Below are positions 1 through 64,000 of a DNA stretch of 64,000 bases, in pieces. The DNA is from Elusimicrobiota bacterium (GTDB taxonomy: Bacteria; Elusimicrobiota; UBA8919): contig JAQUMH010000001.1 in NCBI GenBank assembly GCA_028718185.1, positions 839,186-903,185 on the forward strand. The letters are read 5' to 3'. The notes beneath the pieces were generated by a model. The model saw only the letters and a program-made list of their open reading frames with translations, did not search any database and was not told the origin of the DNA. The position numbers and the translations under genes are program-made. Numbering within the stretch: position 1 is the first letter of the stretch; each line of letters opens with the position of its first letter.

Positions 1-227
1 GATTTACCTGATGATTCAGGTCCGTAAAGTTCAATAATTCTGCCTTTCGGAATTCCGCCTACACCAATTGCAATATCAAGCCCGATAATACCTGTGGGAA
101 TTACTTCAACCTTCTGGTGCGGACTTTCTCCAAGACGCATTATTGCACCTTTACCGTATTCTTTCTCTATTTGCGACAACGCTAAATCCAACGCCTTTTC
201 CTTATCTGATTTTTCTGCTTTTGCCAT
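1..227 (-). CDS. recA: RecA recombinase, N-terminal part (cut by left window edge)
   Basis: The reverse strand from 227 reads [17 protein letters not shown] and continues through a typical RecA N-terminus to the Walker A motif GPESSGKS, where the window ends. About 75 residues are visible out of the usual 340 or so. The start is fixed by a strong GGAGGA ribosome site a few bases upstream of the ATG. RecA polymerises on single-stranded DNA for homologous recombination and SOS induction. The gene is not truncated biologically as far as can be seen; it simply runs off position 1. Confidence 0.96.
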
Positions 228-271
228 TAAGTCCTCCGTTGAAAATATCACATCTTTAACTTTAAGTCTTT

Positions 272-300
272 ATTATATTAAGATTCCTCAATAAAAGCAA
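272..300 (-). promoter_or_regulatory. Probable recA promoter
   Basis: On the minus strand a perfect -10 TATAAT (277-272) lies 17 bp downstream of a weak -35 TTGCTT (300-295). Transcription would start about 40 bases before the recA ATG. Confidence 0.5.
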
Positions 301-386
301 GTAAAAAGATTTTTAACCTTTACACTCTAAAAATATTACTGCTAAAAATATTCAAAATTGTAGAAATCACTATAAAACTAAGGACC

Positions 387-411
387 ATTATTCAGACAGT
401 GTCTGAATAAT
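387..411. promoter_or_regulatory. 12-bp-arm palindrome upstream of recA
   Basis: ATTATTCAGACA, one G, then TGTCTGAATAAT: a perfect inverted repeat with 12-base arms. No T-run follows on either strand, so it does not look like a terminator. It lies about 160 bp upstream of the recA start and downstream of the protease gene, and could be a repressor operator. The rest of the 228-573 gap holds the recA promoter and a degenerate dispersed repeat (463-515). Confidence 0.4.
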
Positions 412-462
412 TGGTATAGCATGATGAGTCAAGAAGATTCTTTTCACATATTATTCAAGATT

Positions 463-515
463 CGAGAAGAAAGTGTTGCAAAATCACTTCAAATTTTCAA
501 TGCAAGATTCTGGTG
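463..515. repeat. Degenerate ~53-bp dispersed repeat, copy 1
   Basis: This stretch ends in TTTTCAATGCAAGATT and resembles 46181-46233 over about 53 bases, starting from GAGAAG. Both copies are intergenic. Confidence 0.4.
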
Positions 516-573
516 GATTATGGAGAAGTCATATTCATATTAACCAAATCAACCACATCCCTCAATTTACTAT

Positions 574-1431
574 TTATTCTAACTTTATTCCTTGTTCCTT
601 TATAAATTCCTGAAGTTCTGAAACACTTATAGCCTCTCCTATCATAACTTGTGATAATTCCCTGTAATAAATCAAAATATCTGCAACAATCTGAGCTTCA
701 GAGTAATTAACCTTTTCTCCATTACTATTTGTAGCTGAATATATCATCCCTGATGGGTTATTTGCAAGTGCTTTTATCGCTGAATCAATGTACTCTGTAA
801 GAGGAGCATGTTTACTTACAACAATTCCAATTACTTTATCATCATTGGCTCTAAAAAGAGGACCGCCAGAATTCCCCGGATTAAATGCACCATTTACAAC
901 TATATGTTTTACAAAACCTTTTTTGTCATTTCTGGGATACGAAGAATATCCAGATATGTGTCCAACTGATAAAAGTGGGGCAGGACCATTATAACCTAAA
1001 GGGAAACCCCAAGTTAACACTTCATTCCCTACAAGAATATCTTCGGAAGATAAAACAAGACCACCATCTAGTTTGTTTTCAGGTATTAACATAGATAAAT
1101 CTCTGTTTTCATCATGTAATATATTTTTTATTTTAATTATTTCATTAAAAGGTGAAATTATTATAATGTTAGAATTATTTCCTCCCCGAACTACATGTTC
1201 ATTTGTTACCAATGGACCATTTTTTAACAGAAACGCGGTTCCTTTCATAGAATTGCTTTTATTAATAATCATATAAACGGACTTGACACATTGTCTATTA
1301 GTTTCTCCTGCAGCATCTAATAACCATTTGGTCGATATAGGAATATTTTCATCTGATAAACAAATTTTACTGTAAAACAAAAGCACAACTATTACATAAA
1401 AATAAACTAATAAAATTTTTATAGTTTTCAC
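574..1431 (-). CDS. Secreted trypsin-like serine protease (S1C/HtrA-like, no PDZ)
   Basis: The protein has 285 residues, with a hydrophobic signal or anchor at about 5-25 and then a trypsin-fold domain. The catalytic triad is visible: His79 in TNEHVVRGG, Asp111 in NRDLSML and Ser188 in NPGNSGGPL. These are the motifs of HtrA/Deg proteases, but no PDZ domain follows; the last 80 residues are helical and unassigned. The start is GTG, preceded by AGGAGG. It probably acts on proteins in the cell envelope. The next gene downstream is recA across a 346-bp gap, so it appears monocistronic. The fold is secure; the substrate is unknown. Confidence 0.85.
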   Translation of the reverse strand: MKTIKILLVYFYVIVVLLFYSKICLSDENIPISTKWLLDAAGETNRQCVKSVYMIINKSNSMKGTAFLLKNGPLVTNEHVVRGGNNSNIIIISPFNEIIKIKNILHDENRDLSMLIPENKLDGGLVLSSEDILVGNEVLTWGFPLGYNGPAPLLSVGHISGYSSYPRNDKKGFVKHIVVNGAFNPGNSGGPLFRANDDKVIGIVVSKHAPLTEYIDSAIKALANNPSGMIYSATNSNGEKVNYSEAQIVADILIYYRELSQVMIGEAISVSELQEFIKEQGIKLE

Positions 1432-1598
1432 TGCTCCTCCTAATAAAATTTATAATTTAAAAACTTTGTTTAACTTATTCTAAAAATATAACTATCAAAT
1501 TCGGTCAAAGTTGGAGAAATCAGAACAATTTAATATTTACTTCCTTGTTAGATCAACAAATAAATCAAGCCTATAATTTTTCTTCATTTTATCATTTC

Positions 1599-2720
1599 TT
1601 ATTTGTCTTGTTTGACTATTTTTCTTGATACATTTACTATTTCTTGGCCTTCTTCAAGAGTGATAAATCCATTTTCCAGAAGTTTGTTTAAAATTTCAAT
1701 TTCAAGCACAATTATATTATATCCACCAACAAGTACTCCACCTACTTCTTGGGAACTTTTAAGTACTTCGTCTGCCTGCTGAATAGTTATATATTTATTT
1801 TGTATTAGTTTATTGATAAATACTTCAGCAAATTTCAATATATTTATTCCACCAAAAAGTACTCCTCTCTTTTCTGATTCTACTATTTTTTTTATTTCTT
1901 CAGCATCTTTTTGTGTGATGAACCCCTTGTAATATGTCATAATAAAAATTGAATTTGAAAGTGTTATTGGATCATATTCACCAATTAAAATACCAGATGC
2001 AGGTAAGTCTTTTAACCATGGTTTATTAGTAGCCTGCCCTGTTTCAGCACATAAATTGTTCGTTCCAAATAAGTTTAATGAGAACTTTAATGAATTTATA
2101 TTTGATTTTCTTTTTACCTTCTTTTTTATATTGTTATAGATTTTTATAAAGATAGAATTTGATTCAGTCTTGGGGTTAATCTGAGTAATAATATTCCAAT
2201 TTCTACTTTTTGTATTTACTGAACAAGAATAGTCATTACCAATCTCCTTTATATAATTTTTCAATCTGAATTCATATTCTATATTGGAATTTACTTGAAT
2301 ACACTCGATCTTCTGATAGAAACATTTTGGCGAATAATCTTTGACTTTGATATTTTTTTCTAATGTTTCTGGATTATATTTTATTTCTTTTGATACTATC
2401 ACATTATCTTTTAGCAGCAATCTGAACATTGTTTCAAGGTCATAATCTTCTTTAGTTCCTTCATTCTTTACTATTATTTTCACATATGGAATTTTATCAC
2501 TTAGATTCGGAACTTCAAAATCTCCTATTTTTTCTTCTTTTATAAGTCCTGTATTGACTATTATAAGTGGAATTATATTAGGTTTTTTTTCTGGTAAAAA
2601 TATTACTTGAAATATTATAGTACTAATAGCCCCTACTATAACTAGGAATAAAGGATGCTTGAATATTGATTTCTTCTCGCTCAGACTATCCGTGACGACT
2701 TTAGGCTTTGTCATAACCAT
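1599..2720 (-). CDS. Membrane-anchored protein with three 42-residue C-terminal repeats
   Basis: The protein has 373 residues. One transmembrane helix lies at about 23-42, followed by a region of beta character (50-230) and then three tandem repeats of about 42 residues at 243-285, 286-327 and 328-369. Each repeat starts with GhLhG (GILIGEY, GVLFGGIN, GVLVGGYN) and carries a central (F/Y)IT motif (GFIT, KYIT, GFIT) before a helix. The repeats resemble no family I can name with certainty. A second ATG lies two codons in (MTKPKV). There is no clear operon partner. The N-terminal anchor suggests most of the protein lies outside the cytoplasm, but the topology is inferred. Confidence 0.6.
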   Translation of the reverse strand: MVMTKPKVVTDSLSEKKSIFKHPLFLVIVGAISTIIFQVIFLPEKKPNIIPLIIVNTGLIKEEKIGDFEVPNLSDKIPYVKIIVKNEGTKEDYDLETMFRLLLKDNVIVSKEIKYNPETLEKNIKVKDYSPKCFYQKIECIQVNSNIEYEFRLKNYIKEIGNDYSCSVNTKSRNWNIITQINPKTESNSIFIKIYNNIKKKVKRKSNINSLKFSLNLFGTNNLCAETGQATNKPWLKDLPASGILIGEYDPITLSNSIFIMTYYKGFITQKDAEEIKKIVESEKRGVLFGGINILKFAEVFINKLIQNKYITIQQADEVLKSSQEVGGVLVGGYNIIVLEIEILNKLLENGFITLEEGQEIVNVSRKIVKQDK

Positions 2721-2963
2721 TCCAACTTTTTATATTTTTATTATTGGCAACTTCTGTTCAAATATGGCACAATCAGAACAAAATTTAAAATGCAACCTTT
2801 CTTGCAATAACCATTAATATAATTTTATATCTTTTTTAACGGAAATTCAATATAAATAAAACCAACGGTTTTGTTTTGGGATTTTTCTGGCAAGATTCCA
2901 ACTTGAGAAATTGTAGAACAACTAAGAATATTTTTTGTTAGACTTAACAAAACACATAATAAA

Positions 2964-4058
2964 TTAAAACACTATAATACTTCCAATAATTTCGCTTGTA
3001 ACTTCTTCTTGGACTGCTGTAACAGCTACCGAAGTCTTCAAGTTTATTAATTCTTTTTTTATTATCTGATTCGGGGTTGCAACTGATTCTAAAATAGTAT
3101 CTATAAACTCTACATCTTTAATCATCTCTAAAATATGTTTTCCGATATTACCTTCAATTGGTATTGAAAGGATACCGCAGGCAGGACTGTTTATATAAAC
3201 AATTTTATTGTCCTGGTCTAAAAATATTACGCCCTCTGCAAAGTTTTTCCCTATTGACTGCAAGAAATAAGAGAATTTCGCCCGGGTAAAAGATAATTTC
3301 TCTTCGTAAGAGGTATAGTTCTTTTTTACTGTTTCCATTGTCGCTAAAAGAACTTTTGCCAGAACGCCTATTTCATCGTTTCTCTTGCTAATGTTATTAA
3401 ATAACGGTTCGTCATATTTTTCATTAGCAATCGCATCTGAAAGCACCGTTAATTCATTAATCCCTTTACCCACCCTGAAAGATATAATATAAACTCCGAT
3501 AGCAACTAAAGTAAGCATCAAAACCAGTACAATAATTATTTTTTCCTTGTAAGAATTCATGGCAGTTTTAACCGATTCAGATGAAAAATCAACTCTTAAA
3601 AATGCAACTTTTTTCATATTTAGAAAAATTGGCATTGAAAAAACATAATATTCATTAGTAATATCCTGATATGTCTGAACAAGCAAATTATTTGACAATG
3701 TAATATTTTTTGATATAAAGTCATCTTTCATAATTTGACCTATTTCCGATTTTTCACTATTAACACTTACTCTCGCTTCTGAATCTAAAATCATTACTTT
3801 TATAACATCCGGAAGTTTTTTTATCCTATCAACGTATGATAACAATAAAATATCATCTTTTGACTCTTTCGCATCGGAACAGGACGAGGCATATATTTGA
3901 ACGATTGTTTTGGTATTTGAGAAAAATTGTTCCATTAAAATATTTTTCTGATAAAAATACATAATTATCCCTAAACCAACTATAAGTACGAAAAAATATA
4001 CAATTTGCGTGACTGTCAGTTTAAGAATGATACTGTTTTTTTTTGGATTAGATAACAT
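2964..4058 (-). CDS. HAMP-PAS membrane sensor lacking an output domain
   Basis: The protein has 364 residues: TM1 (about 13-35), an extracytoplasmic sensor region of about 135 residues, TM2 (about 173-194), a HAMP linker (about 195-250) and one PAS domain (about 265-364). The layout is that of a sensor kinase, but the protein stops right at the end of the PAS core (IIGSIIVF), with no HisKA, HATPase, GGDEF or methyl-accepting domain. No kinase-like frame continues downstream. It is the last gene after tadC in the pilus operon (93 bp gap), so it may sense a signal for pilus control by protein contact. The domains are well supported; the role is inferred. Confidence 0.7.
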   Translation of the reverse strand: MLSNPKKNSIILKLTVTQIVYFFVLIVGLGIIMYFYQKNILMEQFFSNTKTIVQIYASSCSDAKESKDDILLLSYVDRIKKLPDVIKVMILDSEARVSVNSEKSEIGQIMKDDFISKNITLSNNLLVQTYQDITNEYYVFSMPIFLNMKKVAFLRVDFSSESVKTAMNSYKEKIIIVLVLMLTLVAIGVYIISFRVGKGINELTVLSDAIANEKYDEPLFNNISKRNDEIGVLAKVLLATMETVKKNYTSYEEKLSFTRAKFSYFLQSIGKNFAEGVIFLDQDNKIVYINSPACGILSIPIEGNIGKHILEMIKDVEFIDTILESVATPNQIIKKELINLKTSVAVTAVQEEVTSEIIGSIIVF

Positions 4059-4074
4059 AATTAGCTAAGTTTTA

Positions 4075-4099
4075 GCAGAGCTAACGCTCTGCGGCTACA
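4075..4099. repeat. Hairpin repeat with CTACA tail (family A)
   Basis: Stem GCAGAGC, loop TAA, stem GCTCTGC, then GGCTACA. This is a copy of the intergenic hairpin family described in the findings. It lies between tadC and the sensor gene. Confidence 0.55.
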
Positions 4100-4151
4100 A
4101 TTTAACTTATGAAACAATCATAAAGTTAGAAATGGTTTTCATAAACAAAAA

Positions 4152-5027
4152 TCACTTAAATGCGCCTCCTAAATATTGTAATACAATTGGACCAAACAAC
4201 ATTAAAAATATTGAAGGTAATATACAAAAAATTAGCGGGAATAACATTTTTATAGGTGCTTGCTGTGCCATTTTTTCGGCAAGTTGAAATCTTTTTACTC
4301 TCATCTGTTCTGATTGAACCCGCAAAACCGGACCTAATGAAGAACCGAGCTTTTCTGCCTGGACAAGCGCTGTAATTACTGTGGAGAGGTTCGGTTCTTG
4401 TACCCGTGCTATCATGTCCTTCATTGAAGCCATTCGTGATTGCCCAAGCCGCATACCTCGCTGCATAATTACAAATTCTTCTATTAGCGGTGATTTTTCT
4501 GTTTTAGAAATTACTTTGCTTATTGATGCTGTAAAATCAACCCCTGCTTCCATTGAAAGTGTAATTAAATCCAGTATATCCGGTAGTGTTCTGACAATTA
4601 AACGATGCCTTTTTTTAGTTAAATCACTTAAATATAATTTCGGTAAGAACCCCCCTATAGCTAAAGATATAAACATTACCATTAAATTTGTTTTTTTAAG
4701 AAACATAAGTTCCATCATTAAAAAACCTGCTGCACATATTAGAGTAATGGCAAGATAACTGTCAGGTGTCATATCCTGTGGATTACCTGCCATATCTAAT
4801 TGTTTTTTTATTATCTCACGCTGTTTAACAAGCCATCCCCAATTTATTCCTGATACCCATTTTACAATGGCTTCAACAACAGTATTGGAAAGCTGGGTAA
4901 GCGTTTGCTTAGGAGACGGTTGATTGCTAAAACGCTTTTTTAAATTAACAATTTCGCCTTCCGGCCAAAAATTAAAGGCAACAATGAAGACAAACCCTCC
5001 GATAATTAATGAAATAATATACGCCAT
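4152..5027 (-). CDS. tadC: TadC-like pilus assembly membrane protein
   Basis: The protein has 291 residues and a type II secretion F domain at about 140-265. Hydrophobic segments lie near 4-20, 92-130 and 261-280. The region around DILDLITLSMEAGVDF is typical of TadC. With TadB it forms the inner-membrane platform on which the TadA ATPase drives Flp-type pilus extension or secretion. It follows tadB with a gap of 5 bp and is clearly co-transcribed. No strong ribosome site is visible, which suggests coupling to tadB translation. Confidence 0.9.
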   Translation of the reverse strand: MAYIISLIIGGFVFIVAFNFWPEGEIVNLKKRFSNQPSPKQTLTQLSNTVVEAIVKWVSGINWGWLVKQREIIKKQLDMAGNPQDMTPDSYLAITLICAAGFLMMELMFLKKTNLMVMFISLAIGGFLPKLYLSDLTKKRHRLIVRTLPDILDLITLSMEAGVDFTASISKVISKTEKSPLIEEFVIMQRGMRLGQSRMASMKDMIARVQEPNLSTVITALVQAEKLGSSLGPVLRVQSEQMRVKRFQLAEKMAQQAPIKMLFPLIFCILPSIFLMLFGPIVLQYLGGAFK

Positions 5028-5032
5028 AATAT

Positions 5033-5923
5033 TTATATATCTATTGTTACGATTTTTTTTATGATTAAGCCGCCTATGGCAATCATTGTTAGAACTACAA
5101 GTATTATTATATAACCGAAAAATGTAGTAAACATCGGTCTCATCAAATCCGGGTCAATCAGATAAATAAAAAACGACAATGCAAAAGGAAGCGAGGCTGT
5201 AATAAACCCTGAAAGCTTTCCCTGCGCGGTAAGAGATTCTATTTTACCCTGCATCTCGTTCCTTTTTCTCATTGTTTCAGAAAGTGTAATTAATGCTTCC
5301 GACATATTGCCGCCTGTTTCCCTCGCAATATTTATGGCAGTCATTGCTATCCTCATTTCTTTGGATTTTTTAAGCCGTTCTGAAAGATTATTTAACGCTT
5401 TTTCCATTTCAATACCAAGTTTCAACTCCTGATTTACCGTATTGAATTCTTCTGATAATGGTGATTGTCCCTGCTGGGATATGACTTCAATCGCCTGGGC
5501 AAATGACTGCCCGCTCCGAAGAGAATTGGAAATTAAAACCAAGCCATCCGAGAGCTGCTTGTCTACAAGTTTAAGTCTTTTGTTTTCAGCACGTTTTAAA
5601 AGAAACTCAGGGAAGAAAAAACCAAAAAACCCAAAAACAATTGCAAAAAATACTTTTGTTGTTAAAATATAGCCAATCAGTAAGAAAACCATAAGGGAAA
5701 AAATTTTCAGTTTCTTTGCTTGCGGTGATTTGGGGTCTTCTGCGAACCGGGAAATCATCAGTTTAATTGACGGGATTTTCTTAACACCATCCTCAGCAAA
5801 ATGCTTTACTTCTTTAATTTTATCACCGGTAAGAATATTACTAGTAAGAAGTTTAACGGTAATTAAAAAGAAAAACCCAAACACACAAACAATAATTAAA
5901 AAAGTAAAGGTAATTATTAACAT
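5033..5923 (-). CDS. tadB: TadB-like pilus assembly membrane protein
   Basis: The protein has 296 residues and the TadB/GspF-type domain at about 120-245 (LVLISNSLRSGQSFAQAIEV, ARETGGNMSEAL). Transmembrane segments lie at the N-terminus (3-25), in the middle (about 75-107) and in the C-terminal 55 residues. It is the platform partner of TadC and contacts the ATPase. It sits between tadZ::tadA and tadC in one operon. Confidence 0.9.
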   Translation of the reverse strand: MLIITFTFLIIVCVFGFFFLITVKLLTSNILTGDKIKEVKHFAEDGVKKIPSIKLMISRFAEDPKSPQAKKLKIFSLMVFLLIGYILTTKVFFAIVFGFFGFFFPEFLLKRAENKRLKLVDKQLSDGLVLISNSLRSGQSFAQAIEVISQQGQSPLSEEFNTVNQELKLGIEMEKALNNLSERLKKSKEMRIAMTAINIARETGGNMSEALITLSETMRKRNEMQGKIESLTAQGKLSGFITASLPFALSFFIYLIDPDLMRPMFTTFFGYIIILVVLTMIAIGGLIIKKIVTIDI

Positions 5924-5984
5924 ATTTTTCCCTGAATCCTGTGTGCTGAGTACTGAATCCTATGTTCTGTATTCTGTGTGCTAT

Positions 5985-8132
5985 CTATGCTCCAAATATC
6001 CCCATATCCAGCACAATACCATGTGATTTAATTTCACCGGTAAATGACGGTACAAGTCCTGTGGGACTAAAATCTCCCAACACTTTACCGTTTTTTTCAA
6101 TTCCTGTTTGTTTATAAAGAAATATATCGGAAAGGGTAACCGTGTCATTTTCAAGCCCTGTTACCTCAGTAACATGAGTAATCTTTCTTGTCCCATCCGA
6201 AAATCGTGATATCTGAACAATAATATCTATAGCAGACGAAATCTGGTTTCTGATCGCTGATGTAGGTAAATCCATTCCTGCCATTAAAATAAGTGTTTCC
6301 AAACGGGATAAACAATCGCGCGGAGTGTTTGAGTGAATAGTTGTAAGCGAGCCGTCATGACCGGTATTCATCGCCTGGAGCATATCTAACGCTTCGCCGC
6401 CGCGACATTCGCCAATAACAATCCTGTCAGGCCGCATACGGAGAGAGTTTATCAGAAGCCGCCTGATAGTAATTTCACCTGCACCTTCAATATTTGGCGG
6501 CCGGCTTTCAAGCCTGATACAATGTTCCTGCGGAAGCTGAAGTTCTGCGGCGTCCTCAATTGTTAAAATTCTTTCATCAGCCTGAATAAAACTTGATAAA
6601 ATATTCAATAATGTCGTTTTACCGCTGCCTGTCCCGCCTGAAATAATTATATTTTTCCGCAATTGAACACATATCCTTAAAAACTCAACCATTTCTTTGG
6701 TAACTGAATTGAAATCAATCAGATTTTTAAATACAAGTCTTTCTTTTGAAAATTTTCTGATTGTAAGACAGGGACCGACAAGTGATAACGGGGGTATTAC
6801 TGCATTAACACGGCTGCCGTCTTTAAGACGGGCATCTACTAAAGGAGATGCTTCATCAATCCGCCGTCCTAACGGTGTGACAATCCGTTCAATAACATTT
6901 AAAAGCTGCTGGTCTGTACTAAACTTCTTATCTGATAAAAATATTTTTCCTTTACGTTCTATGTAAATCCTGTCGCGGCCATTAACCATGATTTCCGTAA
7001 TTGACGAATCCCTTAATAAATCTTCAAGAGGACCTAACCCGAGCGACTGGTCTAAAACTTCCGTAACTATCCGTGTCCTGTCAATACGACTAGTAAGTTC
7101 TTCACCTTCTGCATCTAATATCTTTTCAATCGCTTTTTGAATTATCTGCCGCATCTCTGTCATTTTTTGCTTGTCATTAGAAGGAGTAAGTTCCATTTTC
7201 CTTTCTTTCATTTCTTCGACAAGTTTATTATATACCCGCATTTTTAACTCTTCGGTTTCGATTGCCGGATTAGTAACCGTCTCTGTCTTTACTATTTCTA
7301 CTTCCCTTTCTTTTCTTAATAGACGATGTTCGTTTCTTACCTGTTCCATTGTATCTTTAAAACTAACAGTTTCGTCAGAGTGTTTTTCCTGGGAAACTTT
7401 TTCTTTAACAATTGCTTCTACAATTGAAAAAATTCCTTTGGAAAAAGAAACTTTTGGCGATGCTATTACTGCCGGAACACCTGTATTTATTGAAGAGACT
7501 GCTGAAGCGATGTCAAAAGGTATTAGCCAGGATGGCTCGCGTTCAATATACTCCGTTACCTGTTCCACATTTAATCCGCCGGGAATATCTGCTTTGTTCA
7601 GAACAATCTTAATCATTTGTACAGGAAAATGATTTGAGCTGAACTGCTGATAAATCTTTTTTGCATGATAAAGAGCGGATAGTTCAGGTGTCGTAACTAA
7701 AACAACCATATCCGTATTATCAATAATAGCTATCTGCAAATCGCTAAAATCCTTGTTAATATTTATTATTACATAATCATAAATAGTTGAAAAAATCGAG
7801 ATTATTTTTTCAGCATGGGAAGGAAATATTTTGGGTACATCTGCTGATTCGGAGACTGCTGTAAGAAAATCAATACCGGATGAATGTTCGGCTACATAAC
7901 CTTTTAACATCTGTGCAGAAAGCTTATCAATAACAGGCAGTAAATTTGAAAGCGATTTTGTTTCAGGAATGGAAAGTAAGAGTGCGATTTCTCCTATTGT
8001 ATTAAAATTAAAATCTAAAAGCGCAACTCGTTTTTTGGACTGAATTTTCAATGCAATAGCAAGATTAATAGCAATCGATGTCTGACCGACACCGCCTTTA
8101 GAACCAATAACTGCTATTATTTTGGATGACAT
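5985..8132 (-). CDS. TadZ/CpaE-TadA/CpaF fusion: localisation ATPase fused to pilus motor
   Basis: The protein has 715 residues in two parts. Residues 1-245 form a MinD/ParA-type ATPase domain of the CpaE/TadZ class. Its deviant Walker [10 protein letters not shown] has Gln where the P-loop Lys would be, as is common in CpaE relatives. After a charged linker (250-330), residues 340-700 are a complete TadA/CpaF secretion ATPase: Walker [10 protein letters not shown] (499-507), Walker B near [12 protein letters not shown] (about 570) and the His box [13 protein letters not shown] (591-603). TadZ normally places the pilus machine and TadA powers it; here both are one chain. It lies between cpaB and tadB. 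No stop or frameshift separates the halves. Confidence 0.92.
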
Positions 8133-8169
8133 AATGTATGATTGAAAAAAGTTTTATGGAAGTCATTTA

Positions 8170-8219
8170 GATCCCGAATCAAGTTCGGGATGACACTGTT
8201 GAATTTTTTCAACAGTGTC
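8170..8219. repeat. Two adjacent hairpins between cpaB and tadZ::tadA
   Basis: ATCCCGAATCAAGTTCGGGAT is followed directly by GACACTGTTGAA, a T-rich loop and TTCAACAGTGTC. The second stem contains the cpaB stop codon. They could attenuate transcription or stabilise the mRNA. The first stem resembles common intergenic repeats seen in many bacteria. Confidence 0.55.
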
Positions 8220-8964
8220 ATTTTGAGAATATTCCCATAGTTGCTGCACCTATATTAACGATATTGTGATCGTTCAGCCCTCGCAATGTCAAACGTAAGA
8301 CCCCTTTTCCGGAAGCAAGTGCAACCATTTGGGATTCATATGGTGAGACTGCAATGGTTAGCGTAGGTGAAGCATCCTCTGCCGGTGCAGACATATTATC
8401 AAGACCACCTGCCGGCTGGGATTTGGTATATGTTGTACCCATTATATTTTGCTTATATGCAAGCACCAAAACATTTTGTAAAACTGTTACTGTTTTATCC
8501 TGTTCATCAAGCGTACATAGAATATCAACATAATTACCGGGTTTTATCAGCTCTGCAACACCGGATGCAACATCAACAGGAACTGAAATAGCTCTTTTGC
8601 CTTCAGGAATTATTATTGCAAGTCCTGTATCCTTGCCGGGAGTTAAAAGTTTGGTAGTGAGAATTTGTTCTCCTTCTTCGATGGGAACGGCAGTAGCATA
8701 TATGTTTAAACCTTCCTCGTTCATAAGCTGGCTGACACTATCAAGCGTTTTTGGCATTTTGTAAGCGGCAGGAACTTTTACAACATTAACCATTGAACCG
8801 GTTATTAGAGTACCTTCCGTAATATACCCTTTAGCAGTAAGAACATCTGTCATTTGCGCGCCATAACGGTATTTCGTTTCTAACGAACGGATAAGTCCAA
8901 AAGTTAAAATAACAGCAAATAGACCCAGTGCAATAGCAACTAAAAGTATCTTTTTATTTTTCAT
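8218..8964 (-). CDS. cpaB: CpaB/RcpC-like Flp pilus assembly protein
   Basis: The protein has 248 residues. An N-terminal TM (about 5-25) is followed by an SAF-type domain (about 38-110) and the CpaB core with PEGKRAISVPVDVASGVAEL and IKPGNYVDIL. CpaB is a periplasmic or outer-membrane-associated partner of the secretin in Tad pilus systems. It lies between pilB and tadZ::tadA. No secretin (cpaC), pilin or prepilin peptidase gene is in the window, so the rest of the machine must be encoded elsewhere. Confidence 0.88.
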   Translation of the reverse strand: MKNKKILLVAIALGLFAVILTFGLIRSLETKYRYGAQMTDVLTAKGYITEGTLITGSMVNVVKVPAAYKMPKTLDSVSQLMNEEGLNIYATAVPIEEGEQILTTKLLTPGKDTGLAIIIPEGKRAISVPVDVASGVAELIKPGNYVDILCTLDEQDKTVTVLQNVLVLAYKQNIMGTTYTKSQPAGGLDNMSAPAEDASPTLTIAVSPYESQMVALASGKGVLRLTLRGLNDHNIVNIGAATMGIFSK

Positions 8965-9053
8965 TTTTAATGCTTTTTAATACAGTTAATACGTGTTGGT
9001 GCGTTTTAGTGCGCGTTAGCGCATGGTGAGATAAAGCGGCGTGTTCTAATGGA

Positions 9054-10793
9054 TTAGTCGTTTGTCGAAATTCTTAATACTTCATCAAGTGTGGTGGTAC
9101 CGGCCAATAGTTTCGTCAACGCATCTTTTCTTATTGTAATCATATCATTATTCTTTAGAGCGGCGTCTTTTATTTCGCGTGCAGAACTCCGCTGAAGAAT
9201 AAGTTCTTTTATATCTTCTTTTACATCCAGTATTTCATAACAGCCAACTCGCCCTTTATAACCTGTCCTCATACAATTATCACAACCTTTATTAGTATAT
9301 AAAGTGACTGAATGCGCAGTTCTTTTAACGTTGGCAAGCATAGGCGCATCAACGCCTAATTTAGCAAGTTTTTCCATTGGATATTCATACGGCTGGCGGC
9401 AATCCGGACACAATCTTCTTACCAGTCTTTGTGCTAAAGACAAAATAAGTGTTGTTGATATTAAGAACGGTTCTATACCCATATTGATTAATCTTGTAAT
9501 AGTACCAACCGCATCATTAGTATGCAAAGTAGAGAAAACCAGGTGACCTGTTAACGCAGCATTAATAGCGATTTCTGCTGTTTCGGTATCACGGATTTCT
9601 CCGACCATTATTATATCCGGGTCCTGCCTCAAAAACGAACGCAGGGAATTAGCAAAAGTAAGCCCTATTTCAGGAAAAGCCTGCATTTGATTTATACCTT
9701 TAAGTATATATTCAACAGGGTCTTCAACTGTTATTATATTTACATCGCGGCTATTTAATGTTGTAAGTGTCGAGTAAAGTGTGGTTGTTTTACCGCTGCC
9801 TGTCGGTCCTGTAACCAATATTATTCCATGCGGGGTTTTTATCTTTCTCTGATACAATTCGAGAGCAGTAGGTTCTATCCCTAATTTACTTAAATCGACA
9901 CACAGAGAACCCGGGTCAAGTATACGGATAACAGCTTTCCCGCCAAACACTGTCGGCAAAATAGATATTCGAAGATCAATTTCCTTTTCACCAAGTTTAA
10001 TTTTTATTCTGCCGTCCTGGGGTAATCTGCGTTCTGCTATGTCAAGTTTTGCCATAATTTTTATTCTTGAAATAATCGAATTCTGTAATTTTTTAGGTAA
10101 AGACGGCTGTTCATGTAAAACACCGTCAATTCTATAACGCAAATATACACCTTCCCCGTATGGTTCTATGTGAATATCGCTTGCTCTTATATCCACCGCT
10201 CTTTTTAAAACTTCATTTACAATTCTTATTGCCGGCGCCTGCTCCTCGCCGCTCACCCGCATTTCTTCTTCTTTTACGATTTCCACATCAGCATTGACTT
10301 CTTCTTCTATATTTTTTATTTCAGTCTGACGGGAAGACATACCTGTAAGTACTTCTTGAAAACTTTTACTAAAATGCGTATCAAAAAATTTCTTTATATC
10401 TGATTCTAAAGTCAATTTTGCTACGATTTTTTTATTACCTGCAATATGTTTTAAATCATCCAGCACCACCTCGTTTAAGGTACCGGTAGCGACATAAATT
10501 GTGGTTTTATCATTGGAAATCGAAAGAGGAACTACGCTTTTCTTGAATGCGTAATCAAACGGTATTAAATCCAGCAACTCCCTGGGAATTTCAGGTAAAT
10601 TACTTAAACGAACAAATTCAACACCTTTTAATTCCGCAAAAGCGCTAAGTAAATCTTCTTCGTTAATATAACCCAAGTCAACCAGAATCTTACCGATTCT
10701 TTCTTTTGTTTTTCGTTGAATTATAAGCACTTCCTGAAGCTGTTCTTGAGTAATCTTTTCTCTTGAAATTAAAATCTGACCTAATTTAGTCAT
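9054..10793 (-). CDS. pilB: PilB/GspE-type assembly ATPase
   Basis: The protein has 579 residues. Residues 1-150 form a MshEN-type N-terminal domain. The ATPase core has Walker A GPTGSGKTT (329-337), Walker B DPDIIMVGEIRD (391-402), a His box around GHLVFSTLHTNDA and a four-cysteine zinc site (C462, C465, C504, C507). This ATPase extends type IV pili or drives type II secretion. GGAGG lies before the ATG. It heads the operon that continues with cpaB and tad genes, so a classical T4P/T2SS motor and a Tad motor are encoded together; a matching PilT retraction ATPase lies at 37642-38718. Confidence 0.93.
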   Translation of the reverse strand: MTKLGQILISREKITQEQLQEVLIIQRKTKERIGKILVDLGYINEEDLLSAFAELKGVEFVRLSNLPEIPRELLDLIPFDYAFKKSVVPLSISNDKTTIYVATGTLNEVVLDDLKHIAGNKKIVAKLTLESDIKKFFDTHFSKSFQEVLTGMSSRQTEIKNIEEEVNADVEIVKEEEMRVSGEEQAPAIRIVNEVLKRAVDIRASDIHIEPYGEGVYLRYRIDGVLHEQPSLPKKLQNSIISRIKIMAKLDIAERRLPQDGRIKIKLGEKEIDLRISILPTVFGGKAVIRILDPGSLCVDLSKLGIEPTALELYQRKIKTPHGIILVTGPTGSGKTTTLYSTLTTLNSRDVNIITVEDPVEYILKGINQMQAFPEIGLTFANSLRSFLRQDPDIIMVGEIRDTETAEIAINAALTGHLVFSTLHTNDAVGTITRLINMGIEPFLISTTLILSLAQRLVRRLCPDCRQPYEYPMEKLAKLGVDAPMLANVKRTAHSVTLYTNKGCDNCMRTGYKGRVGCYEILDVKEDIKELILQRSSAREIKDAALKNNDMITIRKDALTKLLAGTTTLDEVLRISTND

Positions 10794-10947
10794 CTGTAGT
10801 CCTCCAATCTGCCTGTCAACAGACTAGAAATATTATTATCTTGTGGTAGTATACTTATTTATAACCAAAAGTCAAATAAAATATGTAATGAAGCTCCACG
10901 CAGCAAGCTGCAGGGTATCTAAAATGTTGTAAACTTTTATTATTCCG

Positions 10948-11015
10948 TCATTCCGTGCTTGACACGGAATCCAGCCTTTCATCTTCTGGATTCCCACTTT
11001 CGCGGGAATGACATA
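10948..11015. repeat. Dispersed palindromic repeat (GTCATTCC...GGAATGAC type)
   Basis: Outer arms GTCATTCC and GGAATGAC enclose smaller hairpins (TTGACACGGAATCCAG, CTGGATTCCC). This type is widespread in bacterial intergenic DNA and translates as the familiar spurious VIPAKVGIQ peptide. It lies between pilB and the BRO-N gene. Confidence 0.7.
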
Positions 11016-11089
11016 AGGTGACCCTGTAGCAAGCAGGAAATTGCAAGTTAAATAAACGGGATGTTGTCCTCTTTTTTCAAAATATGATT

Positions 11090-11947
11090 TCAAACATTTT
11101 TTCTTTTCTTGTTCTCTATTTTTTTGACGTCATCAAGCACTGGTAAGAAATTTTCATTGGAAATCACTTTTGTTCCTGTTTGTCTTTCAATATCTTTCCT
11201 TGTTCTACCGGCAACCGCACCGCCATCTTTGGCATCTTTTTGAAGTTTTGGAAATCCATAAGAATTCCTGTCTTGGGTTATTTTTGTTGTTGCCGCTTCT
11301 CCAAGCATTGTAATTATCAACTCTAAATCCGTCATATGGTCGCGAAGGTTTTGTTGTGCAAGTTTCTTGTGTTTTTTATAATCTTCTACTTTCATATCAA
11401 AAGCACCCTGCATTATTTCATTAGTTAATATCGCATATTCTGTATCGGTTTCTGCACCCCTTTCATCCCATTCGTCAGTTAACTTTTGTCTTACTGCTAT
11501 GCCACGCAAACGTTTTTCTATCCAATTTTTTGGATAACCCTTCTTTTCATAAAGTGCTTTGGTTCTCTGCATTCCGAGTTCGGGATTTCCAATTTCATCT
11601 ATCCGTTCTTTGCCTACTCTAGCTAACCAGCGCTTAAACGGCTCTACTTTGGGTGATGGTATTGACTGAATAATACGGAAAATACCTTCTGTATTAGCAC
11701 AATCGGTTTTATAATATTTACCGTCCGTTGCTTTTAATTTCAGTTGTCGACAAATTGTCGACAACTCAACTTCTAACTCTTCTTTATCTCTAATTTTCAT
11801 CTTATACCAATAATCGCGGGGATTATCGCTGTCTGTCAATACCGCAATGACATCTATCACAGAAAACCACCATTCACTATTAAGAAATAAACGTCTTACC
11901 TGCTTGCCTTTAAAAACATCTATTTTTATTAATCCGTTTGAAACCAT
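11090..11947 (-). CDS. BRO-N / DinD-like protein
   Basis: The protein has 285 residues from an ATG placed 4-8 bases after GGGGG. The N-terminal 110 residues resemble the BRO-N domain of phage antirepressors (EWWFSVIDVIAVLTDSDNPR). The C-terminal half has the conserved core of DinD/BRO-type bacterial proteins (KRLRGIAVRQKLTDEW, RNSYGFPKLQKDAKDGGAVA). Such proteins bind DNA and are often on mobile elements or SOS-regulated. No phage genes adjoin it, so it may be a solitary cargo gene. The BRO-N assignment is fairly secure; the function is not known. Confidence 0.72.
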   Translation of the reverse strand: MVSNGLIKIDVFKGKQVRRLFLNSEWWFSVIDVIAVLTDSDNPRDYWYKMKIRDKEELEVELSTICRQLKLKATDGKYYKTDCANTEGIFRIIQSIPSPKVEPFKRWLARVGKERIDEIGNPELGMQRTKALYEKKGYPKNWIEKRLRGIAVRQKLTDEWDERGAETDTEYAILTNEIMQGAFDMKVEDYKKHKKLAQQNLRDHMTDLELIITMLGEAATTKITQDRNSYGFPKLQKDAKDGGAVAGRTRKDIERQTGTKVISNENFLPVLDDVKKIENKKRKNV

Positions 11948-12211
11948 TTTACCCCCATTATTCTGCATCAAATATAACCTAATCGCTAACCCTATTTAAG
12001 TAAATAATATAGTACCTTTTTATACATTTGATTATATCAAAATTTGTAGTGTATTAAAAGAAGAATGTTTTGCTAATGAAAACAACATTTTTTAAAATTT
12101 TATAGCGAATGCTATTCTGTGGGTATTACCGAGGTCACCGTAAGGAATAAAGGCGTAGTCTGTGGAAGTGTTTAGGATGCCCTAAGGAAGGATATTTTTT
12201 ATATGAAAATT

Positions 12212-12406
12212 TCATCTATGGAATGGAACAAAACTTTCCAAAGGAGCAACTTTTGTATAAATTGGATCTTTATACTTTTTTTCTTGAACCTTTTTAACAG
12301 CTTCTTTTAATGTATCTCCAAAAGCAACTACTTCTTTTTCATCTCTTGATAACGCTACCCACTTACCAATGTAAGATTTAAAAAAAGTTAAATCAATTGC
12401 AGCCAT
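12212..12406 (-). CDS. Small DUF5678-like protein
   Basis: The protein has 64 residues. An AGGGGG site six bases upstream fixes the start at MAAIDLTFF; a longer reading frame upstream is spurious. The core GKWVALSRDEKEVVAFGDTL followed by KEAVKKVQEKKYKDPIYTKV matches my recollection of the DUF5678 family of short bacterial and archaeal proteins, often near toxin-antitoxin genes. No partner gene is next to it here. Its function is unknown. Confidence 0.65.
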   Translation of the reverse strand: MAAIDLTFFKSYIGKWVALSRDEKEVVAFGDTLKEAVKKVQEKKYKDPIYTKVAPLESFVPFHR

Positions 12407-12532
12407 ATTTTCCCCCTGCTGATAGTAATTATAACACAAATACAATAAAAGTAAAGAAAAATCTATATGTTTAAAATATGTAATTAAGCTCCATGCAGCA
12501 AGATGCATGACACTACGACTCGATTGGAGTAA

Positions 12533-14296
12533 TTATGTTATACTTGCTTTTAAAATATTGGCAAATATTCCTTCTCCTTGTTTAAGGACTTCGTACTTTC
12601 CTTCTTCTATGATACTACCGTTTTCAAAAACAAAAATACGGTCGACATTCCTGATAGTTGAGATTCTATGGGCAATTACTATAAGTGTTATTCCATCCAC
12701 GTTCTTGTAAAGTGTTTCAAACAGTTTCTGCTCAGTAAATACATCTATCGCAGAAGAAGGTTCATCCAAAATAATAATTTTAGGGTTTCTTAAAAAAACC
12801 CTGGCAAGTCCGATTCGCTGTCTTTGACCGCCTGATAAACGTATACCGCGTTCCCCTGTGTTAGTATTGAATTTGTCCGGTAAAGACACTATAAAGTCGT
12901 ATATTTCAGCTCTCTTGCATGCTTCTTCAATATCTTTTTGCGACGCCGGAAAATTTGCAAATTTTATATTTTCATAAATAGAAGTATTGAAAAGAAACGT
13001 GTCCTGGCTCATCACGGCAATTTGAGACCGCAGAGTTCTAAGTTTTAAATCGGAAATATTATAATTCCCAAAATATATGTTACCTTTAGTTATGGGGTAT
13101 AACCCGAGAATAACATTAACAAATGTACTTTTACCGGAACCGGATTCACCGACTATGGCAATTTTCTCACCGGCAGTAATTTCCATGTTTATATTACTTA
13201 GTTGTTTTTGCCCTATTCTTGTCTCGTAACCAAAGTCCACATTTTTTATTTTAATGCTGCCGTCTATTTCAAACTTTGTTATTTTAGGATTCTGATTTTC
13301 CACCTCATCATTTTCAAGAAGGTTATTGACAGCGTCAACTGATGGAGATGCTGCAACAATCTGGTCGAATGAAGAGAAAAATACATTAAATATTTGAAGA
13401 ACTTTACCGACAATAGCTAAATATGCAATTACAGCCCCAAGGGTTAAGTTTGCATTTTTTATCATAATGATTCCGGCTGCTACCCACAGACAAACCGGAA
13501 CAAATTCAGTAAAGAACTGTATAATCATCAGGAATACACGCATCTTCATTGAATAACGGATATCCGCTTCTTTTACATTATTGATTTCGTCTAAAATATT
13601 TTGGCTATGAACATCCTCATTGGCAAATATCCGTATATGCCTGATACCGGAGATATAGTCGATTATCTTTGCACTCAAGCCCTCTACATTAGACCTTAGA
13701 AGATATGAATTTTTCATTATCCCTTTACGGAAAATTCTCTGCAATAACGGGACAAAAGGTACATATAAAAAGGTTATAACGGTAAGGATTGGATTTAACA
13801 AAGATAAGAAAGAAAAAGAAATAATAAGTGCAATTATAGAGTAACCGAATGAACCGATTATCCAATCGTACAATTGCTGTACCCTGTCCATATCCATAAG
13901 AATCTTTGTTGATATGGTCCCGGTCCCCCTTAAATCAAAATATTTTATAGAAAGAATCTGGAGTTTTTTGACAATTTCTGAACGGAGATTTGCAATTAAA
14001 TTTCTATTCAATAAAATACGATATTTTAAAGCGGTAAGCGTAAACACGCTGTGCATACAAAAAACTATTATCCAAGCTACGGCATATAAAATCATGTATC
14101 GTGCATTTTTGGAAGGTATAATATCATTTACCAGGTATTTTAAGGAAAAAGCAATAAATTGATGGCTTGCTATCTGAAAGGCAAGAAAGAAAAATACAAT
14201 AAAATATTCTTTTTTAAACGCAGATGTGTATCTGAGAATTTTAAATATTCCTTTTATATTAAAATATTTTTTTGTATTGTCTTCTTTTTTTATCAT
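12533..14296 (-). CDS. ABC exporter, MsbA/multidrug type (fused permease-ATPase)
   Basis: The protein is about 587 residues from the ATG; a TTG 14 codons upstream is also possible. Six transmembrane segments fill the first half. The nucleotide-binding domain has Walker A GESGSGKST (383-391), signature LSGGQRQRIG (487 on), Walker B IIILDEPSSAID (507-518) and the H-loop VIAHRIST. Half-size exporters of this class dimerise and flip lipids or drugs, as in MsbA for lipid A core. It lies just downstream of the PEGA-receptor gene with a 95-bp gap. The substrate cannot be read from the sequence. Confidence 0.92.
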   Translation of the reverse strand: MIKKEDNTKKYFNIKGIFKILRYTSAFKKEYFIVFFFLAFQIASHQFIAFSLKYLVNDIIPSKNARYMILYAVAWIIVFCMHSVFTLTALKYRILLNRNLIANLRSEIVKKLQILSIKYFDLRGTGTISTKILMDMDRVQQLYDWIIGSFGYSIIALIISFSFLSLLNPILTVITFLYVPFVPLLQRIFRKGIMKNSYLLRSNVEGLSAKIIDYISGIRHIRIFANEDVHSQNILDEINNVKEADIRYSMKMRVFLMIIQFFTEFVPVCLWVAAGIIMIKNANLTLGAVIAYLAIVGKVLQIFNVFFSSFDQIVAASPSVDAVNNLLENDEVENQNPKITKFEIDGSIKIKNVDFGYETRIGQKQLSNINMEITAGEKIAIVGESGSGKSTFVNVILGLYPITKGNIYFGNYNISDLKLRTLRSQIAVMSQDTFLFNTSIYENIKFANFPASQKDIEEACKRAEIYDFIVSLPDKFNTNTGERGIRLSGGQRQRIGLARVFLRNPKIIILDEPSSAIDVFTEQKLFETLYKNVDGITLIVIAHRISTIRNVDRIFVFENGSIIEEGKYEVLKQGEGIFANILKASIT

Positions 14297-14391
14297 TTGA
14301 GCAAATATGAGATTGTTGTCCGAAAGATACTTCAACAATCCCTGATTACACAGATTAAAATAAGATTACACGGATTTTATAGGGAAGAGAA

Positions 14392-17300
14392 TTAAGAACG
14401 TGATAGAGTGAATGTAAATAGATTTCCTTTGTCTTTTACTTCAATAGTAGTTACAATGGGTTTACGACGCAATTTCATTATCTGGATGCGATATTTGCCT
14501 GTTTTTAGCTTGGTTTTTAACGGTGTTTCTCCTAAAAGTATATTACCTTCAACTAAAAATACTTTTGCCTGCGGCGGGGTGGTTTCAATTGTTACTATTA
14601 CATCTTTCGCTACTGACTCTACTGCCGGTGCTGGTGCTGCCGCTGCTGCCACTTTAGTTAAATTGGTAGATAGTGTATATGCTTTTTCATTATCCTTTGA
14701 TATATCAGTTAATTCCCATGTATTTTCATCATAATCTGCTGAATCATCTAAAAAGTCTATATTAAATTTCCCTTTAGTGTCCGTATCTTCAACTTTTGTA
14801 CTTCCAACAGGCGTAAAACCTTCTTTTGACAATCTTATCGCATATGGTTTCTTCTCTAAAGAAATAACAGCCGGAGTTACATAACTTGTTTTCTCGCCAT
14901 TAATATACACATCTGCCCCTTGGGGATTAGAATCAATATTTAGTTTAATTTTAACTTCGATTTGCTTCAAATTAAAAGTAAATTTTTTATCTTCCTTACT
15001 TCTTATTTCAATGTTTTTTTCAGCTGATTCATATCCGTCTTTTGTTACTTTTATATTATGTGTTCCTGTTTTGAGTGTTGTTTTTACAGGTGTTTCACCT
15101 ATAAGTTGATTGTTATCCGCTAAAAACACTTTGGCCCCGGATGGGTTACTTTCAATGGTGACTTCTTTTCCCAAAGTTGCGGTAAGAGCGAATATTTTCT
15201 CATTATTTTGAACTGATTTTTCAAGATTCCACTGTGTTTCATCTAAATCCTGTGTACTCGCCAAAAAGTCCAAGTTGCATATTCCTTTACGTTCTGAATC
15301 ACTAACATTCATATTACCGGCAGTCACAAAACCTTCTTTAACTAATCTTATTGCATACGGTTTCGTTTCTAATGAAATCGTTGCCGGAGTCACATATTCG
15401 GTTTTCTGGCCGTTGAGATATACAACTGCCCCTTTAGGAGTAGAATCTATTTTTAATTTAATCTCGACACGTTTCAAGTCAAGGGTAAATTGACTGTCAT
15501 CTTTACCTTTTATTTCAATACTTCTTTCAACTGTTTTATATCCGTCTTTTGTTATTCTTAAACGATATGTTCCTGTTTTTAGTATTGTTTTTACCGGTGA
15601 CTCGCCTATAAGTTTATTATTATCCGCAAAAAACACTTTAGCATTACCGGGGTTTGTTTTAATTGTTACTTCTTTTTCTAAAGTACTTGATAACGTATAT
15701 AATTTTTCATTATTCTGAACTAAAACGTCGTATTTCCACATTGTTTTATCTAAATCCTGAGTACCTTCCAAAAAGTCCAAATTACATATCCCTTTATGTT
15801 CCGAAGCACTAATATCCATATTACCAACAGGCATAAATCCTTCTTTGTTTAATCTTATTGCATATGGTTTTGCTTCCAGCGTAATTGCCGCAGGTGTTAC
15901 ATATTCTGTTTTCTGACCGTTAAGATATACTTCTGCACCATTAGGAATGGAATCTATTTTTAATTTAATTTCAAACGGTACAATAAATTCGACTCTATTG
16001 GTTTTCTTATTAGCCATCTTTTTGCTAATTTTAATCTTATATGATGTTTCCTTAAATCCTTCTTTGGATATAATTAACGCGTAGTCACCGTTTGATAAAT
16101 TAGGTATCTCTACGGGCGCTATATTATTATATTTCCCGGATACAATTATATCATTTTCATGAGAATCAATTAACCTAATTTTAGCACCTGTAGGAATAGT
16201 GTCTATGTATACATCCGAAGTAAATAATGAATGTTTAATATAGGCGCCCAACGGCGTTATGCTTTTATGAATGTCCAAAAATACTTCAAATAATATTATT
16301 CCTACCAGTATTATTATGCTTGTAACACCGAGCCACCGCATGCTTTTCTTTGGTTTAGGATGTATTTCCTTTACTTCAACAACAACAGGTTTCTTTTTTA
16401 TTTCTTCTTTTTTTTCTTTTACGTCTTTTTCAGCAACTTTATCGGCAACTTTGCCGACTGCTACTTTATCAACAACCTTATCAACGCCTTTATCAACAAC
16501 TTTATTAACGACAGGAGCTTTCTTTTCAACTCCTCTGTACTCAACTTCTTTATAAGATGTTACAGGGGTTGGTACTTCACCCATCTCAAATTCTTCACTA
16601 ATGCCGACTTTTGATATAATCTTTTGATTGATTTCTTTTTCTGCTTCTTCCATAGTTTGGAAATCTGGAAAAAGCTTAACGATAAATTTCAAGATATCTT
16701 CCTGTCTTTTGCCAAATCTAAGACCTGCGGTAAGTGTTGCAAGAGATGATAAAAGTTCCCTGGCTGATTGAAATCTTTTTTGTATGTTTTTATCCAGCAT
16801 TTTCCTGATAAGCAATTGCAATTCAGTAGGTATTTTAGAAAAATCCGGTTCGCTTTTAGTTATTTTTTCTATAACTTCCTGTTTATTTCCACCTTCAAAC
16901 GGCTGATTGCCGGTTAAAATCTCATAGAACACAATGCCTAACGAAAACAAATCTGACCTGTGGTCCACATTTTTTCCTTCAATTTGTTCCGGAGACATAT
17001 AAAAATAATTTTCCGAAAATTCATTATTAGCATCCTGTACTTCCACGGATTTTGAAGAAACGGATCTAACAATTCTAAAATCTGCTAATTTTATCGCCGC
17101 GTCTGTACTAATCAGAATATTACCCGGCGATACATTTAGATGCAAAGTCTCTACTTGCAAACCAGTTGTTTTATCTCTCAACTCGTGGGCATAACAAAGC
17201 GCCTGGCTGATTTCACTAATAATTTTTAATGCTATTTCAGTTTGAAACGGTATTTTTGCCTCATTACACTTTACTAATAATTCGGATAAATTTTTACCTT

Positions 17301-17574
17301 TTACATATTCTTTGATAATATAACATATATTATCTGCACTTTTGAAAAAATCGTATACTGCTACTATATTTTTATGCTGCAGTTTGGAAGACCTGATTGT
17401 TCCTTGACGAAGAGTTTCTGCTATTGTATCATCAACTGTCAACTGCTGATGTATTTTCTTTACTGCCACCATTTTTTCTAAATTATAATCCCACGCTTTA
17501 AAAACAGCAGCAGATTTGCTGGAACCGATTTCTTTTAGCAAAAGGTATCTGTTACGAATTAGCTCTTGAGCCAT
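14392..17574 (-). CDS. PEGA-repeat receptor with a Ser/Thr kinase-like domain missing the catalytic Asp
   Basis: The protein has about 1060 residues. AAGGAGG precedes the ATG, which lies 2 bp after the TPR gene stop. Residues 1-285 form a Hanks-type kinase fold: VAVKK (Lys39), MSPEQ in place of APE (193-197) and the metal-binding Asp165. The catalytic HRD reads HLN (Asn147) and DFG reads DFR, so it is probably a pseudokinase. A Lys/Val/Asp-rich linker (about 350-395) leads to a TM helix (414-432). The extracytoplasmic part holds an initial PEGA domain and three tandem units of about 170 residues (535-704, 705-873, 874-1060), each with two PEGA domains. It may form a sensor with the adjacent TPR protein. 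Transfer of phosphate would need another kinase. Confidence 0.88.
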   Translation of the reverse strand: MAQELIRNRYLLLKEIGSSKSAAVFKAWDYNLEKMVAVKKIHQQLTVDDTIAETLRQGTIRSSKLQHKNIVAVYDFFKSADNICYIIKEYVKGKNLSELLVKCNEAKIPFQTEIALKIISEISQALCYAHELRDKTTGLQVETLHLNVSPGNILISTDAAIKLADFRIVRSVSSKSVEVQDANNEFSENYFYMSPEQIEGKNVDHRSDLFSLGIVFYEILTGNQPFEGGNKQEVIEKITKSEPDFSKIPTELQLLIRKMLDKNIQKRFQSARELLSSLATLTAGLRFGKRQEDILKFIVKLFPDFQTMEEAEKEINQKIISKVGISEEFEMGEVPTPVTSYKEVEYRGVEKKAPVVNKVVDKGVDKVVDKVAVGKVADKVAEKDVKEKKEEIKKKPVVVEVKEIHPKPKKSMRWLGVTSIIILVGIILFEVFLDIHKSITPLGAYIKHSLFTSDVYIDTIPTGAKIRLIDSHENDIIVSGKYNNIAPVEIPNLSNGDYALIISKEGFKETSYKIKISKKMANKKTNRVEFIVPFEIKLKIDSIPNGAEVYLNGQKTEYVTPAAITLEAKPYAIRLNKEGFMPVGNMDISASEHKGICNLDFLEGTQDLDKTMWKYDVLVQNNEKLYTLSSTLEKEVTIKTNPGNAKVFFADNNKLIGESPVKTILKTGTYRLRITKDGYKTVERSIEIKGKDDSQFTLDLKRVEIKLKIDSTPKGAVVYLNGQKTEYVTPATISLETKPYAIRLVKEGFVTAGNMNVSDSERKGICNLDFLASTQDLDETQWNLEKSVQNNEKIFALTATLGKEVTIESNPSGAKVFLADNNQLIGETPVKTTLKTGTHNIKVTKDGYESAEKNIEIRSKEDKKFTFNLKQIEVKIKLNIDSNPQGADVYINGEKTSYVTPAVISLEKKPYAIRLSKEGFTPVGSTKVEDTDTKGKFNIDFLDDSADYDENTWELTDISKDNEKAYTLSTNLTKVAAAAAPAPAVESVAKDVIVTIETTPPQAKVFLVEGNILLGETPLKTKLKTGKYRIQIMKLRRKPIVTTIEVKDKGNLFTFTLSRS

Positions 17575-17576
17575 AA

Positions 17577-19229
17577 TCAAACCTCCTTATTGCTATTGTT
17601 TTTTTGTGTAATTAGTTGTAAACAGTATTCTTTCTTTTTAATCGCATCGACGCTATCTTTATCAATACTAATTATCAAATCCAGACATTTTATTGCAGCA
17701 TCTATTTCATCTATAGCTATTAAACAACATGCCTTTTGATACTGTGCTTCAATATTATTATTGTCCAGCGATAAAGCTAAATTAAAACATTTTAAAGATT
17801 CCTGATGCTTACCAATTCCCCACAAGGCATTTCCTTTTATTGTCCATATTTGAGGATCATTAATAATATCAGTCTGCAATAATATATCAATTACGGTGTT
17901 AATAGATTTCAGCGCTTCATCATATTGTCCTGTGTTATTAAAACATATAGCTTTTTGAGATATCCATTTTACATAGAATGCCATTTTAGCTATATCATCC
18001 GGATTAACCGGAGCTGAATTTAATTCTACAACAGAATTGTAAATTTCAACTGCTTCCTCATAATGTTTAATTGATTGCAAACAAAATGCTTTTTTAAGTT
18101 TTGTATCAATATCTGACGGGTTACTTTTAAGATATATGTCATAACACAAAACCGCCTTTTCGTATTCTTTTAGTACTTCTAATATTTTTGCCTTTTCATA
18201 ATATATTTTCGATTCGTCTATCTTAATTTTTAAAGCATTATCGCAATTCTTTAAAGCTTCTTCATATTTACCCATAATAACAAGACAATGTATTTTTTCC
18301 AGCCAGCTAGAAACATCCTGATTAAAAGAATTTTGTAAAGCGCCGTCAAAATATTTTATTGCCTCCTGATATTTTTTAAGCTGAACAAGAACAACTCCTT
18401 TTTCATACAATATCTTGTAATTATCCGGAGTAACCAGCAAGGCTTTATCATAACAGGATACCGCTTCGTCATATTTTTTCAGGGCTGCATAAGCTTTGCC
18501 TTTATTAAATAATACATTGGAATTATCCGGCACAATACGCAACGCTTCATCGAAACAGGATATTGCATGTTCATAATGTTTTAAATCCATTAATGACTTG
18601 CCTTTCCTGAAAAAAGCCTGATAATCTTGCGGAAACAATTGCAAGACCTTATCGAAAGATTCAATCGCTTTTGCATATTTTCCCAAAGCATTTAAAGTCA
18701 AACCTTTGTTATACCAGATTCTTTTATCTTTGGGTTCTATTTCTATCGCTTTATCATAACAGGAAATTGCTTCAGAATATTGCTGAAGCCGGTATAAAGA
18801 ACAACCTTTATTGAACCAAGCAAGATAATTTTTAGGCTCATATCCCAGGACTTTTTCATAACATTTCACAGCTTCTTCATGTTCTTGTAACATCGCCAAA
18901 CATACTGCCTTGTTATTCCATGAATTACTGTTCTTAGGATCAATCTTTATTACTTTTTCATAACATTCAATGGCATTTCTATAAGCCCGCAACATTTCGT
19001 AACAAACACCTTTATTGAACAGTATTTCAATATCAGACGGATCTATTTCAGATGCCGTGTCATAATATTTAATCGCTTTTTCATAGTTCTCTAATTTCAG
19101 CAAACACAACCCTGCTTCTTTCCAACCTGCAATATCATCAGGATTTTGCGTTGTATATTCCAAATATTCAACCAATGCTTCTTTATACCGGCCTTCTTTT
19201 TTTAACTTTTCAATTTTTTTAATATTCAT
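17577..19229 (-). CDS. Large TPR-repeat protein
   Basis: The protein is about 550 residues from the ATG after AAGG; a GTG four codons upstream is possible. It is made almost entirely of about fifteen 34-residue tetratricopeptide repeats, with recurring WFNKGCSLYRL / AISCYDKAIEIEP patterns. No signal peptide is visible, so it is likely cytoplasmic and a scaffold for protein contacts. It ends 2 bp before the PEGA receptor gene and must be co-translated with it, which suggests that it docks to the receptor's kinase-like domain. Confidence 0.9.
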   Translation of the reverse strand: MNIKKIEKLKKEGRYKEALVEYLEYTTQNPDDIAGWKEAGLCLLKLENYEKAIKYYDTASEIDPSDIEILFNKGVCYEMLRAYRNAIECYEKVIKIDPKNSNSWNNKAVCLAMLQEHEEAVKCYEKVLGYEPKNYLAWFNKGCSLYRLQQYSEAISCYDKAIEIEPKDKRIWYNKGLTLNALGKYAKAIESFDKVLQLFPQDYQAFFRKGKSLMDLKHYEHAISCFDEALRIVPDNSNVLFNKGKAYAALKKYDEAVSCYDKALLVTPDNYKILYEKGVVLVQLKKYQEAIKYFDGALQNSFNQDVSSWLEKIHCLVIMGKYEEALKNCDNALKIKIDESKIYYEKAKILEVLKEYEKAVLCYDIYLKSNPSDIDTKLKKAFCLQSIKHYEEAVEIYNSVVELNSAPVNPDDIAKMAFYVKWISQKAICFNNTGQYDEALKSINTVIDILLQTDIINDPQIWTIKGNALWGIGKHQESLKCFNLALSLDNNNIEAQYQKACCLIAIDEIDAAIKCLDLIISIDKDSVDAIKKKEYCLQLITQKNNSNKEV

Positions 19230-19321
19230 AGATACCTTCACTATCGTTCAGAAACGCAAATACTCGCTAATCCAATCCAGTTAAAACTGGACAAATCATT
19301 CGCGTATATTCGCGTGCATCT

Positions 19322-20026
19322 CTAATACATGACCGCTATGCTGGATATTTCCGATATATGTTCCTGGATATATTCAACTTTATCTAATGGTGCATCTTCA
19401 AACTTTATTCGATAAATTCGTTCTTCTTTTTCTGTATTCATTCCAACCACTTCACCGGGAAAAACAAAAGAATCCTTTTTCAAGATAAAATGGACCGTTA
19501 CCTTGGTTTGAACGAAAATAAATATATCAGTTTTTATTGCTACTCCTTTAGAACTAAGGTCAAGTCCTTCTCCGGTACCCTTAAAAACGTTATCAGATGC
19601 TGCGTAAAATCCAACGGGTATATTAAATTTATTACGCATTTTTTTTCTTCTCTCTTCTGATTTCTTTGCTCCAGGAGCAACCAGTTGCTGAACATACTGT
19701 TGAAGCATATATTGCTGAAGTTTGTCTTTCAAATATCGAGATAAGTCAGTGAATTTTACACCATATGAATTGACCGTTACCCTTTTGTCTGCTCTGACAA
19801 TTTCGGCAGGAACAGAAAAATATTCTTTATCTAACAAAAAATTAATAACTATTTCATTATTCATCGGAATATCTGCTTCCGATTCCATAGACATACCTTC
19901 AAGTGAAATATCAATTATTTTTCCGGGACCAATGAAAGTAGTATGGTCGTCAGCGTAAATATCAATAAAAAATTCTGCTTCATTTCTTACATTTTTTCTA
20001 AAATTTCTTTTACTGTCATCGCCCAT
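19322..20026 (-). CDS. Tandem PilZ-domain protein (predicted c-di-GMP receptor)
   Basis: The protein has 234 residues with two PilZ domains. The first has RKNVR (10-14) and DISLEG (39-44); the second has RKKMR (127-131) and DLSSKG (156-161). Both therefore keep the RxxxR and D/NxSxxG residues that bind cyclic di-GMP. A short helical region (95-120) joins them. GGTGG lies before the ATG. PilZ proteins often control pili or exopolysaccharide, and pilus ATPases are encoded on both sides in this window. No GGDEF or EAL protein is in the window. Confidence 0.82.
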   Translation of the reverse strand: MGDDSKRNFRKNVRNEAEFFIDIYADDHTTFIGPGKIIDISLEGMSMESEADIPMNNEIVINFLLDKEYFSVPAEIVRADKRVTVNSYGVKFTDLSRYLKDKLQQYMLQQYVQQLVAPGAKKSEERRKKMRNKFNIPVGFYAASDNVFKGTGEGLDLSSKGVAIKTDIFIFVQTKVTVHFILKKDSFVFPGEVVGMNTEKEERIYRIKFEDAPLDKVEYIQEHISEISSIAVMY

Positions 20027-20112
20027 TTATCAAGCCACCTATTAAACCGTAATTTTACTGCTTTCAGTCCCATTTTATTGAAGCATATTTTTTATTAAAA
20101 GTCAACGAAATA

Positions 20113-20733
20113 TTATTCTTCTTCTGAAGTTTCACTCATTAAAGACTTGTATTTGTTAATAATCGCTTTCTCAATAACTTCCCGCATTTTCTTGTCTGTC
20201 ACCAAAACCTGTTTTATCCAAATCCCGCTATCTTCTGATTTTCTTGAAGGCCAGGAAATCCAGGGTCCTTTATTACTATCCATTACCCCGCAGGAAATTC
20301 TAACTGATTCATTAAAATCAACCGAAACGTTCGCTTTACGGGAAGATTTACTATTTTTAAAAGGAATGAATTCCGCTATTTTAAATGTCATCGGTTGAAC
20401 CGGTTTTATGGAAGGTTCACCTGTTGTAATTGCTCTTGTTATTTCGTCATTTACCTGCTTTGTCAGTAATTCAACCTGCGGGTATTTTTTACCATTTTTA
20501 GAAATATATACAGGATATTTTAGTGTAGTTTTTTCACCGGATTTGACAATCTGTATTTCTTTAATTTTTATTTTGTTATTTAGTGTAATTGCTGTCAAAT
20601 CTGATTTTATACCGCTACTTTCACCAGGAGTCTTATCAATACTTGTTACATAAACTTCATTTAATGCAAAAACAGGAACACAAAAAGAAACAGTTAAAAT
20701 AAAACCTAATAAAATTCTAGAATATTTATTCAT
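20113..20733 (-). CDS. Secreted protein with two SpoVG-like domains
   Basis: The protein has 206 residues from the ATG after AAGGAG. A signal peptide covers about 1-24. Residues 117-197 resemble SpoVG: GVMDSNKGPWISWPSRK followed by a helix VIEKAIINKYKSL matches the SpoVG pattern of hydrophobic-GLFVAMPSRK and C-terminal helix. Residues 26-103 appear to be a second, more diverged copy (IQIVKSGEKTTLKYPVYISK, then VNDEITRAI). SpoVG proteins known so far are cytoplasmic nucleic-acid binders, so export is unusual. The resemblance is by motif only and needs profile confirmation. Confidence 0.6.
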   Translation of the reverse strand: MNKYSRILLGFILTVSFCVPVFALNEVYVTSIDKTPGESSGIKSDLTAITLNNKIKIKEIQIVKSGEKTTLKYPVYISKNGKKYPQVELLTKQVNDEITRAITTGEPSIKPVQPMTFKIAEFIPFKNSKSSRKANVSVDFNESVRISCGVMDSNKGPWISWPSRKSEDSGIWIKQVLVTDKKMREVIEKAIINKYKSLMSETSEEE

Positions 20734-21043
20734 TTTCTCCTTTTTGAATAGCAGAGCTTTCAAACTGTGTCATAATCCACGGTTTGTCATTGCGAGAGCC
20801 AATTTATTGGCTCGTGGCAATCTCATCACCGACGGATTACATTTTATGAGATTGCTTCGCTAACGCTCGCAATGACATTGTGACACAGTCTGTTCACGGG
20901 AATGACAGGCTTCTTTACAATTATGACACAGTCTCTTTGCTCTGCGGCTACTATCAATTTTAAATCTCAGTAGTTAGTACTTAGGCGTTAGGGTTTTGAC
21001 TTCGGACTAAGGACCACGGACATCGGACGTCTCTATTGTTCAT
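20734..21043. other. Intergenic region with nested inverted repeats
   Basis: No gene is seen here. It holds a MITE-like palindrome (20764-20932) and a degenerate GCTCTGCGGCTACTA repeat end near 20938-20952. Confidence 0.5.
20764..20932. repeat. 169-bp MITE-like palindromic element
   Basis: Perfect 13-bp outer inverted repeats ACTGTGTCATAAT (20764-20776) and ATTATGACACAGT (20920-20932) enclose inner inverted arms GTCATTGCGAG and CTCGCAATGAC. No coding capacity. The inner part belongs to the widespread GTCATTGCGA repeat type also seen at 60882-60949. Confidence 0.65.
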
Positions 21044-21904
21044 TTACTTTATATATTTTCCAATTAAAAGTTCTAACTTTTTCTTAGTTTTAACATTTAT
21101 CATTTTAGGGGATGTCATAACTGCATACTTCAATGCATCCTGGCAAAGACATCTTCTTTCGTAATTTAATTTGACAATAACATTTTTCACAAGTTTTTTT
21201 GCATTTGATGTTAAAATGTTTAAATTCTCAATAACTTTTTCTACAGAAACTTCTTCGCCTTCTTTCCAAACATCATAATCGGTAGCAAGCCCGATAGTAG
21301 CAAAACATATTTCCGCTTCACGCGCAAGTTTTGCTTCAGGCAGGGTGGTCATACCTATAATTGAAAAACCAAGTGAACGGTAAACCTTTGATTCTGCTTT
21401 TGTGGAAAATTGAGGTCCCTCTATACAAACATATGTCCCACTATCATGGGTCGGAATGTTTAAAGACTTTGATGTTTCAATTAAAATCTTTCTTAATTCG
21501 GGGCAATAGGGCTCGGCAAAACCTATGTGAGCAACAATCCCGTCACCAAAAAATGTCGAAGGTCTCATTTTGGTTCTATCATAAACCTGGTCAGGAATTA
21601 CAAAGTCTCTTGGTCTAATCTCGTCTTTCAGCGAACCGCAAGCAGATATTGAAACTATTTTTTCTACACCAATTTTTTTAAAAGCATAAATATTCGCCCT
21701 TGAGTTAAGTTCTGACGGCATAATTCTATGACCAACTGCATGACGGGGAAGAAATGCAACTTTTATACCATCCAGTTCCCCTATCCTTAGCACGTCCGAC
21801 GGCTCTCCAAACGGCGTCTTTACTTTTAACTCTTTCAACAGTTTTATCCCTTCAATCTCATAAACCCCGCTACCGCCAATAATACCAATCTTTACATTGT
21901 CCAT
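21044..21904 (-). CDS. mtnP: S-methyl-5'-thioadenosine phosphorylase
   Basis: The protein has 286 residues and is a type I nucleoside phosphorylase. IGIIGGSGVY, the phosphate-site RHAVGHR, CIEGPQFSTKAES and the MTAP-type TDYDVW support methylthioadenosine rather than inosine specificity. It splits methylthioadenosine into adenine and methylthioribose-1-phosphate in methionine salvage. AAGGAG precedes the ATG. The neighbouring pdp and pnp genes point to general nucleoside salvage. Confidence 0.93.
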   Translation of the reverse strand: MDNVKIGIIGGSGVYEIEGIKLLKELKVKTPFGEPSDVLRIGELDGIKVAFLPRHAVGHRIMPSELNSRANIYAFKKIGVEKIVSISACGSLKDEIRPRDFVIPDQVYDRTKMRPSTFFGDGIVAHIGFAEPYCPELRKILIETSKSLNIPTHDSGTYVCIEGPQFSTKAESKVYRSLGFSIIGMTTLPEAKLAREAEICFATIGLATDYDVWKEGEEVSVEKVIENLNILTSNAKKLVKNVIVKLNYERRCLCQDALKYAVMTSPKMINVKTKKKLELLIGKYIK

Positions 21905-21927
21905 TGTTTTCTCCTTTACTTAATTGG

Positions 21928-22010
21928 GCAGACCAAGGGTCTGCAACTACAAACGCAAAGTAAGCTTTGCGACTACATTAAACCCGTCGCATAGTAATGC
22001 GACCGCTACA
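21928..22010. repeat. Three consecutive hairpin repeats with (A/G)CTACA tails (family A)
   Basis: Stems GCAGACC/GGTCTGC, CGCAAAG/CTTTGCG and GTCGCAT/ATGCGAC follow one another, each ending in (A)ACTACA or CGCTACA. They lie between pdp and mtnP. The stems differ fully but the tails match. Confidence 0.7.
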
Positions 22011-22047
22011 ATAAAACCGATTAGGGAGATTAAAATTTTAAAATCTT

Positions 22048-23391
22048 TTAATCTTTCAATCTTTTAATTGTCTCTACTTTATTTTTTGTTACTCTTGCGT
22101 AAAATAATTTAGGCGACTTCGTTTTTTTGTTCCCGATTTTATATGCATTTAAGAACTTTTCTTTTGCTTCGTTAATTTTCCTTTCATCGCCATCTGTATG
22201 AAAAACAGCAAGAGGTTCACCTTTTTTTACTTTATCTGAAACTTTTTTCTTAAGATAAATACCGGCAGATAAATCAATTTTATCATCTTTAGTTTTTCTG
22301 CCTGCTCCTAAAATCTGAGATGCTACACCTACTTCAAGAGCGTTTATTTTCTCTATATACCCCGATTTTTCTGATTTGACTTCGACTAATTCTTTACACT
22401 GAAGAAGAAGTGAAGGAACGTCGACTATAGCAGAATTGCCATCTTGTGATTCAATTAGTTCTTTAAGTTTTTTTATGCCGCTTTTATTTGCAATTGCCTC
22501 TCTTAACCTCTTCTTTCCATCAGCAATAGTTTTTACAATCCCTGAAATTAAAAGCATATTGCTTCCCAGTTCAATACATAAATCGGTTAAATCCTTAGGA
22601 CCTGCACCTTTTAATGTATCAATTGCTTCCTTTACTTCAATCGAATTACCAATTGCAAAACCCAGCGGCTCTTCCATGCTTGTAATAAGAGAAACCACTT
22701 TTTTACCGGCACCTTCACCTATATTAATCATTGTCTGTGCAAGTTTAAGAGCATCTTCATAGTTTTTCATAAATGCACCGCTACCCACTTTTACATCAAG
22801 AACAATCCCGTCAGAACCGGCGGCGAGTTTTTTCGACATAATACTTGCCGCAATAAGCGGAATTGAATCTACAGTTGCCGTAACATCTCTTAAAGCATAA
22901 ATCTTTTTATCCGCAGGTGAAAGCTGTTCGGTCTGACCGGTCAGTGCAACCCCTATTTCGTTAACATTTTCTATAAATATTTTTTTTGTCAGTTCAGTAT
23001 CAAAACCGGAAATTGACTCAAGCTTGTCAATTGTTCCGCCGGTATGCCCCAATCCGCGACCTGTCATTTTGGCAACTTTGCCACCACACGCGGCAACAAG
23101 CGGGGCAAGAACAAGCGTGGTTGTGTCACCGACACCGCCGGTTGAATGTTTGTCCACTTTGAAACCATGTATAGCCGATAAATCCATCCTTTCGCCTGAA
23201 TCTACCATCGCTATCGTCAAATCAGTAATTTCTTCAGAAACCATGCCACGGAAATAAACTACCATTAGAAATGCCGTCATTTGATAATCAGGGATTTCGC
23301 CTTTACTAAAACCCTGAACTATAAAAGAAATCTCTTCTTTTGAAAGTTTTAGACCATTTCTTTTTTTATAAATCAAATCATACATTCTCAT
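22048..23391 (-). CDS. pdp: Pyrimidine-nucleoside (thymidine) phosphorylase
   Basis: The protein has 447 residues. The family signature region KHSTGGVGDTTTLVLAPL and GRGLGHTGGTIDKLES is intact, and the N-terminal helical domain and C-terminal alpha/beta domain are present at full length. It converts thymidine, deoxyuridine or uridine to base plus (deoxy)ribose-1-phosphate. Together with deoB (29.3 kb) and deoC (38.9 kb) it would feed deoxyribose into central metabolism. pdp and deoA products cannot be told apart with certainty here. Confidence 0.93.
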   Translation of the reverse strand: MRMYDLIYKKRNGLKLSKEEISFIVQGFSKGEIPDYQMTAFLMVVYFRGMVSEEITDLTIAMVDSGERMDLSAIHGFKVDKHSTGGVGDTTTLVLAPLVAACGGKVAKMTGRGLGHTGGTIDKLESISGFDTELTKKIFIENVNEIGVALTGQTEQLSPADKKIYALRDVTATVDSIPLIAASIMSKKLAAGSDGIVLDVKVGSGAFMKNYEDALKLAQTMINIGEGAGKKVVSLITSMEEPLGFAIGNSIEVKEAIDTLKGAGPKDLTDLCIELGSNMLLISGIVKTIADGKKRLREAIANKSGIKKLKELIESQDGNSAIVDVPSLLLQCKELVEVKSEKSGYIEKINALEVGVASQILGAGRKTKDDKIDLSAGIYLKKKVSDKVKKGEPLAVFHTDGDERKINEAKEKFLNAYKIGNKKTKSPKLFYARVTKNKVETIKRLKD

Positions 23392-23515
23392 AAATTAGCC
23401 CTCGCTTCGCTCAGCACTCCGCAGAGACCGCAGAAAACACAAAATATTAGCAGATTACGCAAAAAGAAAAGTCTTTCTCTGCGGCTTTTGCGAAATCTCT
23501 GTTGTTTCTGCGTAC

Positions 23516-25729
23516 TTAAAAAAGGCTGTCTGATGATTTTATATCTAAAATTTTAAGTTGTGCAGATTCTTTCGATTGCCATACATTTAGCTCAAGATTA
23601 AATGCAAGGTCAATTTTTTGCCCTTTTCTTAAATCAACAGCCCGGCGGCCTAACTGCCAACCTATACCATTTATAACTACTTTTCCATTTTTAAGACATA
23701 CCCGCAGATGTGCACCATCAACACCAACAGGCGTAAAATCACTTAACACAACATCATTAAGCGCAAAAATAGCATATTCGTTCCCACATCCGCAAGGTTC
23801 TAAAAGTCCTATTTCTTTTACTAATTCAAGTGAAACATCAGAAGCGGAAATAACAGTATCTATCGAAAGCTGTGATACAAGCATTTTTTCTGTAATTAAA
23901 TCCTTAGCAATAAATTTTATCCGTTTAACAAAATTATCCAAATTACTCTTCATAACTGTTAATCCGGCTGCCGCTTTATGACCGCCATATTTTACAACTA
24001 TATCCTTACATTTCTCTATTATGGATACGATATTAAAATCGTTAATACTTCGCGCTGACCCCACAGCTTCATCTCCTTCAAGAATGAAAAGAATAACAGG
24101 CCTGTTAAACTCTCTCAATATTTGATTAGCGGCAATTCCGGTAACCCCGCGCTTTAATCCCTCAACAACTGTCACTAAGATTTTATCGTTGTCCATATCA
24201 TTCTGTTGAATGGTTGCATCAATAAAACTTTTTATATTGATTTTCTGAAGAGCTTTACGGTCTCCGTTAAGAATAAGTATTTCGTCAAATAATTTTTCAG
24301 CTCTGTTTTTATCATTTGTTGTTAGTAATTCTATAGATAAATCGGCTTTACCGTAGCGACCGGCAGAATTGAGAATCGGGATGACCGACCATGATAACTT
24401 ATTGGCAGTAAATGCGTTTTTATCAATCAGTAAAGCATCCAGCATTGCTTTTATACCAGGTCTATCAGAATTATAAAGTAACGGGAGACCGTATTTTACA
24501 AAAATTCTGTTCTCGGAAACAAGCGGAACTATATCTGCAATAGTACCTAATGCAACGAAGTAAAGATATTTATCTATAAACTTATTTTGCTTTTCTTCCT
24601 GCATCATAACAAGCTGTTCAAATATTTTTGAAGTAATGACAGCATCGTTGGATGCTCTATGGCATTTTTCAACTTCAATATTTAAATCATTTGCCAACAT
24701 CCCGAGTTTGTACGATTTAGCCGGGAAAAGCATTCGAGCCATAGCAAGTGTATCCATAACCTGATTGCATATTTTCTTTCCTGTTTTTTCTGATGCAGAA
24801 TATAAAAATGACATGTCAAAATCGGAATTGTGAGCTACGAGAATTGAATCACCTGTGAAATCCATAAATTTCCCTAAGACTTCATAAATAGCCGGTGCAT
24901 TTTCACAATCTTCATTAGATATGCCATGAATAGCAGTTACATTTTCAGGAATTTGTGATTTGGGTTTCACAAGTGTTGAAAAATTTCCTGTCTGAATAAA
25001 ATTTCTTATTTTTACGGCACCGATTTCAACTATTTCATCTGTTAAAGATGAAAGTCCTGTTGTTTCAACATCAAAAACAACTATGTCTTTATTGTAATAT
25101 TTTGAGTAAGAAAAAGAGAGTGCCTGGCAAAATTTGAACGCGACCCCGCAACCGGCAAGTTCCTTAAAAGGATACTTTTCTTCCGGACATTTTGGATCAA
25201 TTATGGCAATTGCTTCTGGTGGTTTGGCAGCTGCTTCATGATGGTCGGTAATTATAACATCTATACCCAGTGAATTTGCAAATTCAACTTCTTCAACAGC
25301 CGTTATCCCGCAGTCAACTGTTATTATCAATTTTACATTTTCGTTATGATATTTTTCAATCAACTTTTTGCTAAGTCCATACCCTTCGTCCAGCGGGATA
25401 TACCATATCACATTTGCATCTAATTCTTTCAAAAATAAAAAAACAATACTTACCGAAGTAACTCCATCTACATCCCTATCGCCATAAATAAGAATCTTCT
25501 CGGACTTTAATATCGCTTTTCTGATTCTGTTAACTGCTTTTTCCATATTGTTAAATAAAAATGGATTATATAAATCAGAAATTTTTGGATGGATATACTT
25601 TTTTAAATTACCCGGGGTTTTTATTCCTTTTTGAAAAAGTAAAGAAACAAATATTTTAGAGTAACCTGTTTTTTGTGAAAGGTCTTCTATCAATAAATCA
25701 TCAAATTCCTTAATTTTCCACTGTTTCAT
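23516..25729 (-). CDS. recJ: RecJ-type nuclease with an inserted DnaQ-like 3'-5' exonuclease domain
   Basis: The protein has 737 residues, versus about 570 for ordinary RecJ. DHH motifs are intact (GDRDVDG, ITVDCGI, TDHHEA), as are the late DHH motif LNSAGRYG, DHHA1 (KYGGHKAAAGL) and the OB end. Between LAGCGVAFKFCQAL and FVALGTIADI lies a complete DEDDh exonuclease domain (about 212-380): DVETTG (D220, E222), HNSDFD (D305) and HRASND (H357, D362). RecJ degrades single-stranded DNA 5'-3' in repair; this version could also trim 3' ends. Its start overlaps the mntA stop by 4 bp (ATGA), so it is translationally coupled to the HepT-MntA pair. Confidence 0.9.
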   Translation of the reverse strand: MKQWKIKEFDDLLIEDLSQKTGYSKIFVSLLFQKGIKTPGNLKKYIHPKISDLYNPFLFNNMEKAVNRIRKAILKSEKILIYGDRDVDGVTSVSIVFLFLKELDANVIWYIPLDEGYGLSKKLIEKYHNENVKLIITVDCGITAVEEVEFANSLGIDVIITDHHEAAAKPPEAIAIIDPKCPEEKYPFKELAGCGVAFKFCQALSFSYSKYYNKDIVVFDVETTGLSSLTDEIVEIGAVKIRNFIQTGNFSTLVKPKSQIPENVTAIHGISNEDCENAPAIYEVLGKFMDFTGDSILVAHNSDFDMSFLYSASEKTGKKICNQVMDTLAMARMLFPAKSYKLGMLANDLNIEVEKCHRASNDAVITSKIFEQLVMMQEEKQNKFIDKYLYFVALGTIADIVPLVSENRIFVKYGLPLLYNSDRPGIKAMLDALLIDKNAFTANKLSWSVIPILNSAGRYGKADLSIELLTTNDKNRAEKLFDEILILNGDRKALQKINIKSFIDATIQQNDMDNDKILVTVVEGLKRGVTGIAANQILREFNRPVILFILEGDEAVGSARSINDFNIVSIIEKCKDIVVKYGGHKAAAGLTVMKSNLDNFVKRIKFIAKDLITEKMLVSQLSIDTVISASDVSLELVKEIGLLEPCGCGNEYAIFALNDVVLSDFTPVGVDGAHLRVCLKNGKVVINGIGWQLGRRAVDLRKGQKIDLAFNLELNVWQSKESAQLKILDIKSSDSLF

Positions 25730-26040
25730 AATTTCTGGTTATTACTCTTCTGCAAAACCTCATATTTTTTACTTATCACTTCTCTGAATTCAGGTGAGAT
25801 GTTATTCCAATCAAGCACATCCACACGGAATGGTAAATCAGATTCTTCAAAGGCTTCCTTGAGAGAATATAAATTTTTCTTAGATAATTTATTTTCACTT
25901 ACTATTACGATATCAAGGTCGGAATAATTCTTTACTGTATCTGTTATGCGAGAACCAAATACACGAACTTCACAATTAGGAACATATTTATGCAATATCT
26001 CTTTTATAATTTTTAAATGGAGTGGAGAAACACTAATCAT
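25726..26040 (-). CDS. mntA: MntA-type nucleotidyltransferase antitoxin
   Basis: The protein has 104 residues with the MNT motif GSRITDTVKNYSDLD, that is GSX10DXD, which defines minimal nucleotidyltransferases that AMPylate the toxin HepT. It overlaps hepT by 8 bp and recJ by 4 bp, so the three genes form a tightly coupled unit. Antitoxin activity is known for the family and inferred here. The third catalytic Asp is probably in the RVDVLDW strand. Confidence 0.88.
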   Translation of the reverse strand: MISVSPLHLKIIKEILHKYVPNCEVRVFGSRITDTVKNYSDLDIVIVSENKLSKKNLYSLKEAFEESDLPFRVDVLDWNNISPEFREVISKKYEVLQKSNNQKL

Positions 26041-26452
26041 TTTTTGTTTCTAATACTTTCAATAGTGCCTTTGAATCTTTAACAAATTTGACCGCAGATT
26101 CATATACATCTTCCGCCTTTGTTTCATTATATGTGTGTGCCGTTTCATTACGGGATATATTATAAACAATCCATGATTCAACATTATCAATAAGCTGACT
26201 TTCAGCTGCCATCCTAAATAGTTCTTTTCGCGTAATTCCATCTACATTTGCACCAGCAACATTTAATTCAAGCCAGCGTTTTATAAATTTCCAGCATAGT
26301 TCAAATGTAAACTCAAAATTCTGTATTACTCCAGCACGGATAACTTCTTCCTGATCTGTATTAACTGGTCCTTTAATAATAGCAGAAGCAACTTTAGCAG
26401 CACGTTCTAATGAATTGACTGCCCTTCGTAAACTGCTCAAATCTAATGCCAT
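26033..26452 (-). CDS. hepT: HepT-type HEPN RNase toxin (HI0074-like)
   Basis: The protein has 139 residues from ATG (MALDLSS), 8 bases after AGGAG; a GTG three codons upstream is less likely. It is an all-helical HEPN protein. ISRNETAHTY gives RX4HXY (R101, H106, Y108), the RNase motif whose Tyr is the AMPylation target of MntA. The length and the FEFTFELCWKFIKRWLE core match the HI0074 nucleotidyltransferase-partner family. It is the first gene of hepT-mntA-recJ. Confidence 0.87.
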   Translation of the reverse strand: MALDLSSLRRAVNSLERAAKVASAIIKGPVNTDQEEVIRAGVIQNFEFTFELCWKFIKRWLELNVAGANVDGITRKELFRMAAESQLIDNVESWIVYNISRNETAHTYNETKAEDVYESAVKFVKDSKALLKVLETKND

Positions 26453-26523
26453 AACATACACTCCTATATATCATTTTAGTAAATATGTCTCAATAAATAA
26501 CTGAATTTTTTACAATAGTTTAG

Positions 26524-27342
26524 TTAAATTGTTTTTACTATTTCTTTTAAGTAATTGCACAGTTTTTTTTCTGTTCGCTTTCCGACTTCAATTACTTCCA
26601 TGTGGTTTAACGGTTGTTTTGAAATACCGGCTGCCATATTTGAAATGTATGAAATACCGAGAACCTTTATACCACAATGATTAGCAACAATCGCTTCAGG
26701 AACTGTAGACATACCGACAACATCAGCTCCCAAAACTCGCGTCATACTTATCTCTGCAGGTGTTTCATACGAAGGTCCTGTAACCGCAAGGTAAACACCT
26801 TTTTGGATTTTAATTCCCAATTTTTTTGCTGATATTTCTGATTTTTTCATCAGCTCATTTCTATAGATTTCTGACATATCAGGAAAACGACTTCCTTGTA
26901 ACACTCCTTCCTGACCAACAAGCGGATTGCCACCCATAAAATTTATATGGTCCGTTATCAGCATTATATCACCGGGTCTGAATTTTTTATTAACCGCTCC
27001 TACAGCAGATGTAATTATTAGTTTTTGCACACCCATATATTTCATTAACCGAACCGGGTATGTTACATCTTTAAGCGTGTGCCCCTCATAAAAATGCAGG
27101 CGACCTGCCATAATTATTATTTTTTTACCGGAAAGTTTTCCTAGAACAACTTCGCCTTTATGTCCTTCAACAGTTGATTTGGCAAAGTGCGGGATTTCGG
27201 AAAATGGGATTTTCATACTATTTAGAACAGTATCTGCAACAGACGACAACCCGGAACCTAAAATCAGTCCGATTTCCGGATTTATATCCGTTTTATTTTC
27301 AATAAACTTTTTTGATTCTTCAAGATTTTCAAGAAGACCCAT
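26524..27342 (-). CDS. punA: Purine nucleoside phosphorylase (trimeric type)
   Basis: The protein is about 272 residues from the ATG (MGLLENL); a TTG five codons upstream with AAAGG before it is the alternative. LILGSGLSS, the phosphate loop GRLHFYEGH, AVTGPSYETPAE and SNMAAG mark class I purine nucleoside phosphorylases. It splits inosine or guanosine and their deoxy forms to base plus pentose-1-phosphate. It stands between the toxin-antitoxin unit and the phosphate transporter. Confidence 0.93.
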   Translation of the reverse strand: MGLLENLEESKKFIENKTDINPEIGLILGSGLSSVADTVLNSMKIPFSEIPHFAKSTVEGHKGEVVLGKLSGKKIIIMAGRLHFYEGHTLKDVTYPVRLMKYMGVQKLIITSAVGAVNKKFRPGDIMLITDHINFMGGNPLVGQEGVLQGSRFPDMSEIYRNELMKKSEISAKKLGIKIQKGVYLAVTGPSYETPAEISMTRVLGADVVGMSTVPEAIVANHCGIKVLGISYISNMAAGISKQPLNHMEVIEVGKRTEKKLCNYLKEIVKTI

Positions 27343-27378
27343 ATTATACCTAGCCAAAACCTTTCTTTATGTTTTATT

Positions 27379-27461
27379 GTAGTTGCACGCTCTTGGCGTG
27401 CATTATGTCCAACAAAAACTTATTCCTAATAATATCTGCTTGCCAAGGGCAAGCAACTACA
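27379..27461. repeat. Family A hairpin repeats, two copies in opposite orientation
   Basis: The reverse copy at 27379-27401 reads GCACGCCAAGAGCGTGC then AACTAC on the minus strand. The forward copy at 27438-27461 reads GCTTGCCAAGGGCAAGC then AACTACA. They lie between pnp and the DUF47 gene. Confidence 0.75.
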
Positions 27462-27514
27462 AAACATCAGGACTATAAGGTGTTGCAACTACAACTTTTA
27501 ATATATTTGTTAAA

Positions 27515-28117
27515 TTATGTTGTTTTTACTAAAATGTCACCTATAATATCTGCTGATTCGGCTGCTCTGTCGGCTGCATTGGAAAGATGTCTGTAAATTT
27601 CTCTCATTTTAAGAATTTTTACTACATCCGATTGCTTGAAAAGTTTAGCAAGTCCTTCTCTATATTTATGTTCAATAAAATTTTCAGCTTTTCTCGCTCT
27701 TACAATATGTTCAGCACAAACCTTGGGATGCTCTTTCATTTCTTTTAGTGCGTAAGAAATATCTCTAGTCGCATCATAAAGCGCATCTACCATTTTTTTA
27801 AGAAATTCATCAGTACCAACTTCAAAAAGTGTCATCTCTTCAACAGTTGATTTGGCATAATCCAGGATATCATCAACAGACCTGGAAAGCGCAAATATAT
27901 CTTCCCTGTCAATTGGTGTAACAAATGATTGGTTTAATTCATCAACAAGTACTCTTCTTATTTCATCAGCTTCTTCCTCCATATCACTTACCCTTCTACC
28001 CTTTTCCGGCGTAGGATCATAAACAAAATCCTGCAATGTTTTTATGCCTTCTTCAATCTTTGACATCTGCTCTGAAAGCATTTTAAAAAAATCTCTTTTC
28101 TTGGGAAATGGCCACAT
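27515..28117 (-). CDS. DUF47 PhoU-like phosphate transport regulator
   Basis: The protein has 200 residues, is all-helical, and has the DUF47 pattern (MWPFPKKRDFFKMLSEQ, SRSVDDILDYAKSTVEEM). AAAGGAGG precedes the ATG. DUF47 proteins are PhoU relatives almost always paired with PiT transporters and thought to control them. It follows the PiT gene by about 17 bp here. Confidence 0.9.
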   Translation of the reverse strand: MWPFPKKRDFFKMLSEQMSKIEEGIKTLQDFVYDPTPEKGRRVSDMEEEADEIRRVLVDELNQSFVTPIDREDIFALSRSVDDILDYAKSTVEEMTLFEVGTDEFLKKMVDALYDATRDISYALKEMKEHPKVCAEHIVRARKAENFIEHKYREGLAKLFKQSDVVKILKMREIYRHLSNAADRAAESADIIGDILVKTT

Positions 28118-28134
28118 AACTTCAAATCCTCCTT

Positions 28135-29160
28135 TTAAATTAATGTTTTATTCAAAATATAAAAAATTAAACCTGCCATAATTCCACTTGCAGGAATGGT
28201 AATCAACCACGCAACCATCATATCCTGAGCAACCTGCCATCTAACCATTTTAGGCCGGAAAGCACTGCCGGCACCCATTATGGATGATGAAACAACTTGA
28301 GTAGTGGAAATCGGGTATCCAAAAAGTGCAGTAAAATAGATTATTAAAGTTGAGGCAGTTTGTGAAGCAAATCCGTGTATCGGTCTTATTTTGTAAAGTT
28401 TATTGCCTAATGTTTTAATGATTCGCCAACCACCGACCCCCATTCCTAGAGAAATTGTCAAGGCACAGGAAATAACAACCCAGTGGGGTACTAACATCAG
28501 TTGACTTCCTGAAATGTTATGTAATCCTAAAATAACAAGTGCAAATGTAATAACACCCATTGTTTTCTGAGCGTCATTTGTACCGTGTGCAAGCGCCTGG
28601 GTAATGCACGAAACAATTTGCAGTTTTTGGAAAACCCTATTTGCTTTTGGAGATGACCATTGCGAGAAAACCAAAGTAAACCTTGTGAAAATATATGTTA
28701 TAATTAGTCCTGCAAAAGGTGACAAAATCATAATCAAAACTATATGCCATACCTTAATCCAGTTAATTACTTTAGGACCCCAACCAAAAAGAAAAGCCCC
28801 GATAAGACCTCCGATTAAAGCATGAGAGGAAGATGATGGAATACCAAAATACCAAGTACTAAGATTCCATAAAATCGCACCGATTAAAGCGGAAATAATA
28901 ACTATTACACCGGAAGGACCTGTCTGCAGAAGTCGCGGATCGACTATGCCTTTAACAATTGTTTCTGCAACAGCAGTCCCTAAAAAGTAGGCGCCAATAA
29001 ATTCCGAAATCGCAGCTAATGTCAGAGCTACCTCAGGTGTAAGCGCATTAGAAGAAATAACAGTAGCAACCATATTTCCCGAGTCATTAAAACCATTAGT
29101 GAAATCAAAAAACAAGGCAAGTGCAACAACAAACCCGGCAATTAAAATTACTGTATCCAT
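28135..29160 (-). CDS. pit: PiT-type inorganic phosphate transporter
   Basis: The protein has 341 residues from the ATG MDTVILIAG; an upstream reading frame is encoded by repeat DNA and was dropped. It has about ten transmembrane segments and the two duplicated PiT signatures (DFTNGFNDSGNMVATVISS and LAHGTNDAQKTMGVIT). It imports phosphate or metal phosphate with protons or sodium. The phosphate could serve the nucleoside phosphorylases encoded nearby. Confidence 0.93.
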   Translation of the reverse strand: MDTVILIAGFVVALALFFDFTNGFNDSGNMVATVISSNALTPEVALTLAAISEFIGAYFLGTAVAETIVKGIVDPRLLQTGPSGVIVIISALIGAILWNLSTWYFGIPSSSSHALIGGLIGAFLFGWGPKVINWIKVWHIVLIMILSPFAGLIITYIFTRFTLVFSQWSSPKANRVFQKLQIVSCITQALAHGTNDAQKTMGVITFALVILGLHNISGSQLMLVPHWVVISCALTISLGMGVGGWRIIKTLGNKLYKIRPIHGFASQTASTLIIYFTALFGYPISTTQVVSSSIMGAGSAFRPKMVRWQVAQDMMVAWLITIPASGIMAGLIFYILNKTLI

Positions 29161-29254
29161 ATCTTCGCTTCGCTCAGAAACACGAATTATCACGAATTTC
29201 ATAATTCCTCACGAATTCATCACTAATATTCGTGTGATATTCGCGATTTTCTGT
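29161..29254. repeat. Dispersed repeat (CACGAATTATCACGAATTT type), copy 1
   Basis: CGCTTCGCTC, CACGAATTATCACGAATTT and ATTCGTGTGATATTCGCGAT recur with changes at 38728-38815 upstream of pilT. Both copies lie just upstream of a gene start and create false N-terminal extensions. Confidence 0.65.
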
Positions 29255-30559
29255 TTATTCGTGCTCATTAGTGTACACTAAATCCTTTTTAAAACTTTCA
29301 CCATTATGTAATTTTTCTATATTAAAAATATCTGCTATTGTCTGGCCTAAATCTGAAAATGTTTTTCTTACACCAAGATTAACGCTTTTTTTTAGTCTCT
29401 TACTATAAACCAGCAACGGAACATATTCTCTTGTATGGTCAGTATGTTTTGTATAAGTCGGGTCACAGCCATGGTCTGCAGTAATAAATAAAATATCTTC
29501 ATCTGCCATTGCATCATAAATTTTTGGTAAAAATTCGTCAAACTCTTTCAAGCCGTTATAATATGAATTAACATCTCTACGATGTCCCCAAAGCATATCA
29601 AAATCAACTAAATTAGTGAACACCAAACAGCGATCCAAACTGCGTTCACGTGTTGACATGTTGATATGTTCATGTGTTGATGGGTTAACTCCTAAACAGC
29701 GTTCACGTGTTGATATGTTCATTTGTTGATTCGTTGATGCGTGAACATGTGAACCAATGAACTCGTGAACGATTTTTAATGTCTCGTCCATGCCATCTTT
29801 ATTGTTTTTGGTATGTATGGATTCGGTGATACCTTTATTATTGAATATATCTTTAATTTTCCCTATTGCGATAACTTTTATATCTGAACTTTTTAACTTA
29901 TCAAGTAATGTCGGTTCGGGCGGATCTATAGAATAATCGTGACGATTTGATGTTCTTTCAAAATTTCCGGGAGTTCCTACAAACGGTCTTGCAATCACCC
30001 TTCCGACATTTAGCATTTTTCTCGCAATTTCGCAGATTTCATAAAGCCGCTTTAATCCAAAAATCTTTATATCTTCATGGGCAGCGACCTGAAAAACACT
30101 GTCTGCAGAAGTATAAACTATTGGATACCCGGTTTTGCAGTGTTCAGCCCCAAGTTGTTTTATTATTTCAGTTCCTGAAGCAGCATAATTGCCTATTGTT
30201 TTAGTCCCAATCGCCTTTTCATATTTTTTTATGAAATCTTCCGGAAAACCTTTTGGATAAGTAGGAAGCGGCTTTTTTGTGATTATGCCGGTTATTTCCC
30301 AATGCCCAATCGAGGTATCTTTACCATTTGATGCCTCGGACATTTTGCCGTAACTGCCGGTTAGTTCAGAGTTAATAGTTGGGAGTTCATAGTCAGGTAG
30401 TAAATTATATAAACCTAATTTTGCTAAGTTAGGTAGGTTAAAATCTTTTATAGATTTTGCTATATTACCCAGAGTATTTGTCCCCTCATCATTATATGCT
30501 GCTGCATCAGGTAAAAAACCTATACCGGCAGAATCTAAAACAATCAAAATAACTTTCAC
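29255..30559 (-). CDS. deoB: Phosphopentomutase with an in-frame repeat-derived insertion
   Basis: The protein is about 434 residues from a GTG start (VKVILIVLDSAGIG); normal DeoB has about 390-400. The alkaline-phosphatase-superfamily metal motifs are intact: LDSAGIG, the phospho-Thr region GKDTSIGHWE, NLVDFDMLWGHRRD and TADHGCDP. It interconverts (deoxy)ribose-1-P and -5-P. Residues about 269-310 are an extra segment encoded by tandem repeat DNA (29630-29755), just before LVFTNLVDFD. The upstream frame MPTLVGI comes from a hairpin repeat and is not coding. Confidence 0.92.
   Translation of the reverse strand: MKVILIVLDSAGIGFLPDAAAYNDEGTNTLGNIAKSIKDFNLPNLAKLGLYNLLPDYELPTINSELTGSYGKMSEASNGKDTSIGHWEITGIITKKPLPTYPKGFPEDFIKKYEKAIGTKTIGNYAASGTEIIKQLGAEHCKTGYPIVYTSADSVFQVAAHEDIKIFGLKRLYEICEIARKMLNVGRVIARPFVGTPGNFERTSNRHDYSIDPPEPTLLDKLKSSDIKVIAIGKIKDIFNNKGITESIHTKNNKDGMDETLKIVHEFIGSHVHASTNQQMNISTRERCLGVNPSTHEHINMSTRERSLDRCLVFTNLVDFDMLWGHRRDVNSYYNGLKEFDEFLPKIYDAMADEDILFITADHGCDPTYTKHTDHTREYVPLLVYSKRLKKSVNLGVRKTFSDLGQTIADIFNIEKLHNGESFKKDLVYTNEHE
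29630..29755. repeat. Tandem repeat DNA inserted in deoB
   Basis: Two imperfect copies share GCGTTCACGTGTTGA and TTGATATGTTCAT. The translated insert repeats NISTRERCLG / NMSTRERSLD. It keeps the reading frame. Confidence 0.75.
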
Positions 30560-30577
30560 AATAATAAAAGCACCTAT

Positions 30578-30706
30578 GCCAACCAAGGTTGGCAACTACA
30601 TAAAAATTGTAGTGGCAGAGCCTGACTGCCGTCAGGCAGGCTTGCTCTGCTAACATCTTTCAAACTTACTTAATAAATGATGGCTTGCCGAGGGCAAGCC
30701 ACTACA
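30578..30706. repeat. Cluster of three family A hairpin repeats
   Basis: GCCAACCAAGGTTGGC plus AACTACA (30578-30600), a reverse copy with a nested second hairpin (30609-30650, GCAGAGC/GCTCTGC arms around CCTGACTGCCGTCAGG) and GGCTTGCCGAGGGCAAGCC plus ACTACA (30682-30706). They lie between transketolase and deoB. Confidence 0.75.
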
Positions 30707-30712
30707 TTCAGG

Positions 30713-31660
30713 TTAGGATTTCTTCATCTTAATTACTTTCTTTGCTGCTTTATAAACATCTTCTGATGTACAATTAAATGCTTTCATGAGTTCGCCCGGC
30801 TCACCTGACTCACCGAATTTATCAAGCACACCGACTCTTTTCATTGCAACCGGACAATTTTCAGAAAGAACCTCAGCCACCGCACCACCCATACCGGCTG
30901 TAATTTGATGTTCTTCAACTGTAACAACTGCTCCTGTCTTTTTTGCAGATTTAATTATTGTTTCTGCATCAATTGGTTTAATCGTATGAAGATTTATGAT
31001 TTCTGCGGAAATATTATCTTTGTCAAGTTTTTCCGCTGCTTTAAGTGACTCATAAACCATCGCTCCACAAGCAATGATTGTAACATGTTTGCCTTTCTGG
31101 ATAACATTAGCTTTACCTATAATAAATGGTGTTTTGTCATCAGTGATCACCGGGATAGGTTCCCTGCCAAATCTGATATACACAGGACCTTTTATATCCT
31201 TCACTGATGCTATCGTTGCTTTTCTTGTTTCTATCGCGTCACATGGAACAATTACGGTCATATTAGGCAACACTCTCATTATTGCTATTTCTTCTAATGC
31301 CTGATGTGTTGCACCGTCAGGTCCGACTGAAATCCCGCCATGTCCGCCGCCAATTTTAACATTACACTCATTATAACAAATTGTTGTTCTTATCTGGTCC
31401 CAGCATCTTCCGGCAGCAAAAACACCATATGTACAAACAAACGGAATTTTTCCTACCATTGAAAGTCCTGCTGCAACACTCATACCATTCTGTTCCGCAA
31501 TACCTAATGAAAAAAATCTATCGGGAAATTTTTCTTTAAACATATTAGCTGTCGTTGAGGATGTTATATCCATTCCTATTACCACGATATTAGGATTTTG
31601 TTCACCTAAAATCACAAGTCCCTCTCCATAACCGAATCTTGTCGCTTTCATTTCAACCAT
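30713..31660 (-). CDS. Transketolase, C-terminal subunit
   Basis: The protein has 315 residues from ATG, 8 bases after GGAGG. It carries the pyrimidine-binding and C-terminal domains of transketolase (catalytic Glu in LGIAEQNGMSVAAGLS; GRCWDQIRTTICYNECNVKI). In many bacteria and archaea transketolase is split in two genes; the N-terminal half is the gene just upstream (50 bp gap). The pair moves two-carbon units between pentose and other sugar phosphates. Confidence 0.92.
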   Translation of the reverse strand: MVEMKATRFGYGEGLVILGEQNPNIVVIGMDITSSTTANMFKEKFPDRFFSLGIAEQNGMSVAAGLSMVGKIPFVCTYGVFAAGRCWDQIRTTICYNECNVKIGGGHGGISVGPDGATHQALEEIAIMRVLPNMTVIVPCDAIETRKATIASVKDIKGPVYIRFGREPIPVITDDKTPFIIGKANVIQKGKHVTIIACGAMVYESLKAAEKLDKDNISAEIINLHTIKPIDAETIIKSAKKTGAVVTVEEHQITAGMGGAVAEVLSENCPVAMKRVGVLDKFGESGEPGELMKAFNCTSEDVYKAAKKVIKMKKS

Positions 31661-31709
31661 AAATAAATCCTCCAATCACCAAAATCTGCTATTATACAAA
31701 GAAATAATT

Positions 31710-32528
31710 TTATATAACTCCCAACTCTTTCAAAGCCATCGCTGCTTGTTCTTTGTTAGGTGTCTTACCATGCCAGCCAGCCTGATTTTCCATAAACGAA
31801 ACACCTTTACCTTTTACTGTATTTGCAATAATTACAGAAGGTTTTTCTTTTGTTAAAGATGCCTTATCATATGCGGCAATTACTTCTGACATATTATGCC
31901 CGTCAATTTCAATAACATTCCAGCCGAACGCAAGCCATTTATCCGGAAGAGGTGCAATATTCATAACATCTTTTACCGCACCGTCTATCTGAAGTTTATT
32001 GGAATCAACAATCCCACAAAGATTATCAAGTTTATAATGTGCCGCAGACATAACTCCTTCCCAATTTGAACCCTCTTGCAATTCACCGTCACCCATTAAA
32101 ACATAAACCCTGTTTGACTTTTTGTCAAGTTTAAAACCCAAAGCCATCCCGACACCCGCTGACAGTCCTTGTCCAAGAGAACCGGTTGAAATTTCTATTC
32201 CAGGAAGTCCTTTGTTTTTACCGGGATGTCCCTGCAACCTAGTACCTAATTTTCTTAATGTCATCAGCTCATCAGTCGGGAAATAACCCGTTTCCGCAAG
32301 ACATGCATACAAAAGCGGGCAGGCGTGCCCTTTTGAAAAAATAACTCTATCACGGTCTTTCCATTCCGGATTTTTCGGGTTATGTTTCAATTTTTCAAAA
32401 TACAATCCTACCATTAAATCTGTCGCCGAAAGCGACCCGCCCGGATGACCGCTTTTTGCTTCAGCTAACATCCTGATAATGTCAGCTCTTACAATTTTTG
32501 CCTTCTTTTCAAGTTCCTGAACTGTCAT
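31710..32528 (-). CDS. Transketolase, N-terminal (thiamine diphosphate-binding) subunit
   Basis: The protein has 272 residues from an ATG after AAAGGGGG; the longer frame upstream is spurious. The ThDP motif GDGELQEGSNWEG continues to the NK of DSNKLQIDG. SKGHACPLLYACLAETGY and HPGKNKGLPGIEISTGSLGQ are typical. With the downstream C-terminal subunit it makes an active transketolase. It follows the response regulator gene with a gap of about 28 bp and may be in the same transcript. Confidence 0.93.
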   Translation of the reverse strand: MTVQELEKKAKIVRADIIRMLAEAKSGHPGGSLSATDLMVGLYFEKLKHNPKNPEWKDRDRVIFSKGHACPLLYACLAETGYFPTDELMTLRKLGTRLQGHPGKNKGLPGIEISTGSLGQGLSAGVGMALGFKLDKKSNRVYVLMGDGELQEGSNWEGVMSAAHYKLDNLCGIVDSNKLQIDGAVKDVMNIAPLPDKWLAFGWNVIEIDGHNMSEVIAAYDKASLTKEKPSVIIANTVKGKGVSFMENQAGWHGKTPNKEQAAMALKELGVI

Positions 32529-32556
32529 TTTTCCCCCTTTATATATTTTAATTTTC

Positions 32557-32934
32557 TCAATTTCCAAGTGTTTTTTCTGCTAATCTTTGTATTTGTTTAA
32601 GCAAATCTGCCGGTTCGAACGGTTTTAAAATGTAACCATCGGAACCAGCCATAAGTCCCCGCATGACTTCCATGTCCTGTCCAAGTGCCGATAAAAATAA
32701 AATTGGGATATTCTTTGTTTCAGGATTTGCTTTAAGATTTTTACAAACTTCTATACCATTCATTTCCGGCATCATAACATCAAGAAGAATTACATTTGGT
32801 TTTATCTCTAATGCTTTTTTAATACCATCGCTACCGCGATCACAGAGAGTAACACTGTAACCATGTTTAGTTAATAAAAATTCCAAAAGTTGTAAAGTAA
32901 TGATGTCGTCATCCACCACTAATATTTTGTACAT
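32557..32934 (-). CDS. Single-domain response regulator
   Basis: The protein has 125 residues from ATG after AAGGAGGAAGC. It is a receiver domain with acidic pocket VVDDD, phospho-acceptor Asp52 (ILLDVMMPEMNG), SALGQ switch Ser and Lys in ILKPFEPADLL. There is no output domain, so it works by protein contact (CheY-like). Its start lies 26 bp inside the end of the histidine kinase gene, its likely phosphodonor. Confidence 0.93.
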   Translation of the reverse strand: MYKILVVDDDIITLQLLEFLLTKHGYSVTLCDRGSDGIKKALEIKPNVILLDVMMPEMNGIEVCKNLKANPETKNIPILFLSALGQDMEVMRGLMAGSDGYILKPFEPADLLKQIQRLAEKTLGN

Positions 32935-35545
32935 GCTTCCTCCTTGATAACTTTTTTTGTTTCGGTAGCAAAAAAGAAAAAGTTGAACCCTGGCCGAGAT
33001 CCGAATCAATCCAAATCTTACCGCCATGAAGTTCTATAACTGTTTTAACAATAAATAAACCAAGACCGGTTCCGGAAGCAGCGCGAGTAGGAGATGAATC
33101 AACCTGGTAAAATTTATCAAATATTTTTTGATGTTCTTCTTTAGGAATTCCAATACCCCTATCAGATACAGAGGAAATAATATAATCACCTTTATCCTTT
33201 ACAACAACATTTATTTTTCCATTAATATTGCTAAATTTTATAGCATTTGAAATAAGATTATTATAAACTTGAAGCAACCGCAAGTGATCAGCATCAATTT
33301 CAGGCAAGTCATTATCAATATCAACTTTTAAATCAATTCCTTTAGATTGAACCAGACTGGTATTAGTTATAACTGATTTCTTTGCTATATCCGACAAATT
33401 AACTCTTTCCAATTTTAAAGTAATAAGTCCGCTCTCTATTTTCGATAAATCAAGTAAATCTGAAATTAGTATATTAAGATGGTCTATTGACTGCTTTGCA
33501 ATACCGAGAAATTTTTTCTGCTGTTCATTTACAGGACCAGCTTCGCCGTCACAAACAACATGAACAAAACCTTTTATTGCAGTAAGCGGTGTTCTCAACT
33601 CATGAGAAACCATCGCCACGAAATCATCTTTAACTTTATTTAACCGTTCAAGTTTTATATTAAATTCTTTAAGCTGACTATGGATTCTAGCATTCTCTAC
33701 TATGACAGCTATCTGACTCCCTATCAATTCTGCAATACGCACTTTTTCTTCCTTAAAAAAGTTATGTTCCGTAGAACAAAAACAAAAGAGCCCTATTTTT
33801 TTATTCTCAACCTTAAGCGGGACGGAAAGATAAGAATTTATTTTAAAAGTTTTTTGTAATTCTTCCAACTCATTCTGGAACTCTAAATTTTCAAAAGATT
33901 GCACTTTACCTTCCAGAAAACTTTTCACAATGACAGAGGGACTTTTAATATTCAAATTCATTTTTTGAATACCCGCATAGTCGAGCGGAAATTTAGGCAC
34001 AAGTTTTTCACCTGTTTCATCTAATAGCCAGCAAACAGCATAATCAGAACCTAAGACTTTCATCGTCTTTTCTGCTATTATCTCAATAATTTCTTCTAAT
34101 TGCGGTTCAGTTCTTATAGTATCGGATATGTCCCTTAATGTAGTCAACTCACTAACACGCTGGTTAACCTGTTCATAAAGTTTTGCCCGGCAAATAAGTT
34201 CTGCTATCTGTGACGCAATTATCGATAAAAATCTTATGTCTTCATGCGAAAATTTACCAACCATTTTATTGCCAAGCACAAAAAGTCCGATGACTTTCTT
34301 TTCCAATAACGGGAGCGCGACTAAAGCTGTAACTTTATAATTCTTATAAAGGTTTTGTAAATCAGGAGCAGTCTCAACAAATAATTCATTTGAAACATAA
34401 GAAGTAACTTCCTTAAATGTTTTAACCAACACACTTCCGTTATTATCTGAAACTTTCAAGTCAAATCCTTTAAGGTCTCCATAACCCACAAGCGTATCCA
34501 AATCATTATAAATCATAAAACCGACAATTGATGTGTTTGAAGATATTTTTATTTTTTCAATTACTGATGAAAATATTTCTTCTATTTCAGATTTACTATT
34601 TGCAGAAAATATTATATCATTCAATGCTTTCATTTCTTTGACTTTTGAAATCAAACGGAGATTCGTATTCATAAGCTCTTCAGTCGTGGATTCTACTTCT
34701 AACTCGAGCCGTTTATTAAATTCCTGTATCTCCTGATACATTTTAGAATTTCCTATTGCTATTGCTAAATAGTTTGTAAGCGTTGTTAAAGTCTTGACTA
34801 TTCCTGCATCAAAAAAGTTCTTTGTTTTTGAAGCAACACTGAGAATTCCTATTGATTTATCATTAACTATTATCGGAATATGTACAAACGATACAATACC
34901 TTCCTGGCTAACAATTTTTTCAGTGGCAGGATTTTTTTCCTTTGCAGTGTCGTTAACTATTATGGTTTCCTTACTTGAAAATGACCGGCCGCAGAAACCT
35001 TCGCCTGCTGCCAAATGAATATTTTGTATGAAATCTTCCGAGAAACCGCGGGATGCTTTAATTCTCAAAATTCCATCACTATCCTGAAAAGTAACGCTAG
35101 CTAAAGACATCATCATTTTATCGTACACTAAATCTAAAAGCATATTAATTACATCATCTATTTCAGTACGGGAAGTGATTGTTTTAGAAGCTGCAAAAAG
35201 AATATTAAGTGATTCTTGTGAAATCATCAGACGGTGCAAAAGCGAATTGAGGTCATAACCAACTTTATTAAAAACTGCTGGTTCTCCACCTTGGGAGTAA
35301 TCACCATCTAAAGCATTGTTCAACATTTTTTCAAGTAATTTCACAGGTCTAAATATTAAACTATATCCTAATATTGAAATCACTAAACAAAATAAAATTA
35401 ACAACACATTGCTTTCAATATTTTTTGCAAATATATGAGTCACTATAATCAATATTAAAAATACTAATATACAAAAACTCAATTTTATTCCAACATTCTG
35501 TTTTGTTTTCATATTCAAATTATGTTTTTGTGCCTTTTTAAACAA
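32909..35545 (-). CDS. Histidine kinase with three GAF domains
   Basis: The protein is up to 878 residues. A TTG start abuts the preceding gene; an ATG 11 codons later is possible and neither has a clear ribosome site. Two TM helices lie near 22-66, then GAF domains at about 115-265, 310-455 and 475-620, HisKA with His648 (MVSHELRTPLTAIKG), the N-box NNLISNAIKFS and ATP-lid motifs DRGIGIP and GTGLGLFIVK. The GAF domains suggest intracellular ligand sensing. It lies between the DnaA-like gene and its probable response regulator; with pilT upstream, control of motility is one guess. Confidence 0.92.
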   Translation of the reverse strand: MFKKAQKHNLNMKTKQNVGIKLSFCILVFLILIIVTHIFAKNIESNVLLILFCLVISILGYSLIFRPVKLLEKMLNNALDGDYSQGGEPAVFNKVGYDLNSLLHRLMISQESLNILFAASKTITSRTEIDDVINMLLDLVYDKMMMSLASVTFQDSDGILRIKASRGFSEDFIQNIHLAAGEGFCGRSFSSKETIIVNDTAKEKNPATEKIVSQEGIVSFVHIPIIVNDKSIGILSVASKTKNFFDAGIVKTLTTLTNYLAIAIGNSKMYQEIQEFNKRLELEVESTTEELMNTNLRLISKVKEMKALNDIIFSANSKSEIEEIFSSVIEKIKISSNTSIVGFMIYNDLDTLVGYGDLKGFDLKVSDNNGSVLVKTFKEVTSYVSNELFVETAPDLQNLYKNYKVTALVALPLLEKKVIGLFVLGNKMVGKFSHEDIRFLSIIASQIAELICRAKLYEQVNQRVSELTTLRDISDTIRTEPQLEEIIEIIAEKTMKVLGSDYAVCWLLDETGEKLVPKFPLDYAGIQKMNLNIKSPSVIVKSFLEGKVQSFENLEFQNELEELQKTFKINSYLSVPLKVENKKIGLFCFCSTEHNFFKEEKVRIAELIGSQIAVIVENARIHSQLKEFNIKLERLNKVKDDFVAMVSHELRTPLTAIKGFVHVVCDGEAGPVNEQQKKFLGIAKQSIDHLNILISDLLDLSKIESGLITLKLERVNLSDIAKKSVITNTSLVQSKGIDLKVDIDNDLPEIDADHLRLLQVYNNLISNAIKFSNINGKINVVVKDKGDYIISSVSDRGIGIPKEEHQKIFDKFYQVDSSPTRAASGTGLGLFIVKTVIELHGGKIWIDSDLGQGSTFSFLLPKQKKLSRRKHVQNISGG

Positions 35546-35553
35546 AAACTATA

Positions 35554-37572
35554 TTATTTTTCCTGTTTGTTTCGTGAAATATCCTTATGTACAAGCAATG
35601 TTATATCCAAAGTAACGTTTAAATACTTATATTGTTTTGCCAAATCAGAATAAGGTATTATTTCTGCTGAAATATTATTCGTTTCGCAAATAGTCGTAAT
35701 CATATTTGTAAAATCATCTTCTGAAACTGAAGTAGCCGGCGGCGGACCCAGTAAAATTATTATAGACAGATTATTAGTTTTACATAATTGAACAAAAAGT
35801 GAATAATTTATTTTTTTATCTGTTGTATAACTTTTATCAAAAACACCGCTAAGGCGAAATTTCAATTTGTGTTTCTTTATAACTTCCTTAAATAATTCTT
35901 TCATTTTTTCAAAATCATTTTCATGACCTTCCGGATAAAAATAACCTACTTCTACTGGTTTTAATAAATCATATTCGTTTTTAGCAGCATAAACAGGTGC
36001 AGGCGTAACCGGCAGAGGCTCTTCTTTAACCGGAATAACCGGCTCATTAACAACTTTTTCTTCAGTCGCTGTTGGAGGCAACGTGGGTTCAGCTTCTGGC
36101 ATGACTGCAGGTGCTGGTTTGATTACAGGTGCTGGCGTGACTGCAGGTGCTGGTTTGATTACAGGTTCTGGCGTGACCACAGGTGCTGGCTTGATTACAG
36201 GTTCCGGCACGACTACAGGCGCTGGCTTAGCTTCAGCTGCTGGAGTAACTGCGGGTGCAGGGGATGAAGAAACTATTATTTTCTCTACTTTCTCTATTTT
36301 TTCTATTTTTTCTTCTTCAGGCAAAAGATCACCTATCAACTCCTTAACCAATTCCAAATTTAGCGTTGTATTACTCATCTCTATATATGCTTTAAGTCGT
36401 TTTAAAAAACCTTCGAGTTCCCTAACATTTGATTTTAACTTACTAGCAATATAAATTAATATTTTTTCATCAACTTCTAAATTCTCACGTTGTCCTTTTC
36501 TTTTTAATATTGCAACCCGAGTCTCCAAATCAGGAGGTTTTATATCAGCAATAAGCCCCCATTCGAAACGTGATTTCAACCGGTCTTCTATACCCGCAAG
36601 CTTCTTTGGCGGTTTATCTGATGTCATAACTATTTGTTTCTGATTTTCATGCAGAATATTAAATGTGTGAAAGAATTCTTCCTGCGTGGACTCCACTTCT
36701 GATAAAAACTGAATATCATCAATAAGAAGCACATCAAGTTCTCTATAATGTTCCCTAAAATCCATCAATCCGCCAGTTTTTATCGCTTCAATAACTTCTG
36801 AAGTAAACTTTTCAGTTGTAATATAAAGCACTTTCGATGACGGATTTTTGTCTTTAACAGTGTTCCCTATTGCTTGCATAATATGCGTTTTTCCTAATCC
36901 AACACCACCATAGATAAAAAGAGGATTGTATGTTTTACCGGGACTTTGTGAAACACCCCATGCAGCGGCATGAACAAAACGGTTATTCGAACCAACAATA
37001 AATTCATCGAAAACATACTTTAAATTCAGTTTTGGTTTCCAGCCTCCTCCTTTACTAACTTCTTTTTCTATAAAAGTTTTTTCTGCCATCTTTCCTATAG
37101 TATTTTCTGTTGCCTTTTCTGCTGTCTTTTCTACTACCTTTTCTGCTGCCTTTTCTACTGCCTTTTCTGTTACCCTTTCTACTGCCTTTTCTGCTACCTT
37201 TTCTGCTGCCTTTTCTGTTTTTTTAATATCTTCATGTTTAATTACCGGTTGTTCCAGTTCAGGTTCTTCTATTCCTGCTATTTTTTCTAAAATTTCTTCC
37301 AAATCCTTACCTTTAGATGTTCCTCCAACTTTTCCACTTTCACATTTGCTTTTTAAAAACTTTTCAGTAGCAATTTTCTTTTCTTCAGATACATTATATA
37401 TATAAATTGCAAAATTATATTCCTGCGAAAGAGGAGTAAAAGGTTTGCCTGCATCCTGACCAAAATATTTTATCACATCGGCAAGACTATCATCTGTTGA
37501 GGAAAGCAAAAGTTTAAATCTATTTATATCCCTGTCACACGGAGATGGTACTAAATCCCATTTTTTAATCAT
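35554..37572 (-). CDS. DnaA-like AAA+ ATPase without the DNA-binding domain
   Basis: The protein has 672 residues. Residues 180-415 match DnaA domain III: FIVGSNNRFVHAAA, Walker A GGVGLGKTH (222-230), Walker B VLLIDDIQFL (281-290), RLKSRFEWGL and sensor 2 NVRELEGFLKRL (R384). DnaA domain IV with its DnaA-box-binding helix-turn-helix is absent. Instead there are a unique N-terminal domain (1-80), a Glu/Lys/Ala repeat linker (about 115-165), a Pro/Ala/Val repeat linker (435-505) and a C-terminal domain of about 140 residues of unknown fold. It lies between pilT and a histidine kinase. It is not the replication initiator as it stands. Confidence 0.85.
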   Translation of the reverse strand: MIKKWDLVPSPCDRDINRFKLLLSSTDDSLADVIKYFGQDAGKPFTPLSQEYNFAIYIYNVSEEKKIATEKFLKSKCESGKVGGTSKGKDLEEILEKIAGIEEPELEQPVIKHEDIKKTEKAAEKVAEKAVERVTEKAVEKAAEKVVEKTAEKATENTIGKMAEKTFIEKEVSKGGGWKPKLNLKYVFDEFIVGSNNRFVHAAAWGVSQSPGKTYNPLFIYGGVGLGKTHIMQAIGNTVKDKNPSSKVLYITTEKFTSEVIEAIKTGGLMDFREHYRELDVLLIDDIQFLSEVESTQEEFFHTFNILHENQKQIVMTSDKPPKKLAGIEDRLKSRFEWGLIADIKPPDLETRVAILKRKGQRENLEVDEKILIYIASKLKSNVRELEGFLKRLKAYIEMSNTTLNLELVKELIGDLLPEEEKIEKIEKVEKIIVSSSPAPAVTPAAEAKPAPVVVPEPVIKPAPVVTPEPVIKPAPAVTPAPVIKPAPAVMPEAEPTLPPTATEEKVVNEPVIPVKEEPLPVTPAPVYAAKNEYDLLKPVEVGYFYPEGHENDFEKMKELFKEVIKKHKLKFRLSGVFDKSYTTDKKINYSLFVQLCKTNNLSIIILLGPPPATSVSEDDFTNMITTICETNNISAEIIPYSDLAKQYKYLNVTLDITLLVHKDISRNKQEK

Positions 37573-37641
37573 AATTATATATTAGTGATACTGAACAATT
37601 ATGTTCAGTATGATTTTTATCCAGGTTAACCTGGATAAAAA

Positions 37642-38718
37642 TCATTTTTCTTCTTTTTCAATTCCTGTAATTTTTAACATTAAATCATCAGGATTTGTTG
37701 CGTTTTCTAATGCTTCTTCAAGTGTTATCTTTTTTTCCTTATAAAGATTAATTATATCCTGGTCAAAAGTATTCATACCATAATATTCGCCTTGCTCCAT
37801 AAGCTTATAAATCTCAGTAGATTTAGCATCAGCAATATTTTTTCTAATAAGTGACGTTCCAATAAGAATTTCAGTCGCGGGCAAACGCACATCGCCTTTA
37901 ATTGTTGGTATTAGTCTTTGCGCAACTATGCCTTTCAATACATTTGAAAGTGAAATCCTTACTTGATGTTGTTGGTGAGGCGGAAATGCGTCAATAATTT
38001 TATCTATTGTTTGAACTGTATCCATATTGTGAATGGTTGACAAAACAAGATGTCCTGTTTCAGCAGCAGCAATTCCTGCGGATATCGCCTCAAAATCACG
38101 CATTTCACCGATACAAACAACATCCGGGTCCTGTCTTAACACATATTTTAAACCCTTACCAAACGATTTTGTATCAACACCAACTTCCCTTTGACATACA
38201 AATGATTTTTTATCCTTGTGAAAATACTCAATAGGGTCTTCAATCATAACAATTTTATATGCAAATTTTTCATTTATATAATCAATAACCGCATTCATTG
38301 TCGTAGTTTTTCCCGCACCTGTTATACCTGCAAATAAAATAAGACCACGAGGAACTTCAGCAAGTTTTTTTAATATGCGTGACGGTAAATTAAGTTCTTC
38401 AAAAGGTTTCACTTGTAATGGAATTACTCTTAATGTAAGCGCAAGAGTTCCCCGCTGGCGATATATATTTATACGGAATCTTGAAACATCATCCACACTG
38501 TAAGATACATCTATTTCGTTTTCCGCTTCAAACCTTTTTTTCTGTTCTTCGTTCAAAAGCCCGTAAGCAATTTCCTCTACATGTTTTGAAGAAAAGTTTT
38601 CCAAACCAGTTGCAGCAAGGTTTCCATTAATTCTTACCACCGGCGAACTTCCTACTTTGAAGTGAATATCTGAAATCCCTTTTCTTAACATCGTTTGTAA
38701 AAGTTCAGATACATTCAT
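37642..38718 (-). CDS. pilT: PilT-type retraction ATPase
   Basis: The protein has 358 residues from the ATG MNVSELLQ; the longer frame upstream is repeat DNA. It has Walker A GITGAGKTTT, Walker B DPDVVCIGEMRD, His box TGHLVLSTIHNMD and the conserved AIRNLIRE-like region near the end in diverged form. PilT depolymerises type IV pili for twitching. It complements pilB at 9-10.8 kb. The mRNA upstream contains a G-rich tandem repeat (38853-38909). Confidence 0.93.
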   Translation of the reverse strand: MNVSELLQTMLRKGISDIHFKVGSSPVVRINGNLAATGLENFSSKHVEEIAYGLLNEEQKKRFEAENEIDVSYSVDDVSRFRINIYRQRGTLALTLRVIPLQVKPFEELNLPSRILKKLAEVPRGLILFAGITGAGKTTTMNAVIDYINEKFAYKIVMIEDPIEYFHKDKKSFVCQREVGVDTKSFGKGLKYVLRQDPDVVCIGEMRDFEAISAGIAAAETGHLVLSTIHNMDTVQTIDKIIDAFPPHQQHQVRISLSNVLKGIVAQRLIPTIKGDVRLPATEILIGTSLIRKNIADAKSTEIYKLMEQGEYYGMNTFDQDIINLYKEKKITLEEALENATNPDDLMLKITGIEKEEK

Positions 38719-38727
38719 AATAACTAC

Positions 38728-38815
38728 CCTCGCTTCGCTCGGGAACACGAATTATCACGAATTTATAACACCTCACGAATTTATTACAAATATTTGTGTT
38801 ATTTTCGCGATATTT
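38728..38815. repeat. Dispersed repeat (CACGAATTATCACGAATTT type), copy 2
   Basis: It matches 29161-29254 over the CGCTTCGCTC, CACGAATTATCACGAATTT and ATTTGTGTTATTTTCGCGAT segments. It lies directly upstream of pilT. Confidence 0.65.
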
Positions 38816-38852
38816 TATTATTTTATCCCGCGATACTACCTACTATCCTACT

Positions 38853-38909
38853 ATCCCACAATCCCACAATCCCACAATCCCACAATCCCACAATCCCACA
38901 ATCCCACTA
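38853..38909. repeat. 8-bp tandem repeat (ATCCCACA)n, G-quadruplex-capable on the minus strand
   Basis: Seven uninterrupted ATCCCACA units are followed by degenerate ones. The minus strand, which is the sense strand of deoC and pilT, reads GGGATTGTGGGATTGTGGG and so on: many G3 runs spaced by five bases. Confidence 0.85.
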
Positions 38910-38946
38910 TCCCACGATTCTATGACCCCACGATTCTACAACTCTT

Positions 38947-39612
38947 TCATTTTCCTAAAACAATCGCTACTGAAGCAGACGCCCCTATACGGGTTGCTCC
39001 TGCGTTTAACATTTTTACGGCGTCATCCTGAGTTCTTATTCCACCAGATGCTTTAATGCCCATATTCGGTCCTACTGTTGCCCGCATCAGCAGAATATCT
39101 TTAACAGTCGCACCTGATTGGGCAAAACCGGTCGATGTTTTAACGAAATCCGCACCCGCTTTTTTTGCTAACAGGCATACTTTTATTTTTTCCTTTTTTT
39201 CAAGAAGTGCTGTTTCTAATATTACTTTTAAAATTTTACCACGGGTTATTTTACGAACAGCTTTTATATCATCAAATACTAATTTATAATTACCACTTTT
39301 CAGTGCCCCTATATTTAAAACCATATCAATTTCATCGGCACCGCTTTTAATTGCATCTTTTGCCTCAATTGCTTTCACAGTAGAAGTTGTTGCACCAAGC
39401 GGGAAACCGACTACAGTACAAACCTTTACAGATGAATCAACAAGAAGTTTACCGGCAAGTGAAACATACACAGGGTTAACACATACGGATGCAAAATTAA
39501 ATTTTTTTGCTTCAACACAAAGTTTTCTAATATCCTTTTCAGTAGCGTCTGCTTTTAATAATGTGTGGTCAATGAAAGCAGCAATGTGTATACTAATATT
39601 CTTCAAATTCAT
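38947..39612 (-). CDS. deoC: Deoxyribose-phosphate aldolase
   Basis: The protein has 221 residues. The Schiff-base Lys158 in [10 protein letters not shown], the proton-relay Lys187 in [10 protein letters not shown], and [15 protein letters not shown] are intact. It cleaves deoxyribose-5-P to acetaldehyde and glyceraldehyde-3-P, following deoB. It starts 20 bp after the HEAT-repeat gene and is probably in that transcript. No ribosome site stands out. Confidence 0.95.
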
Positions 39613-39631
39613 AACAAAATAAATGCGAGCT

Positions 39632-40855
39632 CTACTTCAATTCCTCCGCCTGCTTATACAACTCTTGTGCTTCTTTTATTTTGCCGGAGGACGCTAATTG
39701 TGCGGAATCAAAAAAATATTTCTTCTTTCTATATGCGAGGTCAAGCCCGATATCTTTGATTTTTGTATTAAAAAATGCGTCATGACATTTCATAAAAACT
39801 TTTGCAACCTTAGTATTATCAGAAATTGCATTAATGGCAAATTTATTTATTTCTTCTTCCATATCTTTTATCTGCTGGTACTTTGCAGTTGTTTCTTTTG
39901 CTTGTTGTTCCTGGTCATTCTGTAACGTAATTTTTGCTTCCAGTACTTTTATTTTTTCATCAGACAGTTGTATTTCTTTTTGTTTTATATTGGCTTCCTT
40001 AACAAGAAATATCCCTTCTATAATTACCGTAATTAAAAGAATTAATCCACTTATATAAAATATATTAGTTCTTCTATAAGAGGGGATTTCTCTGGTTTTA
40101 TTTTTCTTATCGCTTATTGTTTTCAGCTGCTTTTCTAATTCTTGCTTCTCAAGATAAATATTGTCGCGGTCAGAAATAACATCTTCATAGTCAGAAAATA
40201 TTTGTAATTCTTTCAGCCCTTCAAGAATTACCATCTGTAGGAAAGGAACTTTAGAGCTTTTTTCTTCTTGTAAGATTAATTCTTTTCTAAGTTCTACAAA
40301 AATCTTTTGATTTTGATTATATAATGCAATTTTAACCAGCGCCTCTACGGATTCAGCACGAACCTCAGCATCGGTATCATTTCTTGAAATATTTAACAGG
40401 TCATCATACAACTCAAGGCTGCAAATCCTCGCTATGGCGTGAATTGCTTCAATCCGTACTCTTCTATCTTTATCTTCAAGCGCTTTACGCAAATATGGAA
40501 GATATTTACTGCTACCTATCATTCCAAAAGCAGATATAACAGAAGCACGTATAACAGCAGATCCTTCAAGTTTTTCTATGAAATAACCGACACCCACCTC
40601 ATCACCTATGTTACCAAGTGTCTTTATAATTTCAGACAAAACCACTTCATTTTTCTCTTCATTTAAAGCATCTATAAGAACTGTTGTTGCTTTTTTTCCA
40701 TATTCGCCAAGCTGACTTACTGCTGATAAACGTACTTCTGAATTTATATTATTTTTTAATGTTGCAGTCAGCTCCCGGATATGAATATCCGCATCTGAGA
40801 AATTTTCAACTATCAATGAAGATTCTACATTAGTAGTTTTCTTTTTCTGTTGCAT
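39632..40855 (-). CDS. HEAT-repeat membrane protein with a coiled coil
   Basis: The protein has 407 residues. Residues 25-220 contain about five HEAT/PBS-lyase-type helical repeats ([45 protein letters not shown]). One TM helix lies at 264-284, flanked by coiled-coil segments (225-255 and 288-350), and there is a helical C-terminal tail. The N-terminal HEAT domain is probably cytoplasmic and a protein-binding scaffold. It is upstream of deoC. No enzymatic motif is visible. Confidence 0.75.
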
Positions 40856-41274
40856 AATACAATTTATAATTTTATATTACTGAAATTAACAAAGATCCAT
40901 TAACTTTAGGTCAAATTTGTTCTTGGATGGTCACTACTTTTAAAATATTTTCAAGTGAGGCTGTAATAACATCTGCTCACTACCATACAAACCGGCGGGC
41001 AGGCCACGCCACTAATACTTTGGCGGGCAGGCCGCGCCACTAGTACTTTGGCGGGCAGGCCGCGCCACTAGTACTTTGGCGGGCAGGCCGCGCCACTAGT
41101 ACTTTGGCGGGCAGGCCGCGCCACTAGTACTTTGGCGGGCAGGCATCTCTGGCAAACACCTCACCGAAAAATCCATCACAAAATGTTAGCGGATTAATCT
41201 TTACGCTTTTCCGCCTTTGGTTAAACATTGCCTTCCGGCTTTACCGGGGCATTTTCTGCATAGGCGAGTAAATA
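40856..41274. other. Intergenic region dominated by a tandem repeat
   Basis: No gene is seen. It contains the 28-bp tandem array at 40991-41146 and, toward 41270, short GC-rich fragments without coding signal. Confidence 0.6.
40991..41146. repeat. 28-bp GC-rich tandem repeat array
   Basis: Four identical 28-bp units (41019-41130) are flanked by diverged copies at 40991-41018 and 41131-41146. Each unit holds GGCGGGCAGGCCGCGCC and ACTAGT. Unit junctions can fold as CGCCA-CTAGTACTT-TGGCG. There are no spacers, so it is not a CRISPR array. A relative, CCGCCACTACTACTTTGGCG, occurs at 47437-47456, and part of the unit occurs inside the GT39 gene. Confidence 0.9.
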
Positions 41275-41877
41275 TCACTGTAATTCTTTCCAAATGGTTT
41301 TTAAAGATTTCTTTAATGAACCAACAGTTATCCCAATCGCTGTATTTATATCCAATGCTTCATATGATTCAGAATCACTCCAAACAACTTCACCTAACGA
41401 AACATCCGTAATTTTCGCGGAAATTGAAACAGATGCAGACACACTGAAAACACTTGCATCTTCTATCCCTAATGCAGAACCGGATGGCGAAACCGTTGTA
41501 CCGCTTATAGGATAAACTTTATCCGAAATTATAACATTACCCTTATCTTTGAATATTAATAATTTATTGGAAGGGTTAAATTCAAGAACGTTCCCGGAAA
41601 CAACTGCATCTACGCCCAACGATTTAATATCATTTATATATTCAACATCTGTTCTATCAACAACACTTATCCCTGCTGATATAAATTGCCTTATCAATTC
41701 ATTACTTACTGCCTCGCCGCCATTACCTGATAATTTCAAGATAGCAATCTTTTTTATATTTGAAAAACTAAAGTCTTTCTTAACAACTGCTTTGTTTGAA
41801 GCACATCCGGTAAATGCAGTAACGAGCAATAAGCAAAAAATAATATGAATAATATTTCGTAATCTAACTATATTCAT
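41275..41877 (-). CDS. CsgG-like lipoprotein
   Basis: The protein has 200 residues. It has a lipoprotein signal with lipobox-like TAFTGC (Cys about 25), then a fold resembling the CsgG/FlgO nucleotide-binding-like domain: KKIAILKLSGNGGEAVSNEL, GISVVDRTDVEYIN, LGVDAVVSGNVLEF. Such lipoproteins sit at the outer membrane, and CsgG itself forms a secretion pore; whether this short one does is unknown. Its start overlaps the upstream TPR gene by 4 bp (ATGA). Confidence 0.65.
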   Translation of the reverse strand: MNIVRLRNIIHIIFCLLLVTAFTGCASNKAVVKKDFSFSNIKKIAILKLSGNGGEAVSNELIRQFISAGISVVDRTDVEYINDIKSLGVDAVVSGNVLEFNPSNKLLIFKDKGNVIISDKVYPISGTTVSPSGSALGIEDASVFSVSASVSISAKITDVSLGEVVWSDSESYEALDINTAIGITVGSLKKSLKTIWKELQ

Positions 41878-42308
41878 TGTGTACCTCCCAAGAACTGTAT
41901 GTGTTTCTTGGCTATATCTTTTAATTTGGAATCTTTCAAAAGCTTATTCCAATGCTGAATTGCATTATCTTTCTCGCCTTTTTTTTCACAAAGAAGCGCT
42001 AAAGTATATTGTAATGCGGGAATTTCAGGATTAATTCTTTCGGCAGATTTGAGATGAATTTCCGCCTCCCATAAACTACCCTTTTGCAAAAACATCATTC
42101 CTAAAGCGATGTCCGGGAGCGGAGATTGCTCATCCAATTTCTTTGCTTCTAACAAAACCTTTACCGCTTCTTCGTATTTTTGCTCTTTAATAAGTTTCCT
42201 ACCATCAGCTAAAAGCTGGGAAATATCACCATCCTGCGAATGGCAAAATGTAGAAAAAAGTAAAAAGGTAAAAAAACAAATAAATAATTTACTGTATTTA
42301 TTTTCCAT
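41874..42308 (-). CDS. Secreted TPR protein
   Basis: The protein has 144 residues with a signal peptide (about 1-24, ending near FCHSQ) and about three tetratricopeptide repeats. GGAGG precedes the ATG. It overlaps rpiB by 11 bp and the lipoprotein gene by 4 bp, so the last two genes of the operon encode an envelope pair attached to a metabolic operon. It probably binds the CsgG-like lipoprotein. Confidence 0.78.
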   Translation of the reverse strand: MENKYSKLFICFFTFLLFSTFCHSQDGDISQLLADGRKLIKEQKYEEAVKVLLEAKKLDEQSPLPDIALGMMFLQKGSLWEAEIHLKSAERINPEIPALQYTLALLCEKKGEKDNAIQHWNKLLKDSKLKDIAKKHIQFLGGTQ

Positions 42309-42750
42309 TTATCCTCCCTCGTTTTTCAATTTTTATTATTTTACTCACCCTTTTTAAGTGGCGACCACCTTCAAATTTTGCTAAAAGGAATTTTTTTATT
42401 GCTTTTTTAACACCTTCTAAAGGGAAATCTTCAGAAAAGCAGATAATGTTTGCATTATTATGCCTTACTGAAAACTCTGCAGCTTTCTCAGAATAGCCGA
42501 TTGCAGCTCTTATACCTTTAACTTTATTTGCGGCAATACAAATCCCGTTTCCTGAACCACAAATTAAAATACCCCGCTGAAACTTTCCGGAAGAAACCGC
42601 TCTGCCAACTTTATAAGCAAAATCGGGATAATCACATGATTCTTCAGAATAAGTTCCAAAATCTTTTACCTTATTATTTTTAGACAGGTATTTTATAATT
42701 TTATCTTTATACTTAAATCCCCGATGGTCACTTCCAATCGCTATTTTCAT
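42298..42750 (-). CDS. rpiB: Ribose-5-phosphate isomerase B
   Basis: The protein has 150 residues. IGSDHRGF and the catalytic CGSGNGICIAANKVKGIRAA are intact, and the size is usual for RpiB. It interconverts ribose-5-P and ribulose-5-P. It overlaps pduL by 4 bp (ATGA). Some RpiB relatives act on other aldoses such as allose phosphate. Confidence 0.93.
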   Translation of the reverse strand: MKIAIGSDHRGFKYKDKIIKYLSKNNKVKDFGTYSEESCDYPDFAYKVGRAVSSGKFQRGILICGSGNGICIAANKVKGIRAAIGYSEKAAEFSVRHNNANIICFSEDFPLEGVKKAIKKFLLAKFEGGRHLKRVSKIIKIEKRGRINGK

Positions 42751-43349
42751 AAAATAATTACCTTATCACCGTTTTTTATTCCAGAAGCATTAGCTTCGTC
42801 TGTATCCACATGAAACTCTAATGCCATATCCTCTCTTACTCGGGCAATAACATTGTCAAAAATAAGACCTCTTTCACCTTCAACTTTAACTTTTATATTT
42901 TCACCGTTTTTTATCTGAAAATTTTCTGCATCTTTCGGCGTCATATGAACATGCCTTTTTGCGACAACACAACCTTCTTTAAGTTCAACAATACCGGCAG
43001 GACCAGTAATTGTTATTGAACCGGAATTTTCAACATCACCGGATAGCCTTAACGGGGCGTTTACCCCAAGGAAAAACGAATCTGTTCTTGAAATTTCAAC
43101 TTGAGTCGCTTTTCTTAAAGGACCTAACACCCGGACATTTTTTATTTCATTTTTATTGCCCTTAATTAAAACAGTTTCTTTTGATGCAAACTCTCCCGGC
43201 TGCATTAAATCTTTTATTTTTGTAAGTTTATAACCGTTACCAAAAAGTTTTTCCAAATCCGCTAAACAAACGTGCATGTGCCTGTTTGAAACATTTGCGA
43301 TTATCGGCATTTGTGCCCTCTTTTCCTGCAATTGAGTTTTTTCTGTCAT
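42747..43349 (-). CDS. pduL: PduL-type phosphate acyltransferase
   Basis: The protein has 200 residues, or 187 if the ATG at 43310 (MPIIANVSNRH), which has GAGGG before it, is used. It carries the duplicated PduL barrel with metal-binding His residues in SNRHMHVC and AKRHVHMTPKDA, and DLMQPGEFASKETV. It converts acetyl- or propionyl-CoA and phosphate to acyl-phosphate. PduL often works in microcompartments; no clear encapsulation peptide or shell gene is seen here. It lies between tpiA and rpiB. Confidence 0.9.
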   Translation of the reverse strand: MTEKTQLQEKRAQMPIIANVSNRHMHVCLADLEKLFGNGYKLTKIKDLMQPGEFASKETVLIKGNKNEIKNVRVLGPLRKATQVEISRTDSFFLGVNAPLRLSGDVENSGSITITGPAGIVELKEGCVVAKRHVHMTPKDAENFQIKNGENIKVKVEGERGLIFDNVIARVREDMALEFHVDTDEANASGIKNGDKVIIL

Positions 43350-43364
43350 ATAATTTACAGGTTT

Positions 43365-44120
43365 TTAATATTTTACCAGTTTAACAAAATCATCCGCTTT
43401 CAGCGATGCTCCGCCGACAAGAGCTCCGTCTATATTAGGTTGTTTCATTATTTCCGAAACATTATCCGGCTTTACTGAACCGCCATATAATATTCTGATA
43501 TTCTCCGCAGTAGCTTTGCTATATATATCTGAACAAATCTTCCTGATAAACAAATGGACTTCTTCTGCTTGTTGGGGAGTGGCTGTTTTACCGGTTCCTA
43601 TCGCCCAAACCGGTTCATATGCAATAACTAATTTTGCTGATTGTTCGTCATTTAAACCGGTAATACCAACTTTTACCTGTTTTTCAATTATCGCAAATGT
43701 CTCATTTTTTTCACGCTGCTGTAATGTTTCACCTACGCAGACAATCGGAATAAGTGCATTCTCATATGCAGAATGCATTTTTTTATTTACACTTTCATCT
43801 GTTTCGCCAAAATATTGTCTTCTTTCAGAATGTCCGATAATAACATATTCGCAACCCGCATCCTTTAACATTAAAGGTGAAATTTCTCCAGTATATGCAC
43901 CTGATTTCTCAAAATACATATTCTGAGCACCCAATTTTATGTTTGAATTTTTTACAACTTCCTTAACTGCACATATAGAAATAAAAGGTGGACAAACAAG
44001 AACTTCCCGCTCTTTAACATCAGATAATTTCTGCTTGAGAGCAGTAACCAATTCTACCGATTCCTTAATCGTTTTGTTCATTTTCCAATTGCCGGCAATA
44101 AGTGAAACTCTTTTACTCAT
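43365..44120 (-). CDS. tpiA: Triosephosphate isomerase
   Basis: The protein has 251 residues with catalytic Lys13 (NWKMNK), His97 (GHSERR), Glu169 (AYEPVWAIGTGK) and the phosphate loop YGGSVKP. It interconverts dihydroxyacetone phosphate and glyceraldehyde-3-P. It is the first gene of tpiA-pduL-rpiB-TPR-lipoprotein, downstream of a good promoter. Confidence 0.96.
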   Translation of the reverse strand: MSKRVSLIAGNWKMNKTIKESVELVTALKQKLSDVKEREVLVCPPFISICAVKEVVKNSNIKLGAQNMYFEKSGAYTGEISPLMLKDAGCEYVIIGHSERRQYFGETDESVNKKMHSAYENALIPIVCVGETLQQREKNETFAIIEKQVKVGITGLNDEQSAKLVIAYEPVWAIGTGKTATPQQAEEVHLFIRKICSDIYSKATAENIRILYGGSVKPDNVSEIMKQPNIDGALVGGASLKADDFVKLVKY

Positions 44121-44166
44121 TTTTTCTCCCCACTTATAGAATTTTGGTCTTATATGTAACCAATTA

Positions 44167-44194
44167 ATTATATATAAATATACAAAAAAGTCAA
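44167..44194 (-). promoter_or_regulatory. Promoter of the tpiA operon
   Basis: Minus strand: -35 TTGACT (44194-44189), 16-bp spacer, -10 TATAAT (44172-44167), about 40 bases before the tpiA start. Confidence 0.7.
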
Positions 44195-44236
44195 TATTAT
44201 TTTAAAATATTTTTTGATTGTTTTCTCACAAATAAA

Positions 44237-44276
44237 AAGAACCCTCACTCTCTAAAATATAAAATGAGGGTTCTTT
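44237..44276 (-). terminator. Intrinsic terminator after the kamA operon
   Basis: Stem AAGAACCCTCA/TGAGGGTTCTT with a loop of about 17 bases, followed on the minus strand by TTTTTATTT. It lies just downstream of the small basic protein gene. Confidence 0.85.
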
Positions 44277-44300
44277 TAGTCCTGCTTCAAAAACAGCGAA

Positions 44301-44528
44301 TTATTTACGTGCCATTTTTGCTTTGGAAACATCACCTTGCTTGTCAAGAAAGTATAGATAGCCCTTCTCTTTCTTCACGCCAACTTTTGCAACTTTCTCA
44401 GGCTTCGTTTTCTTGCCGCCTTTCTTGCCGCGCGCCATCTTCGCTCTGGAGACGTCACCTTGCTTGTCAATATAATACAGGTAACCATCTTGTCTCTTTA
44501 CACCTGCTTTCGCAACTTTTTGTGCCAT
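44301..44528 (-). CDS. Small basic protein made of two 36-residue repeats
   Basis: The protein has 75 residues and is Lys/Arg-rich. Two copies of a module (KVAKAGVKRQDGYLYYIDKQ, then GDVSRAKMAR; and KVAKVGVKKEKGYLYFLDKQ, then GDVSKAKMAR) are joined by GKKGGKKTKPE. A strong GGGGGTGAG site precedes the ATG. It starts 2 bp after kamA. Single-module relatives seem common in uncultivated bacteria as I recall, without known function. The charge suggests RNA, DNA or ribosome binding. Confidence 0.8.
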   Translation of the reverse strand: MAQKVAKAGVKRQDGYLYYIDKQGDVSRAKMARGKKGGKKTKPEKVAKVGVKKEKGYLYFLDKQGDVSKAKMARK

Positions 44529-44530
44529 TT

Positions 44531-45658
44531 TTATCTCACCCCCTTTTCTATTAAAATCGCTTCCCGATTAACTCGGGTTTGCCCGTTCTCAGGATAAACA
44601 TAAATCTCTTTCTTCCAGTTTCTTATAATAATATTACTTTTACTCTTTGAAATTATATACTCAGGTGAAACAGGTACTTTTCCGCCACCGCCGGGAGCAT
44701 CTATCACATACGTCGGCACCGCATAACCTGTCGTATGCCCGCGAAGTGATTCAATTATTTTAATACCGGCAGCTATGGCTGTCCTGAAATGGGAAGTGCC
44801 GGGCGCCAAATCACATTGGTAAATATAGTAAGGTTTAACTCTCATTTTCATTAACTCGTGCATAAGCCGCACCATAATTTTAGGCGTATCATTTATACCT
44901 TTTAACAGAACGGTTTGACTGCCTAAAGGAATCCCGGCATCTGCCAGCATACTACATGCTACTTTTGTTTCCGGAGAAATTTCTTTCGGATGATTAAAAT
45001 GTATTGAAACATAAAGAGGATGATACTTTTTAAGTATTGCTGTTAATCCTGATGTAATCCTTTGTGGCAGAGTAACCGGTATTCTCGTACCAATCCGAAT
45101 TATTTCAACATGTTCAATGGAACGTAAACTTTTTAAAATTGATTCTATCTTTTCATCAGATAATATAAGAGGGTCACCGCCGGAAATAAGAACATCCCGT
45201 ATTTTTTTATTTTTCCTAATATATTCGTAAATAGCTTCCAAATGCTCCTGCGAAAGCGATATCTCTTTCTGCCCGACTATTCGTCTTCTTGTACAATGCC
45301 TGCAATACATTGAACATAAATCAGTGGCCAGCAAAAGCACTCTATCCGGATAGCGATGAACCAGCCCGTGAACAACCGTATCTTTTTCCTCGCCGCAAGG
45401 GTCGGCAAGATCATTTTCGGAAATATTTAATTCTTGATGTGTTGGAATCGCTTGTTTTCTTAAAGGACAGTTTGGGTCATTTTTATCAATTAAAGAAAGA
45501 AAATGAGGTGTTATTGACATTTTAAGCCGTGAATTTACAGCGAGCGCCATTGTTTCGCTTTCTGTAAGATTAACCATCTTAGAAAGTTCCGCAACATTTG
45601 TTATACGATTTTTTAATTGCCAACACCAGTCACTTTTCAGAAAGCTTCCATCACTCAC
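44531..45658 (-). CDS. kamA: Lysine 2,3-aminomutase family radical SAM enzyme
   Basis: The protein has 375 residues. The radical SAM cluster motif CSMYCRHC (C115, C119, C122), PLP-binding Lys327 in PGGGGKVPVSP, and Asp283 and Asp320 matching the lysine-binding aspartates of the clostridial enzyme are present. It makes beta-lysine from lysine, for osmoprotection, lysine fermentation, or EF-P modification when EpmB-like. No other lysine-fermentation gene or epmA is nearby. It is translationally coupled (ATGA) to the upstream HTH gene. Confidence 0.88.
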   Translation of the reverse strand: MSDGSFLKSDWCWQLKNRITNVAELSKMVNLTESETMALAVNSRLKMSITPHFLSLIDKNDPNCPLRKQAIPTHQELNISENDLADPCGEEKDTVVHGLVHRYPDRVLLLATDLCSMYCRHCTRRRIVGQKEISLSQEHLEAIYEYIRKNKKIRDVLISGGDPLILSDEKIESILKSLRSIEHVEIIRIGTRIPVTLPQRITSGLTAILKKYHPLYVSIHFNHPKEISPETKVACSMLADAGIPLGSQTVLLKGINDTPKIMVRLMHELMKMRVKPYYIYQCDLAPGTSHFRTAIAAGIKIIESLRGHTTGYAVPTYVIDAPGGGGKVPVSPEYIISKSKSNIIIRNWKKEIYVYPENGQTRVNREAILIEKGVR

Positions 45659-45882
45659 TTATTTTGCTCCTTTTCAAAAAGTCCCATTTGTGGTGGTTTC
45701 GGTATCGTAATTATTTTTTCTTTCAGCCAATTATTAATAACTTCTTTCGAAAATCTGTATTGCCTTCCAATTTTAGAAGCAGGAATTTTATTTTGCCTGA
45801 TTAAATTATAAATTTTAGATTTACCAAGCCCAAGATATTCCGCAAGTTCCTTTATTGACATCACATCTTTTGTCTCTGCCAT
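45655..45882 (-). CDS. Excisionase/MerR-like helix-turn-helix regulator
   Basis: The protein has 75 residues with a winged-helix DNA-binding domain of the excisionase family (SIKELAEYLGLGKSKIYNLI, then RQNKIPASKIGRQYRFSKEV). It has a Pro-rich C-terminal tail. It is the first gene of the kamA operon, with a 4-bp overlap. Two 16-bp repeats flank its promoter, which suggests autoregulation. No integrase is nearby, so a role as a true excisionase is unlikely. Confidence 0.85.
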   Translation of the reverse strand: MAETKDVMSIKELAEYLGLGKSKIYNLIRQNKIPASKIGRQYRFSKEVINNWLKEKIITIPKPPQMGLFEKEQNK

Positions 45883-45912
45883 ATTATTTTTACCTTTCTA
45901 ACCGCAAACGAC

Positions 45913-45928
45913 TGCTATATTTTACCAT
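45913..45928 (-). promoter_or_regulatory. Putative operator, downstream site
   Basis: Minus strand ATGGTAAAATATAGCA, identical except for one base to 46052-46067. It lies about 15-30 bases after the predicted start of transcription. Confidence 0.5.
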
Positions 45929-45949
45929 GTTTTATCTTATTCTGTTATT

Positions 45950-45978
45950 AGTATATATATTTTATCAAGTTTTGTCAA
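45950..45978 (-). promoter_or_regulatory. Promoter of the HTH-kamA operon
   Basis: Minus strand: -35 TTGACA (45978-45973), 17-bp spacer, -10 TATACT (45955-45950). Confidence 0.75.
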
Positions 45979-46051
45979 GTACTTTTTTACTTTTGAAAAT
46001 TTTTTTATTTTGAGGTAAGCCACAAGCAGTTTACATAATTGTGGTAAGCAG

Positions 46052-46067
46052 TGCTATGTTTTACCAT
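46052..46067 (-). promoter_or_regulatory. Putative operator, upstream site
   Basis: Minus strand ATGGTAAAACATAGCA, about 75 bp upstream of the -35. It matches the site at 45913-45928 at 15 of 16 bases. Confidence 0.5.
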
Positions 46068-46110
46068 TAAGTATGTTTAAGCACTTTTTAGAATTTTTAT
46101 ACAAAATAAA

Positions 46111-46135
46111 AAAGCCAACCTTTAAAATTGGCTTT
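46111..46135 (-). terminator. Intrinsic terminator of the TPR gene
   Basis: Minus strand AAAGCCAA, a 9-base loop, TTGGCTTT, then TTTTATTTT. It lies about 115 bp after the stop of the 46252-46941 gene. Confidence 0.8.
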
Positions 46136-46180
46136 AAAATAACAAGTTACATTAAGATTTAAAATTGTATTCTAAGTTTG

Positions 46181-46233
46181 AGAAGAGAAGCTTTTAAAAT
46201 AACCTCAAGTTTTCAATGCAAGATTTCTATTGA
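46181..46233. repeat. Degenerate ~53-bp dispersed repeat, copy 2
   Basis: It shares GAGAAG and TTTTCAATGCAAGATT with 463-515. Confidence 0.4.
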
Positions 46234-46251
46234 ATGTCTGAGAAATCAAAC

Positions 46252-46941
46252 TTACTCCGCAATAACTGCCCCGACTTTCCTTTTATTTGTTAATTTTCCA
46301 ACCGCAGCTAATTGCTTCTTTATTTCATAAATCGAGATAGGATGCCATTCTTTATATTCAAAGACTTTTAACGCTTTTTCATAGCATTCTATTGCTTTGA
46401 TATATTCTTGTTTTTCTTGATAGATGTATCCCAAACTATAATAAAGTCCCGCCCATTTATTATCTAATTGTACTGCTTGGTTCAGAATTCTTATGGCATA
46501 ATCATATCTTTGTTGCTTAAGGTAAGTATTTCCAAGCAACCAATATCCCAAAATACTTTTGGGATGTCTGTCTATCAATTCCTGAGATTCTTTAATGGCT
46601 GAGCTGTAATCCCCTTTATTCACGTAAGCATACGTTAATAATTCTTTAGCTTCTTTATCTTTAGATTTAACCTTTAATATTTTATCGCAGGTTTTAATTA
46701 CATCATCATATTGATTTGTTACTAAATATAAAAAAGCAACATCTTTAAGAACTTGTAATGAATTAGGGTATTTTTCAAGAAGTTTTATATGTATTTTTTT
46801 TACTTCATTATAATTTCTATCTTTCATATAATTTCTCGCTTTGTTAATAAGAATGTATTTTTCGTCGTAAAATAAAAAGAAATAAATCCTTTTTAATAAA
46901 TTATCTATAAATATTAGCAATTTTCTTAGTAATTTAATCAT
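46252..46941 (-). CDS. TPR protein with an N-terminal hydrophobic segment
   Basis: The protein has 229 residues. A hydrophobic or amphipathic segment at about 3-25 is followed by about five tetratricopeptide repeats (AGLYYSLGYIYQEKQEYIKA, IECYEKALKVFEYKEW). It is monocistronic with its own terminator. The ribosome site is weak. Likely a scaffold; no partner gene is adjacent. Confidence 0.78.
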   Translation of the reverse strand: MIKLLRKLLIFIDNLLKRIYFFLFYDEKYILINKARNYMKDRNYNEVKKIHIKLLEKYPNSLQVLKDVAFLYLVTNQYDDVIKTCDKILKVKSKDKEAKELLTYAYVNKGDYSSAIKESQELIDRHPKSILGYWLLGNTYLKQQRYDYAIRILNQAVQLDNKWAGLYYSLGYIYQEKQEYIKAIECYEKALKVFEYKEWHPISIYEIKKQLAAVGKLTNKRKVGAVIAE

Positions 46942-47359
46942 AAAACATATCGTTTCCCATTTATCTTTTCTATCTGCTCGTTAGTTGTGTAATGCACCCT
47001 TGATTTACCATGGCACAATTGAAAACTTCCGTTCAACCCTTGAATAATCATAACAAAATTAAAACTCAAAATTTATTGCAAAAATATATATTGTCTTTTT
47101 AGTCGTTATTAAAAATTTTGATTACTGGTAGAGAATGCCTAAGGTGTGTCCCTCGCTGTGCTTGGGGTTAAAATTTTGAATTTCAGTAGGGAACTTAATT
47201 TATTATCCCGATTTTTTTATAAAGAAATAAGTGATGGGGGTTGCATACTCGTTCGGTGCAGTAGCTCCGAACTCCTATAATAAGGATATATACCTAGTCC
47301 TTATAACAGGACCAGGTATTAAAAATTTTGAATTTCCGTAGGGAATGTAAAATTTTTAA
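46942..47359. other. Non-coding region with a thrice-repeated motif
   Basis: No open frame stands out. Three copies of a 27-30 base motif, TTAAAAATTTTGAATTTC plus GTAGGGAA, occur at 47108-47137, 47168-47194 and 47318-47347. Between them lie GC-richer stretches that can form hairpins (TAAGGA...TCCTTA; GTCCTTATAACAGGAC). It could hold a small RNA or the remains of a tRNA-adjacent insertion. Confidence 0.4.
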
Positions 47360-47430
47360 AGCGGGTGATGGGAATCGAACCCACATATCCAGCTTGGAAG
47401 GCTAGTGTTCTACCACTGAACTACACCCGC
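47360..47430 (-). tRNA. tRNA-Gly (TCC)
   Basis: Minus strand GCGGGTGTAGTTCAGTGG and onward folds as a cloverleaf with acceptor GCGGGTG/CACCCGC, anticodon loop CTTCCAA and T-loop TTCGATT. Discriminator U. CCA is not encoded. It is the last tRNA of the cluster. Confidence 0.95.
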
Positions 47431-47436
47431 ATTGTC

Positions 47437-47456
47437 CGCCACTACTACTTTGGCGG
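47437..47456. repeat. Hairpin related to the 28-bp array
   Basis: CCGCCACTACTACTTTGGCG: stem CGCCA/TGGCG, 9-base loop. It resembles the unit of the 40991-41146 array. Confidence 0.5.
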
Positions 47457-47533
47457 ATTCGCCACTGGAACAGCGGCGAAAACTACACCCGCGTAGAGAC
47501 AGTAATTAGAAATTAGTAATTGGTAATTAGATG

Positions 47534-47609
47534 CGGGGACGACGAGATTTGAACTCGCGATCTCTGCCTTGACAGGGCAGCATGTTAAACCAGGCTACAC
47601 CACGTCCCC
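47534..47609 (-). tRNA. tRNA-Asp (GTC)
   Basis: Minus strand GGGGACGTGGTGTAGCC and onward; anticodon stem-loop CTGCC-CTGTCAA-GGCAG, T-loop TTCAAAT, acceptor closing CGTCCCC with discriminator G. Confidence 0.95.
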
Positions 47610-47685
47610 AAAAAACCTATTAAAAGATTGAAAGATTAAAAAATTAAAATCTTTCCAATTTTTTAATCTTTTAATTTTCGTTAAA

Positions 47686-47757
47686 TGGGCGATGCAGGGT
47701 TTGAACCTGCGACTTCCACCTTGTAAGGGTGGCACTCTCCCGCTGAGTTAATCGCCC
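47686..47757 (-). tRNA. tRNA-Val (TAC)
   Basis: Minus strand GGGCGATTAACTCAGCGGG and onward; anticodon stem-loop CCACC-CTTACAA-GGTGG, T-loop TTCAAAC, acceptor GGGCGAT/ATCGCCC, discriminator A. Confidence 0.95.
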
Positions 47758-47856
47758 ATGTAAAACAGTTCCAAGGTTCTTATGTTCCGATGTTCAACGA
47801 AAAAAATTTAAACTAAAGAACTTAAGAACTCAAGAACTATTGAACTGTATTTTGTA

Positions 47857-47928
47857 TGCCCCCAACCAGAGTTGAACTGGTGCTACCACCTTGAAAGAGT
47901 GGTGACCTAACCGCTAGTCTATGGGGGC
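47857..47928 (-). tRNA. tRNA-Glu (TTC)
   Basis: Minus strand GCCCCCATAGACTAGCGG and onward; anticodon loop CTTTCAA, T-loop TTCAACT, acceptor GCCCCCA/TGGGGGC. It is the first tRNA of the Glu-Val-Asp-Gly cluster. Confidence 0.95.
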
Positions 47929-48087
47929 AGATATAGGAAACCCCGATGTTAAACTGTGCCACAACCTATTAATTTTTAATGTTCAAAAACATTGTAGAGA
48001 TAGATATTTTGTCTACCTACATATGACATGCCAAGGGTCTACGACAACTACAATTGTGACACAACTGTTACATCGAGACGGAAACTA

Positions 48088-48115
48088 ATTATATATAAAA
48101 ACTACTGCTTGTCAA
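48088..48115 (-). promoter_or_regulatory. Promoter of the tRNA cluster
   Basis: Minus strand: -35 TTGACA (48115-48110), 16-bp spacer, -10 TATAAT (48093-48088). It lies immediately after the hppA stop and about 150 bp before tRNA-Glu. Confidence 0.8.
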
Positions 48116-48117
48116 GA

Positions 48118-50355
48118 TTAAGATTCACGTTTAGAATACCAAATGGCGCCAACTACCACTAGCGTAGCTAAAACTACTATAACAGTTAAACCGGGTGTAA
48201 CATGGTTGTATTGAATAATTATTGGTGCGGCAAGCACTGAAACCAAGTTTATAACTTTAATCATAGGATTCAATGCCGGACCGGCTGTGTCTTTTAACGG
48301 GTCACCTACGGTATCTCCAACAACTGCAGCTTTATGGTTTTCCGAACCTTTGCCACCATATAAACCATCTTCAATTAGTTTCTTGGCATTATCCCATGCA
48401 CCACCTGCATTAGCCATAAATACTGCTAAAAGTTGTCCTGAAACAATAACACCGGCTAAAAAACCACCGAGAGCTTCAACTTGTAAAACTAACCCAACTA
48501 TAATTGGTGTTAAAACCGCCATTAAAGCCAACCCGATAAGTTCTTTTTGTGCTGCTGTTGTACATATACCTACTGCCTGTTTATAATCCGGCTGAACTTT
48601 TCCTTCCATTAATCCCGGAATTTTGAACTGCCGGCGGACTTCGTTGACAATAAGCATCGCTGCTCTTGATACAGCGTTAATCAGTATTGATGAAAATAAC
48701 CACGGAACAGCTGCTCCTATTAACATACCTATGAATACTTTAGGCTCTGAAACTCTGATACCTATTGTCAATAACTGTTTTAAAATATCCACACCCATTT
48801 GGCCTTGTACTTTTGAAACATCTGTAAGATACGCGCCAAACAATGATACTGCTGCAATAACTGCAGAACCGATTGCAACACCTTTTGTTATCGCTTTTGT
48901 AGTATTGCCGACGGCATCCAAATCAGCCATTATTGCTCTTGCATTTTTATCCAATCCTGCCATTTCGCCGATGCCATTAGCATTATCTGCAATAGGTCCA
49001 AAAGAATCCATTGCAACATTATTACCGGTTAAAGTCAACATCCCGATACCGGTCATTGCCACACCATAAAGCACATATGAAACAGGTTGCCCCCAGTAAA
49101 TCAGGACTGATGATAAAATAGTCGCCGCGATGACCAGGATGGACCAGACAGTTGATTCAAACCCTACCGATAAACCTGTAAGTATAAGTGTAGCCGAACC
49201 GGTTGTAGATGATTTTGCAATATCCTGAACCGGTTTATGAGTTGTGTGAGTAAAATGTTTTGTCAGTTCGTCTATGACAATGGCTAATATAATACCGGCA
49301 CCTACTGAAAAGAAAGCACGCCATTCATGCATGTAGTAATGAGCTATAATTGCAAACGCAACCAAACAAAGAGCAGCTGATGTATAAAACCCTTTGTTAA
49401 TAGCGGCAAGCGCATTGTTTTTTTGCTGTCCCTCTTTACCTTTTACCAAATATGTCCCGACTATTGAAGAAAGGACTCCGATACCGCGAACCAACAACGG
49501 GAAAATAATCCACTTGATTTCTCCGGTAATCGCTACAAGAGATAATCCTAATATTAATCCCGATACGATAGTTACTTCATAACTTTCAAAAATATCAGCT
49601 GCCATACCCGCGCAGTCACCAACATTGTCGCCTACCAAATCGGCAATTACTGCCGCATTACGCGGGTCGTCTTCGGGTATACCGGCTTCAACTTTACCTA
49701 CTAAATCAGCACCAACATCCGCTGCTTTTGTATATATACCACCGCCGACTCGCATAAATAATGCAAGTAATGTACCGCCGAATCCGAAACCCAAAAGAGC
49801 ATCAGGAGCCGCTTTTTTGAAATACATAAATATAATAGTTCCGCCTAACAAACCCAGTCCATCGGTAAGCATTCCGGTAATCGTACCTGACCTGTAAGCG
49901 ATTTTTAATGCTTTATCAAAACTTGTACGGGCTGCAGCTGCTACACGAACATTTCCCTGGACAGCCATTCTCATACCGAACTGACCAACCATTAGTGAGA
50001 ACATAGCGCCCATTATAAATGCAATTGCTCTTCCAAACCCTATTATTACTTTTACTTGTTCCGGTGTATTACCGGCAAACCTCTCAAGCGCCTCGGGTGA
50101 CGGCGGAACAATATAAACGCTCAAAAACAAAGCGACAGTTAAAACAATTATCAGAGGAATTATGGTTTTAAGCTGCTGACTTAAATATGCATCTGCACCT
50201 GTCCTTATGGCATTCCAAACTTCTTGCATCTTGTCTGTACCTTTATCATAAGCCATAATCTGTTGTCTTAAATAGAGTGCATAAATAAGCCCCAATACGG
50301 CAATACCCAAAACCACCCACAAAGAACCCATTTCAAACAACGTCCACGGAATCAT
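48118..50355 (-). CDS. hppA: Membrane-bound proton-translocating pyrophosphatase, K+-independent type
   Basis: The protein has 745 residues from ATG after GGGAGG; the longer frame upstream is hairpin-repeat DNA. It has about sixteen transmembrane helices. The pyrophosphate site reads KAADVGADLVGKVEAGIPED followed by DPRNAAVIADLVGDNVGD. GNTTKAITKG has Lys where K+-dependent enzymes have Ala, which marks the K+-independent, H+-pumping class. It couples pyrophosphate hydrolysis to ion export and could recycle the energy of biosynthetic pyrophosphate. It has its own promoter. Confidence 0.96.
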   Translation of the reverse strand: MIPWTLFEMGSLWVVLGIAVLGLIYALYLRQQIMAYDKGTDKMQEVWNAIRTGADAYLSQQLKTIIPLIIVLTVALFLSVYIVPPSPEALERFAGNTPEQVKVIIGFGRAIAFIMGAMFSLMVGQFGMRMAVQGNVRVAAAARTSFDKALKIAYRSGTITGMLTDGLGLLGGTIIFMYFKKAAPDALLGFGFGGTLLALFMRVGGGIYTKAADVGADLVGKVEAGIPEDDPRNAAVIADLVGDNVGDCAGMAADIFESYEVTIVSGLILGLSLVAITGEIKWIIFPLLVRGIGVLSSIVGTYLVKGKEGQQKNNALAAINKGFYTSAALCLVAFAIIAHYYMHEWRAFFSVGAGIILAIVIDELTKHFTHTTHKPVQDIAKSSTTGSATLILTGLSVGFESTVWSILVIAATILSSVLIYWGQPVSYVLYGVAMTGIGMLTLTGNNVAMDSFGPIADNANGIGEMAGLDKNARAIMADLDAVGNTTKAITKGVAIGSAVIAAVSLFGAYLTDVSKVQGQMGVDILKQLLTIGIRVSEPKVFIGMLIGAAVPWLFSSILINAVSRAAMLIVNEVRRQFKIPGLMEGKVQPDYKQAVGICTTAAQKELIGLALMAVLTPIIVGLVLQVEALGGFLAGVIVSGQLLAVFMANAGGAWDNAKKLIEDGLYGGKGSENHKAAVVGDTVGDPLKDTAGPALNPMIKVINLVSVLAAPIIIQYNHVTPGLTVIVVLATLVVVGAIWYSKRES

Positions 50356-50388
50356 GAAAAATCCTCCCTTTATTGTTTTGCAAGTTAG

Positions 50389-50412
50389 GCACGCCAAGGG
50401 CGTGCAACTACA
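50389..50412. repeat. Family A hairpin repeat
   Basis: GCACGCCAAGGGCGTGC followed by AACTACA, between the hppA promoter and start. Confidence 0.75.
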
Positions 50413-50455
50413 TCAACTTTCCAAACCTACCCGGTGACAAATTCTTAAACAGTAA

Positions 50456-50483
50456 ATTATATATATTTTTATTTATAAGTCAA
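50456..50483 (-). promoter_or_regulatory. hppA promoter
   Basis: Minus strand: -35 TTGACT (50483-50478), 16-bp spacer, -10 TATAAT (50461-50456). The leader of about 95 bases contains the family A hairpin. Confidence 0.7.
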
Positions 50484-50524
50484 ATTTTTTTAGGATTTGA
50501 TTTGGAAAAATATCTTTTTCAAAT

Positions 50525-50746
50525 TTATACTGCTTCAACTGATTTTACTTCAGGAACTTCTTTCTTTAGTGCTTTTTCAATACCATTTTTCAATGTCATT
50601 GAAGCCATAGGACACCCGGCACAGGCAAGAAGAAGCTTTACCTTTACAACACCGTCTTTTGTAACATCAACCAGTTGAACATCTCCGCCATCATTCTGCA
50701 GGAACGGCCTGATTTTTGCCAACGCTTTCTCTACTTTTTCTCTCAT
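50525..50746 (-). CDS. NifU C-terminal domain (Nfu-type Fe-S carrier) protein
   Basis: The protein has 73 residues from ATG shortly after GGGGG. It is a single NifU-like domain: RPFLQNDGGDVQLVDV and the cluster-binding CAGC (CxxC) in LLLACAGCPMAS. It would bind and hand on iron-sulphur clusters, for example to the radical SAM KamA. It is monocistronic. Confidence 0.93.
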   Translation of the reverse strand: MREKVEKALAKIRPFLQNDGGDVQLVDVTKDGVVKVKLLLACAGCPMASMTLKNGIEKALKKEVPEVKSVEAV

Positions 50747-50784
50747 ACATTCCCCCAAATCTTTCTTGTTAAGATAATACTATA

Positions 50785-50812
50785 ATTGTAGTTAAATAAT
50801 GATTTTTGTCAA
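50785..50812 (-). promoter_or_regulatory. Promoter of the NifU-domain gene
   Basis: Minus strand: -35 TTGACA (50812-50807), 16-bp spacer, -10 TACAAT (50790-50785). Confidence 0.6.
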
Positions 50813-50823
50813 GTGAGTGCGAT

Positions 50824-53013
50824 TCAATTGTCAGGACTTAGAACAAAAATATCTTCAAGAATCATTTTACTTTCACCGTATTGGATTTGCGAGACTCTGG
50901 CAGAAGAAATAAGGTTATATTTAGAAAAATACTGGTTCTTTAAATCAAGATACTCCTTTTGCATTCCTTTGTCCTTGTATGCGACAGCAAGATTCCCGAT
51001 ATAATCAACAAAATTGGGATTTAATTCCGATGCCTTTTTAAAATTAATAATTGCCCTGCTAAAATCACTTTTCATCCAGTAGATAAACCCTAAATTATTC
51101 CAGGATTTTGCATCTTGTGGATTTTTTTCAATCGCTTTTTTATAATAATTTTCATCAATAGAAATAGGAACAGCATATGAATTCAATATTTTTGCTATTT
51201 TGTATTTTCTATCATATTCCTGTGCTAACTTTATGTGGCTGATTTGTTGATTTATCTCACTTAAATACTTATATGCATAATAATTGTTGGAATCCCCCTT
51301 TATAACTCTACCAAATTCTGAAATTGCAGAAACACTATCTCCTCTCTCCCAATAAATAAGACCTAACTTCAACTTCGCAGGAGTGTATTCAGGGTTTATT
51401 TCAAGACATTTTTTTAGATATCTTTCGCCATTTGAAACAAACCCCATAAGATAATTTAAATAATAATCTTGCGGATTTTTGTCAAGCAACTTTTTATAAT
51501 CACTTAATTTTATATCATACAATAACCAGGAGTATCCAATATTACCGACAGGTTTAAATTGTTTTAACCATTTATGCGGTTCTTCAATACAAAATACGTC
51601 CTGTAAATTATTAACATTTATCAAAAATCTGCCGACAACCGGGTCTGTAGGATTTAATTTGATATCCGGATTTATTTTAAGATTTTTTATTACTAAAAAC
51701 CTGTCTTGCCCCCAGTCAATATTTGAATCTGCAAGATATTTATAGCCATTTTTGGGTCCCCCTATGAACTGGTTAAAATACGCAAGATAATGCGGGTGTA
51801 TTAAAACACTTTCTATAGCAAACCATACTAACAGAAACCAAATTATTACGGTAAAAACCTTCTTACGTATATTAACCAAATCGCTAATATAAACAAATAA
51901 AAACGGAAAAACCGGCAAAAGATATCGTAAACCAGGATTGCTATTAGTAAATAAAACAAACGGTAAAGTTAAACAAACTATAGGTATCAACAAATTAGAT
52001 TGCTTCCCACCACTGAACCGTTGGCGGGCAGGCGCCATTTCATTCCTCGCAATGACTGCAGATCGAAGCACAGCAAAAAATATTAATAATAAAAAAGGTA
52101 TCGGCACTTTAATTAAAAATGCGATTATGAAATAATACCACCAGCCTTTAATGCTTCGCTTGCCAAGTAAAAATGTGGGATGTCCTACCTCGGTAGTATG
52201 TTTCTGGATATCAAAACCATAGATAAACGGTTCCGGGATCGGAAGCGGGATTTTTGATAAAACTTTTAATCCTGATAAATCTGAAAAAAATTTGCTTTCA
52301 AACGAAAAATCTTTCAACGGTTTGAAACTACCCGTAAACTTATAACCGGCATTCAGAATAAATAAACCAACAACAATAACAATGATGAATTGTTTAAAAT
52401 AATTCTTTAAACTAACTTCTTTTAAAAATAATTTTCTCAAACCAAGCAGTAGATAAATAGGAACCAAAAACACACCGGTATATTTTGATAAAAGCGCTAA
52501 ACCGAAAATCAGACCTGCCAAAATTGATTTTTTAACACTTTTAATTTTTTCAAGCGAGTTTTGATATGTATAAAATCCTAAAAATATGAAAAATGCAACT
52601 AACATATCCGGAACTATCAGGCAGGAAAAAGCAATTATATTAGGACACCAGGTAAAAAGAAAAAGTGCTACAAGTCCTGACAGTTCCCCGAATTTTTCCT
52701 TTGAATATTTAAATATAAAAAAACCAAAAATAACAGGGAAAACCGCCATAATCAGCCGCGCATTAAAAATCTTGTCATCCAGATTCTTAAAACTTTTACC
52801 TTTTAATAAAAAACCGTGTATATAATAGGAAAGCGGGGAATGGAAAACAGAGGCTTCAACTACCCAGCCGGAACCGGAAGTTAAATACTCGCCGGCTCTG
52901 AGACATTTTATTTCATCATATGTCTCACTTTTAACTTTTATAGTTGAAACAATCCTGAAATAAAAAACTGAAAGAAGAATTGCGACTGCGAAATATGTAA
53001 GTTTTCTATACAT
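50824..53013 (-). CDS. GT39/PMT-like membrane glycosyltransferase with TPR tail and repeat-derived insertion
   Basis: The protein has 729 residues. About ten TM helices fill residues 1-405, with the acidic TYDE motif after TM1 expected for the donor/acceptor site of PMT-type enzymes. From about 510 there are several TPR repeats ([40 protein letters not shown]). It probably moves a sugar from a lipid carrier to a protein or glycan on the outer side. Residues about 318-338 are encoded by intergenic-type repeat DNA (52000-52062). It overlaps gatA by 8 bp. Confidence 0.82.
52000..52062. repeat. Repeat DNA inserted in the GT39 gene
   Basis: It contains TTGGCGGGCAGGCGCCA, as in the 28-bp array, and ATTCCTCGCAATGAC, as in the GTCATTGCGA repeats. 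In frame, between two TM helices. Confidence 0.7.
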
Positions 53014-54451
53014 TCGGGGTTTTTAGATGATAACCGGTCTGTTTTTGAAAATTATAGCCAACTTTTAAAATAGTTTTTTCATCAAACGGTTTCCCCAAAA
53101 GTTGAAGCCCTATCGGCATATTATTAGATGAAAAACCGCAGGGAATGCTTATCCCGCAAATCCCGGCAAGATTACAGGAAATTGTAAAAATATCAGAAAG
53201 ATACATTTGAAGCGGGTCAGCTACTTTTTCACCGATTTTAAATGCTACTGACGGCGATGTAGGAGTTAAAATAACATCAACATCTTTAAAAACTTCATCG
53301 AAATCATTTTTTATTAGAGTACGAACTTTTTGAGCTTTTAAGTAATATGCATCATAATAACCGGAGGATAGCGTGTATGTTCCAAGCATTATTCTTCTCT
53401 TTACTTCGTTTCCAAAACCTGCGGACCGCGTTTTTTCGTACATTTCAATCAGCGTTTCTGATTCAGCACGCCTGCCATACCTTACACCGTCATATCTAGC
53501 TAAATTCGCAGATGCTTCAGACGGTGCAATAATATAATAAACACTGACGGCATATTTTGTATGGGGAAGAGAAACATCTTTTATTTGTGCTCCTAATTTT
53601 TCAAAAACTTTTATCGAATCTTTGACAGAATTTTCAACTTCCTTATCAACACCTTCTATAAAATATTCTTTGGGAATCCCTATTTTTATGCCTTTGATAT
53701 CCTTTTTAATTTCGGTCAAATAATCATCCACAGGTAAATCCACAGATGTGGAATCTTTTTTATCATAACCGGAAATAGCCCTTAAAATTAAAGCACTATC
53801 TTCAACATTCCTGGCAAAAGGACCTATCTGGTCGAGTGAAGAAGCAAATGCGACTAACCCATATCTTGAAACCCTGCCATATGTCGGTTTTATACCGGCA
53901 ACACCACATAAAGAAGCCGGTTGTCTTATTGAACCCCCGGTATCTGAACCAAGCGAAACGGGCGACATACGAGATGCAACCGAACAGGCACTTCCGCCCG
54001 AAGAACCGCCTGGTATCCTTTCCAGATCCCATGGGTTTTTTGTTGTAAAAAACGCAGAGTTTTCGGTTGACGAACCCATAGCGAATTCATCCATATTTGT
54101 TTTACCTATAATTACAGCACCTTCGCTTTTTAATTTTTCTATAACTGTTGCACTATACGGAGCAATATAGTTTTCAAGTATTTTTGACGAACAAGTTGTC
54201 TTTTCGCCTTTAATACAAATATTATCTTTAATTGCGATAGGAAGCCCGGCGAGCAGACCAGAAGAACCGTTTTTGTCAATATCCTCAGCCCGTTTCAATG
54301 CCTTTTCAGTAAAAACTGCATTGAAAGCAGAAACCTTTTTGTCCAATTTTTCAATCTGCTGCAAATATCCTTTCACAACCTCTCTTGCAGAGATTTCCCG
54401 TTTTTTTATTTTTTCAACAATTTCACAAGCAGTAAGATTTTTCAATTCCAT
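53006..54451 (-). CDS. gatA: Aspartyl/glutamyl-tRNA amidotransferase subunit A
   Basis: The protein has 481 residues of the amidase signature family. The Ser-cisSer-Lys triad is intact: Lys75 (PIAIKDN), Ser150 (GGSSGGSA) and Ser174 ([10 protein letters not shown]). It releases ammonia from glutamine so GatB can amidate Glu-tRNA(Gln) or Asp-tRNA(Asn). AAGG precedes the ATG. gatC lies upstream across 86 bp; gatB is not in the window. Confidence 0.95.
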
Positions 54452-54537
54452 ACTATACCTTGATAGTTATAGGGTTATAGAGTTTTAGGGTTTTAGTGTT
54501 TAACCCTATAACTCTACGAACTCTACAAACTCTATAA
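54452..54537. repeat. Inverted-repeat spacer between gatC and gatA
   Basis: TTATAGGGTTATAGAGTTTTAGGG faces AACCCTATAACTCTACGAACTCTA. It can form a long imperfect hairpin in the mRNA between the two subunit genes. Confidence 0.5.
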
Positions 54538-54822
54538 CTAAATAACTTTTTTTACTTTAAAAAACCTATCTTCCCGCTCAGGAGCATTATTAATTATATC
54601 ATCTGCTTCTTCAGATTTTTTAGCTTCGTCTTCCCGGAAAACATTCTTCATCTCGATTGCATGCGATGTCGGCAGGACATTAGAAGTATCCAGTTTATTC
54701 AACTCATCCATATATTCCAAAATGGCATTTAGTTGTTTGGTATATTGCATTTTTTCTTCTTCTGTCAAAAGAAGCCGCGCAAGTTTCGCAACATATTCAA
54801 CATCTTTTATTGTAATTTTCAT
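54538..54822 (-). CDS. gatC: Aspartyl/glutamyl-tRNA amidotransferase subunit C
   Basis: The protein has 94 residues and the normal GatC pattern: VEYVAKLARLLLTEEEK at the start, YMDELNKLDTSNVLPTSHA in the middle, FRED and a C-terminal APEREDRFFKVKKVI. It holds GatA and GatB together. It lies 14 bp downstream of the transporter/spermidine-synthase-like gene. Confidence 0.94.
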   Translation of the reverse strand: MKITIKDVEYVAKLARLLLTEEEKMQYTKQLNAILEYMDELNKLDTSNVLPTSHAIEMKNVFREDEAKKSEEADDIINNAPEREDRFFKVKKVI

Positions 54823-54836
54823 TTATTTACCACTAT

Positions 54837-57074
54837 TTACCAGACGCTTTTGTGACGGTGTGTCATCTTGTTGAACTTTCGTCTCAGTAAAAAATATTCA
54901 TTAAACGGTCTGTCATCAGTAATTGAATAATCGACATCATCTGTTACAATTTTTCCAATCGGAACTTCATTCTGCAATAAAGCACGATACAACTGTTCTG
55001 GTTTTTTACCCGGATTCCACTCTACCAAATCATTGGCAGCAAGCGGTGGAATCCGCACGATAAAATTATTAACACTCGGCATTTCAAATGGTTTCATAGA
55101 AGCAAAAAAATGAAATCCCCAATTTTCTATTGAGTGGAAAACCCGCACATACGGGAACTCCAAACTTATAGATTTTGCAATAGCTTTAAAAGTCATTTCC
55201 TCTCCAAAAGGAAACCATTGTGCCAGAATACCGTCATCTTTTAACCTGGTTTTTAAAAGCCGATAAAATTCGACTGAATAAAGCAGACTGGACCCTGAAG
55301 AAGCTATAGGTGGCGGCGGGTCTATTGCAATCAAATCAAATTTCTCAGAGGTTCGCTTCAAGAATCTTCTACCGTCATCTATAACAATTGTAGCATTAGG
55401 TTTTTCCATAACCTCTTTTGCATCATCAAAATAAAAACCGAATGCATCTTTGACACTCGGTACCAGTTCTACCGCAGTGGTCTTGATTCCCCACGAAACA
55501 GCTGACCTGAAAGTTGTTCCCATTCCGAAACATATTATAAGAGCGGATTCCGGTTTTCTATTCCTGATAGTTAACGGGATATGTGCCATATATTTCGTAA
55601 TAGGAGTAAGAGATGTCATGCCGATACCATTAACCAGAAGTTCTTTCTGCCTTCCTTTGCCTAATGAAATAACTGTGGCTACATAATCACGACGTATCTG
55701 TCCTGGTTTATATAGTACAATATCCTCATAGTTTACAGAAAAAAACAATGAATAAACTATAAGAACAACAGTAAAAATACTTGCAACAACAGTTTTAAAA
55801 ATATTGTTCTGCCAAATCTTTTTCAGATAGTAAACAAAATATATGATAAATGGAATTAAAAATAAGAAAAGTGAAATTTTTACTCCAACAAAAGGAAGAA
55901 AAATATAACCGGCAACCAGCGGTCCGACAATACAGCCAACGGTATTGACTGCATATGCCCTTCCTGCAAATTTCGGGTTACCTTGTGAAAACTCGTCAAC
56001 CAATTTTGGAGTCAAATAACCAAGTGTGGCACAAAACGGAAAAATACTTATTAAAGCAACTGCTATTTTTGCGTCAGCTCGCAGTATTTGCCATAAACGA
56101 AGATCACTTGCTAAAATCGGCAAAAAACTAAAACATACAAGCATAACCATAATATCAGAAACATCAATAATATGTTGTTTGTCTACATGTTTGCGATATA
56201 AAAGAGACCCTTGCCAGGTGGCAAACAAATAAACAGTAAGTATCGAGGCAAAAGAATATATAGTAGTTTTAAGTACCGGAGTAAATGCCCGTGTCCAGAC
56301 AACTTCCATTCCCATTGAAGCAAACCCGGTGGTAAAAAGAATCAAAAGCAAAAAATTAAATCCTGCTTTATTTGAATCATCCTGTGATTTATCTACGACA
56401 ATTTGTTCAAGTACCTCAAGAAATTTCTTATATGGATATTTTAAACTTAAAATAAATGCGGTTATTGCAATTAAAAAATTACAGCAAACAGCAACCAAAA
56501 TAGTATTGTGCAAACCTAAAATCTCAATTAAAAAAATTGCCGTAATTATTGTTCCGCACATTGCACCGATGACATTAGCAACATAAAGGTAACTGAAACC
56601 GGTTTTATTATCACTATTTACTTCTTTCATAAACGACATTGCAAATGGGACAGTGGCGCCCATAAGTATACACCACGGCAGAATCGAAATACCAAGAATT
56701 CCGGCAGAATAAACAAGATACCTGAAAGAATTGAACTCACCGGTCGTTAATAACAATTTCTGTCCTAAGTCGAATATCCTCGGTACTAATAACCCGCCTA
56801 CACCTATGAGTAATTCTGTCAAAGCATAAAAAACAATCGCTGTTTTACCAGTTTTATCAGTAAGTTTTTTTATGTATTTTCCGCCTGCCCAGGACCCGAC
56901 AGCCAGCCCCAGCATAAAAACAGAAAGCACAACAGAAAGCACAGGTGTTATTATCCCAAACGCAGCAAATGCAAGCCGCAGCCAGACAATTTGATAAAGC
57001 AACCCGCAAAAACCGGACAACAGAAACAAAACAAACAACACAGAATAACCAGAATCTTTTTTAGAATTTTCCAT
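54837..57074 (-). CDS. Fused membrane transporter-like / spermidine-synthase-like protein
   Basis: The protein has 745 residues from ATG after AGGTAAAAAT; an upstream MPTLVGI frame is hairpin-repeat DNA. Residues 1-480 form about 14 TM helices of the MFS-like type that accompanies spermidine synthase domains. The C-terminal 240 residues are an SAM-binding fold (ALIICFGMGTTFRSAVSWG, VIDDGRRFL, DLIAIDPPPP). The DPPPP and missing polyamine-binding residues make true spermidine synthesis doubtful. The substrate is unknown. It stands upstream of gatC. Confidence 0.82.
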   Translation of the reverse strand: MENSKKDSGYSVLFVLFLLSGFCGLLYQIVWLRLAFAAFGIITPVLSVVLSVFMLGLAVGSWAGGKYIKKLTDKTGKTAIVFYALTELLIGVGGLLVPRIFDLGQKLLLTTGEFNSFRYLVYSAGILGISILPWCILMGATVPFAMSFMKEVNSDNKTGFSYLYVANVIGAMCGTIITAIFLIEILGLHNTILVAVCCNFLIAITAFILSLKYPYKKFLEVLEQIVVDKSQDDSNKAGFNFLLLILFTTGFASMGMEVVWTRAFTPVLKTTIYSFASILTVYLFATWQGSLLYRKHVDKQHIIDVSDIMVMLVCFSFLPILASDLRLWQILRADAKIAVALISIFPFCATLGYLTPKLVDEFSQGNPKFAGRAYAVNTVGCIVGPLVAGYIFLPFVGVKISLFLFLIPFIIYFVYYLKKIWQNNIFKTVVASIFTVVLIVYSLFFSVNYEDIVLYKPGQIRRDYVATVISLGKGRQKELLVNGIGMTSLTPITKYMAHIPLTIRNRKPESALIICFGMGTTFRSAVSWGIKTTAVELVPSVKDAFGFYFDDAKEVMEKPNATIVIDDGRRFLKRTSEKFDLIAIDPPPPIASSGSSLLYSVEFYRLLKTRLKDDGILAQWFPFGEEMTFKAIAKSISLEFPYVRVFHSIENWGFHFFASMKPFEMPSVNNFIVRIPPLAANDLVEWNPGKKPEQLYRALLQNEVPIGKIVTDDVDYSITDDRPFNEYFLLRRKFNKMTHRHKSVW

Positions 57075-57116
57075 ATTTTTACCTATAGTGAACAAAAATA
57101 TTTCGCACAAGTTAAT

Positions 57117-57193
57117 GCCGACCAAGGTCGGCAACTACATCAACATTGTAGTGGCAGAGCCTGACTACCGTTAGGCAGGCTTGCTATGCCTGC
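57117..57193. repeat. Two family A hairpin repeats in opposite orientation
   Basis: GCCGACCAAGGTCGGC plus AACTACA (57117-57139), then a reverse copy GTAGTGGCAGAGC with a nested CCTGACTACCGTTAGGCAGG (57148-57193). Confidence 0.72.
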
Positions 57194-57229
57194 ATCTTTC
57201 AAATTCCCATACTAGACCCTAATCGCAGA

Positions 57230-57435
57230 GTGAGCAAGAAATTTTCGCAGAGCCTAAATTTGCGACTTATTAGTTCCAGGAGCAAATGCCAGAGCAAGTT
57301 CTAACGAGCGTCTCAAAGAAATTTGTTCCCGAGCTAACTTTTCTAACCACTACTCTTCCATCCGAAGTGAGCAAGAAATTTTCGCAGAGCCTAGATTTGC
57401 GACTACACTTTCAAGAGCAAATCTCAGAGCGAGTT
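57230..57435. repeat. Pair of ~70-bp direct repeats
   Basis: 57230-57300 and 57367-57435 both run GTGAGCAAGAAATTTTCGCA, GAGCCTA-ATTTGCGACT and on to AGAGC(A/G)AGTT. They fill the 57075-57471 gap between uvrD and the transporter gene together with the hairpins; no gene is seen there. Confidence 0.8.
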
Positions 57436-57471
57436 GGTGCCGAGCGACTCAAGAAAATTTGCTTGCGAACG

Positions 57472-59619
57472 CTATTCTATTCGTTCCAAATTAGCATACT
57501 TCACCAGCAGTTTCTTCCAGAACCCGGCATCAAACTGAACAATAACCTTCAAATCATCACCGGAGCCTACTACTTCAATAACCTTTCCTACCCCAAATTC
57601 CGAATGTCGTATCCGTAATCCTTTATAAAAACGCAAAGCACTTTTAGGAGTAGCTGTCTCATTTATATCTATTTCTGTTTCAATTAAAGAATTATTTCTG
57701 AATGAAAGTTCTGTCGTCTCGGTTCTTAAACCAACTTCTTTTACAAACCTTGAAGGAATACACCACCGCATTTGCCCGTATATTCTTCTTTGAGCTGCAC
57801 CGGAAAGATAAAGACGCTCTTTGGCGCGGGTCATACCGACATAACAAAGCCTTCGTTCTTCTTCAAGTGTTTCCATTGAATACATAGAATTGTTTACAGG
57901 GAAAAGCCCCTCTTCCAATCCGGTTACAAAAACACAGGGGAATTCTAAACCCTTTGCAAGGTGCAGGGTAATGAGAGTAACATAATCACTGTTTTCATTC
58001 CAAACATCCACATCAGAAACAAGTGCAATGTTTTCTAAAAATGTTGTTAACCTTTTATCCTCAGCTCCCTGTTCAAAATCAACAATAGCTGATACAAGTT
58101 CTTTTATATTTTCAATCCGCGAACGGGACTCAAAATCGTTCTGTTCTTCCAGAATTTGGACATACCCCGTTTCTTCAATAATAATCTTTGCAATTTCAGA
58201 AGCATCCATATTGTCTTTTTCCGCTATCATTGAATCAATAAGTTTGATAAATTTCTCTGCTTTCTTAAGCAACCCGCTGTTATACATATCTTTTGCTGAT
58301 TCATAAAGCGTAAGTTCTTTTTCAATAGCGTTCTTTTCAATTGTTAAAAATGTTGTTTTGCCTATCCCTCTTGCCGGTATATTAATTATCCTTTTAAAAC
58401 TTATACTATCAGCAGGATTATTGATTAATTTCAGGTATGCAAGTATATCTTTAACTTCGGCACGGGTATAAAATCGCTGACTTCCTACTACAATAAACGG
58501 AATCCCAAAACGCGTAAATGTCTCTTCAAAAATTCTTGATTGTGCATTTGTCCTGTAGAATACGGCAAAATCTGAAAGTGAATGACCCTCGTTTTCTACA
58601 AGCGTTTTAATCTTGCTGGCAACACTATTTGCTTCCTCAAATTCATTAGGAAACTCCGTGTAACACACTTCTTCACCTTGCGGTTTGTCTGTCCAGAGTT
58701 CCTTCGGTTTTCTATGGTGATTTTTTTGAATAAGTTTTCCCGCCAATCCAAGTATATTTTTTGTGGAACGATAATTTTGTTCTAAAAAAACAATGTTTGT
58801 TTTAGGATAATCACTTTCAAATTCCATAATATTTCTTATATCTGCACCGCGCCACGAATAGATTGCCTGGTCGTCATCACCGACAACACAGATATTTTTA
58901 TATTTTGCCGCAAGCAGTTTTGTTAAAACATATTGTGCATAATTAGTATCCTGATATTCGTCAATCATTATATACCTGAACCTTTCCTGATATTTTTCTA
59001 AAACTACTTTATCATTTTTGAAAAGGTCTACGCTATACCTCAAAAGGTCGCCAAAATCAACCGCATTCGCTTCTTTTAATTTCTTCTGGTACAATTCATA
59101 AACGTCAGCGGTAATTTTCCTAATCGCTTCAGGCGTTGTCATGGCGTGAATAATATACGATTCTGAATCTAAAAGCTTGTCTTTCGCCGATGAAATCATT
59201 TCACAGATAAGTGAAGGTTTAAATTTTTCTACATCAAAATTTAATTCTTTAAGACAACTCTCAATGAGTTTTTTAGAATCGTCATCGTCGTAAATAGTAA
59301 AATCCTTATTTAACCCTATATTTGCCGCTTCCATTCGCAACAATCGGGCACAGAAAGAGTGGTATGTTGAAATCCAGATATTCGAAGATGAAGCCCCCGC
59401 AAGTTTAGTAATGCGTTCCTGCATCTGTTTAGACGCTTTGTTGGTAAATGTCATAGCCAAAATATTCCATGGATTTACACCATTCTGGATAAGGTAAGCA
59501 ATACGGTATGTTATTACGCGGGTTTTACCGCTACCGGCACCGGCAAGTATTAAAAGCGGACCTTCGGTACATTTTACTGCCTCTGCCTGTTTTGAGTTCA
59601 AATCATCTAAAAGATTCAT
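57472..59619 (-). CDS. pcrA: UvrD/PcrA-type superfamily 1 DNA helicase
   Basis: The protein has 715 residues. Q-motif LNSKQAEAVK, Walker A AGAGSGKT (26-33), Walker B MIDEYQDTN, QNYRSTKNI and VTLITLHLAKGLEFPCVFVT and VGMTRAKERLYL are all present. It unwinds DNA 3'-5' in repair and plasmid or transcription conflicts. It has a C-terminal KOW/Tudor-like tail (KGLRIRHSEFGVGKVIEVVG) as in PcrA, which binds RNA polymerase. Confidence 0.95.
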   Translation of the reverse strand: MNLLDDLNSKQAEAVKCTEGPLLILAGAGSGKTRVITYRIAYLIQNGVNPWNILAMTFTNKASKQMQERITKLAGASSSNIWISTYHSFCARLLRMEAANIGLNKDFTIYDDDDSKKLIESCLKELNFDVEKFKPSLICEMISSAKDKLLDSESYIIHAMTTPEAIRKITADVYELYQKKLKEANAVDFGDLLRYSVDLFKNDKVVLEKYQERFRYIMIDEYQDTNYAQYVLTKLLAAKYKNICVVGDDDQAIYSWRGADIRNIMEFESDYPKTNIVFLEQNYRSTKNILGLAGKLIQKNHHRKPKELWTDKPQGEEVCYTEFPNEFEEANSVASKIKTLVENEGHSLSDFAVFYRTNAQSRIFEETFTRFGIPFIVVGSQRFYTRAEVKDILAYLKLINNPADSISFKRIINIPARGIGKTTFLTIEKNAIEKELTLYESAKDMYNSGLLKKAEKFIKLIDSMIAEKDNMDASEIAKIIIEETGYVQILEEQNDFESRSRIENIKELVSAIVDFEQGAEDKRLTTFLENIALVSDVDVWNENSDYVTLITLHLAKGLEFPCVFVTGLEEGLFPVNNSMYSMETLEEERRLCYVGMTRAKERLYLSGAAQRRIYGQMRWCIPSRFVKEVGLRTETTELSFRNNSLIETEIDINETATPKSALRFYKGLRIRHSEFGVGKVIEVVGSGDDLKVIVQFDAGFWKKLLVKYANLERIE

Positions 59620-59642
59620 TCTTCAAACCATATACAAATTAT

Positions 59643-59797
59643 GCTTGCCAAGGGTCTGGCGGCAACTACAAAACTATAATTAAATTGTAGTTTCACGCCC
59701 TCGGCGTGATAACATTGAAATTCTTATACATCAAGTTAATGCCCCGATTGACATCGGGGCAACTACATCAAAATTGTAGTGGCAGAGCTTGCTCTGC
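59643..59797. repeat. Cluster of four family A hairpin repeats
   Basis: A degenerate GCTTGCCAAGGGTCTGGCGGC plus AACTACA (59643-59670), a reverse copy ending in TCACGCCCTCGGCGTGA (59687-59710), GCCCCGATTGACATCGGGGC plus AACTACA (59741-59767) and reverse GTAGTGGCAGAGCTTGCTC (59775-59797). They occupy the gap between the flippase gene and uvrD. Confidence 0.75.
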
Positions 59798-59874
59798 CTA
59801 CATCTTTTCATATTTCTATACAATTAAATATTTTTGGGTACCTTTTTCAATAAAAACTAACCAAATTCCTATCT

Positions 59875-60840
59875 TTAATCAGCAGTAGCAATCTCCTTAT
59901 AAGATATGCCTTCCTTAAGAAAGAAATAACCACCAAGTAGTATTACATAAATTATACCTATGCTATGGATAATTAAAGCACTTGCTAATGCTTTCCCCTT
60001 GCTGACGCCAAAAAACATCATACTTGCAACAAAGAAAAATTCAAACGTCCCGATAGAACCCGGAGCGGCAGGAATTGTAACGCCAATTACTGTTGCAAAC
60101 ACAATAAAAATTACAACAAAAATTGATAAATGCACACCAACGACTTTCATAAAAAAGAACATAGTTAGTGTTTCGCACGTCCATACACATAAAGAGAATA
60201 ATATTACTGTAAAAAAAACCTTTATATCTTTAATAATTTCAAAACCTGTTATAAACCTTTTTATCTTGTTAATAATTTTTTCTTTTAATTCACATTTTAT
60301 GCACGGTATTTTCATTAGTAAATCTATAAAATGTTTTTTTATAATAAGTATTCCTGCAACGACAAGAGTACCGACAAAAAAAAGTATCGAAAAAAACATT
60401 GCTCTTTTTGTCCATGGCGGAAATTTTGGCAGAAATATTAACGAAATACTGACCAGAATCAATATTCCAACACCATCCATAATCCTTTCGAAAACAATTG
60501 TTGCAAAAGAGGCACTCTTGGATACATTATGTTTTTTACCGACAATATACGCTCTGACAAATTCCCCGAATCTCATCGGGAAAATATTGTTTGCTGCAAA
60601 ACCCATTATCAAACTTGAAAATAACTGTTCAGGTTTAATGTCTTTTATCGGTAAAAAAAGATATTTCCACCTGATTGAACGGAACAGGAAACCTAACGTA
60701 GTGGTCAGAAGGGTAGGTAAAACCCACCAATATTTTCCGTTAGAAATAATCTCCAGTATATTTTTAAGATCAATATTCCTTAAAACAAAATATAAAAAAA
60801 ATACGCTTATTAATATTCCAAACAAAATTCTTTTTTTCAT
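59875..60840 (-). CDS. UPF0104 / lysylphosphatidylglycerol-synthase-TM-like flippase
   Basis: The protein has 321 residues with about eight TM helices and the family motifs RSIRWKYLF, NNIFPMRFGEFVRAY and TIPAAPGSIGTFEFFF. Relatives include the TM domain of MprF and AglD-linked proteins; they are thought to flip lipids or lipid-linked sugars. No MprF catalytic domain is present. A long open frame on the other strand (59960-60865) is its shadow. Confidence 0.85.
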   Translation of the reverse strand: MKKRILFGILISVFFLYFVLRNIDLKNILEIISNGKYWWVLPTLLTTTLGFLFRSIRWKYLFLPIKDIKPEQLFSSLIMGFAANNIFPMRFGEFVRAYIVGKKHNVSKSASFATIVFERIMDGVGILILVSISLIFLPKFPPWTKRAMFFSILFFVGTLVVAGILIIKKHFIDLLMKIPCIKCELKEKIINKIKRFITGFEIIKDIKVFFTVILFSLCVWTCETLTMFFFMKVVGVHLSIFVVIFIVFATVIGVTIPAAPGSIGTFEFFFVASMMFFGVSKGKALASALIIHSIGIIYVILLGGYFFLKEGISYKEIATAD

Positions 60841-60881
60841 TAAGTTATTATCTGCAACAGTTTAGCCATTCTAAAATAGCC

Positions 60882-60949
60882 GTCATTGCGAACAACGTGA
60901 AGCAATCTCATGAGATTGCCACGGTCGCAACAGCGACCTCGCAATGACT
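60882..60949. repeat. GTCATTGCGA-type palindromic repeat
   Basis: GTCATTGCGAA at the left faces CTCGCAATGAC at the right, with CAATCTCATGAGATTG nested inside. It lies between tRNA-Leu and the flippase gene. Confidence 0.7.
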
Positions 60950-61021
60950 TCATACTGACTTAACTATTACTATTATCTCTATCCCAATTACTAACTACTC
61001 ACTACTAATTACTGCCTTTAT

Positions 61022-61107
61022 TGCCGGGAGCCGGACTTGAACCGGCATGCCCCTTGAAGAGCGAGGGATTTTAAGTCCCTTGCGTCTACCAATTCCGCCA
61101 TCCCGGC
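61022..61107 (-). tRNA. tRNA-Leu (TAA)
   Basis: Minus strand GCCGGGATGGCGGAATTGG and onward; anticodon loop CTTAAAA (TAA), long variable arm typical of class II tRNA, T-loop TTCAAGT, acceptor GCCGGGA/TCCCGGC, discriminator A. Confidence 0.96.
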
Positions 61108-61119
61108 AGTAGTTAGTTA

Positions 61120-61147
61120 ATTATATAAAATTTTATTTGTTTTTCAA
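61120..61147 (-). promoter_or_regulatory. tRNA-Leu promoter
   Basis: Minus strand: -35 TTGAAA (61147-61142), 16-bp spacer, -10 TATAAT (61125-61120), directly upstream of the tRNA. Confidence 0.75.
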
Positions 61148-61330
61148 GGATTTTTTTAGGCAAGGCTTATTTATTAATTGGATTTGTTACTTTAAAATGT
61201 TTTTCCAAAGACTAACATTAAAGATGTAGATTTAATAAGAGAAGTAATATTTTTTATTCCTAATCTCCCTCAATCTCTCTATATAAAAATAGATAAATTA
61301 TAAAATGTTAAAAGGAAAGCTCCTCACACT

Positions 61331-61357
61331 AAGTCAACCACTCAAACACCGTCCCGT
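61331..61357. repeat. 27-bp direct repeat, left copy (flanks the toxin-antitoxin pair)
   Basis: AAGTCAACCACTCAAACACC then GTCCCGT; it matches 62613-62639 at 25 of 27 bases. Confidence 0.8.
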
Positions 61358-61412
61358 GAGATTAGCGAAATGCTTAACAGCTGGGCTTGGAACAGTAGGT
61401 ACGCAAAACAAA

Positions 61413-61440
61413 AAGGCGGGGGTTATGTGGCTCCCGCCTT
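61413..61440 (-). terminator. Intrinsic terminator of the toxin gene
   Basis: Minus strand AAGGCGGGAG, loop, CCCCGCCTT then TTTGTTTTG. The stem abuts the toxin stop codon. Confidence 0.8.
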
Positions 61441-61906
61441 AATCTTCAATTAATATACTTTTAATATAAGAATCAACGACGGGACTGTTTCGAACAGCAC
61501 CAATTATTTCTTTTTGAATTTTTTTAGATATTGCATCTCTAATAATTTTAAATTCTGATTTGTCCCTTATTCTATTTTTTAGCTCTTCTCTTGTTAATCG
61601 TACTACTTGATTACAATCTATAATACTATCTTGTTTCAAACAATTAAAATCTTTTTTTCCAATATATACAAGAGAATTTATAGCTTTTTGTCCGATTGAA
61701 GAACTTTTGTCATAATATTTTTTTCTTTTTTCTACTTTAGATGTTATAAAACATACTAATAAACAGGTATTGTCTGTAATTGGTATGAATATATTATAGT
61801 GTGGTGGACTATTCGGCTGGTGAGTACTATCGGCAAAATAACATATATGAAACTTTTTATTGTCTATTAAGGAAATCCAATGATCTGCGAGTTCTAAAGA
61901 AATCAT
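61439..61906 (-). CDS. Putative PemK/MazF-like toxin paired with a Panacea antitoxin
   Basis: The protein has 155 residues. It starts directly after the stop of the antitoxin gene with no gap. SPPHYNIFIPITDNTCLLVC and VYIGKKDFNCLKQDSIIDCN suggest the small beta-barrel of PemK/MazF-type RNases, but clear catalytic residues cannot be named. The toxin assignment rests mainly on the partner gene, since Panacea-domain (DUF4065) antitoxins pair with many toxin folds. It ends at a terminator. Confidence 0.55.
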   Translation of the reverse strand: MISLELADHWISLIDNKKFHICYFADSTHQPNSPPHYNIFIPITDNTCLLVCFITSKVEKRKKYYDKSSSIGQKAINSLVYIGKKDFNCLKQDSIIDCNQVVRLTREELKNRIRDKSEFKIIRDAISKKIQKEIIGAVRNSPVVDSYIKSILIED

Positions 61907-62476
61907 TTAACATTTTCTTGTTCTTATTATCTCTTTTGTTTCTTTAATATGTTCTTTTGAAAAATTATAACCATCTTCAGGAATTACCGAAACTAAATCC
62001 TCTATGTTTATTTTTTCTCTTCTACTTTTACCACCCCTAAGCAATTCTTCATAGCATTTCCATTCCGGATATTTATGAGTAAACTTAACCAAATCCCATG
62101 TATTCATTTTTCCATAATTATTTATTACAAAATCTAGTGCGTCTTTATCTGTTTCAGACAACATTAGATATTTCACCTTTTGTTCTTTGCTAATAAAACT
62201 ATTTTTTGATGTTTCATCAAACAAACTTTTCGCATAGTTATATTCGGTCTCAGAAAGATTTAGTTTATCGTAACTTAAAACATTTAATACCGTTGAACCG
62301 ACAGGACCATTTTGCATTGCGTAGTAATCATCTTCAGTTACTGTTTTTCCATATTTTAGCAAATGGTATTTATCGGCAAGATATAATAGCTTTACTATTT
62401 TTAATTTATCGAGGGCTTTTGCTTTTTTGTTTAAAAGATAGGAAACTGCTTGAATAATTTTTTTAGTTTCTATCAT
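61907..62476 (-). CDS. Panacea-domain (DUF4065/SocA-like) antitoxin
   Basis: The protein has 189 residues from the ATG MIETKK; the frame can be read 40 codons further upstream but passes through the promoter. The Panacea core is clear: KIVKLLYLADKYHLLKYGKT followed by TEDDYYAMQNGPVGSTVLN, and the helix around KYPEWKCYEELL. Such antitoxins neutralise varied toxins. The ATG lies at the predicted transcription start, with no ribosome site, so the mRNA is probably leaderless. It is immediately followed by the toxin-like gene. Confidence 0.85.
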   Translation of the reverse strand: MIETKKIIQAVSYLLNKKAKALDKLKIVKLLYLADKYHLLKYGKTVTEDDYYAMQNGPVGSTVLNVLSYDKLNLSETEYNYAKSLFDETSKNSFISKEQKVKYLMLSETDKDALDFVINNYGKMNTWDLVKFTHKYPEWKCYEELLRGGKSRREKINIEDLVSVIPEDGYNFSKEHIKETKEIIRTRKC

Positions 62477-62482
62477 AGTTAT

Positions 62483-62511
62483 ATTATACAGAACAAATGT
62501 TTTATTGTCAA
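62483..62511 (-). promoter_or_regulatory. Consensus sigma-70 promoter of the Panacea toxin-antitoxin pair
   Basis: Minus strand: -35 TTGACA (62511-62506), 17-bp spacer, -10 TATAAT (62488-62483). Six bases later comes the ATG, so the expected +1 is its A. Confidence 0.88.
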
Positions 62512-62612
62512 GGTACTTTTTCGAACTATTTTTTATCCAGGAATTCCTCACCTGTCGGCGCACCACCCAAACCCCAATTTTCTTTTTCAACCCCACTTAT
62601 GACTTCTTTCAT

Positions 62613-62639
62613 AAGTCAACCATTCAAACACCGCCCCGT
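62613..62639. repeat. 27-bp direct repeat, right copy
   Basis: AAGTCAACCATTCAAACACC then GCCCCGT; same orientation as 61331-61357. Confidence 0.8.
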
Positions 62640-62993
62640 TGCTCTTATTTTCGGGAGATTTTAACTCTTAATATCTCATTTTTAAATATCGAGTCACCTG
62701 AAATTTCTTCATATATGGTTTTGAACTGTTAACTGCAATCGAATATTGACCCAGGGTTGTAATCCAATATTGACACATCTATAATTGTGTTACCGATAAT
62801 AAAAATGAATTGGGTGGGTCATTTTTCAATTGCAATTATGTGCCCAAGTGGGTCAATCCTAGAATACATTTAACAAATAACCTTATACTCATAAGTATAA
62901 TACTAAAAAGTATATCTTTTATCAAGCACTTTTCTTGTTTTGAAGTAGGGTTAAGTATTAAAACTCAATGGTGTAATAGCAATAGGTAAACCA

Positions 62994-64000
62994 TCAGTGG
63001 TCGTCAGGGACGAAGTTAACTGAGACTTCTCCTGAACTAACAACCGGTGCTTTCACGCCCATCAGGACAGGAACCTGCCATTTGCCGGCTCCATAAGAAC
63101 CTTTCCAGACCAACTCATTTTTCCCTGCTACTAATGGTATGTAAAAACGCCTTGGCAGTTCCTCATCCCACGCATCCCATGGTACAACAAAACGGCGAGG
63201 GTCAATTTCAAACTCTTTATTGTTTACCATTAGAATAACTGGTGGCAAAGCATATCCCTGCCAGTCCAAACGATAAAAACCTTCAGACTCAACATTGACA
63301 GAGCATCTAAGAATATATTCTTGTTCTATTGTAGCATTAGGGTCAGCAGGTGCAATCGCCCCTGAAGAAGGAACTGGTCGTTTATTTGTTATTGGTTTAG
63401 TGGGCTCGGCAGGTAATACCGGACAAGCTCGCCATTTTAAAGCTCCCACACCACTAAGATTTGCACTTTTGGTCTTCAAAGGACCGCTTACTTCGACTTC
63501 TACGATAGGATGAGGAACAGGTGCCAGTGACAACCAGTCAATTCCCACCCAAGCAGATTTTTGCTTTGAATTTGACGAAAAAGCTTCAATGGAGAGATAC
63601 CCATCATCATTCCGTCGACGAAAAATTGCACCCATATCCCGAACAATTGCACCACGATGCGAAGCATGACAATTTATTTCATCAAATTTATGTTGCAATT
63701 TAGATTTTAGCCGTACAGACCCGTATTCAGGTCCCGTCGTCCAGCGAATACGCAAAGTATGCCAACCATCGCTTTCCACCGAAGGTAGCCGAACTGAAAA
63801 AGATGCTCCTTCTTTCCCGGCTTTCTGCAGTAATTGTGCACCATTAGCCCAATCCGGTCCTTCATCAATCATGCTCACTGAAACCGGTTTCGCACCGGAG
63901 AATGAAATAACTTCCAAATCCTCACCTTCCGTTGGCAGAATAGGTGTTTCCCACCACCAACCGGGAGACCCGGAATCAGGGACACAAACATATTCCGGTT
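62994..64000 (-). CDS. Large beta-sandwich protein, C-terminal part (cut by right window edge)
   Basis: The frame stays open to the window edge, so the 335 or so visible residues are a C-terminal fragment. The earliest internal start codons, such as TTG at 63917, are not convincing. Segments such as SFSVRLPSVESDGWHTLRIR and YRLDWQGYALPPVILMVNNK alternate beta strands in the way of carbohydrate-binding or jelly-roll modules. Pro-rich linkers separate them. It may be part of a secreted glycan-degrading enzyme. The base composition is visibly less AT-rich than its neighbours, which could mean transfer. No catalytic motif is visible. Confidence 0.65.
   Translation of the reverse strand, partial: PEYVCVPDSGSPGWWWETPILPTEGEDLEVISFSGAKPVSVSMIDEGPDWANGAQLLQKAGKEGASFSVRLPSVESDGWHTLRIRWTTGPEYGSVRLKSKLQHKFDEINCHASHRGAIVRDMGAIFRRRNDDGYLSIEAFSSNSKQKSAWVGIDWLSLAPVPHPIVEVEVSGPLKTKSANLSGVGALKWRACPVLPAEPTKPITNKRPVPSSGAIAPADPNATIEQEYILRCSVNVESEGFYRLDWQGYALPPVILMVNNKEFEIDPRRFVVPWDAWDEELPRRFYIPLVAGKNELVWKGSYGAGKWQVPVLMGVKAPVVSSGEVSVNFVPDDH

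Follow-up and report, generated by a model that had tools for sequence, protein, structure and literature searches.

A RecJ nuclease of Elusimicrobiota with an embedded DnaQ-like exonuclease domain that is graded from intact to excised across the phylum

RecJ is normally a nuclease of one direction, which works from the 5′ end alongside separate 3′-5′ exonucleases. The recJ gene in a 64,000-nucleotide stretch of an Elusimicrobiota genome (hereafter the window) raises the question of what a complete second exonuclease domain is doing within such an enzyme. It is the sole recJ of this genome (3.03 Mb, 96.7% complete). The 737-aa product scores 522.1 bits against the RecJ equivalog TIGR00644 (NCBIfam; cut-off 396.9), with a match that spans the protein, and Pfam places the DHH, DHHA1 and OB domains in the order of RecJ (Table 1). 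The RNase_T match covers the whole profile (positions 1–164 of 164) at 118.6 bits, compared with a gathering score of 24. A full DEDDh domain (approximately residues 213–379) thus lies between DHH motifs III and IV. The initial annotation, made from the sequence alone, had read this protein as a RecJ with a DnaQ-like domain inserted in the DHH region; the DEDDh set falls exactly at the residues it gave (D220, E222, D305, H357 and D362), and the profile searches matched all three of the expected domains, DHH, DHHA1 and RNase_T. The two-metal ligands of RecJ are all present: D84, D86 and D88 in motif I, D139 in motif II, H163 in the DHH motif and D399 in motif IV. Alignments to solved RecJ proteins are interrupted at the insert and pick up again beyond it.

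Table 1 Features of recJ and its conserved neighbours in the window
Feature	Coordinates	Strand	Remarks
mtaP, S-methyl-5′-thioadenosine phosphorylase	21044..21904	-	conserved neighbour
deoA/pyrimidine-nucleoside phosphorylase	22048..23391	-	conserved neighbour
recJ with embedded DnaQ-like domain	23516..25729	-	737 aa, ATG start
RecJ OB domain, residues 623–729	23543..23863	-	PF17768 (RecJ_OB), 6e-25
DHHA1 domain, residues 514–606, GGH 582–584	23912..24190	-	PF02272, 4e-15
Post-insert DHH part, residues 387–513, motif IV D399	24191..24571	-	alignment; DSSP on model
Insert, DnaQ/RNase_T of PolC-exonuclease type, residues 208–386	24572..25108	-	alignment boundaries; absent from RecJs outside the phylum
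RNase_T match, residues 217–370 (D220 E222 D305 H357 D362)	24620..25081	-	PF00929, 5e-34
DHH domain, N-terminal part, motifs I–III, residues 78–207	25109..25498	-	PF01368, 3e-26
pnp, purine-nucleoside phosphorylase	26524..27357	-	conserved neighbour
deoB, phosphopentomutase	29255..30595	-	conserved neighbour

The RecJ with its insert was modelled with AlphaFold2, using an input alignment of 32 RecJ rows and 5 DnaQ rows whose motifs had been checked. Both folds are predicted with confidence (mean pLDDT 92.9, pTM 0.83). In Foldseek searches with the model, the RecJ fold matched S. aureus RecJ (8y30, TM 0.71), and the insert matched S. thermophilus DnaQ (8h18, TM 0.87 by target length, 2.3 Å) and E. 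coli epsilon (1j53, TM 0.82 by target length, 2.2 Å). The insert is thus predicted to adopt an RNase H-like exonuclease (DnaQ) fold within the RecJ fold, and the concern raised with the original claim, that its residues might form no active site in a predicted structure, was not borne out. The insert alone, predicted by AlphaFold2 without an alignment, reached a pLDDT of only 38. DSSP assigns a single helix to residues 359–398 of the model, joining Exo III of the insert to D399 of RecJ motif IV. Because this predicted helix is continuous, the insert appears to be spliced into the RecJ fold and not attached by a loose linker.

The RecJ half is itself unusual. The claim that all DHH motifs are intact stands for the metal ligands; it fails for motif I, which reads GDRDVDG instead of GDYDxDG (25466–25480), and for the EGYG loop (25376–25396), from which the preceding conserved Arg is deleted. 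Both changes are clade-wide. At position 85, the 53 readable RecJs of the phylum have Arg (46), Ser (4) or Lys (3), compared with Tyr in 28 of 32 elsewhere. The equivalent of Arg109 is missing from 54 of 54 RecJs compared within the phylum and present in 27 of the 32 outside. In D. radiodurans RecJ, for which the metal ligands were also defined, Tyr80 and Arg109 bind the 5′ nucleotide (PMC4846377). With the equivalents of both residues absent, classical 5′-3′ RecJ activity is not assured, although Arg85 may, speculatively, take over phosphate binding. These residues are not part of the TIGR00644 model; they bear on polarity, and the altered pocket raises the question of RecJ polarity in a little-studied phylum. 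The change occurs in lineages with intact and with decayed inserts, and is thus independent of whether the DEDDh domain works.

We surveyed 341 Elusimicrobiota genomes and aligned their RecJs. Twenty-three genomes, from groups f1, f2, f9, f11, f13 and f26, carry an intact insert of about 180 aa at this position, and its five DEDDh residues read DEDHD in 23 of 23 sequences. A search of related genomes had been proposed as a check on the insertion, and mis-assembly as a possible explanation of it; recurrence at one site in 23 genomes shows that the insert is neither chance nor mis-assembly. For two further genomes (G065 and G069), which bring the total to 25, the sole evidence of the insert is that RNase_T matches within the recJ frame. 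Elsewhere in the phylum the inserts form a graded series, from intact through decayed remnants of about 100 aa to excision. Those of f12 (about 160 aa) keep D and E, have Asn for the Exo II Asp and have lost the His; they are still matched by RNase_T (38–41 bits), the full active site being absent. The DEDDh set is broken in inserts of about 114–160 aa in f7, f10, f27, f28 and f29, and those of f3 (Endomicrobia) measure about 100–119 aa. In f25 and some f3 only 17–18 aa are left at the site, and in the RecJ alignment the insert is fully excised in G270, G057 and G299. No insert was seen in the aligned RecJs of f14, f17 and f8, nor in L002, a Gastranaerophilales RecJ. Throughout the series the RecJ metal ligands (DDDDHD) are unharmed, being present in all 53 readable RecJs of the phylum, decayed-insert lineages included.

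The remnants could be unrelated inserts that happen to occupy the same place, in which case no ancestral DnaQ insertion would have been shared and none would have decayed. The Endomicrobia inserts speak for this, as the shortest remnants had no significant direct match to the intact-insert profile and, for those outside g11, g13 and g20, the link is one of position. We nevertheless consider it highly improbable, given the RNase_T matches of f12, the profile match of the f10/f27/f28/f29 inserts to the intact ones (98% probability), that of the f3 inserts of g11, g13 and g20 to the f10/f27/f28/f29 inserts (77% probability), and the insertion site and operon that remnants and intact inserts share.

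Two features of RecJ in the survey are recorded separately. In most f4 and f6 genomes (for example, G033 and G010) RecJ was unmatched, including in the single-contig G033; all of those sampled retain DnaE1 with an intact PHP motif. In L067 (G204) and L068 (G202) recJ lies in huge open frames, reported as 10270 and 5397 aa, of which 2701 and 2083 aa were seen in the stretch taken; these run beyond the OB domain into other sequence.

Outside the phylum, a scan of genome contigs with the window protein, a single-protein scan that reaches close relatives only, returned L002 alone, which is insert-free. All 48 RecJs on viral contigs lack the insert, and RecJ matches in plasmid and phage collections were split in two, on stretches not long enough for it. 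The statement that ordinary RecJ has no such insert therefore holds for the RecJs inspected outside the phylum. Within Elusimicrobiota it does not, as the insert is widespread and often decayed.

In a tree of the exonuclease domains, 80% of bootstrap trees unite the RecJ inserts, a moderate support, and the united inserts lie apart from the stand-alone DnaQs of the phylum and closer to exonucleases of PolC type and of phages. The insert thus probably arose once, separately from the stand-alone DnaQ; descent of either from the other was rejected on the basis of these separate groups. At least 4 changes are needed to account for the intact state on the tree of the RecJ core. As a dead insert is unlikely to recover all five residues, we infer one gain followed by several decays.

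Selection was compared in five intact pairs (G006/G007, G066/G052, G034/G340, G063/G062 and G005/G002). With some dS values near saturation, dN/dS is 0.03–0.11 for the insert and 0.08–0.15 for the core. In decayed pairs, the insert dN is 2.5–3.4 times the core dN in three and twice the core dN in a fourth. As judged from these sequence comparisons, the intact insert is under strong purifying selection, which indicates that its residues are required for the function it is retained for. This bears on whether the insert serves chiefly as a structural or protein-docking module, as the CID does in Cdc45/GAN, with its nuclease activity incidental. The persistence in many lineages of undeleted, decayed inserts of about 100–145 aa without DEDDh is what such a module might leave, but docking alone needs no DEDDh, whose five residues are invariant in the intact group. 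The insert is also as constrained as the RecJ core, and some lineages have excised it wholly. We regard a mainly structural role as unlikely.

In the window's genome PF00929 matches the RecJ insert and no other RNase_T-family domain, and the insert is the only such domain in 22 of the 25 genomes with an insert; G271, G068 and G034 have a second. Stand-alone DnaQ is present in 28 of the 34 genomes of the tree set with a decayed or no insert. The ratio of genomes without to genomes with stand-alone DnaQ is 20/3 where the insert is intact, against 6/28 where it is not (naive Fisher test, p = 3e-7). When phylogeny is counted, there are only 2–4 independent contrasts and a sign test is not significant; the association is thus a suggestive pattern and not a demonstrated dependence. 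It suggests, on few independent events, that the insert and the stand-alone DnaQ are redundant. G271, which has both, is placed beside f12, as expected of an intermediate. An intact insert and DnaQ are both missing from G337, G270 and G014, and from G003, which is also without RecJ. The existence of such genomes indicates that the activity is dispensable.

Where the insert is the only RNase_T domain, a genome lacks enzymes of the ExoI or ExoX type, which leaves the embedded domain as the only DEDDh candidate for 3′-5′ excision. All 38 genomes examined for it have MutS1. In E. coli mismatch repair, RecJ and ExoVII carry out 5′-3′ excision, and ExoI, ExoX and ExoVII 3′-5′ excision (PMC13337833). 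Taken together, the universal MutS1, the lack of another DEDDh candidate and these E. coli roles make a repair exonuclease of two polarities the best-supported function. ExoVII, found in 32 of the 38 genomes, that of the window included, could cover both polarities too, which counts against this reading. The ExoVII large subunit of f1/f2 (G000:C1:206520-207749 and relatives) has diverged markedly, scoring about 300 bits, compared with about 405–490 in most of the phylum.

The initial annotation had offered proofreading as an alternative role, and the insert could accordingly be the replicative proofreader, in place of DnaQ/epsilon. Most genomes that carry it have, after all, no other DnaQ-family domain; the PolC proofreading exonuclease is among its nearest matches in NCBIfam; and the C-terminal DSLF (the window, G005 and G002) and QLDLV/QLDLA (some f13) faintly resemble a beta-clamp motif. 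In E. coli, the partner polymerase of epsilon has an inactive PHP site. DnaE1 of the phylum differs: in all 40 genomes examined, it has every residue of the PHP motif (HHDHEHCDH). Completeness of this motif is what defines an active PHP exonuclease (PMC12926913), so that PHP proofreading is available. Moreover, several good-quality genomes are without any DnaQ domain, and lineages with neither form of DnaQ persist. The clamp-like tails are confined to part of f1 and part of f13 and are unconserved across the intact group, which weighs against a clamp-binding tail of RecJ. Proofreading as the main role is thus disfavoured, and we consider it quite unlikely.

The genomic neighbourhood offers another explanation, in which both nuclease sites scavenge DNA to supply the nucleoside-salvage operon that houses recJ. 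A deoB-pnp-deoA-recJ-mtaP cluster, sometimes reduced, surrounds the gene in nearly all phylum members compared, placing recJ between deoA/pnp and mtaP. However, the cluster also houses RecJs with a decayed or absent insert (G024, G270 and G060), so that operon context does not explain the DnaQ domain and was dropped as the reason for it. In addition, no dephosphorylating enzyme was seen among the annotated neighbours. We consider scavenging very unlikely. The shared position does indicate that the recJ genes with intact, decayed and excised inserts are orthologues.

In the window the salvage cluster, which is phylum-wide, occupies 21044–30595 (minus strand); beyond it lie a histidine kinase and dnaA. 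A toxin-antitoxin-like pair of an MNT nucleotidyltransferase and a HEPN-type protein (HI0074 family) lies between recJ and pnp (25726–26461, minus strand), a position in which none of the other genomes compared has it, and the MNT reading frame overlaps the recJ start. The 446-aa phosphopentomutase is matched by its models in two blocks, with about 40 aa between them unmatched. At 14392–17580 (minus strand), a 1062-aa protein combines a Ser/Thr kinase domain with several PEGA domains after it.

We return to the two-polarity exonuclease, which fits the suggestion of the initial annotation that the enzyme could degrade DNA from both ends. Its architecture, residues, folds, probable single origin, selection and distribution come from sequence or prediction, and from these we infer both catalytic activities, the substrate and the pathway. 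A bifunctional single-stranded DNA exonuclease, with a 5′-3′ (RecJ) and a 3′-5′ (DEDDh) site, is a rather probable identity for the recJ product. The RecJ scaffold (DHH, DHHA1 and OB), with its intact two-metal site, would digest single-stranded DNA from the 5′ end, and the DEDDh domain, probably captured once in the loop before motif IV by the RecJ of an Elusimicrobiota ancestor, would digest 3′ ends. Where kept, the embedded domain has most likely taken on the housekeeping 3′-5′ work of stand-alone DnaQ, which may comprise end trimming, resection during repair and, in MutS-dependent mismatch repair, excision in both directions. The stand-alone DnaQ would then have been lost in lineages with a working insert, and the insert would have decayed where the stand-alone DnaQ was retained. 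We put the probability of the reading as a whole at about 0.4: that one polypeptide cuts single-stranded DNA from both ends through two unrelated sites and replaced the stand-alone DnaQ, and that, after a single capture, each lineage kept either the embedded or the free copy while the other decayed in place, the embedded one passing from active domain to excised scar.

Were this so, the enzyme would be a ready-made exonuclease of two polarities for repair and for biotechnology, and it would mean that both arms of excision can be linked covalently. The graded series can be viewed as a natural experiment on the fate of a catalytic domain after its capture: retention, silencing, shrinkage or removal inside a conserved fold. 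In open-access full text we found no published description of a RecJ with a DnaQ/DEDDh insertion. What seems new is the combination, as both halves belong to known families and DEDDh domains are already known inside other enzymes (PolC and DinG).

Compared with bacterial RecJ (S. aureus 8y30, D. radiodurans 5f54-5f56 and T. thermophilus 2zxo/1ir6), the Elusimicrobiota enzyme has the same DHH-DHHA1-OB order, metal ligands and overall fold, but differs in its DEDDh domain of about 170 aa before motif IV, in the replacement of Tyr80 by Arg and in the loss of Arg109. The closest sequence relatives of the insert are the exonucleases of PolC-type DNA polymerase III (2p1j and 9qpc; 41–47% identity). 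There, too, a DEDDh domain is embedded in another enzyme, but the host of the insert is a nuclease and not a polymerase; no PolC was found above the cut-off in the window's genome. Archaeal GAN/RecJ and eukaryotic Cdc45 are members of the RecJ superfamily with an extra domain, the CID, after the N-terminal DHH part (PMC5484177). The CID, in contrast, is not a DEDDh nuclease, and Cdc45 is catalytically dead. S. aureus DinG with an N-terminal DEDDh domain (8zef) is likewise a repair enzyme to which such a domain was added, and the fused domain is an active 3′-5′ exonuclease (PMC12345164). In DinG the exonuclease is joined end to end to a helicase, whereas in the Elusimicrobiota RecJ it is inserted into the core of a nuclease.
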